From contig JAAEPH010000138.1 of NCBI GenBank assembly GCA_024232855.1, positions 1 through 42,053 of the forward strand: DNA of 42,053 bases, written 5' to 3'. The number at the start of each line of letters is the position of its first letter. The stretch's first letter is position 1. The notes beneath the pieces were generated by a model. It saw only the letters and a program-made list of their open reading frames with translations. It did no database searches and had not been told where the DNA came from. This DNA comes from Gammaproteobacteria bacterium. Its GTDB lineage: Bacteria; Pseudomonadota; Gammaproteobacteria; GCA-001735895. The position numbers and the translations under genes are program-made. Shown here in pieces: positions 1 through 42,053 of this stretch.

Positions 1-146
1 GTATCCTTATCGAGTCCGCCGATATCTGTTTCATGCAGAAAAAACCACCGCAAAACTTCATCCGCCTGGGCTATTCATCGATCAGCTCGCGGCGCATCGA
101 GCCCGGCATCCGCAAACTCGCCGACCTGATCCACGAAATGGGCTAG
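1..146 (+). CDS. C-terminal end of a MocR-type (GntR/aminotransferase) regulator, partial
   Basis: An open frame enters from the left edge (first full codon at 3) and stops at TAG 144-146. Its 47 visible residues include FIRLGYSSISSRRIEPGIRK and end LADLIHEMG. This matches the end of the aminotransferase-like domain of MocR regulators, where a 'lRLGfs.i....ieeGir.La' pattern is usual. The N-terminal wHTH domain and the PLP lysine lie outside the window. TauR, the known activator of taurine genes, is a MocR protein, and this gene lies directly upstream of xsc on the same strand, so a TauR-like role is plausible. That role is inferred from position; only the family is read from sequence. Confidence 0.6.
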   Translation, partial: ILIESADICFMQKKPPQNFIRLGYSSISSRRIEPGIRKLADLIHEMG

Positions 147-254
147 CTCCCCGAAATCAAGGGGGCAGTGTCGCTTGATTCGTGGACTTCAAAAAACCGC
201 CAACCTGTAATTGATCCCTCCGACGGCGCGGCCACCGGGATTTCTCGCTTTAAA

Positions 255-323
255 GGTACTTGAAAACTTACCTTCGCCCCGAGGCAAGGACGGTTGGTAT
301 CAAAGATAGGGGGGAACTGGTAC
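255..323 (+). promoter_or_regulatory. Possible MocR operator: repeated GGTA half-sites upstream of xsc
   Basis: The 244-bp gap between the MocR tail and xsc contains GGTACT at 255-260, TGGTAT at 295-300 and TGGTAC at 318-323. The last two are direct repeats 23 bp apart, about two helical turns. MocR regulators such as GabR bind direct repeats of an ATACCA-like sequence, which is the complement of TGGTAT. The match to that class is suggestive, but short motifs of this kind occur by chance. Confidence 0.3.
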
Positions 324-390
324 TACAACAAAACAGCGGTTACTTTATGTTAACCGGCCACAAAAAATCGCCCAGGACCGAGGAATAAGT

Positions 391-2151
391 ATGAAAATGA
401 CCCCCAGTGAAGCCTTTGTTGAAACCATGGTCGCCAACAATGTCACCGATATGTTCGGCATAATGGGTTCGGCGTTCATGGATGCAATGGATATCTTTGC
501 ACCGGCCGGTATCCGTTTGATCCCGGTAGTGCACGAGCAGGGAGCGGCGCACATGGCCGACGGCTTTTCACGCGTCAGCGGCCGCCACGGCGTTGTCATC
601 GGGCAGAATGGTCCGGGCATCAGCAACTGTGTAACCGCAATCGCAGCCGCCTACTGGGCGCACTCACCGGTGGTCATGATCACCCCCGAGACCGGTACCA
701 TGGGCATGGGGCTGGGCGGTTTCCAGGAAGCCAACCAGCTACCGATGTTCCAGGAGTTCACCAGGTACCAGGGACACGTCAACAATCCTAACCGCATGGC
801 CGAGTACACCGGCCGCTGTTTCGACCGCGCCATGTCCGAAATGGGCCCGACCCAGCTGAACATCCCGCGTGACTACTTCTACGGTGAAATCGACGTCGAT
901 ATCCCGCAGCCGCAACGTCTCGATCGCGGCGCCGGCGGTGAAAACAGCCTCAACCAGGCCGCTGAACTGCTGGCCAAAGCCAGGTTCCCGGTCATCGTTT
1001 CCGGCGGCGGCGTCGTCATGGCCGACGCCATCGAAGATTGCAAGCTACTGGCCGAACGTATCGGCGCGCCGGTAGTAAGCTCCTATCTGCACAACGACTC
1101 GTTTCCATCAAACCACCCGCTGTGGGCCGGCCCGTTGGGATACCAGGGTTCCAAGGCCGCAATGAAGTTGATCTCAAAGGCAGACGTGGTGCTCGCGCTC
1201 GGTACCCGCCTCGGTCCGTTCGGCACGCTGCCACAGTACGGTATGGACTACTGGCCAAAAGACGCCCAGATCATCCAGGTCGATGCCGACAACAAGATGC
1301 TCGGGCTGGTGAAAAAGATATCGGTCGGTATCTGCGGCGACGCGGGCGCCAGCGCGAAAGCGCTGATGAGCCGTATCGCCGACAAGTCGCTGGCGTGCGA
1401 CGAAACCAGGGATGCTCGCACCAAAGAAATTGCCGCGGAAAAAGCGGCCTGGGAAGAGGAGCTCGACAACTGGGCTCACGAGAAGGATGCCTACAGCCTC
1501 GATATGATCGAAGAGCAGGGCAAGGAAGAAGGCAACTGGTTGCACCCGCGCCAGGTGTTGCGTGAACTCGAAAAGGCGATGCCGCCAGGCAAAATGGTTT
1601 CAACCGACATCGGTAATATCAACTCGGTGGCAAACTCTTACCTGCGCTTCGACGAGCCGCGCAGTTTCCTCGCACCGATGAGTTTCGGCAACTGTGGTTA
1701 CGCGCTGCCAACCGTGATGGGCGCCAAGGTGGCCTGTCCGGATCGCCCCGCCATCGCCTATGCCGGTGACGGCGCCTGGGGCATGAGCATGATGGAAACC
1801 ATGACCGCGGTTCGACACGACATCCCGGTTACGGCGGTCGTATTCCACAACCGCCAATGGGGCGCGGAAAAGAAAAACCAGGTCGACTTCTACAATCGCC
1901 GCTTCGTCGCCGGCGAACTCGAAAGCGAATCCTGGGCCGGCATCGCCAAAGCGATGGGCGCCGAGGGCATCACCGTCGATCGGCTCGAAGACGTCGGTCC
2001 GGCGCTGGAAAAGGCCATCGACATGCAAATGAACAGCGGCAAGACCACCGTGCTCGAAATCATGTGCACGCGCGAACTCGGCGATCCCTTCCGCCGCGAC
2101 GCCCTGTCCAGGCCGATCCGTTTCCTCGACAAGTACAAGGATTACGTTTAG
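391..2151 (+). CDS. xsc: Sulfoacetaldehyde acetyltransferase Xsc
   Basis: This cytoplasmic ThDP enzyme converts sulfoacetaldehyde and phosphate to acetyl phosphate and sulfite, the desulfonation step for taurine and related C2 sulfonates. The protein has 586 residues, the usual length. It shows the three-domain acetolactate synthase layout: an N-terminal domain with the ThDP-activating Glu49 in VVHEQGAAHMADGF, a central domain, and a C-terminal ThDP/Mg site beginning at GDGAWG near residue 459. The stretch FHNRQWGAEKKNQVDFYNRR is characteristic of Xsc rather than of acetolactate synthase. The start follows a GAGGA ribosome site at about 379-383. Taurine:pyruvate aminotransferase and phosphate acetyltransferase, often next to xsc, are not visible. 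The next genes encode an AEP-type importer, so the sulfonate source is not evident from this window. Confidence 0.95.
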   Translation: MKMTPSEAFVETMVANNVTDMFGIMGSAFMDAMDIFAPAGIRLIPVVHEQGAAHMADGFSRVSGRHGVVIGQNGPGISNCVTAIAAAYWAHSPVVMITPETGTMGMGLGGFQEANQLPMFQEFTRYQGHVNNPNRMAEYTGRCFDRAMSEMGPTQLNIPRDYFYGEIDVDIPQPQRLDRGAGGENSLNQAAELLAKARFPVIVSGGGVVMADAIEDCKLLAERIGAPVVSSYLHNDSFPSNHPLWAGPLGYQGSKAAMKLISKADVVLALGTRLGPFGTLPQYGMDYWPKDAQIIQVDADNKMLGLVKKISVGICGDAGASAKALMSRIADKSLACDETRDARTKEIAAEKAAWEEELDNWAHEKDAYSLDMIEEQGKEEGNWLHPRQVLRELEKAMPPGKMVSTDIGNINSVANSYLRFDEPRSFLAPMSFGNCGYALPTVMGAKVACPDRPAIAYAGDGAWGMSMMETMTAVRHDIPVTAVVFHNRQWGAEKKNQVDFYNRRFVAGELESESWAGIAKAMGAEGITVDRLEDVGPALEKAIDMQMNSGKTTVLEIMCTRELGDPFRRDALSRPIRFLDKYKDYV

Positions 2152-2162
2152 ATCGGGGCTGG

Positions 2163-2358
2163 CTAAGAGCCTGTCGGGTTTAGGGAGAATCTACTCGAGA
2201 ATTGCTCCGATACGTCGGACCGCTGCATTGTTCTACCCCGAAGCGTCGGACCGCCGGTACGCCGGGACGCTGCGTCCATGCAGTCGTGCGGCGATGGGAA
2301 AATGGACTCGATTTCCCACTCGCCTCGCTACGATTCCCTAAACCCGACAGACTCCTAG
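2163..2358. repeat. Palindromic MITE-like element 1 (about 196 bp)
   Basis: Terminal inverted repeats of 24 bp with two mismatches lie at 2163-2186 and 2335-2358; their core is CTGTCGGGTTTAGGGA. The interior holds a 10-bp direct repeat, GTCGGACCGC, at 2214-2223 and 2245-2254. No coding sequence or transposase is present. The element lies just after the xsc stop codon and could fold into a long hairpin in the transcript. It is probably a non-autonomous repeat, and other genomic copies would be expected. Confidence 0.65.
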
Positions 2359-2419
2359 TGGCGCTAATGCAGGCTTATTATCAATGCAATCAGTTTTTTC
2401 GGGATTGAATTAAGCTTGT

Positions 2420-2616
2420 TTTAACCTAGAAAACGCAGTAGGATCACGTGAGTCTGCACAAGCGATTGATTCATCTAGCTATATGAAAAAAGTGCTTATC
2501 ACCAATAAGGTGACCAGGCATTTTTTCATTACGCTATCTAAATCAATCGGTCGCCTCATGGCGCCTACTTTTGGTGCACATCTTTTTCGCGCCCTACTGC
2601 GTTTTCCAGGTTTAAA
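2420..2616. repeat. Palindromic MITE-like element 2 (about 197 bp)
   Basis: The ends AACCTAGAAAACGCAGTAGG (within 2420-2442) and CCTACTGCGTTTTCCAGGTT (within 2593-2616) are inverted repeats with one mismatch. The palindrome continues inward imperfectly: a segment with GCGATTGATT near 2461 pairs with AATCAATCGG near 2543, and TATCACC pairs with AGGTGA at the centre. The whole element is therefore one long imperfect hairpin. Its sequence is unrelated to element 1, only 61 bp away. Nothing else is recognisable between xsc (ending 2151) and aepX (starting 2733), apart from the likely promoter region at 2617-2732. Confidence 0.65.
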
Positions 2617-2732
2617 CCGCCAGCTGCCGGTACTATGCTGAACGCGTATAGTTATTCGCGCATGAATAAAATAAATACACTAAAGCTATACTTCAAATCG
2701 ACACCTAATAATGCCTCGGGAGGGGAAGTAAC

Positions 2733-3770
2733 ATGATAACAAACGTATTTACCAAGCGCAGCTTGATGGCCACGGTAACAGGGCTTTCAATGTTAGCATT
2801 CGGGAGTTCCGCGGTAGCGGTTGACCTGACGGTTTACACCGCTGTAGAAGCAGAAGACCTGGCCCGTTATGCCGAAACCTTTAACCAGGATCATCCCGAC
2901 ATAAATATCAAGTGGGTTCGTGATTCAACCGGTATCGTTACCGCCAAGTTACTCGCGGAAAAAAACAACCCGCAGGCCGACGTGATCTGGGGCCTGGCCG
3001 GGACCTCGCTGTTATTGATGAAGAGCGAAGGCATGCTCGAACCCTATGCGCCGAAGGGTGTCGAAAAACTGGACCCGAAATTTGTCGACCAGAGTTCGGT
3101 GCCGTCCTGGACCGGAATGGACGCGTGGGTGGCCGCGGTGTGCTACAACACGGTCGAATCGGCCAAGCATAACCTCGAGCCGCCGAAAACCTGGAGCGAC
3201 CTGCTCAAGCCGATGTACAAGGGGCACCTGATCATGCCAAATCCGAATTCATCAGGCACCGGTTTCCTCGATGTATCCAGCTGGCTACAGATGTTCGGCA
3301 AGAACGAGGGCGGCTGGGCTTTCATGGATCGCCTGCACAAGAATATCGCGCGTTACACCCATTCCGGCTCCAAGCCCTGCAAGCTGGCCGCGGCAGGTGA
3401 AATCCCGATCGGGATTTCCTTCGCTTTCCGCGGCGCCCGGTCCAAGGCCAAGGGAGCGCCAATCGATATTATCGTTCCCGCGGAGGGCGTAGGCTGGGAA
3501 ATGGAAGCATCCGGGATTATTGCCGGCACCGACAAACTCGAAGCCGCGCAAACCCTGATGGACTGGTCGATTTCACGCAAGGCCATGGAAATGTACAACA
3601 CCGCTTACGCGGTGGTCGGCATGCCCGGCGTAGCCAAGCCGGTCGAATACTTTCCGCCCACCCTGCTGGAGAAAATGATCACCAACGACTTCGAGTGGGC
3701 CGCCAATAACCGCAAGGCTATTCTGGCCGAGTGGCTGAATCGTTACGATTCGAAATCAGACGCCAAGTAA
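2733..3770 (+). CDS. aepX: Periplasmic binding protein of a 2-aminoethylphosphonate-type ABC importer (AepX/PhnS2-like)
   Basis: This 345-residue protein has a signal peptide of about 29 residues with a cleavage-like AVA|VD, followed by DLTVYTAVEAEDLARYAETF. That start is typical of iron/thiamine/AEP-type binding proteins (SBP_bac family). The pattern ADVIWGLAGTSLLLMKSEGM and a conserved C-terminal half match the 'putative AEP ABC transporter substrate-binding protein' group. A strong ribosome site (GGAGGGG, 2719-2725) precedes the ATG. The ATPase and permease genes follow on the same strand but are separated by a 410-bp gap holding a repeat and a terminator. That layout would allow more binding protein than membrane subunits. 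The ligand is inferred from family; a related aminosulfonate such as taurine is possible given the neighbouring xsc. Confidence 0.8.
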   Translation: MITNVFTKRSLMATVTGLSMLAFGSSAVAVDLTVYTAVEAEDLARYAETFNQDHPDINIKWVRDSTGIVTAKLLAEKNNPQADVIWGLAGTSLLLMKSEGMLEPYAPKGVEKLDPKFVDQSSVPSWTGMDAWVAAVCYNTVESAKHNLEPPKTWSDLLKPMYKGHLIMPNPNSSGTGFLDVSSWLQMFGKNEGGWAFMDRLHKNIARYTHSGSKPCKLAAAGEIPIGISFAFRGARSKAKGAPIDIIVPAEGVGWEMEASGIIAGTDKLEAAQTLMDWSISRKAMEMYNTAYAVVGMPGVAKPVEYFPPTLLEKMITNDFEWAANNRKAILAEWLNRYDSKSDAK

Positions 3771-3785
3771 GCATCGGTAGCTGCG

Positions 3786-4088
3786 AGTACTCCGTCAATG
3801 AGATATCATAGGATTCAGAGCGTCCCAAATCGGCCAAGGCAAGGCGCAGTCCGCAGGGAAGACCCACTGCACTCGCTGCGCTCGCGGGGTCGGCCCTGGC
3901 ATGCCCTTTACAAGGACTGCAACGCGGCATTGGCCGATTTGGGGCGCTCCCTTCGGGCCAGCCAGGAAGCGGCTATCTGCGTTGTTGTGCTCCTTTGAAT
4001 TAGCCACAGCTAGTCCTGCAGTCGCACGCCTAGCAGCTAACCGCTTCCTGACTGGCTGAACCCTATGATATCTCATTGACGGAGTACT
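3786..4088. repeat. Large palindromic element 3 (303 bp) between aepX and aepV
   Basis: Perfect 27-bp terminal inverted repeats lie at 3786-3812 and 4062-4088; their outer half is AGTACTCCGTCAATGAG. Two further inverted repeats are nested inside. One pairs CCCAAATCGGCCAA near 3825 with TTGGCCGATTTGGGG near 3930. The other pairs CCAGCCAGGAAGCGG near 3958 with CCGCTTCCTGACTGG near 4041. There is no transposase gene and no clear target duplication. The element lies inside the importer operon, after the binding-protein gene. Its form suggests a MITE or a composite of smaller repeats. Confidence 0.75.
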
Positions 4089-4095
4089 ATAATAC

Positions 4096-4127
4096 GGCCT
4101 GACCCACCCAGGGGTCAGGCCATTTTT
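4096..4127 (+). terminator. Rho-independent terminator between aepX and aepV
   Basis: A perfect 10-bp stem (GGCCTGACCC at 4096-4105, GGGTCAGGCC at 4112-4121) with a 6-nt loop is followed by ATTTTTG. This is a textbook intrinsic terminator on the + strand. It lies downstream of aepX and about 55 bp before aepV. It could end the binding-protein transcript while letting a fraction read through, or it could mark the start of a separate aepV-aepW transcript. Confidence 0.8.
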
Positions 4128-4180
4128 GACTATGGTGTTATTTCTCCGGGGAACACTCTCTACTCGGCAGGTGCTTGATC

Positions 4181-5308
4181 ATGACAGAACAAACCGGGGC
4201 TGGCCCCAGTTCGGAGGTTTATCTCCATATAGATCGGCTTACCAAGAAATTCGGCAGCTTCGTTGCGCTCGACAGTGTCTCGCTCGACGTTTACGAGGGT
4301 GAATTCATCTGCTTTCTGGGACCTTCGGGCTGCGGCAAAACGACTTTGCTGCGGGCAATCGCCGGTCTCGATATCCAGACATCCGGCACGGTACGCCAGG
4401 CCGATGCCGATATTTCGGCACTGCCGCCGTCGGAACGCGATTTCGGCATCGTTTTTCAATCCTATGCGTTATTTCCAAACCTGACTGCCGAACGCAACAT
4501 CGCTTTCGGGCTCGAGAACCAGAAACTCGAAAAATCGGCCGTCGACAAACGTGTTAACGAATTGCTGGAGCTGGTGGGACTGCCCGACCAGGGCCCCAAA
4601 TATCCAGCACAATTATCGGGCGGGCAGCAACAACGCATCGCATTGGCGCGCGCGCTGGCAACCTCTCCGGGTCTGCTGTTGCTCGATGAACCGTTATCGG
4701 CGCTCGACGCCAAGGTGCGCGCGCATCTGCGCCACGAAATGAAAGACCTGCAGCGGCGTCTCGGGGTGACCACGGTTATGGTCACGCACGATCAGGAAGA
4801 GGCGCTGACCATGGCGGATCGAATCGTCGTCATGAATCACGGCGTCATCGAGCAGGTTGGCACGCCGACCAATATTTACCGCGAGCCCGATACGCTGTTC
4901 GTCGCCGACTTCATCGGCGCCATGAACCAGGTCGAGGGGCGCGCCAATGGCGCCAACGGTGTTTCCATCGGCGAGATGAACTTCACATCGCGCAATCACG
5001 GGCTCACGAGCGATGCCCCGGTGGTCGCGGCTATCCGTCCGGAAGACATCGTGCCGCAGGGAGTCGGGGATTATTCCAGCAGCGACACCAATCTGGAGAA
5101 CAGTCTCGAAGTGGAAATCGAATCGATGGAATTTCTCGGATCATTCTGGCGCGTTTCGCTGAAAAACAACGCACTCGGTGGCGCAACCCTGGTGGCGGAC
5201 CTGTCGATCAACGCGATGCGCAGGCTCGAGGTCACCACGGATTCGAGGATTCGCGTAAAACTGCCGTCGGATCGGCTCTGGGTATTCCCGCCCGCCGCAA
5301 GCGCATAG
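4181..5308 (+). CDS. aepV: ABC importer ATPase, 2-aminoethylphosphonate type (AepV/PhnT2-like)
   Basis: This 375-residue cytoplasmic ATPase energises the importer. It carries Walker A GPSGCGKTT (about residue 47), the signature LSGGQQQRIALARAL (about 145), Walker B LLLLDEPLSALD (about 166) and the H-loop VMVTHDQEEA (about 202). A C-terminal regulatory TOBE-like domain starts near residue 240 (AAIRPEDI...). It belongs to the spermidine/iron/AEP importer ATPases and lies 10 bp before the permease gene, so the two are surely co-transcribed. An upstream in-frame TTG at 4175 is possible; ATG 4181 was preferred because an AGGTG sequence sits about 7 bp before it. Confidence 0.85.
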   Translation: MTEQTGAGPSSEVYLHIDRLTKKFGSFVALDSVSLDVYEGEFICFLGPSGCGKTTLLRAIAGLDIQTSGTVRQADADISALPPSERDFGIVFQSYALFPNLTAERNIAFGLENQKLEKSAVDKRVNELLELVGLPDQGPKYPAQLSGGQQQRIALARALATSPGLLLLDEPLSALDAKVRAHLRHEMKDLQRRLGVTTVMVTHDQEEALTMADRIVVMNHGVIEQVGTPTNIYREPDTLFVADFIGAMNQVEGRANGANGVSIGEMNFTSRNHGLTSDAPVVAAIRPEDIVPQGVGDYSSSDTNLENSLEVEIESMEFLGSFWRVSLKNNALGGATLVADLSINAMRRLEVTTDSRIRVKLPSDRLWVFPPAASA

Positions 5309-5318
5309 GCTGGCCGAC

Positions 5319-7328
5319 ATGACCTATCAGACAGCCATTGCAGCACCCGCCGCACCGCTGATCAAACCAAAGACCAGCAAGGATGACCGCGTTATGGTCG
5401 GTTTCATCCTGGTTATTTGCCTGTACCTGCTGATTTCGCTCGCGTTTCCGCTTTACGCGATGCTGTCGAAATCGTTTTCAACCTATGCTTTCGATCTCAC
5501 CAACTTCGAATTCCAGGTCAACACCGGTGACGGTTGGAGCGAGACCTTCAGCGCGGCGGCGCAAAACGAGAAGGTGCAGAGGTTCAAGCCCGAGGACCTG
5601 GTTACCAGTTCCGACGGCCGCCTCGCGCCGACGGAGTTATTCCCCGATTTCAGTTTCCGCAGCCCGACGTTGTACAAGCTCAGGCAGGTCAGGGGCGACA
5701 CCTCTTTTCTGTTCAAAACCGATCGCGTCGATGATACCGACTGGCACGAGTACAGTTCGAACGAATTCAGACGCATCGTCTTACGTGCATCGGCCGACAC
5801 CGGGCTCGACAACTTCCGCACTTACTTTTCAACACCGGCGCTGTTTCGCTCGATCGAGAACTCGCTGTTCATATCACTCCTGAGCACCATTATTACCGTC
5901 AGCCTCGCGTTTGGTTTCGCTTATGCGATCAATCGCAGCACGATGCGCTTCAAGGGGCTATTCAAACTGATCGCAATGATTCCGATCCTGGTACCGTCAC
6001 TGCTGCCCGGGATCGCACTGGTTTATCTGTTTGGCAACCAGGGAATGATCAAGGGCTTACTGATGGGCGAATCGATATACGGGCCCATCGGTATTGTCAT
6101 AGGTTCGGTCTTCTTCACCTTCCCGCACGCACTCATCATCATCACCACCGCGCTGGGGATTTCCGACGGGCGCCTGTACGAAGCCGCGACCGCGCTTCGC
6201 GCCAGCCGTTGGCGCACTTTCTGGACCGTGACCATCCCGGGCGCGCGTTACGGATTGATCTCGGCCGCATTCGTGGTGTTCAACCTGGTAATTACCGATT
6301 TCGGCCTGCCCAAGGTCATCGGCGGGCAATACAACATGCTGGCGGTCGATATTTACAAGCAGGTCATCGGCCAGCAGAATTTCGAGATGGGCGCGGTGGT
6401 TTCCGTGGTGTTGCTGGTTCCGGCTTTGCTGGCTTTCGGCATCGATCGCTACGTGCAAAAGAAACAGGTGGCGCAGTTGTCGGCGCGCTCGGTCCCGTAC
6501 GTACCCAAACCGCACAAGCAGTTCGACCGGATCTGCCTCGGCTACTGCTCACTGATTGCGATCTTCATCGTCGGTCTTATCGCCGTCTGCCAGTACGCGG
6601 CGCTGATCAAGTTCTGGCCCTACAATCTGAGCCTGAGCCTGGATAACTATAATTTCAAGGTCATGGACGGCGGCGGCTGGGATTCGTACACCAACTCGAT
6701 TCAACTTGCCCTGTACACCGCGTTCGCCGGTACTATCGTCGTATTCACCGGTGCCTACATGGTCGAGAAAACCAACGGCTTTTTCACCACGCGCTCAAGC
6801 TTTCAGTTCCTCGCGATGATGCCGATGGCGATTCCGGGCATGGTGCTCGGCCTCGCGTATATCTTTTTCTTCAACAATCCCGATAACCCGTTAAATTCGA
6901 TTTACGGCACCCTGGCGATCATGGTGATCTGCAGCGTCACCCACTTTTATACGGTATCGCACCTGACCGCGGTGACCGCGCTGAAACAGATGGACCGGGA
7001 ATTCGAATCGGTCGCCGCCTCGTTGAAACAGCCATTCCACAAGCTGCTGTCGAAAGTGACGGTGCCGGTGTGCCTGCCGTCGATCCTTGATATATCGATC
7101 TACCTGTTCGTCAACGCGATGACGACGGTGTCGGCGGTCATTTTCCTTTATTCGCCGGACACTACACTCGCCTCGGTCGCGGTTCTTAACATGGACGACG
7201 CCGGCGATGTTGCCCCGGCCGCGGCGATGGGCATGATGATTTTCTACACAAATGTCAGCGCGCGCCTGATTCACCAGTTCGTCTCGCGCAAGATGGTGCG
7301 GCGCACCCAGGCCTGGCGCGGGACCTGA
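5319..7328 (+). CDS. aepW: Fused ABC importer permease, AEP type (AepW/PhnU2-like), with an extra periplasmic segment
   Basis: This 669-residue inner-membrane protein holds two permease halves in one chain, as in FbpB-type and AEP-type transporters. Each half carries an EAA loop for ATPase contact: EAATALRASRWRTFW in the first and ESVAASLKQPFHKLLSKV in the second. TM1 spans about residues 27-49. Family members are usually near 550-570 residues. The excess lies between TM1 and the first permease core, where about 100 polar residues (61-160) precede the usual LDNFRTYFSTP motif near 163. This segment should lie in the periplasm. The second half has NYNFKVMDGGGW at the equivalent place, which resembles NFEFQVNTGDGW at 62-73, so the segment may have been inserted into a duplicated motif. 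Confidence 0.85.
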   Translation: MTYQTAIAAPAAPLIKPKTSKDDRVMVGFILVICLYLLISLAFPLYAMLSKSFSTYAFDLTNFEFQVNTGDGWSETFSAAAQNEKVQRFKPEDLVTSSDGRLAPTELFPDFSFRSPTLYKLRQVRGDTSFLFKTDRVDDTDWHEYSSNEFRRIVLRASADTGLDNFRTYFSTPALFRSIENSLFISLLSTIITVSLAFGFAYAINRSTMRFKGLFKLIAMIPILVPSLLPGIALVYLFGNQGMIKGLLMGESIYGPIGIVIGSVFFTFPHALIIITTALGISDGRLYEAATALRASRWRTFWTVTIPGARYGLISAAFVVFNLVITDFGLPKVIGGQYNMLAVDIYKQVIGQQNFEMGAVVSVVLLVPALLAFGIDRYVQKKQVAQLSARSVPYVPKPHKQFDRICLGYCSLIAIFIVGLIAVCQYAALIKFWPYNLSLSLDNYNFKVMDGGGWDSYTNSIQLALYTAFAGTIVVFTGAYMVEKTNGFFTTRSSFQFLAMMPMAIPGMVLGLAYIFFFNNPDNPLNSIYGTLAIMVICSVTHFYTVSHLTAVTALKQMDREFESVAASLKQPFHKLLSKVTVPVCLPSILDISIYLFVNAMTTVSAVIFLYSPDTTLASVAVLNMDDAGDVAPAAAMGMMIFYTNVSARLIHQFVSRKMVRRTQAWRGT

Positions 7329-7343
7329 AACCCCGGGGTTTCA
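7326..7343. terminator. Possible weak terminator hairpin after aepW
   Basis: TGAAACCCCGGGGTTTCA is a perfect 18-bp palindrome that includes the aepW stop codon TGA. It lacks a T-tract, so it would be a poor intrinsic terminator, and the absence of a loop makes a cruciform or a chance palindrome equally possible. Confidence 0.3.
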
Positions 7344-7393
7344 ACAGGCCCCGCCTCTTGCGTACGGACATCAGCAATTTGACAAGGCTAGCC

Positions 7394-8926
7394 TTACATT
7401 ACGGCTCCAATTTGCCATGGGCAAAATTCGAGATCGCCAATTCCATGCTGCTCACTTAAGGGCATTTTTCCAGAAGCTGTATCGAGTATTTCTTTAAAAA
7501 TTTGCTGGCCAACCGCTTCCGTTGTTGCCGTTCCGTCAACGATGACACCACAATTGATATCCATATCATCCTGCATCCGAATATACATCTCTGTATTGGT
7601 TGCCAGCTTGATACTCGGCACGGGTTTCCCGCCATAGACTGAGCCACGTCCTGTCGTGAAACAGGTTACATTTGCACCACCGGCAACCATCCCGGTGATT
7701 GAAGCCGGGTCATATCCCGGGGTATCCATAAACACAAACCCCTTTGCGACAACAGGCTCGCTATAGCGGTATACATCGACCAGGGTCGTTGTGCCACCTT
7801 TGGCAACAGCACCAAGGGACTTTTCCAGAATCGTTGTTAGACCACCCTTTTTATTTCCAGGTGTCGGATTATTGTCCATTTTCGCCTGATTTGCCGCGGT
7901 GTGCTTTTCCCACCATTCGATGCGTCTGATCAGCTTTTCACCAATTTCCCGGTTGATAGCCCGCCGGGTCAGCAAATGCTCTGCACCATATATCTCGGGT
8001 GTTTCCGCGAGAATAGCTGTCCCTCCATTACGAACGAGAAAATCGACAGCGACACCCAAAGCAGGATTGGCCGTTATGCCGGAATATCCATCCGAGCCCC
8101 CACACTCCAGCGCAACTGTCAGATGACTGGCAGAACAGGTGGAACGTCTGCAATGATTTGCTTTATCCAGAATTCCTTCAATGTATTTAGTCCCGGCAGA
8201 TACAGTTGCGGCGGTTCCCCCACACTCCTGAATTACCAGGGTTTGCAAAGTATCTGATTTCTTCAGATCAGCTTTCTCAAGCATTTTATCGATTTGGGCG
8301 ACTTCACAGCCCAGGCCGACGATTAAGACACCGGCAAAATTTGGATGCCTGGCAAGACCTGTCAAGCTGCGTTCCAGATTTCCATGCGTCTCCCCATCAA
8401 GCGGGATACAACACCCGGTCTGATGTGGCAAGGCAACAACTCCATCGACATTTGGCCAGGGTTGCATGACTTCGGCGGGAAATTGATCGGCAATCAGGCG
8501 GGCAACCGAATTGGAGCAATTGACACTGGCAAGAATACCGATGTAGTTTCTCGTTCCGACACGGCCGTCTTCACGAATATAACCTTCGAATGTTGCCCTC
8601 TCATTTTCAGCTATAAAACCGGTATCTCGGGCTTCAGCACTCCAGGCATAATCCCGATCATAATCGGCATACTCGGCATTATGAGAATGAACATGTTCGC
8701 CCTTACCAATATCATGGGTCGCAAAAGCAATAATCTGACCGTATTTCCGAACCACCTGACCTTTGCCAATATCTCCCGTCGCAACTTTATGACCACGAGG
8801 GATTTCATCGGATGTTGTTATATTTTCCTCCTGAACCAGCGCTCCGGGATCAAGCGGCACACGGGCAACAACGATGTTATCCGCCTCATTTAAACGGATA
8901 GTTTTAAGATTCTGGTTGGATGACAT
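7394..8926 (-). CDS. UxaA/GarD-family sugar-acid dehydratase, substrate unknown
   Basis: This 510-residue protein has the layout of altronate/galactarate dehydratases. An N-terminal SAF-like domain (IPRGHKVATGDIGKGQVVRK, then GKGEHVHSHN) is followed by a large catalytic domain with GYIREDGRVGTRNYIGIL, IVGLGCEVAQ, LECGGSDGYSGITANPALG, NPTPGNKKGG and CFTTGRGSVYGG. These family motifs are intact, so the enzyme should be active and probably metal-dependent. The family also includes sulfolactate sulfo-lyase (SuyAB), usually two subunits. No uronate or galactarate genes flank it, so the substrate is open. The gene is visibly more AT-rich than its neighbours, which suggests recent transfer. ATG 8926 was chosen over an upstream TTG (8953); neither has a good ribosome site. 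Confidence 0.75.
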   Translation of the reverse strand: MSSNQNLKTIRLNEADNIVVARVPLDPGALVQEENITTSDEIPRGHKVATGDIGKGQVVRKYGQIIAFATHDIGKGEHVHSHNAEYADYDRDYAWSAEARDTGFIAENERATFEGYIREDGRVGTRNYIGILASVNCSNSVARLIADQFPAEVMQPWPNVDGVVALPHQTGCCIPLDGETHGNLERSLTGLARHPNFAGVLIVGLGCEVAQIDKMLEKADLKKSDTLQTLVIQECGGTAATVSAGTKYIEGILDKANHCRRSTCSASHLTVALECGGSDGYSGITANPALGVAVDFLVRNGGTAILAETPEIYGAEHLLTRRAINREIGEKLIRRIEWWEKHTAANQAKMDNNPTPGNKKGGLTTILEKSLGAVAKGGTTTLVDVYRYSEPVVAKGFVFMDTPGYDPASITGMVAGGANVTCFTTGRGSVYGGKPVPSIKLATNTEMYIRMQDDMDINCGVIVDGTATTEAVGQQIFKEILDTASGKMPLSEQHGIGDLEFCPWQIGAVM

Positions 8927-9196
8927 TGGGGTATCCAGTGTTAGCCATGGCAAGGAAGGAGCAGTATTCCAAATTATTTGTAAGCAAAAAAAAACAGCTT
9001 GAGAATCCCGATTTCTCCCTGGGAGACGAATCGGAATCGCGCCATTCTATCAAGATCCTGTCTTTCGGTAATGAATTCTGCGAGGTTACTGCTTTCGGGA
9101 GTGAGTAGCCCGGGGAATTTCACCCCAAGGCTCTCGCAATATCATCCAATGACTGACTGGTGAGAAGACGGAGCCACTGCAGGCCTACTTGATAAA
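8927..9196. other. Intergenic stretch without a recognised gene
   Basis: This is the first part of the 428-bp gap between the two minus-strand genes. A 62-codon frame (8920-9108, +) opens inside uxaA and matches nothing known; it is probably chance. The DNA near 8970-9100 is AT-rich like the uxaA gene beside it, so it may belong to the same acquired segment. Confidence 0.3.
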
Positions 9197-9332
9197 GGTT
9201 CTTGCAGAGGTGCGGGGAGCGCAGCGCGCGCGGAGGGAAAAAGAGGTTGTCGTTGTTGAAATAGAGTGCCCAGACACGCACCCCGCAACATGCCCTCAGC
9301 GTTCTCTGCGTCTCGGCGCCTCTGCGAGAACC
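9197..9332. repeat. Palindromic repeat of the GCAGAGGCGC...CTGCGTCTC type
   Basis: GGTTCTTGCAGAGG (9197-9210) pairs with CCTCTGCGAGAACC (9319-9332), with imperfect pairing continuing inward for about 38 bp. The right half read on the minus strand contains CGCAGAGGCGCCGAGACGCAG. From general knowledge, this motif recurs between genes in many environmental bacteria and yields spurious predicted peptides containing SRRGAETQR. It is non-coding and lies downstream of the flavoenzyme gene (minus strand), where it may affect transcript ends. Confidence 0.6.
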
Positions 9333-9354
9333 TCCCTGGGAAAGCAACGGCAGG

Positions 9355-11814
9355 CTAACCGCGCATGCGTTCCGCTTTGGCGTCGTAAAGCGCGCTCAAG
9401 CTTGCCGTCGCCGGTATGCGCTCGCCGGCCACATCGATCTCGAAGCTGCCCGCATCGATGTACTCCTTGCTCACTTCTTCGTCGACCTCGATGTATCCGA
9501 GGCCCACCGCGCCGCCGAGCGTATGACCGTAATCTCCCGAGGTCAGGTGCCCGACGATGACACCGTCGCGCAGGATCGGTTCGTGGTGCCAGAACACCGG
9601 TTCCGGGTCCCGCAACAAGAATTGCACCAGGCGCTTGTTCATGAAAGCGCGGCTCTCCTTCTGCTTCAGGATCGCGTCGCGGCCGATAAACGGGATCTCC
9701 TTGTCGAGGGCGCAGACGAAACTCATGCCGCATTCCAGCGGCGTGTCGTGGTCGGCGACGTCGTGACCGTAATGCACGAACTTCTTCTCGATGCGGCAAG
9801 AGTTGAGCGCATGCATGCCGGCGAGACCGAGGCCATGATCCCGCCCCTGCTCCCACAGGTAGTCGAAGGCGTGCCGCGCCTGGTCCACCGGCACGTATAA
9901 CTCCCAGCCCAGTTCGCCGACGTAGGATACGCGCCCGGCATAGGCGCGCGACATGCCGAGCTCGAGCGCGTGGAAATCGCCGAAGGGGAAATTCGCGGTG
10001 CTGAAGTCGTGATCGAGGGCGGCGCCGAGCAGCGCCCGGCTATCGGGACCCATCACGCCCAGCATCGCCCAGGCGTTGGTGATGTCGCTGATACAACAGA
10101 ATTCACCCTCGGCGATGTGCGATTTCATCCAGTGCAGGTCCTTGATCGTCTGCGCTGCACCGCTGATCACCCAGAACTCGTCCTCGGCGATCCGCGTCAC
10201 CGTCAAATCGGCCTCGATTCCGCCGTGGTCGTTGAGCCAGTGGGTGTATACCATGCGCCCCGGCTCGACATCGATATTGGCGCTGGAAATACGCTGCAAC
10301 AGTTTGACCGCGTCGCGGCCCTGTACCAGGTACTTGGAAAACGAGCTCTGGTCGAACAGCACCACCTTCTCGCGCGCGGCGCGGTGTTCGGCGGCGCTGT
10401 GCTCGAACCAGTTCTGTTTGCCGAAACTGTACTCGTACTTCGGCTCCACGCCCTCGGGCGCAAACCAGTTGGCGCGCTCCCAGCCGGCGGCCTCGCCGAA
10501 ACAGGCGTTGCGCCCGGCCAGCCTTTCGTGGATCGGGGAATGTCGCAGATTACGCGACGTTTCCAACTGCTTGTAAGGGTAGTGATTGTCATAGAGCAGC
10601 CCCAGAGTCTCCGTAACGCGCTCTTCGATGTATTTCTGCGTCGACTGAAACGGGAACATGCGGCGAATGTCATTGCCCCACAGGTCCATCGGCGCATGCC
10701 CCTTGTCCATCCAGTCGGCAAGGGCGCGTCCGAGACCGCCGGAAGTCTGTATGCCAACCGAGTTCAACCCGCAGGCAACGTAAAATCCCTTCAGCTCGGG
10801 AGCCTCACCCATGTGAAACTGGTCGTCCGGAGTAAAGCTTTCCGGACCGCAGAAAAACTTGCGCCAACCGCATTCCTGCAACATCGGTACCCGCTGCATC
10901 GCGTGTTCGAGCACCGGCATGAACTGCTCGTCCATGTGACCCTCGAGTTCCTCGAACGAAAAGTCATCGGGTATGCCCTGCTGCCCCCACGGCAACGCGT
11001 TCGGCTCGAACGCGCCGACCATCAGGCTGCCGGCATCCTCGCGGTAGTAGGCGCAACGATCGTAGTCACGCATCACCGGCAGGTCATGCGGTAAACCATC
11101 CAGTTTCTCGGTTAGTGCGTAGTAGTGTTCGCAGGCATGCAGCGGCACGCTGACGCCCGCCATTCGCCCGATTTCCCGACCCCACAGGCCGCCGCAGTTG
11201 ACGACAAAATCCGCCGCAATCTCACCCTGGTCGGTGACCACGCCGCTGACCCGCCCGTTGGCCTGTTTGATGCCGGTGACGCGCACGCCTTCGAGACACA
11301 ACGCGCCGCGCTTACGCGCGCCTTTGACAAAGGCCTGGGTCACATCGACCGGGCTCGCGGTGCCATCCTGCTCCACCCAGCTCGCGCCCAGCAAATCACC
11401 GGTCTCGAGAAAGGGATAAATCGACTTCGCTTCTTCCGCGGTAATGATATCGACGCGCGTCACCCCGAAGGCGTTGTTCATCGCCGCCACCCGCTTCAAC
11501 TCCTGGAAGCGCGCCTCGCTATGCGCGATCGTCAGCGAGCCGACCTGCCTGAAACCGGTGGCCTGCCCGGTCTCCGCTTCGAGTTCTTTCAACACCGCCA
11601 TGGAGTACTCGCACAACCGCGCATGCGACTCGTTGGCGCGCATGGTGCCGACCAACCCGGCCGCATGCCAGGTGGTGCCGCAACTGAACTGGACGCGCTC
11701 CAGCAGTACGACGTCGCTCCAGCCCAGCTTCGCGAGATGGTAGGCGACGCTGGAACCGATGACGCCACCACCAATTATTACGGCGCTGGCGCGTTCGGGA
11801 ATCGTATTTGACAT
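9355..11814 (-). CDS. Dimethylglycine/sarcosine dehydrogenase-like flavoenzyme (FAD domain plus GcvT-like domain)
   Basis: This 819-residue protein has an N-terminal DAO-type FAD domain with the dinucleotide motif GGGVIGSSVAYHLAKLG (residues 15-31) and GTTWHAAGLVG, whose histidine is the covalent FAD attachment site in dimethylglycine and sarcosine dehydrogenases. A middle FAO_M-like segment precedes the C-terminal half (from about residue 430), which has the aminomethyltransferase/GcvT fold that binds folate, including GELGWELYVP and a GMHALNSCRIEK segment. The likely reaction is oxidative demethylation of dimethylglycine or sarcosine, with the methyl group passed to tetrahydrofolate. The exact N-methyl substrate cannot be read from sequence. 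The gene stands alone with an AGGA site before its ATG. Its role would be in betaine/choline breakdown and C1 supply. Confidence 0.85.
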   Translation of the reverse strand: MSNTIPERASAVIIGGGVIGSSVAYHLAKLGWSDVVLLERVQFSCGTTWHAAGLVGTMRANESHARLCEYSMAVLKELEAETGQATGFRQVGSLTIAHSEARFQELKRVAAMNNAFGVTRVDIITAEEAKSIYPFLETGDLLGASWVEQDGTASPVDVTQAFVKGARKRGALCLEGVRVTGIKQANGRVSGVVTDQGEIAADFVVNCGGLWGREIGRMAGVSVPLHACEHYYALTEKLDGLPHDLPVMRDYDRCAYYREDAGSLMVGAFEPNALPWGQQGIPDDFSFEELEGHMDEQFMPVLEHAMQRVPMLQECGWRKFFCGPESFTPDDQFHMGEAPELKGFYVACGLNSVGIQTSGGLGRALADWMDKGHAPMDLWGNDIRRMFPFQSTQKYIEERVTETLGLLYDNHYPYKQLETSRNLRHSPIHERLAGRNACFGEAAGWERANWFAPEGVEPKYEYSFGKQNWFEHSAAEHRAAREKVVLFDQSSFSKYLVQGRDAVKLLQRISSANIDVEPGRMVYTHWLNDHGGIEADLTVTRIAEDEFWVISGAAQTIKDLHWMKSHIAEGEFCCISDITNAWAMLGVMGPDSRALLGAALDHDFSTANFPFGDFHALELGMSRAYAGRVSYVGELGWELYVPVDQARHAFDYLWEQGRDHGLGLAGMHALNSCRIEKKFVHYGHDVADHDTPLECGMSFVCALDKEIPFIGRDAILKQKESRAFMNKRLVQFLLRDPEPVFWHHEPILRDGVIVGHLTSGDYGHTLGGAVGLGYIEVDEEVSKEYIDAGSFEIDVAGERIPATASLSALYDAKAERMRG

Positions 11815-11980
11815 GGCTGTGTTCCTTTGGGATTGTTGGAATCGAAACCGCTATATTGCATTAACTATTTTGCAGATAGCAAACGAAATCGGGACTGAAT
11901 AGTAGCCGATATGATACAGGTCAAACGGGGTTCAGCATACCGCCGGGCGCGGAGGAATATTCCGCGCTGCGTTATCGATT

Positions 11981-14368
11981 CTAATTTTCGGCGATGTTGT
12001 CAAAACGCCAGATGGATTGTTCGCAATAATCGATCAATTGATCGAAATTGACCGGCCCGCAGTAATAGTAACCTTGCTGGAGATTACAGTCGAGTTCGAG
12101 CAACAGACGGGACTGCTCTCCCTGCTCGATGCCCTCGGCAACCACCTTGATGCCGAGATTCTGCGCGATATCGATGATGTTAAGCACCATCAGGCGATCT
12201 TCGTTGTGGGTGGTGATGTTGTCGATGAAACTCTTGTCGATTTTCAGTTCGTCGATCGGCAATTGCTTGAGCAGGCTCAGCGACGAGTAGCCTGTGCCGA
12301 AATCATCCATCGACAACTTGACCCCGAGACTGCGGATCTTGTGCAGCACCGGTATCAGGTATTGCAGGTCGTCGACAAAAATCCCCTCGGTGATTTCCAG
12401 CGTTAGCTGGTTTGCCGGGAAATCATATTTCGTCAGGCTCGCGGACAGACGTTCGGTAAAGCCGTTTTCCTGCAACTGCCTGATCGAGACGTTTATCGAT
12501 AAATCGAGACTCTGTTGGTAGTGATGTCCCAGGTTCTGGCCGAAGTGATGGCGATTTATCTCGGCCAGATCGTAAAGCGACTGGTCGATGACGAAGTGGC
12601 CGATGTCGATAATCATGCCATTGCCCTCGGAGACGCGAATAAAGCGATCCGGCGGAACCTGCCCCAGGTCGCCGTTCTTCCATCGGATCAGGGCTTCGAC
12701 CCCGACCGGCAACTGCCCATCGAGCACCTGCGGCTGATAAACCAGCGAAAATTCCCCCTCCTCCAGCGCCTTTGGCAAGGCTTGCTGAATATCGGTGGTC
12801 TCCATCAGCTCGTCGTGCAGTTGACTGGAAAAGATGTAAAAACTGTTTTTGACGTTCTTGGCCTTGTACATGGCGGTATCGGCCGCGCTGAACAGGGTTT
12901 CGAAGGAATCGCCATCCGTCGGAAAATGCGCGACCCCGATGCTGGCGCCCATGACGAAGTTATAATTCTCGACATAGTACGGCGACGCCAGTGACTCCAG
13001 CACTTCGGACGCCAACCTCATGATCGAGGCTTCGTCACATTTATGCGAAATAACGATAAATTCATCGCCACCCTGCCGGCAGACCAGGTCCTTGTCGCTG
13101 AATATCGAGAGCAGGCGTTGCGCGACCTGCTTGAGCAGAACGTCGCCATAGGAATGGCCATGGCTATCGTTGATATTCTTGAAGTTATCGAGGTCAATGA
13201 AAAATACCGAAAACGGGGCGGCGCCCTTGCCGGTCCAGGCCGCTTCGGCGAGGCGCAGAAACTGCCTGTTCTTCAATCCGGTGAGGAAATCTCGGCTCGC
13301 CTGCCTGAGTAGTTCATCGTGGTTTCTCTGCTCGACGCGGGCAATCTGCCTGAACAGGAAGTAAGCGAGGCCTGACACGACCAGGAAAGTAATCATGTAG
13401 AAGATAAGCGACGGCCAGAGCTGCGCCAGCAGAAAATCGCGCGCCACGATCGAGTTGACCCAGATCTGGTATTTTGGCAGGTAGTTCAGCGAATACAGAT
13501 TGGTCTTGCCCTGGCGGTCGGGCGCGCTAAAAACCACCGGCGCCGATCGATCGCGAAGATCTTCAAGGCCCAGCCCTAACTGTTGGCGGGCGGACTGATC
13601 CAGCATTTGAATGTATTGCGCGGGGATCGGCGTATCGATAATTTCGCGCAGTTGCGAATTTTCGGTGGTGCCGCTGACGAAGGCATAGTAAAAATCGTAG
13701 TCGTGAAATATCTGCAGACGATAGGGCATGGCATCGACGCCTTCGAGCTTGATGGAGTCCAGCTGGGGTAACAGTTCACGCGGCTTTATGCCCGCGGTCA
13801 TCATCCCGACAAGGCGATTTTCGTTATCGCGAATACCCTTTCGAATCGGGATCACCTGGTCGTCGAGCGCCGTCAGGAAATAAGCCCTGCCGAGGACCAT
13901 GCGCTCGAGTTCCATTGCCTTGAGGAAACTCTTGCGGCTGTTTTCAAACTGCTTCAAATTCGGCATCCTGTCGAGATCGAGATTGGAACTGCCGAGCACG
14001 ATTTCACCGTCCAGGTTGGCCAGGCCGAAGGCAAGCAGCGAATGATTTTGCTTCAGTATACTGTCGAGCATTCTTTGCTCGTCGGCGATGCTGGTCTTGG
14101 AGTCTTCCGCCAGAAGCTGGTGCCCGAGCAAATCGAGCATGATCTCCTGCTGATCAAAATTCAGGGTTAGCGAGGACGAGAAAATCCGGTTGAGGTAGGC
14201 GAGCTCGACAATGGCATCGGTTTTTATTGCTTCCCACCGGGAGTAGGCGCTAGCAACCAGGTACACCAGCCCCAGCGCCAGACACGCATAAAAAAGCAGC
14301 CAGATATTCTTTTTTATCGGCACCCGTAGCCCATCTTTTGGTAAGTCAACAGGATGAGTGTAGTACAT
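11981..14368 (-). CDS. Membrane-bound GGDEF-EAL protein (c-di-GMP synthesis and hydrolysis)
   Basis: This 795-residue protein has TM1 at about 22-43, a periplasmic sensor region of roughly 270 residues (CACHE-like by length and position), TM2 near LWPSLIFYMITFLVVSGLAY, a GGDEF domain and an EAL domain. The cyclase site is intact (GGDEF at 433-437, with FIDLDNFKNIND upstream). The phosphodiesterase motifs are also present: EALIRW at 558, LEITEG, MDDFGTGYSS and VVAEGIE. The inhibitory I-site RxxD is degenerate, reading SDKD at the expected spacing, so product inhibition may be lost. Which activity dominates cannot be read from sequence. It lies between the flavoenzyme and phnW without obvious operon links. 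A GTG start about 15 codons further in is possible. Confidence 0.9.
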   Translation of the reverse strand: MYYTHPVDLPKDGLRVPIKKNIWLLFYACLALGLVYLVASAYSRWEAIKTDAIVELAYLNRIFSSSLTLNFDQQEIMLDLLGHQLLAEDSKTSIADEQRMLDSILKQNHSLLAFGLANLDGEIVLGSSNLDLDRMPNLKQFENSRKSFLKAMELERMVLGRAYFLTALDDQVIPIRKGIRDNENRLVGMMTAGIKPRELLPQLDSIKLEGVDAMPYRLQIFHDYDFYYAFVSGTTENSQLREIIDTPIPAQYIQMLDQSARQQLGLGLEDLRDRSAPVVFSAPDRQGKTNLYSLNYLPKYQIWVNSIVARDFLLAQLWPSLIFYMITFLVVSGLAYFLFRQIARVEQRNHDELLRQASRDFLTGLKNRQFLRLAEAAWTGKGAAPFSVFFIDLDNFKNINDSHGHSYGDVLLKQVAQRLLSIFSDKDLVCRQGGDEFIVISHKCDEASIMRLASEVLESLASPYYVENYNFVMGASIGVAHFPTDGDSFETLFSAADTAMYKAKNVKNSFYIFSSQLHDELMETTDIQQALPKALEEGEFSLVYQPQVLDGQLPVGVEALIRWKNGDLGQVPPDRFIRVSEGNGMIIDIGHFVIDQSLYDLAEINRHHFGQNLGHHYQQSLDLSINVSIRQLQENGFTERLSASLTKYDFPANQLTLEITEGIFVDDLQYLIPVLHKIRSLGVKLSMDDFGTGYSSLSLLKQLPIDELKIDKSFIDNITTHNEDRLMVLNIIDIAQNLGIKVVAEGIEQGEQSRLLLELDCNLQQGYYYCGPVNFDQLIDYCEQSIWRFDNIAEN

Positions 14369-14428
14369 CCTGAAAATTTGACGACGGACAGGCCCAAACC
14401 TGCCCGAATCCGGGTCGTCTCGAGGGTT

Positions 14429-15598
14429 TTACGCGGCAGGACTTTCGCAGGTGGCGCTGATCTTATCGATGCCAAACTGATCCAGCATATTCCTGACGGC
14501 GTCGAGCGCGCCCAGCATGTGCTGCTGGTCGAGCCGGCCGATGCAGCCCATGCGAAAACTGTCCGCAACCGTCAGCTTGCCGGGATATATGACATAGCCC
14601 TGCGCCTTGAGCCCGTCGTAAAACGCGTTGAAATCGAATTCGGGATTGGCCGGCATGTGGAAAGTGATGATAATCGGCGCCTGCAGTTCATCGGGCAGCA
14701 GGGTCGTGAATCCCATCGCGCGCATCCCGGACACCAGTAAATCGCAATTGGCGCGATAGCGCCCGCCCCTTCCGGCGACACCGCCTTCGGCTTCGAACTC
14801 GCTGAGCGCCTGGTCAAAGGCGAGCAAAACATGGGTCGGGGGCGTGAAGCGCCACTGGCGATTTTTCTGCATCGCCCGCCATTGCTCGTAGAGGTCGAGC
14901 ACCAGCGACGGTGAATTGCCCTCGGTCTTTTCCAGGGCGCGCGCGCGCGCAACGCAAAACCCCATTCCCGGGGCGCCTTCGAGGCACTTGTTACTGGAAG
15001 CAACCACGGCATCGAATTCGATCTCGCTGGCATCGAGCGGCAAGGCGCCGAAAGCGCTCATCGAATCGATGAGCAGGCTACGTTGATGGCGCGCAACGAT
15101 TTGCGAGACTTCCTTTATCGGATTCAATATGCCCGAGGTTGTTTCACAATGCACGACCACCACGTGGCTGATGCCGGTATCGGCGGCAAGCGTTGCGTCG
15201 AGCAGGGCGGTATCGACCGGCACATCTTCGCTGGATTCGTGGACAAGGTAGCTACGCCGGTAATAGTCGCAAATTTTAGCGATGCGCTGCCCGTAGGCGC
15301 CATTGATCAGGATCAGCAATTTGCCATCGGCCGGAACGAACACACCGATCATCGCTTCGACCACGAAGGTGCCACTGCCCTGCAGGGGTACGCTGACATG
15401 ACTGCCGGCGCCATTGACGATCGCCACCAGGCGTTCGAGGATGCGTGCATTCAGATCGATGAAGGTGGCGTCGCGCGAACCGTAATCGTGCAGCATCGCC
15501 TGTTTTACCGAGAGCGACGTCGTCAGCGGACCCGGTGTCAGCAGGTAGGGATCACCGCTGGGTGAACGGGCGGCATCGATGCTGGAATTGTCGGTCAT
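14429..15598 (-). CDS. phnW: 2-aminoethylphosphonate:pyruvate transaminase PhnW
   Basis: PhnW moves the amino group of AEP to pyruvate, giving phosphonoacetaldehyde and alanine. The 389-residue protein is a class V PLP aminotransferase. It starts with the conserved LLTPGPLTTSLSVKQAML and has the PLP lysine in ASSNKCLEGAPG. DSMSAFGALPLDA holds the PLP-ring aspartate region, and PGKLTVADSFRMGCIG lies near the end. These match PhnW rather than alanine-glyoxylate transaminase. ATG 15598 was chosen over ATG 15634 because an AGGA site lies about 9 bp before it. It is divergent from the LysR gene across a gap of about 95 bp. Confidence 0.92.
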   Translation of the reverse strand: MTDNSSIDAARSPSGDPYLLTPGPLTTSLSVKQAMLHDYGSRDATFIDLNARILERLVAIVNGAGSHVSVPLQGSGTFVVEAMIGVFVPADGKLLILINGAYGQRIAKICDYYRRSYLVHESSEDVPVDTALLDATLAADTGISHVVVVHCETTSGILNPIKEVSQIVARHQRSLLIDSMSAFGALPLDASEIEFDAVVASSNKCLEGAPGMGFCVARARALEKTEGNSPSLVLDLYEQWRAMQKNRQWRFTPPTHVLLAFDQALSEFEAEGGVAGRGGRYRANCDLLVSGMRAMGFTTLLPDELQAPIIITFHMPANPEFDFNAFYDGLKAQGYVIYPGKLTVADSFRMGCIGRLDQQHMLGALDAVRNMLDQFGIDKISATCESPAA

Positions 15599-15633
15599 TG
15601 ATTTGATCCTGCTAGTGTTTGATAAGGTTGCCA

Positions 15634-15650
15634 TTTATACCGCTGATAAA
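15634..15650. promoter_or_regulatory. Possible operator between phnW and the LysR gene
   Basis: TTTAT (15634-15638) and ATAAA (15646-15650) form a short inverted repeat with a 7-bp spacer in the divergent phnW/lysR promoter region. LysR regulators commonly bind such AT-rich dyads between their own gene and a divergent target. The arms are only 5 bp, so chance is quite possible. Confidence 0.25.
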
Positions 15651-15692
15651 TACTATCTAGCAAATCGATAATACATATGCCTCGAATAGATT

Positions 15693-16580
15693 ATGCCGAT
15701 ATCACATGCCCATCTACGTTCGTTCCACGCGGTCGCCACCCACGGCAGTTTCACGCGCGCCGCGGAAATGCTGCACATCACACAGCCTACGCTGTCCGGC
15801 CAGGTAAAAGACCTGGAAGAGCGTTACGGCACCAAGCTGTTTGTGCGCCTGGGGCGACGCATCGAATTGACCGACATCGGCCGATCGGCATTTCATATTA
15901 CGCGTCAACTGTTTCGCCATGAGGAGGAAGTCGAACATTTACTGCAATCGGCGCGCGCGCTGACGTCGGGTGAATTACGCGTCGCCGCCGATTCCCCGTA
16001 TATCGCGACGCCGCTGCTGGCCCAGTTCCAGCGTCTCTACCCCGGTATCCAGATCTCGATTCAGTACGGCAATTCGCAGCAACTGATGTCGTGGATCGAA
16101 TCGCGGCGCTGTGACATCGCCTTTTTACCGAATATTCCGCCGGGGGAAGACAAGCTTTACTCGATACCGCTGCTGCCAGGAAGGCTCGTCGTTTTCGTCA
16201 GCCAGGAGCACGACTGGGCCGAGCGCCGCTCGGTGTCGCTCGAGGAACTGGTTACCCAGCGGATTATTCTGCGCGAAAAAGGCTCGCGCACGCGATCCAT
16301 CTTCGAAGAAGCGATAGCCGCGGCCGGACTGGTGCTCGACGATGTCATGGAAATCAGCGGCCGTGAAGGCGTACGTGAAGCGGTCGCGGCCGGGTTCGGT
16401 GTCGGTATCGTCGCCGAGGGTGAACTGCTTGCCGATTCACGATTGCGCGCCCTGCCGGTCAGCAATGCCGACCTGGCGCATGCCGAGTACGTGGTCTGCC
16501 TGCAGGAAATGCGATCGCTGCGGGTCAACGACGCCTTTCTCGGCATGATCAGCGCGAGCCAGAAGGATAACGGTCCGTAA
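15693..16580 (+). CDS. LysR-family regulator of the phosphonate genes
   Basis: This 295-residue DNA-binding activator has an N-terminal winged HTH at residues 5-63 (HLRSFHAVATHGSFTRAAEM, then LHITQPTLSGQVKDLEERYG) and a LysR effector-binding domain from about residue 90. It lies divergent to phnW and directly before phnA and phnY on the same strand. This strongly suggests it senses AEP, phosphonoacetaldehyde or phosphonoacetate and controls both units. The ligand is inferred. ATG 15693 gives the HTH its usual position; a frame that opens at 15677 is out of phase. Confidence 0.85.
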   Translation: MPISHAHLRSFHAVATHGSFTRAAEMLHITQPTLSGQVKDLEERYGTKLFVRLGRRIELTDIGRSAFHITRQLFRHEEEVEHLLQSARALTSGELRVAADSPYIATPLLAQFQRLYPGIQISIQYGNSQQLMSWIESRRCDIAFLPNIPPGEDKLYSIPLLPGRLVVFVSQEHDWAERRSVSLEELVTQRIILREKGSRTRSIFEEAIAAAGLVLDDVMEISGREGVREAVAAGFGVGIVAEGELLADSRLRALPVSNADLAHAEYVVCLQEMRSLRVNDAFLGMISASQKDNGP

Positions 16581-16589
16581 TCGTTTAGC

Positions 16590-16608
16590 CTATAGGTGAT
16601 GCCTATAG
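16590..16608. promoter_or_regulatory. Palindromic LysR-type operator upstream of phnA
   Basis: CTATAGG (16590-16596) and CCTATAG (16602-16608) are a perfect 7-bp inverted repeat with a 5-bp spacer. The inner part is a T-N11-A box, the classic LysR signature. It lies about 80 bp before the phnA start in the 106-bp gap after the LysR gene, a fitting position for activation. No second copy was found near phnW or phnX. Confidence 0.55.
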
Positions 16609-16686
16609 ATAGCATCTGCAATATCGATTTTACCTTAATCGAGATAACGGTATATTGGCGCAGCTTTTAACCTGATCGGATACAAC

Positions 16687-17940
16687 ATGAGCCCGGAAAA
16701 ACCGCTAATCAGTGTCAACGGCCGCGACTATCGCTGGCCGCAAAAACCCTGTGTCGTGGTCTGCATCGATGGTTCGGAGCCGGATTACATCGAGCAGGCG
16801 ATTGCGGCCGGCGTCATGCCGTGGATGAAGAACATCGTCGAACGGCAAGGTAGCGATTTGCGCGCTCATTGCGTGGTGCCGAGTTTCACCAATCCGAACA
16901 ATATCTCCATCGTCACCGGCGTACCCCCGGTCGTACATGGCATCTGCGGTAACTTTTACTACGACCGTGACAACGATCGCGAAGTGATGATGAACGAACC
17001 CGAATTGTTGCGCACACCGACCATTTTCAAGGCCTTCCAGGATGCGGGCGCCAGGGTTGCGATCATCACCGCGAAAGACAAGCTGCGGCGCCTGCTCGGT
17101 AACGAGCTGGAACTCGGCGAGAATGGCGCGATCTGTTTTTCATCGGAGAAATCGGACCAGGTCAGCCTCGCCGGAAACGGTATCGAAAACGTGCTCGACA
17201 TGGTCGGCATGGAAGTGCCTTCGGTGTACAGCGCCGAACTGTCCGAGTTCATCTTCGCCGCCGGCGTCAAGCTGATGGAAACGGTCCGCCCGGACCTGAT
17301 GTACCTGTCCACCACCGACTACATCCAGCACAAGTTCGCGCCGGGTAGCGACGGCGCCAATTCGTTCTACGCGATGATGGATAAGTACTGGGCGCAGCTA
17401 GATGCGCTCGGTGCGGTGATCGCGTTGACCGCCGATCACGGCATGAACGCCAAGCACGATGCGCTCGGCGATCCCAATGTCATTTACCTTCAGGATGAAA
17501 TGGATCGCATTCTTTCCCCGGGCGCGGCGCGCGTGATCCTGCCGATTACCGATCCCTACGTCGTGCATCACGGCGCGCTTGGCTCCTACGCGACCGTCTA
17601 CCTGCCAGACGGCGCCGATATCGAAACACTGAAAAGCGAACTCGGCGCGATCGATGGCATCGACGCCGTGTATGGCAACCGCGAAGGTTGCGAACGTTTT
17701 GACCTGGCCACTGATCGCATGGGCGACCTCATCCTGGTGTCGAGCAAAGAGGTCGTCATCGGCACTACCGCGTCGCGCCACGACCTTTCAGGCCTCGACG
17801 CGCCGCTGCGCTCACACGGCGGTGTCACCGAGCAGACGGTTCCGCTGATCGTCAGCCAGCCGGTGGTAAGCCTCGACCAGACCCGGCAGCTGCACAATTA
17901 CGACATTTTCAACCTCACCCTCAACCACCTGGCACACTAG
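16687..17940 (+). CDS. phnA: Phosphonoacetate hydrolase PhnA
   Basis: PhnA splits phosphonoacetate into acetate and phosphate. This 417-residue protein belongs to the alkaline phosphatase superfamily with two zinc ions. Visible site residues are Asp28 in [10 protein letters not shown], the nucleophile Thr68 in PSFTNPNN, Asp and His in [10 protein letters not shown], Asp and His in LTADHGMN, and a late His in [10 protein letters not shown]. These match the metal and nucleophile set described for the Sinorhizobium meliloti enzyme. The length is normal. It is followed after 10 bp by phnY, which makes its substrate. This is not the unrelated E. coli gene also called phnA. Confidence 0.93.
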
Positions 17941-17950
17941 AGAATTACCT

Positions 17951-19393
17951 ATGGACTCTCCCATGATCACCCGGCATGAAAAAATGCGTATCGCAGGCAA
18001 ACTCGTCGATGGCGATACCGGTAAAAACATCGAGGTATTGAATCCCTACAACGGCGAGGTGGTCGGCGCCGTGCCGCGTGCGAGTCGTGAGCAGGTCGCC
18101 GGCGCCTTCGAAATTGCCGCCAACTACAAACCCCGGTTGACGCGTTACCAGCGCCAGCAAATCCTGCTCAGGACCGCCGAGATCATCGTCTCGCGCCGCG
18201 ACGAGATTTCCGACCTGATTACGGCCGAGAGCGGGCTCAGTAAAAAGGACAGCCTGTATGAGGTTGGACGCGCCTTCGATGTGTACAGTCTCGCGGGTCA
18301 ACTGTGCATCAACGACGACAGCCAGGTCTTCTCCTGTGACCTGACGCCGCACGGCAAGCAACGCAAGATTTTCACGCAACGCGATCCGCTGCTGGGCGCG
18401 ATTTCGGCGATCACACCGTTCAATCATCCGCTCAACATGATTTCGCACAAGATCGCGCCTTCGATCGCGACCAATAACTGCATGGTCGCTAAACCGACCG
18501 AACAGACGCCGCTGACTGCGCTGCTTCTGGCCGACATTCTTTACGAGGCGGGGTTGCCACCGCAAATGTTATCGATTGTTACCGGATTACCTGCCGATAT
18601 GGGCGACGAAATGCTGACCAACCGGCATATTGATCTGGTTACTTTTACCGGCAGTGTTGGCGTCGGAAAGTATATTGCCGAAACCGCCGGCTATCGCCGA
18701 ACCGTGCTCGAGCTCGGCGGTAACGCCCCATTGATCGTGATGGACGACGCCGACCTCGACAGGGCGGCCGAACTTGCCGTCGCCGGCGGCACCAAGAATT
18801 CCGGGCAACGCTGCACCGCGGTCAAGCGCGTGCTGTGCATCGATTCGGTTGCCGATGAGTTTGCCGCACTGGTTGCGGAAAAGGCGGCGAAATTGAAATA
18901 CGGCGACCCGATGGATCCGGATACCGACGTCGGCACCGTCATCAACGAAGCTTCCGCGATCCTCTTTCAGGACCGCGTCAACGACGCCATCGAGAAAGGC
19001 GCCACGCTGTTGTACGGTAACGACCGCCAGGGCGCGGTTTACTCGCCGACGGTGCTCGATCACGTTCCCTTTGACTGCGATCTGGTGCGCGAGGAAACTT
19101 TCGGCCCGCCGATTCCGATCATCCGCGTGAGAGATATCGACCACGCGATCGAGGTTTCAAATTCGACCGCATTCGGGCTTTCATCGGGCGTTTGCACCAA
19201 CCGCATGGACGATATCATTCGTTTTATCAACGAACTCGAAACCGGCACGGTCAACATCTGGGAAGTCCCGGGCTACCGCATCGAAATGTCACCCTTCGGC
19301 GGCATCAAGGATTCCGGTCTCGGCTACAAGGAAGGCGTCATCGAAGCGATGAATTCCTACACCAACGTCAAGACCTTCTCGCTGCCCTGGTAG
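17951..19393 (+). CDS. phnY: Phosphonoacetaldehyde dehydrogenase PhnY
   Basis: PhnY oxidises phosphonoacetaldehyde to phosphonoacetate with NAD. The 480-residue aldehyde dehydrogenase has its general-base glutamate in LELGGNAPL, the catalytic Cys288 in [11 protein letters not shown], the motif [10 protein letters not shown] near the end, and [16 protein letters not shown] at the C-terminus. The family alone would leave the aldehyde open, but the direct link to phnA, phnW and phnX fixes the role with good confidence. The start at 17951 lacks a clear ribosome site, and a second ATG lies at 17963; translation may be coupled to phnA. Confidence 0.9.
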
Positions 19394-19399
19394 TCGTCC

Positions 19400-19458
19400 C
19401 GAAAAGCGTTATCCGGTTATCAGGGGATGACGATTGGTGAGTGGATTAAGGCTTTTCG
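19400..19458. terminator. Possible shared terminator between convergent phnY and phnX
   Basis: CGAAAAGCGTTATCC (19400-19414) and GGATTAAGGCTTTTCG (19443-19458) are near inverted repeats across the 52-bp gap between the two stop codons. The right arm lies in the 3' end of phnX. The A- and T-rich arms could serve transcripts from both sides. Pairing is imperfect and the loop is long. Confidence 0.3.
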
Positions 19459-20294
19459 CCGCGTCTCATGCGCTGCTCTATATCATCAAGGCAGGGGATC
19501 AAATCCGCGATACTGTCAATGACATAGTGCGCACCACGCTGATACATGGTGGGGTAGATGCGGTCACGGTGTTTTTGCTTGACCTCTTCCGTGAAGGAAT
19601 TCCATTCGTCCAGTTGAACCCCGACTTCATTGCCGGAAATAGCCAGACCGATACCCCAGGCACCCGCATTCAATCCTTCCTCGATGCCCGTCAGCGTATC
19701 GTCAATTTTTACCACCGACTGAACCGGTGAAATATCGAGCTCGAGCATGTTGCGCAGCACCATGTGGGGAAATGGGCGGCCGCGTTTGACATCGCCCGCA
19801 CCGAAAGTTGCATCGGGGACATATCCCTGTTTTTCCGCATCGGCCAGATTGATAGCCAACATGCCAGGCAGGTAACCGGAGGTCGAACCGATCTTGTAAC
19901 CCCGTTTACGGCACTCGGCGATCGCTTCGAGAGTACCCGGGATCAATTGCGAATATTCACTCAGGCAGGCTTCCTGCATCGGCACAAAATCATCGAACAT
20001 TCGGCCCACGTCATCGTCTGTCGGCTCGCTGCCGTGCGTCTCAATCCAGCGCCGGCGTACACTGGGGATTTCGCAAATCAATCCAATATGGACTCTTTTG
20101 TGCGCTCCCATCGGAATTCGGGCTTCCTCGAGGCTGATGGGAACACCGGCCTTTTCGAATACCTGCCGGAAAACCACGGCGGGCGCCATGCAACCGAAAT
20201 CCATGGTAGTGCCCGCCCAGTCGAGAATGACACAACGGATTGGACCCTGGTAATTGCGGGTATACGTGAATTCGCGTTCGTAGGTAAATTGCAT
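19446..20294 (-). CDS. phnX: Phosphonoacetaldehyde hydrolase (phosphonatase) PhnX
   Basis: PhnX cleaves phosphonoacetaldehyde to acetaldehyde and phosphate. The 282-residue HAD enzyme has the nucleophile Asp25 in VILDWAGTTMDFG and the Schiff-base Lys66 in the cap motif IPMGAHKRVHI. HAD motif II lies in GSTSGYLPGM, and the metal-binding acid motif is in VVKIDDTLTGIEEG. These mark phosphonatase rather than a general HAD phosphatase. It is convergent to phnY and competes with it for the same substrate. Its promoter should lie in 20295-20400. Confidence 0.95.
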   Translation of the reverse strand: MQFTYEREFTYTRNYQGPIRCVILDWAGTTMDFGCMAPAVVFRQVFEKAGVPISLEEARIPMGAHKRVHIGLICEIPSVRRRWIETHGSEPTDDDVGRMFDDFVPMQEACLSEYSQLIPGTLEAIAECRKRGYKIGSTSGYLPGMLAINLADAEKQGYVPDATFGAGDVKRGRPFPHMVLRNMLELDISPVQSVVKIDDTLTGIEEGLNAGAWGIGLAISGNEVGVQLDEWNSFTEEVKQKHRDRIYPTMYQRGAHYVIDSIADLIPCLDDIEQRMRRGEKP

Positions 20295-20400
20295 GATATT
20301 GAGCCCTGGTCTATGTATGGATTGATGCAGGGTATGCGCATATTTCAGGTGTAATCAAGTAGTTATTGTTTATAGTTTGTATCACCTTGACCTATATATC

Positions 20401-20495
20401 GGCGAGGCAGGTTTGCTGTCCCCCGGATTTACCAAGAAAAACCTGGCCTGTCCCCGCATAAGGGCAACGAGTATCCTCGCGCAAGCGGGGATGAT
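20401..20495. repeat. REP-like inverted repeats with TGTCCCC motifs, downstream of acnB
   Basis: Two small dyads sit side by side. CAGGTTT (20408-20414) pairs with AAACCTG (20439-20445), each arm followed by a TGTCCCC motif. CCCCGC (20452-20457) pairs with GCGGGG (20485-20490). The segment ends at the acnB stop codon. TGTCCCC/GGGGACA ends recur in this window (see 31492-31565), so these may be remnants of one REP family. It may also help end the acnB transcript. Confidence 0.45.
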
Positions 20496-23075
20496 TTACG
20501 CCACTTTGACGGGGAAGGCTTTGTCGGCCGCCGAAGTGTAGTTTTCCATTTCGTTGAAATTCAGGTATCGGTAGACATCATCGGCCATCGTGTCGATATC
20601 TTTGGCGAATTGCATGTATTCATCCGTGCTCGGAATCTTGCCGAGGATCGACGCAACCGCGGCCAGTTCCGCGGAAGCGAGGTACACGTCGGCGCCCGTG
20701 CCGAGGCGATTCGGGAAGTTTCGCGTCGAGGTTGATACCGCGGTCGAATTTTCCGCGATTCGCGCCTGGTTGCCCATGCACAGCGAACAGCCCGGCATTT
20801 CGGTGCGCGCACCGGTGCGGCCGAAGATATTGTAGTAACCCTCGGCGGTGAGTTGCGCTTCGTCCATCCTGGTCGGCGGCGCGATCCACAGGCGTGTCGC
20901 CACCGGCGACTCGAGCTTGTCCAGCAGCTTGCCGGCGGCGCGAAAATGACCGATGTTGGTCATGCAGGAACCGATAAAAACTTCGTCGATTTTTTGCCCG
21001 GCGACTGCCGACAGGGGTTTGACGTCATCGGGGTCGTTGGGACAGGCCAGTAACGGTTCGCTGATTTCGTCGAGGTCGATTTCGATGATCTCGGCGTACT
21101 CGGCATCGGCGTCGCCGTCGAGCAGCTCGGGATTGGCGAGCCAGGCTTCCATTTCATCGATGCGGCGCGTAATCGTGCGCACATCACCATAGCCTTCACT
21201 GATCATCCACTTGAACATGACGATATTCGAATTCATGTACTCGATGATCGGCTCCTTGTCGAGCTTGACGGCACAGCCCGATGCCGAGCGCTCCGCCGAC
21301 GAGTCCGACAGTTCGAAAGCCTGCTCGACCTTGAGTTGCGGCAAGCCTTCGATTTCGAGCACGCGCCCGGAGAAGACATTCTTTTTACCCTTCTTTTCCA
21401 CCGTCAACAGGCCGCGTTGAATGGCCGCGTAGGGAATCGCGTTGACCAGGTCGCGCAGGGTGATGCCGGGTTGCATCTCGCCCTTGAAACGAACCAGTAC
21501 CGATTCCGGCATATCCAGCGGCATGACTCCGGTCGCCGCGGCAAAGGCGACCAGTCCGGAGCCGGCCGGGAACGAAATACCGATCGGAAAACGGGTGTGC
21601 GAATCGCCGCCGGTGCCGACCGTGTCCGGCAACAGCATACGGTTCATCCACGAATGGATGACGCCGTCGCCCGGACGCAGCGAGATGCCGCCGCGATTTT
21701 GCATGAAGCCGGGCAACGTGTGGTGGGTAACCACATCCACCGGCTTCGGATAGGGCGCCGTATGGCAGAAAGACTGCATCACCAGGTCGGCGGAAAAACC
21801 GAGGCAGGCGAGGTCTTTTAATTCGTCTCGCGTCATCGGCCCGGTCGTGTCCTGTGAACCGACGGTGGTCATTTTGGGCTCACAGTACATGCCGGCGCGC
21901 ACGCCGGGTAGACCACAGGCCTTGCCGACCATCTTCTGCGCCAGGGTATAACCCTTGCCGCTATCCGCGGGTATCTCGGGCTTTTCAAACAGATCGGCTT
22001 CACCCAGACCCAGCGCCTCGCGTGCGCGCCCGGTCAGGCCACGCCCGATAATCAGCGGGATACGGCCACCGGCCTGGACTTCGTCCTGGAGGACGTTGGT
22101 GCTGAGTTCGAAGGTTGCGATCACTTCATCACTATCGTGGCGCGTAACCCTGCCCTCGTGCGGATAGACATCGATGACATCGCCCATTTCCATCTTGCTG
22201 ACATCCATTTCGATCGGTAAGGCGCCGGCATCTTCCATGGTATTGAAGAAAATTGGCGCGATCTTGCCGCCGAAGCAGTAACCGCCGTTGCGCTTGTTGG
22301 GAATATGGGGGATATCGTCGCCCATGTGCCACAACACCGAGTTGGTTGCCGATTTACGCGACGAACCGGTGCCGACGACATCGCCGACATAGGCGATCGG
22401 ATGACCCCGCTCTTTAAGCTCGCCGATCTTTTCGAGCGGTTTGTCGGTCAGTCCTTCGCGCGGATTTTTCAGCATCGCGTTGGCGTGTAAGGGAATATCG
22501 GGTCGCGACCAGGCATTCTGCGCCGGCGACAGATCATCGGTATTGGTTTCGCCCGGGACCTTGAAGACCGACACCGTGATTTTATCGGCGAGTGGCGGCC
22601 GAAAGGTAAACCACTCGGCGTTGGCCCAGGATTCAAGCACCTTGCGGGCATGCGTGTTACCGGCTTCGGCCTTGTCGACGACATCGTGAAAGGCGTCGAA
22701 CACCAGCAGGGCGCCGGATAGCGCGGTCACCGCCGCCGACGCGGTTTCGTCATCATCGAGGCAGGCGATCAACGGCTCGATGTTGTAACCACCCAGCATG
22801 CTGCCGAGAATTTCAACTGCCCGGACCTTGTCGATCAACGGGGTCGCGGCCTCGCCGCGGCTGACGGCGGCGAGGAAACCCGCCTTCACGTAGGCGGCTT
22901 CGTCGACCCCCGCGGGGACGTGCTCGGTGAGCAATTCCATCAGGTAGTTTTCTTCGCCGGCCGGTGGATTCTTGATCAGTTCGACCAGATCGGCGGTTTG
23001 CTGCGCATCCAGCGGTCTGGGCGGAATGCCCTGTTGTGCACGTTCGTCTATGTGTTCGCGGTAAGCCTGTAACAT
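20496..23075 (-). CDS. acnB: Bifunctional aconitate hydratase / 2-methylisocitrate dehydratase AcnB
   Basis: AcnB isomerises citrate to isocitrate in the TCA cycle and can also hydrate 2-methylaconitate to methylisocitrate. The 859-residue length and domain order are those of AcnB: an N-terminal HEAT-like domain (starts [20 protein letters not shown]), then the swivel domain, then the Fe-S core. The 4Fe-4S cysteines are in [11 protein letters not shown] and [13 protein letters not shown]. It follows gltA at 44 bp on the same strand, suggesting a gltA-acnB operon, and may also serve the methylcitrate cycle encoded nearby. Confidence 0.96.
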
Positions 23076-23119
23076 TTCGGAAATCTCGTTGGTTTGCAGA
23101 AGAAATAAATAGTGATCGA

Positions 23120-24424
23120 TCAGCGTTTATCAATCGGCACGTAATCGAGGTCGATCGCGCCATTATACAACTGCCGGGGACGTCCTATTTTAGCCTCGGA
23201 ATCCGTCATCATTTCGTTCCACTGCGAAATCCAGCCAATAGTGCGCGCCATCGCGAAGATGACGGTAAACATGTTCATCGGAATCCCCATCGCCAGAAAG
23301 ATGATTCCCGAGTAAAAGTCCACGTTCGGGTAGAGGTTGCGCTGCACGAAATAATCGTCTTCGAGTGCAACCTTTTCAAGCGCCATCGCCGTTTCCAGTA
23401 ATTTCTGCTGCTCACCGGTAGCCTCCATGTCGTTCAGCAACTTGTGGCATATTTCACGGATCAGCTTGGCGCGCGGATCGTAATTCTTGTACACGCGGTG
23501 CCCAAAGCCCATCAGGCGAAAAGAATCGTTCTTGTCCTTGGCGCGATCGACAAAGGCCTGCAGCGGTTTACCCGACTCGTTGATATCGATGAGCATGCGC
23601 ACCACCGCTTCGTTGGCGCCACCGTGCGCCGGCCCCCACAGCGCGGCAATACCGGAGGCCACCGCGGCAAACGGGTTGGCGTCGGAGCTGCCGGCGAGGC
23701 GCACCGTCGCGGTTGATGCGTTCTGTTCGTGATCGGCATGCAGGATCATGATCAGATCGAGCGCCTTGGCGAGCAATGGATCCGGCGTATAGTCTTCCGA
23801 AGGCATCGAAAACATCATGTACAAGAAATTTTCGGTATAGTTGAGATGATTTCTCGGATAGACAAACGGCTTGCCGTTGGCGTAGCGATAACTCATCGCG
23901 GCGATGGTCGGCATCTTCGCCATCAGTCGATATGCGGTAATCATGCGGTGCTCTTCGTTATGAATATCCATGTGATCGTGATAGAACGCCGCGAGCGCGC
24001 CGACCACGCCAACCATGATCGCCATCGGGTGGGCATCGCGCCGAAAACCCCAGAAAAAGCGGATCATGGCTTCGTGCAGCATGGTGTGATTGGTCACGGT
24101 GGCTTCGAACTCGGCGAGTTCGTCTTGCGACGGCAGGCGGCCGTTCAGCAGCAAGTAGCAGACTTCAAGATAAGAGCTTTGCTCGGCGAGCTGATCGATC
24201 GGGTATCCCCGGTACTGCAGGACCCCCTGGTCGCCATCGAGGAAAGTGATTGCGCTGGAACAGCTCGCCGTCGACATGAAACCGGGGTCGTAAGTAAAGT
24301 AGCCCAGTTCCTTGTAGAGCTTACCGATATCAATGACCCCGGGGCCGGCGGTGGGGATTAAAATCGGTAACTTGACTTCTTTACCGGTGGAGTCGTCGAT
24401 AATGGTTACGGTATCAGTACTCAT
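23120..24424 (-). CDS. gltA: Citrate synthase (type II) GltA
   Basis: Citrate synthase condenses acetyl-CoA and oxaloacetate. The 434-residue protein has the N-terminal domain of the NADH-sensitive hexameric type ([20 protein letters not shown]). The catalytic histidines lie in [10 protein letters not shown] with [10 protein letters not shown], and in [15 protein letters not shown]. The catalytic aspartate lies in the C-terminal segment that includes [10 protein letters not shown]. It is the first gene of a probable gltA-acnB operon and is divergent from the prp operon across 323 bp. It is distinct from the shorter prpC product, which lacks the N-terminal domain. Confidence 0.96.
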
Positions 24425-24671
24425 GGAATATCCTCTATGGTCAAGGTATCTCGGCTAACGGTTTTTCTCTGGTGTTAACGAAGACCAGCCCGGTCAAAGA
24501 CCGGTCTGGCAAGACAACGGTGAGGGCACAATATACCCATTATTGAAGATACCCGCTAACACAGATGACTATTATTGAATTAACTTATCCTGAAAATTAA
24601 TTCTCCAAACCCGCAATACGCCTGGTTTCGGGGCCAGGTCAACAAGGGACAGGCTATTTTCTATCGGCCTT
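24425..24671. other. Divergent intergenic region between gltA and the prp regulator (gltA-proximal part)
   Basis: No gene is seen. A hairpin lies at 24486-24510 (CCAGCCCGGT and ACCGGTCTGG, one mismatch), about 60-85 bp before the gltA start, and a smaller one at 24621-24638 (CCTGG and CCAGG). Neither has a T-tract in a useful orientation. The gltA promoter must lie here, but no clear -35/-10 pair was identified on the minus strand. Confidence 0.4.
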
Positions 24672-24745
24672 ATTGTTGACAATATTAGCAAATAAATGCA
24701 TATTTCAGCCGATATTTGCATATTGGCCCGTCAATTGTTGACAAT
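24672..24745 (+). promoter_or_regulatory. prp promoter with two identical palindromic operators
   Basis: The palindrome ATTGTTGACAAT occurs twice, at 24672-24683 and 24734-24745, 62 bp apart (about six helical turns). The first copy contains TTGACA (24676-24681), a perfect -35 element, with CATATT 17 bp further on as a moderate -10. The second copy ends 2 bp before the ATG of the GntR regulator, leaving no Shine-Dalgarno sequence. FadR-type GntR proteins bind short palindromes of this form, so autoregulation of the prp operon is the natural reading. Confidence 0.65.
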
Positions 24746-24747
24746 TT

Positions 24748-25446
24748 ATGAACGAAACATCGACACCCGCTAACCCTGGCGAAGCACTCGAAGCACCGAC
24801 CCTGGCGCGACGCTGCTTCGAAAGCATCAAGGCCGACGTCATTAGCGGCCAGCTCGCGCAGGGCACCAAAATCGTCGAATCGGACCTCGCCCTGAAGTAC
24901 GGCATCAGCCGCGGCCCGTTGCGCGAGGCCATTCATCGCCTCGAACAAATCAAGCTGGTCGTGCGCATTCCGCACGCCGGTTCGCGCGTGGTAAGGCTCG
25001 ATAGCAAGATGATGGAGGATATCTATATCGCGCGTGAATCGCTGGAAGGCATGGCGGCGAGACTCGCCGCGCGCCTGATGTCGGAGGCCGAGATCAGCGC
25101 CCTGTTGGACCTGCTCGAGGCGCATGCGGACGGCATCGACAAAACCGAAGGCAGGGCCTACTTTCAAAGCGAGGGCGACATCGATTTTCACTACCGTATC
25201 GCGCTTGCCAGCCGCAACCAGTGGATACTGGAAAACCTGCACGGTGAACTCTACCAGCTGATTCGCATGTGCCGTCACCAATCGGGACGCTCCCCGGCGC
25301 GCGCGCAAATCGCGCTCGACCAGCACCGCCAGATCGCGAACGCCATCGCCCGGCGCGACGAAGAGCTGGCAGAAATATTAATGCGGCGTCACATCAGCGG
25401 CGCCTGGGAAACCGTCAGGAAAATACTCGAGGATCAAAATGACTGA
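24748..25446 (+). CDS. GntR-family (FCD domain) regulator of the methylcitrate operon
   Basis: This 232-residue FadR-type regulator has an N-terminal winged HTH at about 22-85 ([18 protein letters not shown], then [20 protein letters not shown]) and an all-helical FCD ligand domain from about residue 90. Conserved Asp/His metal-site positions fall within DIDFHYRI and DQHRQI. It is the first gene of the prp operon and overlaps prpB by 8 bp, so it is translationally coupled. Such GntR proteins replace the sigma-54 activator PrpR in many proteobacteria. Methylcitrate or methylisocitrate would be the expected ligand, by analogy only. No ribosome site precedes the ATG. Confidence 0.88.
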
Positions 25447-26326
25447 AGCACAAACACCCGGCAGCAAACTACGCGCGGCGGTGGCGGCCAACAATCCGCT
25501 ACAGGTCGTCGGCGCGGTTAACGCCTACAACGCGATCATGGCGCAGAAAAGCGGCCACAAGGCGCTTTACCTGTCCGGCGGCGGCGTCGCCGCCTGCTCG
25601 CTCGGCACCCCCGACCTCGGCATCAGCACGCTCGCCGACGTGCTCGAAGACGCGCGCCGCATCACCGATGCGAGCGATCTGCCGCTGCTGGTCGACATCG
25701 ATGTCGGCTGGGGCGGGGCCTTCAACATCGCGCGCTGCATCCGTGAAATGATCCGCACCGACGTCGCCGGCGTCCACATCGAAGACCAGGTCATGCAGAA
25801 GCGCTGCGGTCACCGGCCCAACAAGGCTATCGTTTCCAGCGCGGAAATGGTGGACCGGGTCAAGGCCGCGGTCGATGCGCGCAGCGATGCCGGTTTCGTC
25901 ATCATGGCGCGCACCGACGCACTTGCCGTGGAAGGCATGAATGCCGCGATCGAGCGCGCCCAGGCTTGCGTCGAAGCCGGCGCCGACATGATTTTCCCGG
26001 AAGCCATGACCGAGCTCGAGCAATATCAACAGTTTGTCGAGGCGGTAGGGGTGCCGGTACTCGCAAACATCACCGAATTCGGCGCCACGCCCCTGTTTAG
26101 CAACGAGCAACTGGCCTCGGTCGGGGTCAAGCTTGCGCTATATCCATTGAGCGCGTTTCGCGCGGCGAGCCTGGCGGCGTTAAACGTATACCGTCACATT
26201 CTCAGCGACGGCACCCAGCAAAACGTAGTCGATAGCATGCAGACCCGCATGGAACTGTATGACTTTCTCGACTACCACGATTACGAACAAACCCTGGATA
26301 AATTATTTGACGAGGAATCATCATGA
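25439..26326 (+). CDS. prpB: 2-methylisocitrate lyase PrpB
   Basis: PrpB cleaves 2-methylisocitrate to pyruvate and succinate, the last step of the methylcitrate cycle. The 295-residue protein is a PEP mutase/isocitrate lyase family TIM barrel. The lyase loop motif is [16 protein letters not shown] near residue 115, with the catalytic Cys. Metal-binding acids are in [11 protein letters not shown] and in the [12 protein letters not shown] strand. It overlaps the regulator gene by 8 bp and prpC by 4 bp (ATGA). Confidence 0.96.
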
Positions 26327-27471
26327 CTGAAGCGCCCGCATTCAAACCCAAAAAGTCGGTCGCGCTGTCGGGAACGGCAGCCGGCAACACAGCTATCTGC
26401 ACGGTCGGCAAGACCGGCAACGACCTGCACTACCGGGGGTACGACATTCTCGATATCGCCGAACAGTGCGAATTCGAGGAAATCGCCTACCTGATCATTC
26501 ATGAAAAACTGCCCACCCGGGACGAGCTGGACGCCTACAAGGCCCGCCTCAAGGCGTTGCGCGATGTCCCGCACGAAGTAAAAACCGTGCTCGAACAACT
26601 GCCTTCCAGCACGCATCCAATGGACGTGCTGCGCACCGGCTGTTCGGCGTTCGGCTGCCTGGAACCCGAGGGTGCGATCAGCGATTACGACGCGACGCGC
26701 GCGATCATCGACCGCCTGATGGCGAGCTTCGGCTCGATGCTGACCTACTGGTATCACTACAGCCATCACGGCAAGCGCATCGACCTGGTCACCGACGACG
26801 ATTCCATCGGCGGTCATTTTCTGCACCTGCTACACGGCAAGCCGGCGCCCGAATCCTGGGTCAAGGCAATGCACATATCGCTGATCCTCTACGCCGAGCA
26901 CGAATTCAATGCGTCGACCTTCACCGGGCGCGTGGTGGCCGGCACCAATTCCGATATCTACTCGTGCATGACCGCCGCGATCGGCGCATTGCGCGGCCCC
27001 AAGCACGGGGGCGCCAACGAGGAAGCCTTTCGCATCCAGTCGCGCTACAGCTCGGCGGACGAGGCCGAAACCGATATTCGCGAACGCGTCGCCAACAAGG
27101 AAATCGTCATCGGCTTCGGCCACCCCGTGTACACCATCAGCGACCCGCGTAACGAGGTCATCAAGCGCGTGGCGCGCGATCTGTCCGCGGAAAACGACGA
27201 CATGCTGATGTACGACGTTGCCGAGCGCCTGGAAACGGTCATGTGGGATCTGAAAAACATGTTCCCGAACCTCGACTGGTTCTCCGCCGTCTCCTATCAC
27301 CGGATGGGCGTGCCCACCGACATGTTCACGCCGCTGTTCGTGATCGCGCGTACCACCGGCTGGGGCGCGCACGTGGTCGAGCAACGCCAGGACGGCAAGA
27401 TCATCCGCCCGTCGGCCAACTACACCGGTCCGGAAAACCTCGAATTCGTTCCAATCGAGGATCGAGCTTGA
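26323..27471 (+). CDS. prpC: 2-methylcitrate synthase PrpC
   Basis: PrpC condenses propionyl-CoA with oxaloacetate. The 382-residue protein lacks the N-terminal domain of GltA, as usual for PrpC. It has the PrpC-like start [20 protein letters not shown] and the RGYDILDIA motif. Catalytic residues lie in [26 protein letters not shown] and the [15 protein letters not shown] segment. It overlaps the end of prpB by 4 bp. After it comes a 223-bp gap holding a repeat before acnD. Confidence 0.96.
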
Positions 27472-27564
27472 CCGATTCAAACCATCAACCTCGACCTGTT
27501 TCGGTCGTCGCGAGCAGCTCACCCCGCTGCGTTCCTCTCGATGAACTCAATTCCCAGGAACCCT

Positions 27565-27669
27565 CGTCATTGCGAGACCCATGGGGCCTAAAGGAAGCGT
27601 TAGCGACGCGGCAATCTCCGAACAACATGCCAAGCTTCGGGAGATTGCTTCGCGATGCTCGCAATGACG
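27565..27669. repeat. Palindromic repeat (CGTCATTGCGAG ends) inside the prp operon
   Basis: Perfect 12-bp terminal inverted repeats, CGTCATTGCGAG (27565-27576) and CTCGCAATGACG (27658-27669), enclose a second pair, GCAATCTCC (27611-27619) and GGAGATTGC (27640-27648). This is the form of a small intergenic repeat common in many proteobacterial and other environmental genomes. It fills much of the gap between prpC and acnD without coding. The flanks 27472-27564 and 27670-27694 show nothing else except the acnD ribosome site (GGGGGAG). Confidence 0.7.
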
Positions 27670-27694
27670 CTGAGGAGTTTTCAGGGGGAGACTC

Positions 27695-30298
27695 ATGAAT
27701 ACGGAATATCGCACCAACCTGTCCGAAACCGGTTCCGGCAGTCACCTGGACTACTTCGATACCCGTGCCGCGATCGACTCGATCGCAGCGGGCGCATACG
27801 ATCGCCTGCCCTACACGGCGCGCGTGCTGGCCGAAAACCTGGTGCGACGCTGCGACCCCGCCAATCTCGAAGCTGCGCTAGGGCAAATCGTCGAATGCCG
27901 ACGCGACCTGGATTTCCCCTGGTACCCGGCGCGCGTGGTCTGCCACGACATTCTCGGCCAGACCGCGCTGGTCGATCTGGCCGGCCTGCGCGATGCGATC
28001 GCCGATCAGGGTGGCGACCCGGCGCGTGTCAACCCGGTGGTGCCAACCCAGCTCATCGTCGATCACTCGCTCGCCGTCGAGCATGCCGGCTTCGACCCGG
28101 AAGCCTTCGACAAGAACCGCGCGATCGAGGACCGCCGCAACGCGGACCGCTTCGATTTCATCGACTGGACCCGCAGCGCCTTCGAGAACGTCGACGTAAT
28201 CCCGGCCGGGAACGGCATCATGCACCAGATCAACCTCGAGAAAATGTCGCCGGTGATCCAGACACGCGACGGTGTGGCATTTCCGGACACCTGTGTCGGT
28301 ACCGACAGCCACACACCTCACATCGATTGCCTCGGCGTGATCGCGATCGGTGTGGGCGGTCTCGAAGCCGAAACCGTCATGCTCGGCCGGCCATCGATGA
28401 TGCGCCTGCCCGACATCGTCGGCGTGCGCCTCAGCGGACGGCGCCAACCCGGCATCACCGCGACCGATATCGTGCTCGCGCTGACCGAGTTCCTGCGCGA
28501 TGCGCGCGTCGTCTCCGCCTGGCTCGAGTTTTTCGGCGACGGCGCCGCCGGCCTCACCATTGGCGACCGCGCTACAATCTCCAACATGGCACCCGAATAC
28601 GGCGCCTCGGCGGCAATGTTTTACATCGACGAACAAACCATCGATTACCTGAAACTAACCGGCCGTGACGCCGAACAGGTGGCGCTGGTGGAAAACTATG
28701 CCCGTACCACCGGCCTGTGGGCAGACAGCCTGCAACAAGCCGAGTATGAGCGCGTGCTCGAATTCGACCTTAGCAAAGTCGAGCGTAATCTCGCCGGCCC
28801 GTCCAACCCGCACCGGCGCCTGCCGACCGCGCAACTCGCCGCGCGCGGCGTTGCCGGCGAGTGGGTGGAAGCGCCCGGGGAAATGCCCGATGGCGCGGTC
28901 ATCATCGCCGCAATCACCAGTTGCACCAATACCAGCAACCCGCGCAACGTCGTCGCCGCTGCGCTGGTCGCGCAAAAGGCCAACGCGCTCGGCCTCACGC
29001 GTAAGCCCTGGGTCAAGTCTTCCTTCGCGCCGGGTTCGAAGGTCGCGCGGCTCTACCTCGATGAAGCCGGCCTGCTGGGCGAGCTAGAGCAACTCGGCTT
29101 TGGCATCGTCGCCTATGCCTGCACCACCTGCAACGGCATGAGCGGTGCTCTCGATCCCGCAATCCAGCAGGAAATCATCGAACGCGACCTGTACACCACG
29201 GCAATGTTGTCTGGAAACCGCAACTTCGACGGCCGCATTCACCCCTACGCGAAGCAGGCCTTCCTCGCCTCGCCTCCGCTGGTCGTGGCCTACGCGATCG
29301 CCGGCACGGTGCGCTTCGACATCGAACAGGACGCGCTCGGTTACGATGCCGACGGCAAGCCGGTAACGCTCAAGGACATCTGGCCGCGCGACGCCGAAAT
29401 CGACGCCATCGTCGCCGCGCACGTGCGCCCCGAGCAATTCAACCAGGTGTATGATCCGATGTTCGACCTGGGACAGGTCGAGGCGGCAAAGAGCCCGCTG
29501 TACGACTGGCAACCGCAGTCGACCTATATCCGCCGCCCGCCCTACTGGGAAGGCGCGCTCGCCGGGGAACGTGCGCTAAGCGGCATGCGCCCGCTGGCCG
29601 TGCTCGGCGACAACATCACCACCGACCACCTGTCGCCGTCCAACGCGATCCTCGCGTCGAGCGCGGCCGGTGAGTACCTCGCCAAAATGGGCCTGCCCGA
29701 GGAAGACTTCAATTCCTACGCGACCCACCGCGGCGACCACCTGACCGCGCAGCGCGCGACCTTCGCCAACCCCAAGTTGCTGAACGAAATGGTGACCGAG
29801 AACGGCGAAGTGCGACAAGGTTCGCTCGCCCGCATCGAGCCGGAGGGCGAGGTGGCGCGCATGTGGGAAGCGATCGAGACCTACATGGCGCGCGCGCAAC
29901 CGCTGATCATCGTCGCCGGCGCCGACTACGGACAGGGATCGTCACGCGACTGGGCCGCCAAGGGCGTGCGCCTCGCCGGCGTCGAGGCCATCGTCGCCGA
30001 GGGCTTCGAGCGCATCCACCGCACCAACCTGGTCGGCATGGGCGTGCTGCCGCTGGAATTCAAGGCCGGCGAGACACGCCAGACCTACGCGATCAACGGC
30101 AGCGAAATCTTCGACGTCGTCGGCGAGCGCAAGCCCGGCGCCGAGCTGACCGTGATCATGCAGCGGCGCGACGGCGAACGCGTCGAAATTCCGGTGACCT
30201 GCCGCCTCGACACCGCCGACGAAGTGTCGGTTTACGAGGCGGGTGGCGTGCTACAGCGCTTCGCCCAGGATTTCCTCGAGGCCGGGGCGGCGGCATGA
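27695..30298 (+). CDS. acnD: Fe-S-dependent 2-methylcitrate dehydratase AcnD
   Basis: AcnD dehydrates 2-methylcitrate to a 2-methylaconitate isomer that needs PrpF to proceed. The 867-residue protein is of the AcnA class. Cluster cysteines are in ITSCTNTSNPRN and YACTTCNGMSGALDP; the latter form is typical of AcnD as opposed to AcnA, which usually has GCTTCIG. The swivel domain motif GADYGQGSSRDWAAKG is present near the C-terminus. The stop overlaps the prpF start (ATGA). It replaces the PrpD enzyme of enteric bacteria. Confidence 0.95.
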   Translation: MNTEYRTNLSETGSGSHLDYFDTRAAIDSIAAGAYDRLPYTARVLAENLVRRCDPANLEAALGQIVECRRDLDFPWYPARVVCHDILGQTALVDLAGLRDAIADQGGDPARVNPVVPTQLIVDHSLAVEHAGFDPEAFDKNRAIEDRRNADRFDFIDWTRSAFENVDVIPAGNGIMHQINLEKMSPVIQTRDGVAFPDTCVGTDSHTPHIDCLGVIAIGVGGLEAETVMLGRPSMMRLPDIVGVRLSGRRQPGITATDIVLALTEFLRDARVVSAWLEFFGDGAAGLTIGDRATISNMAPEYGASAAMFYIDEQTIDYLKLTGRDAEQVALVENYARTTGLWADSLQQAEYERVLEFDLSKVERNLAGPSNPHRRLPTAQLAARGVAGEWVEAPGEMPDGAVIIAAITSCTNTSNPRNVVAAALVAQKANALGLTRKPWVKSSFAPGSKVARLYLDEAGLLGELEQLGFGIVAYACTTCNGMSGALDPAIQQEIIERDLYTTAMLSGNRNFDGRIHPYAKQAFLASPPLVVAYAIAGTVRFDIEQDALGYDADGKPVTLKDIWPRDAEIDAIVAAHVRPEQFNQVYDPMFDLGQVEAAKSPLYDWQPQSTYIRRPPYWEGALAGERALSGMRPLAVLGDNITTDHLSPSNAILASSAAGEYLAKMGLPEEDFNSYATHRGDHLTAQRATFANPKLLNEMVTENGEVRQGSLARIEPEGEVARMWEAIETYMARAQPLIIVAGADYGQGSSRDWAAKGVRLAGVEAIVAEGFERIHRTNLVGMGVLPLEFKAGETRQTYAINGSEIFDVVGERKPGAELTVIMQRRDGERVEIPVTCRLDTADEVSVYEAGGVLQRFAQDFLEAGAAA

Positions 30299-31485
30299 GC
30301 GCACAAGCGCAAATCCGTATTCCCGCAACCTACATTCGCGGCGGCACCAGCAAGGGCGTATTCTTCAGGCTCGACGACCTGCCCGAGGCGGCACGGGTTC
30401 CGGGTGAAGCACGCGACAAGCTGCTGTTGCGCGTCATCGGCAGTCCCGACCCCTACGGCAAGCACACCGACGGTATGGGCGGCGCGACTTCCAGCACCAG
30501 CAAGACCGTGGTCCTGTCGAAAAGCTCGCAACCCGATCACGACGTCGACTACCTGTTCGGCCAGGTCGCGATCGACCGGGCGTTCGTCGACTGGAGCGGT
30601 AACTGCGGCAATCTCACCGCCGCGGTCGGCGCCTTCGCGATCTCCGGCGGGCTAGTCGACGCGGATCGAATTCCGCGCGACGGCGTCGCCGAGGTACGCA
30701 TATGGCAGGCCAATATCGGCAAAACCATCGTCGCCCACGTGCCGATGACCGATGGCGAGGTGCAGGAAACCGGCGACTTCGAACTCGACGGCGTGACCTT
30801 CCCGGCAGCCGAGGTGTGCATCGAGTTTCTCGATCCGGCAGATGCAACGGGCGCGATGTTCCCGACCGGCAGCCTCGTCGACATGCTCGAACTGCCGCAA
30901 GAACTGGTTGCTGCAGGCAGTTTGCAAGCGACCATGATCAACGCCGGCATTCCAACGATCTTCCTGAACGCCGCCGACCTCGGTTACAGCGGTTGCGAAT
31001 TGCAGGAGGCGATAAACGGCGATCCGGCGGTGCTAAGGCGCTTTGAGCAAATCCGCGCCTACGGAGCACTGCGCATGGGCCTGATCGACGATCTCGAGCA
31101 GGCCGCCGATCGGCAGCACACGCCCAAGGTCGCTTTCGTCGCGCCTCCCGCGGATTACATCGCCTCGAGCGGCAAGCCGATCTCCTCCGCGGACATCGAT
31201 CTCAACGTGCGCGCGCTGTCGATGGGCAAGCTGCATCACGCGATGATGGGCACCGCCGCGGTCGCGATCGCCACCGCGGCAGCGATTCCGGGCACCCTGG
31301 TGAACCTCGCCGCCGGCGGCGGCGAGCGCAACGCGGTGCGCTTCGGCCATCCTTCGGGCACGCTCAGGGTCGGCGCCGCTGCCGCGCGGCGCGACGGCGA
31401 ATGGGCCGTCGAAAAAGTCGTCATGAGCCGCAGCGCGCGCGTGCTGATGGAAGGCTGGGTACGCATCCCGGGCGACGCATTTTAG
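30295..31485 (+). CDS. prpF: 2-methylaconitate cis-trans isomerase PrpF
   Basis: PrpF isomerises the AcnD product to cis-2-methylaconitate so that an aconitase can hydrate it. The 396-residue protein starts with the family motif IPATYIRGGTSKGVFFRLDD. It also has GMGGATSSTSKTVVLS, the WSGNCGNLTAAVGAFAI cysteine site and GHPSGTLRVGA near the end. The open frame extends upstream into acnD, but ATG 30295 overlaps the acnD stop by 4 bp and gives the normal length. It is the last gene of the operon. Confidence 0.95.
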   Translation: MSAQAQIRIPATYIRGGTSKGVFFRLDDLPEAARVPGEARDKLLLRVIGSPDPYGKHTDGMGGATSSTSKTVVLSKSSQPDHDVDYLFGQVAIDRAFVDWSGNCGNLTAAVGAFAISGGLVDADRIPRDGVAEVRIWQANIGKTIVAHVPMTDGEVQETGDFELDGVTFPAAEVCIEFLDPADATGAMFPTGSLVDMLELPQELVAAGSLQATMINAGIPTIFLNAADLGYSGCELQEAINGDPAVLRRFEQIRAYGALRMGLIDDLEQAADRQHTPKVAFVAPPADYIASSGKPISSADIDLNVRALSMGKLHHAMMGTAAVAIATAAAIPGTLVNLAAGGGERNAVRFGHPSGTLRVGAAAARRDGEWAVEKVVMSRSARVLMEGWVRIPGDAF

Positions 31486-31491
31486 TTATTA

Positions 31492-31565
31492 CGGGGACAG
31501 TATACCTATTTCATCCAGATCTCAGCTGCACCCGAACCTCTACTGAAATAGGTATACTGTCCCCG
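31492..31565. repeat. 22-bp perfect inverted repeat between prpF and the phosphoribosyltransferase gene
   Basis: CGGGGACAGTATACCTATTT plus two more bases (31492-31513) is perfectly inverted at 31544-31565, with a 30-bp loop. It begins 7 bp after the prpF stop and lies between convergent genes, so it can form a hairpin in both transcripts. GGGGACAG ends are typical of REP sequences spread by REP-associated tyrosine transposases, though no such transposase is in the window. Confidence 0.7.
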
Positions 31566-31592
31566 GATTCACTTCACGGATTCCCGTATTCC

Positions 31593-32168
31593 CTACCCTT
31601 CTTTGAACAGGTCGAGGATATTGGCGAGGTCTTTCTTGCCGGCGGCTATTTCAGCCATCTCCAGTCCGTCCAGTTCGTGCGGAAACACCAGCCACTCCTC
31701 GCTTTCGTGCATGAAGTAGTCCGGTTCGAACTTGACGTTGTTCTTCGACGGTTTGTACCAGGGGCAGGCGACGCGAATATCTGTCGGCGCATTCAGACGC
31801 GACTGCTTTCTGATCGCCTTGATCAGGGCGTCGACGCTGCGTCCCGTATCGAACACGTCATCGACGATGAGCAGACGATCGCCGGCATTGGCGTTTTCAA
31901 TCAGGTAATGCAGGCCATGTACGCGGATTTTCTTGGATTGCCTGTTGATACCGTAGTAGGACGAGGTGCGCACCGAAATGTGATCAGTCTCGATATTACG
32001 GTATTCAAAATATTCCTGCACGGCAATCCCGACCGGGGTACCGCCGCGCCAGATGCCGACGATGAACTGCGGATAAAACCCGTCTTCGAAAATCTTGTAC
32101 GCCATTCGAAACGAATCCTCGAGCAACTCCTGCGCGGTAATGTAAACCTTGTCCACAATTATCCCCAT
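31593..32168 (-). CDS. HPRT-family purine phosphoribosyltransferase
   Basis: This 191-residue type I phosphoribosyltransferase should join a purine base to PRPP. The PRPP motif is LLIVDDVFDTGRSVDAL near residue 98, preceded by the flexible-loop region ISVRTSSYYGINRQS; IVGIWRGGTPVGIAVQEYFE holds the N-terminal PPi loop. The C-terminal hood contains FEPDYFMHESEEWLVFPHEL. It is close to hypoxanthine- and xanthine-guanine-type enzymes, but the exact base cannot be fixed. It is the last gene on this strand of the purine block and gives a salvage branch beside the catabolic genes. Confidence 0.8.
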   Translation of the reverse strand: MGIIVDKVYITAQELLEDSFRMAYKIFEDGFYPQFIVGIWRGGTPVGIAVQEYFEYRNIETDHISVRTSSYYGINRQSKKIRVHGLHYLIENANAGDRLLIVDDVFDTGRSVDALIKAIRKQSRLNAPTDIRVACPWYKPSKNNVKFEPDYFMHESEEWLVFPHELDGLEMAEIAAGKKDLANILDLFKEG

Positions 32169-32284
32169 GCCAAACCAGCCGCAATTTTGTCACAAGCGCA
32201 TAAATTCGACCAGTGTCTGTCCCCTGAGAACTTACGACCGGTGCATTTCCGTTTCTGATAGTGTTCCATGCTCGTATTCTCGAT

Positions 32285-32356
32285 GGGGTCAAAGCTTGTT
32301 TTCGGCGGTTTGTTTCTCAGGTCTGGAAATGATCGGCGAAAACTAATGTCTGACCC
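32285..32356. repeat. Imperfect inverted repeat with GGGGTC/GACCC ends (copy A)
   Basis: GGGGTCAAAGCTTGTTTTCG (32285-32304) pairs imperfectly with CGAAAACTAATGTCTGACCC (32337-32356). It lies in the 322-bp gap between the allA and phosphoribosyltransferase genes. The rest of that gap (32169-32284) has only a stray TGTCCCC motif. No gene is seen. Confidence 0.5.
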
Positions 32357-32380
32357 TGGGGGTTCGGGAGCGGGAAGCTC

Positions 32381-32454
32381 GGGATCAGACGAGCTTTATT
32401 CTGCAACGTTCCTGTTCTACTCTATATGATGCAGAAAAAGCTGCTCTGACCCCC
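32381..32454. repeat. Imperfect inverted repeat with GGATCAGA/TCTGACCCC ends (copy B)
   Basis: The arm at 32381-32405 (GATCAGACGAGCTTTATTCTGCA) pairs imperfectly with the arm at 32430-32454 (TGCAGAAAAAGCTGCTCTGA). Its outer ends resemble those of the neighbouring repeat at 32285-32356, so the two may be related members of one REP-like family arranged in tandem. It lies just downstream of the allA stop codon and may stabilise or end that transcript. Confidence 0.5.
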
Positions 32455-32490
32455 TCGAAGACGGACCCCCTCGAAGGCGCGAACCTGGAT

Positions 32491-32994
32491 TCAATCCAGT
32501 CGAAGAAGTGGCTGTTCGGCGGCGGGGATGTGGTGGTCGACGCAGTTGTTGCCGGGGCCGGCGCGATCGACGCAGACGAAGCGCATCGGCGCGTAGGGCG
32601 TCAGCAGCACGTGGTGCCAGGTACCGAGACGGTAATTGATACCCTGCTTGCCGTTGGTGACGAAGGCATACAACTGGCCGAGATCGGGTTCCTCGGCGGC
32701 GCGGCCGACGACGACGATGAACGGGCTGGCGTCGAGCGGCAGGAAGGCCTGGCTGCCGAGCGGATGATACTCGAGATGATCGACCCGGCGCGGCATATCG
32801 AACTGGCGGCTGGCGACCAGGCTGATGCTGGCGCGCGACTGCTCGCCACCCAGTTCGACATCGGCGAGCGCATGATAGCGGTCCGCCATGCCGTTATTGA
32901 TCGGGAAAAAGTCACGGCCTTCAAACTCGACGACATCGCCGAAGGGCGCAAAAGCCTCGCGCGTCAACGGCCGTATGCTCAATGCCTCAGCCAT
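32491..32994 (-). CDS. allA: Ureidoglycolate lyase AllA
   Basis: AllA splits ureidoglycolate into glyoxylate and urea, completing purine ring breakdown. The 167-residue cupin-like protein has the family's motifs: LTREAFAPFGDVVEFEGRDF, PINNGMADRYHALADVEL, FLPLDASPFIVVVGRA, GINYRLGTWHHVLLTPYAP and DRAGPGNNCVDHHI. The frame is open for 103 codons upstream, but ATG 32994 gives the normal family length and overlaps the allantoicase stop by 8 bp. Confidence 0.94.
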   Translation of the reverse strand: MAEALSIRPLTREAFAPFGDVVEFEGRDFFPINNGMADRYHALADVELGGEQSRASISLVASRQFDMPRRVDHLEYHPLGSQAFLPLDASPFIVVVGRAAEEPDLGQLYAFVTNGKQGINYRLGTWHHVLLTPYAPMRFVCVDRAGPGNNCVDHHIPAAEQPLLRLD

Positions 32995-33982
32995 CGATCT
33001 TGCCGAGGATGCGCACCCGGCTGAGGCCGCCGTCAGGAAAAATATTGATTCGCAGGTGGCTGACCGCGCCGATGTCCCGCAATTCGTCAGCGAACTCGTG
33101 CGCGCGATCCATCTCCAGCTTCTGCGGCGGCAACAATTCCTGCCAGAACTGGCTCTGCGTGACGATCGACTGCGCGGTGCCGGCGCCAACCCTGGCCGCC
33201 TGGATCGAGCAGCGATCCGGGTAATTACCCTTGAAGAAAGCGGTATCGAGCACGACCCCTTCGACACGGCCGGCATGGCCGAGTTCGATGATGCACCAGT
33301 CATTGCCGGGTTCGCGCCGCCGGCGGGTTTCCCAACCGTCCCCCATGTTGATTCCCTTGCCCGGGTTCAACAGGTTTGCGACGACGCCGAAATGTGCATC
33401 GTTCCATGCGATCGCTCGCGCGCCGAGTTCGACCGCGGCGAGATTGTGCTGCGCGGTCTTGTCGAGCGCGGCGGCATCGCTCACCACGCGGCCATGGACC
33501 CTGAGCCTGGCCACTCCGCCATCGGGATAAATGTTCAGGCGTATGTGGGTGAAACAGGCGGGATTGTCGATGTTGAAATAATGGTGGCTGTCGCCCTGCA
33601 GGCTGGTCGACGGAATCAGCGTCTGCCAGTCGCTACTGTCGTCCGGCGCGGTGGCGCTGTAACAGGCCTCGAGCGAGGCCGCCGGCGGATAATTGCCGGT
33701 GAAATGCGTGGTGTCGATATCGACACCCTTGATTTCGCCGGCGAGACCAAGCTTGACGATGGCGTGGTCGTGGCCGCCGTTGCGACGGCGCCGCGTCTCC
33801 CAGCCGTCCATCCACTTGCCGTTGTCGTCAAACTTGCCGGGGATGAATTGCGGTGTGTCGGGGCTCAGCATGCGGCTGCATTCGGCGAAAAAGTCATCGC
33901 TGCAGAAGACGATCTCGGCGCCCAGCCGCGGTTGCGCCAGGTTGATCCACTGGTGAATAAAATCGGGTGTTGTTTCAGTCAT
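32987..33982 (-). CDS. alc: Allantoicase
   Basis: Allantoicase hydrolyses allantoate to ureidoglycolate and urea. The 331-residue protein has the two jelly-roll repeats of the family, each marked by DGWETRRRR: once near residue 59 with HDHAIVKLGLAGEIKGVDID, and again near 217 with NDWCIIELGHAGRVEGVVLD. Each repeat is followed by an RLNIYPDGG or RINIFPDGG strand. It overlaps allA at its end and the 8-oxoguanine deaminase stop at its start (ATGA), so translation is coupled along the row. Confidence 0.95.
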   Translation of the reverse strand: MTETTPDFIHQWINLAQPRLGAEIVFCSDDFFAECSRMLSPDTPQFIPGKFDDNGKWMDGWETRRRRNGGHDHAIVKLGLAGEIKGVDIDTTHFTGNYPPAASLEACYSATAPDDSSDWQTLIPSTSLQGDSHHYFNIDNPACFTHIRLNIYPDGGVARLRVHGRVVSDAAALDKTAQHNLAAVELGARAIAWNDAHFGVVANLLNPGKGINMGDGWETRRRREPGNDWCIIELGHAGRVEGVVLDTAFFKGNYPDRCSIQAARVGAGTAQSIVTQSQFWQELLPPQKLEMDRAHEFADELRDIGAVSHLRINIFPDGGLSRVRILGKIDG

Positions 33983-35394
33983 TTTGTGTACCTTGATGCG
34001 GCGGCTTTATGCAGTAAGCATTGCGCCTGTTGATTGTGTTGTTTGATCAGGGCGGGCAGATCGAGGCCGCTGATTTCGCCGCGCTCGATCACCACTCTGC
34101 CATTGATTACGGAATACCAGGCATTTACCGGCGCGCAGGTTAACAGCCCCGCGACCCGGTCACCGCCGGCGCCGGCATGTTGAATACCATCGACGCGATA
34201 AAGCACCAGGTCGGCCGCCTTGCCCGGTTCGAGGCTACCGATATCGTCGCGTCCGAGCACGGCGGCGCCCCCGAGGGTGGCGAGTTCGAGAGCCTCGCGC
34301 GCGGAGAAACGATCCGCGCTGGACTCGAACCCGGGCCAGCCGACACGTTGCAACAGCATCGCCTGGCGCGCCTCTCCGAGCAGCTGGTTGCTGTCGTTGC
34401 TGGCCGAGCCATCGACGCCTAACCCTAAGCGCACGCCGCGATCGCACATCTCACGAACCGGCGCGATGCCGGAAGCGAGGATCATGTTGCTGCTCGGGCA
34501 GTGGCAGACGCCGCTCAGGGTCTCGGCCAGCATACCAATCTCATCGCTGTTCGGGTGCACCATGTGCGCGAACCAGACATCGTCGCCGGTCCAGCCAAGG
34601 CTCTGCAGGTAGGGCAGCGGACGCATGCCGAACAACGTTTCGCAGAAACGATTTTCGTCGATGGTTTCGGCAAGATGGGTGTGCAACCGCACCCCCGGGT
34701 GACGGCGCGCCAGCTCGGCGGTGTTGCGCATCAATTCAGGGGTTACGCTGAAGGGCGAACAGGGCGCCAGTCCGATACGCAGCATCGACAGGGGTTCGGG
34801 GTCGTGGAATTCGGCGATGACACGCTTGCAATCGGCAAGAATGTCAGCCTCGTCCTCGCACACGCTGTCCGGCGGCAAACCGCCCTGGCTTTGTCCCAGG
34901 CTCATGCTGCCGCGGGTGGGGTGGAAGCGCACGCCGAGCTCGCGCGCGGCGCGAATTTCGTCGTCGAGACGCGCGCCGTTCGGAAACAGGTAGAGATGAT
35001 CGGCGACGGTGGTGGCGCCCGACAGCATCAACTCGGCCAGTCCCAGCCGCGCGCTGATGTATACGGCCTCGGCATCCATCTGCCCCCAGATCGGGTACAG
35101 CGTCTGCAGCCAGTCGAACAGCGACTTGCCCTCGGCGGTGCCAATGCTGCGCGTCAGGGTCTGGTAGAGATGATGATGGCAATTGACCAGGCCGGGCGTG
35201 ATGATACAGCCGCCGGCGTCGATGCGGCGATCGGGTTCCATGCCATCCGCTTCGAGCCGGGCCTGTAATTCCGCACTGGTGCCGACCAACTCGACGCGAT
35301 TATCACGCATCAATACGGCGCCGTTTTCGATTTCACGGCGCTCGCGATCCATGGTGACCAGGACCCCGGCGTTTTCCACCAGTAGCCGCGTCAT
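33979..35394 (-). CDS. 8-oxoguanine deaminase (amidohydrolase family)
   Basis: The predicted reaction is 8-oxoguanine to urate and ammonia. The 471-residue amidohydrolase has metal ligands in TPGLVNCHHHLYQTLTR, a His in RLHTHLAETIDE, a His in WFAHMVHPNSDE and the Asp in GLGVDGSASNDS. The combination of HHHLYQTLTR and GVDGSASNDS fits the group typified by Pseudomonas aeruginosa PA0142 (8-oxoguanine deaminase), often misnamed hydroxyatrazine hydrolase. Neighbours that make or use urate support this. ATG 35394 overlaps the guaD stop by 4 bp and was preferred to an in-frame start 18 codons upstream. Confidence 0.85.
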   Translation of the reverse strand: MTRLLVENAGVLVTMDRERREIENGAVLMRDNRVELVGTSAELQARLEADGMEPDRRIDAGGCIITPGLVNCHHHLYQTLTRSIGTAEGKSLFDWLQTLYPIWGQMDAEAVYISARLGLAELMLSGATTVADHLYLFPNGARLDDEIRAARELGVRFHPTRGSMSLGQSQGGLPPDSVCEDEADILADCKRVIAEFHDPEPLSMLRIGLAPCSPFSVTPELMRNTAELARRHPGVRLHTHLAETIDENRFCETLFGMRPLPYLQSLGWTGDDVWFAHMVHPNSDEIGMLAETLSGVCHCPSSNMILASGIAPVREMCDRGVRLGLGVDGSASNDSNQLLGEARQAMLLQRVGWPGFESSADRFSAREALELATLGGAAVLGRDDIGSLEPGKAADLVLYRVDGIQHAGAGGDRVAGLLTCAPVNAWYSVINGRVVIERGEISGLDLPALIKQHNQQAQCLLHKAAASRYTK

Positions 35395-36725
35395 GAGCGC
35401 CCCTGCTGATACTGGCGCTGCCCCATTACGTGGGTCGCCTGCACGCAACGGTCGTCACCTAGCATCATCAGTGCAAACAGTTTTTCCTCGATCGACTGTG
35501 TGTCTTGCATGCGCAATTTCATCAACTCGGTTGCCTGCAGGTCGAGCACCACGAAATCAGCCTCCTTGCCAACCGCGAAATTACCGATGCGGTGATCGAG
35601 GTACAGCGACTCGGCCGCGCCCAGCGTCGCCAGGTGAAATGCTTTCAACGGCGTCAGGCTGTGACCGGCCAGCTGGCAAACCTTGTACGCCTCGTTCAGG
35701 GTCTGCAGCTGGCTGAAACTGGTGCCGGCGCCGACATCGGTGGCAAGCCCGACACGGATCCCGTGCCGGCCCGCGCTGTCGAGACTGAACAGGCCGCTGC
35801 CGAGAAACAGGTTCGAAGTGGGGCAAAAGGCCATCGCGGCGCCGCTTTCCGCCATGCGCTCACGGTCAGTCTCATCGAGATGAATACAATGCGCGTAAAG
35901 GGCGCGCGGGCCGAGCAGGCCGAAACGATCGTAGACGTCGAGATAGCTGCGGCTATCCGCAAACAGTTCGGCAACCCAGCGCACCTCGTCGACGTTTTCG
36001 GCGGCATGCGACTGCAGGTAAAGATCGGGATGCTCGGCCAACAACCGCCCGCAGATTTCAAGCTGCTCGGGACTGCAGCAGGGTGCGAATCGCGGCGTCA
36101 CCGCGTAATGCAGGCGCCCCCGCAGATGCCAGCGCTGGATCAGTTCGACGCTTTGCCGATAACTCTGTTGCGGATCGTCGCACAGGCTCGCGGGAGCGTT
36201 TCGATCCATCATCACCTTGCCCGCGACCAGGCACATGTCGCGGCGCCGCGCCGCCTCGAAAATCGCATCCACCGATTGCGGATGTACCGTAGCGAAGACC
36301 GCGCTGGTGGTAGTACCGTTGCGCAACATCTGCTCGCAGTAGAATTCCGCGATCCGGTCTGCATAGCCGCGCTCGCAAAACTTTTCCTCGGTCGGGAAGG
36401 TGTATTGTTTCAACCAGTCGAGCAGCTGCAAGCCGTAGCTCGCGATCATTTCGGTTTGCGGGTAATGGGCGTGGGTGTCGATGAAACCGGGCATTACCAG
36501 GCTGCCTGAATAATCGTACAGCGCCGAGCCATCGGGCAGATGATCGATGCAGTCGAGCGCGTTGACCAGTTGTTGCACGCGCCCCTGTTTCAGGATCAAC
36601 AGGCCGTCTTCAAGGTACTGATAAGCGTCGCCTGTATTGTCCGGGTCGGCGAGAAAATGCAAGAAACTCGCACGAATAGCCGTATCGCACGAGTCATTGT
36701 CCAGCGCGGCAGGTACAACTGTCAT
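35391..36725 (-). CDS. guaD: Guanine deaminase GuaD
   Basis: GuaD converts guanine to xanthine and ammonia. The 444-residue amidohydrolase has the zinc motif PGFIDTHAHYPQTEMIASYG, whose tail is diagnostic for guanine deaminase. It also has LQSHAAENVDEV, LYAHCIHLDE, CPTSNLFLGSGLFSLD and GLATDVGAGTSFSQLQTLNEAY. It follows puuD by 10 bp and overlaps the next deaminase by 4 bp. Xanthine dehydrogenase, which would link xanthine to urate, is not in the window. Confidence 0.95.
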   Translation of the reverse strand: MTVVPAALDNDSCDTAIRASFLHFLADPDNTGDAYQYLEDGLLILKQGRVQQLVNALDCIDHLPDGSALYDYSGSLVMPGFIDTHAHYPQTEMIASYGLQLLDWLKQYTFPTEEKFCERGYADRIAEFYCEQMLRNGTTTSAVFATVHPQSVDAIFEAARRRDMCLVAGKVMMDRNAPASLCDDPQQSYRQSVELIQRWHLRGRLHYAVTPRFAPCCSPEQLEICGRLLAEHPDLYLQSHAAENVDEVRWVAELFADSRSYLDVYDRFGLLGPRALYAHCIHLDETDRERMAESGAAMAFCPTSNLFLGSGLFSLDSAGRHGIRVGLATDVGAGTSFSQLQTLNEAYKVCQLAGHSLTPLKAFHLATLGAAESLYLDHRIGNFAVGKEADFVVLDLQATELMKLRMQDTQSIEEKLFALMMLGDDRCVQATHVMGQRQYQQGRS

Positions 36726-36735
36726 CAGCGAGCTA

Positions 36736-37920
36736 CTACTTCTGCAACTGTGCGTACCAGGCAGCCACGCTAGCGCGCTCCTGGTCGGTCATCCCGGTCA
36801 GGTTGCCTATCGGCATGTACCTGGTTTGCACCGTAAACGCGATACGTTCGGCATTGGTCAGGATCTGCTCCGGGGTTTCCAGAACCATTCCCAATGGCGC
36901 CTCGGCAAAACCGGGCTGGGCCGGCTTGCCGGCATGACAGGCAACGCAACGCGCATTGACGATCCCGATCATCTGCGCCTCGCTGACCTGTTCTCCCCCG
37001 CTGTCGACCGCTTTCGGGCTCAGGTACCAGACCATCGACAGCAACAGTATCACCGCGATCGCCGGCAGCGCCGGACTCGCCGAGTGGCTGTGACGCATCA
37101 CGAAAAACTGCCGGATCAATACCCCGGCGAGCATCACGAAAATCAGTACCAACCAGCCGTTTTCATGACTATAGGTCATCGGGTAGTGATTGCTGATCAT
37201 GATGAACAGCACCGGCAAGGTGAAATAAGTGTTGTGCACCGAGCGCTGCTTGCCGATGATACCGGGTTCGGGACTGGGATCTTCACCCGCGCGGATTTCC
37301 GCGATCATTCGCTTCTGTCCCGGAATGATGTGGAAGAAAACGTTCGCCGCCATGATGGTGCCCATCATGGCGCCGACATGCAGGTAGGCGCCCCTGGCGC
37401 TGAATAGCTGGAACAGGACCCAGGCCGATATCGAAACCAGCACCAGTATGATTCCCGCGAGGATCGAATCCTTGCCGCGCAAGGTCTTGCACAACAAGTC
37501 GTAGATAATCCAGCCGAGCGCAAGCACGCCGAGGCTAATCGCAATTGCGGCGGCCGGCGACAACTCCATGACCTGCTGGTCAATGAGGTAGGTTTTCGCC
37601 CCGATCCAGTAAACAATCACCAGCAATCCCATGCCGGACATCCAGGTGGTATAAGCTTCCCATTTCGACCAGTGCAGGTCTTGCGCCAGCGGTTCGCCGA
37701 CCGGACCGACCAGGTACTTCTGGCTGTTATAGACGCCGCCTCCGTGGACCGCCCACAGTTCTCCGCCGACCCCGCGATCGACATCGGCCTGTTTCGCCGG
37801 TTTTTTCAGCGAACTGTCGAGCATGACGAAATAAAATGACGAGCCGATCCAGGCGACGCCCGCGATAAAGTGCAGCCATCGCACCAGCAGGTTAACCCAG
37901 TCTAAAAGATAAGCTTCCAT
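36736..37920 (-). CDS. puuD: Membrane urate oxidase PuuD with C-terminal cytochrome c
   Basis: PuuD oxidises urate to 5-hydroxyisourate at the inner membrane and passes electrons to the respiratory chain instead of making peroxide. The 394-residue protein has about eight hydrophobic helices (first LLVRWLHFIAGVAWIGSSFY) with conserved histidines such as YLHVGAMMGTIMAANVFFHI. It is followed by a cytochrome c domain with the haem motif CVACH in NARCVACHAGKP and a late Met ligand in TRYMPIGNLTGM. ATG 37920 was preferred to a GTG at 37950; neither has a strong ribosome site. Hydroxyisourate hydrolase and OHCU decarboxylase are not visible here. Confidence 0.92.
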   Translation of the reverse strand: MEAYLLDWVNLLVRWLHFIAGVAWIGSSFYFVMLDSSLKKPAKQADVDRGVGGELWAVHGGGVYNSQKYLVGPVGEPLAQDLHWSKWEAYTTWMSGMGLLVIVYWIGAKTYLIDQQVMELSPAAAIAISLGVLALGWIIYDLLCKTLRGKDSILAGIILVLVSISAWVLFQLFSARGAYLHVGAMMGTIMAANVFFHIIPGQKRMIAEIRAGEDPSPEPGIIGKQRSVHNTYFTLPVLFIMISNHYPMTYSHENGWLVLIFVMLAGVLIRQFFVMRHSHSASPALPAIAVILLLSMVWYLSPKAVDSGGEQVSEAQMIGIVNARCVACHAGKPAQPGFAEAPLGMVLETPEQILTNAERIAFTVQTRYMPIGNLTGMTDQERASVAAWYAQLQK

Positions 37921-37977
37921 AGGTATGATTCGAGGTTGGCGGGTAGCCACGCGCCGGCATGGCTACCCGTACACGGC

Positions 37978-39045
37978 CTAGTTGGGAACTTTACTAACCA
38001 CGCCTTGCAGGTAGTAGTTCATCGAGTTGAGCTGCTCGTCGGTCATATTCTGACCCGCCGGCACGATGATTTTACCGGCCTGGTCGACCACCGGTCCCGC
38101 GAACGCGTGCAGGGAGCCGGCCGTCATTTGCTTTTCCAAATCGCGGATACGGCTTTGCAGGTCGGCCGGGATCGCCTTGTTCAACGGCGCCAGCGCAATC
38201 ATACCTTCCTTGTACCCGCCCCAGACGCTGGTCGGCTCCCAGGTGCCGGCCTGAACTTCCTTGATGGTCTTGACGTAGTAATCGCCCCACAGGTGGGTGG
38301 TCGCGGTCAGGTGCGCGTTGGGACCATACTTGCTCATGTCCGAGTGATAACCAAATGCGTACTTGCCCTGGTCTTCGGCCGCCTGGACGACCGCGGTCGA
38401 ATCGGTGTGGTGCGTGATCACGTCGGCTTCCTGTGACAACAGTGTCAACGCCGCCTGGCGTTCCTTGCCCGGATCGAACCAGGAATTCACCCAGATGACC
38501 CGCAGTTCGGCCTTCGGATTGACACTGCGCGCGCCCTGGATAAACGCGTTGATGCCCTGCATGACCTCGGGAATCGGGAAAGCTGCGACATATCCCAAAA
38601 CATTGGACTTGGTCATTTCGCCGGCGATGACGCCGGTCAGGTAACGACCCTCGTAAAAGCGCGCGTTAACCAGGCCCATGTTCTTGCCCATCTTGTAGCC
38701 GGTGGCATGCACGAATGCGGTCTTGCGAAAAGTCTTGGATACCTTGAGCGCATAGTTCATGAAACCGAAACTGGTCGCGAAAACGACCTTGTCGCCGCGT
38801 TTCGCCATCTCGCGAATAACGCGCTCGGCATCAGGGCCCTCGGCCACGTTTTCGACGAAACTGGTGGTTACGCCGGTCTCTTTTTCCAGTTGCAGGCGGC
38901 CCAGGTCGTGCTGGTAGGTCCAGCCGGCGTCGCCAATCGGGCTTACATAGACGAAGCCGACATTGTCGGCCGCCATACCGGCGCCTGTCATTGCTCCGAG
39001 CAGTGCTAGTAACGCCAGTTTGCTAATTATCTTTTTAAGTATCAT
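37978..39045 (-). CDS. BMP-family substrate-binding protein of a purine/nucleoside-type ABC importer
   Basis: This 355-residue periplasmic protein has a signal peptide (KKIISKLALLALLGAMTG, cleavage near GMAA|D). It then begins VGFVYVSPIGDAGWTYQHDLG, the start typical of the BMP/PnrA family of nucleoside-binding proteins. GRYLTGVIAGEMTKSN and a VITHHTDSTAVVQAAEDQG strand are conserved ligand-cleft segments. A strong ribosome site (GGGAGGGTGAG) precedes the ATG. It follows the two permease genes after about 94 bp. Given the purine genes on both sides, the ligand is probably a purine base, oxidised purine or nucleoside; this is inferred. Confidence 0.88.
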   Translation of the reverse strand: MILKKIISKLALLALLGAMTGAGMAADNVGFVYVSPIGDAGWTYQHDLGRLQLEKETGVTTSFVENVAEGPDAERVIREMAKRGDKVVFATSFGFMNYALKVSKTFRKTAFVHATGYKMGKNMGLVNARFYEGRYLTGVIAGEMTKSNVLGYVAAFPIPEVMQGINAFIQGARSVNPKAELRVIWVNSWFDPGKERQAALTLLSQEADVITHHTDSTAVVQAAEDQGKYAFGYHSDMSKYGPNAHLTATTHLWGDYYVKTIKEVQAGTWEPTSVWGGYKEGMIALAPLNKAIPADLQSRIRDLEKQMTAGSLHAFAGPVVDQAGKIIVPAGQNMTDEQLNSMNYYLQGVVSKVPN

Positions 39046-39139
39046 TTCTCACCCTCCCGGGATTTTCATTTAGGTTAGTGTTTACGGGTTTAGCAACCCT
39101 TGTTTATATACATTCATTGATTAACGCAGGCTTAAAGCA

Positions 39140-40072
39140 TCAGGCATCGGGCCGGTAGGGCTGTCCCAGCGATACCGGCGCATTCAGGCGCACCGTGTTC
39201 TGGTCGCGCGAGATTATGACCAGTACGATGATCGTCGCGAGGTAAGGCAGGGCCGACAGAAACTGCGACGGAATATTGACCTCGAGCCCGGAGCCCTGCA
39301 CGAAAAGCTGCGCCACCATGACGCCGCCGAACAAATAGGCGCCGACCATCACGCGAAACGGCCGCCAGGTTGCAAAAACAACCAGCGCTATGGCAATCCA
39401 GCCGCGCCCGGAGACCATGCCTTCGACCCACAACGGCGTATAAAACACCGACAGAAAGGCGCCGCCGATTCCCGCCATGGCGCCGCCGAACAGGGTTGCC
39501 ATGTAACGGATGCGAATCGAGGGATAGCCGATGGAGTGCGCGGACGAAGGCGATTCGCCAACGGCGCGCAATACCAGACCCGGCCGACTTCGATACAGGA
39601 ACCAGACGATGGCGCCGAACAACGCCCAGGAAAAATAGACCAGTATCTGCTGGTTAAACAGCGGGTTACCGATGATCGGTATATCGGCGAGCAGGGGAAT
39701 GCGTATCGCGCCGACCGTCGGCAGGATCTCGGCCTCGTAAGGTTTGCCGATGAATGCCGACAGGCCGACACCGAAGATCGACAGCGCAAGCCCGGTCGCG
39801 ACCTGGTTCCCCATCAGCGTCAGTACCACGACGGCGAACAACCAGGACATCAACGCGCCGGCCGCCATGCCTGCGAGCACGCCCAGCCAGACGTTGCCGG
39901 TTTCGAAGGTTACCGCGAAACCGGCGATCGCGCCCATCGACATCATGCCTTCCGCACCGAGGTTTAACACGCCGGATTTTTCGGCGATCAACTGGCCCAG
40001 CGCAACGATGATCAGCGGGGTGCCGGCGACGATGGTCGCGAACAGTATCGAGCTTAAGATTGAGCTTTCCAT
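39140..40072 (-). CDS. BMP-type ABC importer permease (YufQ-like)
   Basis: This 310-residue inner-membrane protein has about eight to ten hydrophobic helices and the family motif KSGVLNLGAEGMMSMGAIAG near residue 33. AVGESPSSAHSIGYPSIRIR is the cytoplasmic loop that contacts the ATPase, and GGAMAGIGGAFLSVFYTPLW lies further on. It pairs with the longer permease, whose stop codon overlaps its start by 1 bp (TGATG). The two form the channel of a nucleoside/purine-type importer. Confidence 0.9.
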   Translation of the reverse strand: MESSILSSILFATIVAGTPLIIVALGQLIAEKSGVLNLGAEGMMSMGAIAGFAVTFETGNVWLGVLAGMAAGALMSWLFAVVVLTLMGNQVATGLALSIFGVGLSAFIGKPYEAEILPTVGAIRIPLLADIPIIGNPLFNQQILVYFSWALFGAIVWFLYRSRPGLVLRAVGESPSSAHSIGYPSIRIRYMATLFGGAMAGIGGAFLSVFYTPLWVEGMVSGRGWIAIALVVFATWRPFRVMVGAYLFGGVMVAQLFVQGSGLEVNIPSQFLSALPYLATIIVLVIISRDQNTVRLNAPVSLGQPYRPDA

Positions 40073-41136
40073 CAGGACCCCTCCTTCCAGCGCAGGCGAT
40101 AATTGATAAACACGTCCGAGCCGAGCAGGAACAGCAACAACATGCCCTGGAAAACGTTGGAGATCGAAGACGGCAGGTTCATGTATTGCTGCGCCTGTTC
40201 ACCGCCGAGATAAAGCAGCGCCATCAACAGGCTGGCGAAGAATATGCCGACCGGGTTCAGGCGTGCGACGAAGGCGACGATGATCGCCGCGAAGCCGTAG
40301 TTACTGGATACATGTTCGGTGATCTGCCCCATCGGGCCCGAGACTTCCGACATGCCGGCGAGCCCGGCCATCGCGCCGCCGCTGAGCAAGCCGATCCAGA
40401 TCATGCGCTTGGCCGAAAAACCGGCGTAGCGCGCGGCGTCCTTCGCATATCCCGCAACCTGCATCTGAAAGCCGCCAAAGCTGCGAAACATGAATATGTA
40501 ACCGGCCAGCAGCGCCCCGATGGCGAACACGAAAGCCAGGTTGACCCGGCTACCGTCGTCAAACAGCAACGGTAACAGGGCGGAGTCTTCGAACATGGCC
40601 GATTGCGGAAAATTGAAACCGTCCGGGTCCATCATCGGCCCGTGCACCAGCCACGACACCATCAGCTGCGCCACGTATACCAGCATCAGCGACACCAGGA
40701 TTTCATTGGTATTGAAGCGGGTTTTCAGAAATGCCGGTATCGCCGCCCACAGCATGCCGCCGATACATCCGGCAATAACCATCAGGATCAGCACATGCGC
40801 GCCCTCCGATTCCTGGAAGTACAGCGCGACCGCGCTGGCGGCGACGCCACCGGCGACCAACTGCCCCTCGGCGCCGATATTCCAGACGTTGGCGCGGAAA
40901 CCAACCGCAAGCCCGACCGCTACCAGCATCAAGGGCGTCGCCTTGAGTAACAGTTCCGACACCCCCCACAGATCACTGATCGGATTGATGAAAAATACCT
41001 TGAAACCCTCGATCGGATTCTTGCCGAGGAAGGTAAACAGCAGCAGGCCGCCGATCAGCATCAAAGCGATCGCGATCGCCGGAGAGGCGTATGACATCAG
41101 CTGTGAGGCCTCGGGACGTCGTTCCAGTCTAAGCAT
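40072..41136 (-). CDS. BMP-type ABC importer permease (YufP-like)
   Basis: This 354-residue second permease of the importer carries NPISDLWGVSELLLKATPLM, the motif FRANVWNIGAEGQLVAGGVA and LLSGGAMAGLAGMSEVSGPM, all typical of the family. ATG 41136 overlaps the ATPase stop by 8 bp and was chosen over an upstream in-frame start at 41166. The Arg-rich N-terminus (MLRLERRPEA) should face the cytoplasm. Confidence 0.9.
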   Translation of the reverse strand: MLRLERRPEASQLMSYASPAIAIALMLIGGLLLFTFLGKNPIEGFKVFFINPISDLWGVSELLLKATPLMLVAVGLAVGFRANVWNIGAEGQLVAGGVAASAVALYFQESEGAHVLILMVIAGCIGGMLWAAIPAFLKTRFNTNEILVSLMLVYVAQLMVSWLVHGPMMDPDGFNFPQSAMFEDSALLPLLFDDGSRVNLAFVFAIGALLAGYIFMFRSFGGFQMQVAGYAKDAARYAGFSAKRMIWIGLLSGGAMAGLAGMSEVSGPMGQITEHVSSNYGFAAIIVAFVARLNPVGIFFASLLMALLYLGGEQAQQYMNLPSSISNVFQGMLLLFLLGSDVFINYRLRWKEGS

Positions 41137-42053
41137 GGGTCGACACCTCCGCGGGGGTTTGCGCATCCCACATGCCGCTCATCCAGACCCCGATTTCATC
41201 GATATTGGTATCGGCCAGCTTTTTCGAAGGCGACATGCGGCCCTCTGCAATGACCGCGATGCGGTCGGAAATCTCAAACAATTCCTCGAGTTCTTCCGAA
41301 ATAACCAGGATCGCGGTGCCCTCGTTGCGTAAATCGATCAGTTGCTGGCGAATGAACGCGGCCGCGCCGACGTCGACGCCCCAGGTCGGCTGGGCCACTA
41401 CCAGCATCTTCGGCGCCAGTAGAATCTCGCGCCCCATGATGAACTTTTGCAGGTTGCCGCCGGAGAGCGAATTCGCCGCGTGTTCTTCACCGCCGCACTT
41501 GACGTTGTAACCGTCGATACATTTGCGCGCAAACTCGGAAATCTTGTCGAACCGGATCATGCCGTGCTTGAGCATGCCGGCGTGATGCGCGGTCAACAAC
41601 GCATTTTCGGTCAGCGACATGCGCGGCACCGCGCCACGCCCGAGGCGTTCTTCCGGGACGAAACCGAGGCCCGTGAGACGGCGTTGATCCGGGCTATCCC
41701 GGCCGGAATCCTTGCCGCAGATAACGATCGGTCCGGCGTCGCCAAGCGGTTCCTCGCCCGACAATGCATACAGCAATTCCCGCTGTCCGTTGCCCGAGAC
41801 CCCGGCGATACCGAGAATTTCCCCGGAGCGGACCTCGAGCTCGATATCCTTCAAATCGGTGCCGAAAGGATCGTCGGAAACCTTGTTCAAGCCCTTTAAC
41901 TGCAGGCGTGCTTCCCCCAGTTCGACGGGCGCGTTGTGCTCGGGCACCGGTAATTCCTTGCCGATCATCAGGCTCGCCATCGATTTCGGGGTTTCCTCGG
42001 AAGGAATACAATCCCCGGTAACCTTGCCGTCGCGCAACACCGTTGCGAAATGA
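41129..42053 (-). CDS. BMP-type ABC importer ATPase, C-terminal 307 residues (runs off the window)
   Basis: The frame is open to the right edge, so only the end of the first nucleotide-binding half (HFATVLRDGKVTGD) and the whole second half are seen. These proteins are normally about 510 residues with two ABC halves. The second half has a degenerate Walker A region, GIAGVSGNGQRELLYAL, the signature LSGGNLQKFIMGREI and the degenerate Walker B LVVAQPTWGVDVGAA. These are standard for sugar- and nucleoside-type importers of this class. A VISEELEELFEISDRIAVI stretch holds the switch region. It is the first visible gene of the importer and overlaps the next permease by 8 bp. Confidence 0.9.
   Translation of the reverse strand, partial: HFATVLRDGKVTGDCIPSEETPKSMASLMIGKELPVPEHNAPVELGEARLQLKGLNKVSDDPFGTDLKDIELEVRSGEILGIAGVSGNGQRELLYALSGEEPLGDAGPIVICGKDSGRDSPDQRRLTGLGFVPEERLGRGAVPRMSLTENALLTAHHAGMLKHGMIRFDKISEFARKCIDGYNVKCGGEEHAANSLSGGNLQKFIMGREILLAPKMLVVAQPTWGVDVGAAAFIRQQLIDLRNEGTAILVISEELEELFEISDRIAVIAEGRMSPSKKLADTNIDEIGVWMSGMWDAQTPAEVSTHA

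Follow-up and report, generated by a model that had tools for sequence, protein, structure and literature searches.

Two exact copies of a 12-nt sequence, ATTGTTGACAAT, lie 62 bp apart from start to start (5.9 turns at 10.5 bp) and flank a sigma70-type promoter of the GntR/FCD regulator gene prpR in the 42,053-nucleotide stretch of gammaproteobacterial DNA analysed here (the window; Table 1). PrpR probably represses its own operon through both sites, which would share one face of the helix, by looping or by cooperative bending of the DNA, with operator 2 replacing the Shine-Dalgarno (SD) sequence of prpR. The observation is confirmed, its new part being the geometry of the pair, and our genome comparisons extend it beyond what was first claimed.

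Table 1 Features of the prpR region, in window coordinates.
Feature	Position	Strand	Remarks
Operator 1	24672–24683	+	exact ATTGTTGACAAT; contains the -35 hexamer
-35 hexamer TTGACA	24676–24681	+	inside operator 1; kept in 25/25 orthologs
-10 hexamer CATATT	24699–24704	+	17 bp after -35; same in 23/25 orthologs
Inferred 5' leader, ~37 nt	24711–24747	+	without Shine-Dalgarno; inferred from promoter position
Operator 2	24734–24745	+	exact ATTGTTGACAAT; ~+24 to +35 of inferred transcript; in the Shine-Dalgarno place
prpR, GntR/FCD regulator, 232 aa	24748–25446	+	Pfam GntR and FCD, both above cut-off
prpB, methylisocitrate lyase	25439–26326	+	NCBIfam equivalog above cut-off
prpC, 2-methylcitrate synthase	26323–27471	+	NCBIfam PRK12351 above cut-off
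acnD, Fe/S-dependent dehydratase of methylcitrate cycle	27695–30298	+	TIGR02333 above cut-off
prpF, 2-methylaconitate isomerase	30289–31485	+	TIGR02334 above cut-off; left end is that of the scanned frame
gltA, divergent citrate synthase	23120–24424	-	NCBIfam above cut-off; start 247 bp from operator 1

Twin operators at the prpR promoter

The sequence-only reading had described identical 12-bp palindromes, one overlapping a perfect -35 box and the other ending 2 bp before the ATG. Both copies are indeed exact, the TTGACA hexamer falls within the first and a gap of 2 bp separates the second from the start codon. Their description as palindromes holds for the 5-bp arms, ATTGT and ACAAT, and not for the TG centre, which is asymmetric and leaves 10 of the 12 bases paired. 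One centre base distinguishes ATTGTTGACAAT from the published PrpR motif, ATTGTCGACAAT. The genome-wide search for the palindrome that had been suggested, including the surroundings of gltA and acnB, recovered ATTGTNNACAAT at nine places on six contigs (reversed pattern, one). Within the window, matches with at most two mismatches occurred besides the pair only at 4122, 12016 and 32148, none of them near gltA or acnB, both of which are encoded on the strand opposite the prp operon, and sites serving either gene within the window were rejected on these grounds. Reversed-pattern controls in the genome, the genus and the class genomes ruled out a chance origin of the pair. TTGACA-17-CATATT was the sole promoter-like match in 24425–24800 (10/12), a match that by itself proves nothing because shuffled sequences average 0.7 matches.

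Same-genus orthologs of PrpR (at least 65% identity) numbered 28, of which 25 had usable upstream DNA; the three left out either end near the gene start (L025 and L034) or are without the stretch from -10 to codon 40 (L035). Both sites were present in all 25, with a spacing of 62 bp in 22 and 63 bp in three. The centre of operator 1 was TG throughout, whereas that of operator 2 varied (TG in 14, TA in five, CG in four and CA in two), as expected if operator 1 doubles as the -35 box. In 24 of the 25 a start codon followed operator 2, after 2 bp (17 orthologs), 3 bp (six) or 1 bp (one). At L028, the prpR of genome G016, the conserved start position carries ATT, with no ATG, GTG or TTG there, possibly a non-canonical start codon; G007, a genome with a listed contamination of 6%, has a pair identical to that of L028 in operator and spacer sequence.

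The regulator and its operon

The locus has the makeup of a GntR-type PrpR/PmiR regulon, with prpR heading prpR-prpB-prpC-acnD-prpF, a product combining GntR and FCD domains, and upstream operators of the ATTGTCGACAAT type, here two sites with one centre base changed. The best PDB match of PrpR was 7xp0 (7xp0/7xp1, E 6e-61), which we take to be the P. aeruginosa PmiR structure. PmiR (PA0797) is said, according to the title of Cui 2022, to sense 2-methylisocitrate. The attribution of the sites to the GntR protein of the prp operon, already made from the sequence, is strongly supported by the best structure match, by the published motif and by the 25 of 25 usable same-genus orthologs, and the sites are in all likelihood its operators.

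Operator spacing in the genus and beyond

Across 31 same-genus genomes, 50 exact pairs were found at 38–68 bp, against none for the reversed pattern (51 bp, three pairs; 52 bp, four; 62 bp, 28; 63 bp, 15), and a single pair, at 73 bp, in the 69–99 bp range, so that all 51 exact pairs at 38–99 bp stood 51, 52, 62, 63 or 73 bp apart, that is, five, six or seven turns. The neighbours of 26 of the 50 were examined, and all of these pairs preceded prpR or a PrpR paralog, prpE, acnD or a ligase gene. One acyl-CoA-ligase gene carries its pair at 62, 63 and 73 bp in three genus genomes, and prpE pairs keep 62–63 bp with operator 2 at 55–70 bp from the matched start.

In 340 genomes of the class, exact pairs at 50–80 bp numbered 22 (reversed control, two), with 18 at 51, 62, 63 or 73 bp and the rest at 55, 65, 71 and 78 bp, and no exact pair was detected at 20–49 bp or 81–111 bp; one class genome held four pairs, all at 62 bp. 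A broader scan of named genomes for exact pairs at 50–80 bp yielded 82 pairs at 80 readable loci out of at least 119. Among the loci listed, 53 of the 82 were prpR-linked, meaning that a PrpR homolog with an identity of 38% or more lay no further than 200 bp away, and 47 of these 53 fell at 51–53, 62–63 or 73–74 bp, where 12 would be expected under a uniform distribution; the remaining six were at 60, 61, 66, 69, 71 and 72 bp. When each combination of genus and spacing was counted once (37 rows among the loci listed, one Marinomonas row being double), the prpR-linked pairs gave a resultant length R of 0.82 at 10.5 bp, a value reached by none of 100,000 uniform draws, and the 28 other pairs among the loci listed gave an R of 0.04, that is, no helical phasing. 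Loci of prpR, prpE and acnD have such pairs in different genera.

Selecting loci by protein, and not by operator pair, gave 26 new ones, from 41 matches (40 of the 369 genomes of the class). Two good sites (at least 9/10 matches) 51–75 bp apart were present at 16 of them, 13 at 51, 53, 62 or 63 bp and the others at 64, 71 and 75 bp, and a weaker second site (8/10) was found at 52–63 bp in four. The remaining loci had a pair at 116 bp, a single exact site or a lone 8/10 site (one each), or no site with at least 8/10 matches (three). In G176, without a site at prpR, a pair at 62 bp lies about 2 kb from that gene. On a PrpR tree of 75 rows, a quick, long-branched and weakly rooted one that left out rows without a pair, the spacing class changes at least nine times, and 72 of the 75 rows fall in the whole-turn classes of 51–53, 61–64 or 71–75 bp, bins that cover 12 of the 31 possible spacings. 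With the exceptions listed, the spacing is that of phased operator pairs, a whole number of turns. The phase is kept across lineages despite a differing offset of the best-scoring promoter from operator 1 (+4 here, +16/17 in others, with +17 in Alcanivorax and Acinetobacter, +25/26 at several 52- or 73-bp loci and elsewhere in others), promoter places outside this genus being rough guesses because their scores barely exceed those of shuffled spacers (sigma70 score between operators 8.28 vs 7.84 of 12; higher in 30 of 47).

Translation of prpR

The earlier remark that prpR has no ribosome site is backed by the sequence. Before its ATG there is no SD pairing at all (+0.7 kcal/mol); of the 28 uncurated starts in the window whose upstream stretch is complete, none pairs more weakly, and two more gave +0.1 and +0.6. 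Orthologs lie above zero in 24 of 25 cases, the remaining one at -2.7, and an SD-like sequence precedes each of prpB, prpC and acnD (-5.9, -5.9 and -9.4 kcal/mol). Leaderless and SD-independent initiation had both been considered. Initiation is likely to be SD-independent, on a leader of about 37 nt, and leaderless translation of prpR is unlikely. Transcription from the ATG itself, with operator 2 overlapping the core promoter, would fit the missing SD and the operator abutting the ATG, as well as the operator-to-ATG gap of 0 bp at seven Acinetobacter loci and one Azotobacter locus, but such an mRNA is very improbable, since TTGACA-17-CATATT, which is conserved, would place the start some 37 nt upstream and nothing resembling a -10 lies 7–12 bp before the ATG, the stretch taken up by operator 2. 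The leader with the first codons was no more stable than shuffled sequences (z 0.40), which led us to discard a structured leader or a hairpin at operator 2.

A usable ATG was available for 46 prpR-linked pairs, and in 22 of these operator 2 overlaps the ATG or is at most 5 bp away from it. Mean SD energy was -0.75 kcal/mol at these 22 loci vs -2.5 at 23 loci with a gap of at least 10 bp. A weak AGAG is retained before the operator at the seven Acinetobacter loci (-2.9 kcal/mol), and several long-gap prpR loci are likewise without an SD. Loss of the SD depends on lineage, seems to follow from operator placement and is not a required part of the switch.

Proposed repression through both sites

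Taking together the sites, the conserved promoter, the spacing rule and the absence of an SD, we propose the following for binding, cooperativity, induction and translation. PrpR would occupy operator 1, over the -35 hexamer, as well as operator 2 downstream of the transcription start, both on the same face of the helix, and would bridge them in a short loop or wrap, for example as a dimer of dimers, or bend the DNA cooperatively; an intermediate of the methylcitrate cycle would release it. With operator 2 in the SD place, prpR would be translated without SD pairing from its AU-rich leader, which perhaps keeps the regulator at a low level. That relatives mostly keep their pairs whole turns apart suggests a repressor gripping both sites together, and the constant phase between operators points to a protein doing so from one helix face, so that a bridging or cooperatively bending PrpR would be the simplest reading; the phasing could also serve contacts with RNA polymerase. 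For the looping that the sequence-only reading had entertained, whole-turn spacing across genes and lineages offers indirect support.

Two operators acting without contact, operator 1 blocking the -35 box and operator 2 serving as a roadblock, would also account for the fixed position of both sites around one promoter in this genus, and either site by itself could repress. The spacing would then reflect promoter geometry, which makes this arrangement unlikely: the promoter offset varies by lineage, on rough promoter calls, with the spacing remaining whole-turn, prpE pairs hold their spacing though operator 2 is distant from the matched start, and the acyl-CoA-ligase gene combines three spacings. 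It is harder still to see the sites as serving mainly another regulator or the divergent gltA. The motif may be common to other GntR proteins, and ATTGTTAACAAT precedes another GntR-like gene in the genome, but the pair frames the prpR promoter, such pairs recur with prpR, prpE and acnD from genus to genus, and other proteins of the genome reach at most 31% identity to PrpR among the matches listed, all of which renders this explanation extremely improbable.

Repression by a PrpR that bridges or bends both operators may extend further. We suggest only tentatively, as a possibility that falls short of probable, that gammaproteobacterial PrpR proteins generally act by short-range looping over five, six or seven turns (52, 62–63 or 73 bp) throughout their regulon, the operator replacing the SD of many prpR genes and weakening translation of the repressor. 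If so, one DNA element would both set repression and keep repressor translation weak, and a propionate-catabolism regulator would form loops of about 52–73 bp, very short by comparison with natural repression loops. In the lac and gal repressor loops, too, the effect of an operator pair depends on the helical phase of its spacing; the protein family there is unrelated and the spacing usually longer. The whole-turn rule in several regulon genes and many genera predicts that 5-bp insertions would weaken repression and 10-bp insertions would not. The operator in the SD place nicely illustrates how regulation at the DNA level can constrain translation.

Relation to known regulators

The PrpR regulator and its motif were already known (PMC9765439, PMC4494728, PMC3223726). 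In P. aeruginosa, PrpR (PA0797, PmiR) is likewise a GntR/FCD protein heading the prp operon and repressing it; it is reported to be a repressor of the methylcitrate cycle and to bind the prpR upstream region by EMSA, with a predicted motif, the 12-nt palindrome ATTGTCGACAAT, 84 bp upstream of prpR (PMC9765439). Unlike that single palindrome, the present locus has two exact, phased sites, one of them at the SD position. PrpR was classed in the FadR subfamily, with a 2-nt centre, in PMC4494728, which, as excerpted, describes weak extra half-sites 7–12 nt from the site centre and not pairs 50–75 bp apart, and a GntR-type PrpR was predicted in Shewanella (PMC3223726). Atu1419 of Agrobacterium fabrum (VanR group; 6z74 was among the PDB sequence matches) is also an FCD protein with two palindromes at its target, and its tetramer was observed by EM to loop DNA, a precedent for the bridging of two sites, but its sites lie 190 bp apart, palindrome and effector differ, and the account as excerpted describes no phasing rule (PMC7797058). 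E. coli LldR, another GntR-family protein, has two boxes in all of its binding regions (PMC10272880), but these are 17-bp boxes and the operon is that of lactate. We found no description of a phased PrpR operator pair in the literature, though an earlier mention may exist (Suvorova 2012, Cui 2022), and among the articles containing the 12-mer only PMC9765439 dealt with PrpR, to judge by titles and the beginnings of abstracts.

Further sites in the genome

Operator pairs lie on three contigs of this genome, at prpR (62 bp), at prpE (63 bp, with the ATG 67 bp past the second site) and at an AMP-forming acyl-CoA-ligase-like gene (73 bp, with 3 bp between the second site and the ATG), the latter two genes being named from inspection of their translations. 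The AMP-forming acyl-CoA-synthetase-like gene at L008:460–544 (contig C158), with twin operators 73 bp apart there and 62 and 63 bp apart in two same-genus relatives, is likely an uncharacterised PrpR target. Among the single sites, one precedes another GntR-like gene and two, inside unrelated genes (contigs C31 and C309), look like chance occurrences. At L002:1501–1512, ATTGTTAACAAT stands 52 bp before a GntR-like gene, beside genes whose translations suggest purine degradation, and it recurs near a GntR-like match at three same-genus loci (L051, L055 and L065); it may be the site through which a different regulator, one whose motif is nearly identical, controls its own gene. A PrpR homolog (46–48% identity) is encoded beside acnD and prpF at L070, L106, L119 and L164, with operators 51–52 bp apart, and at the last three the best-scoring -10 overlaps operator 2. 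The matches listed for the genome of the window do not include this homolog. Beside acnB-gltA-prp in the window, the translations at 17951–20294 resemble an aldehyde dehydrogenase and a phosphonoacetaldehyde hydrolase, possibly a phosphonate-degradation cluster.
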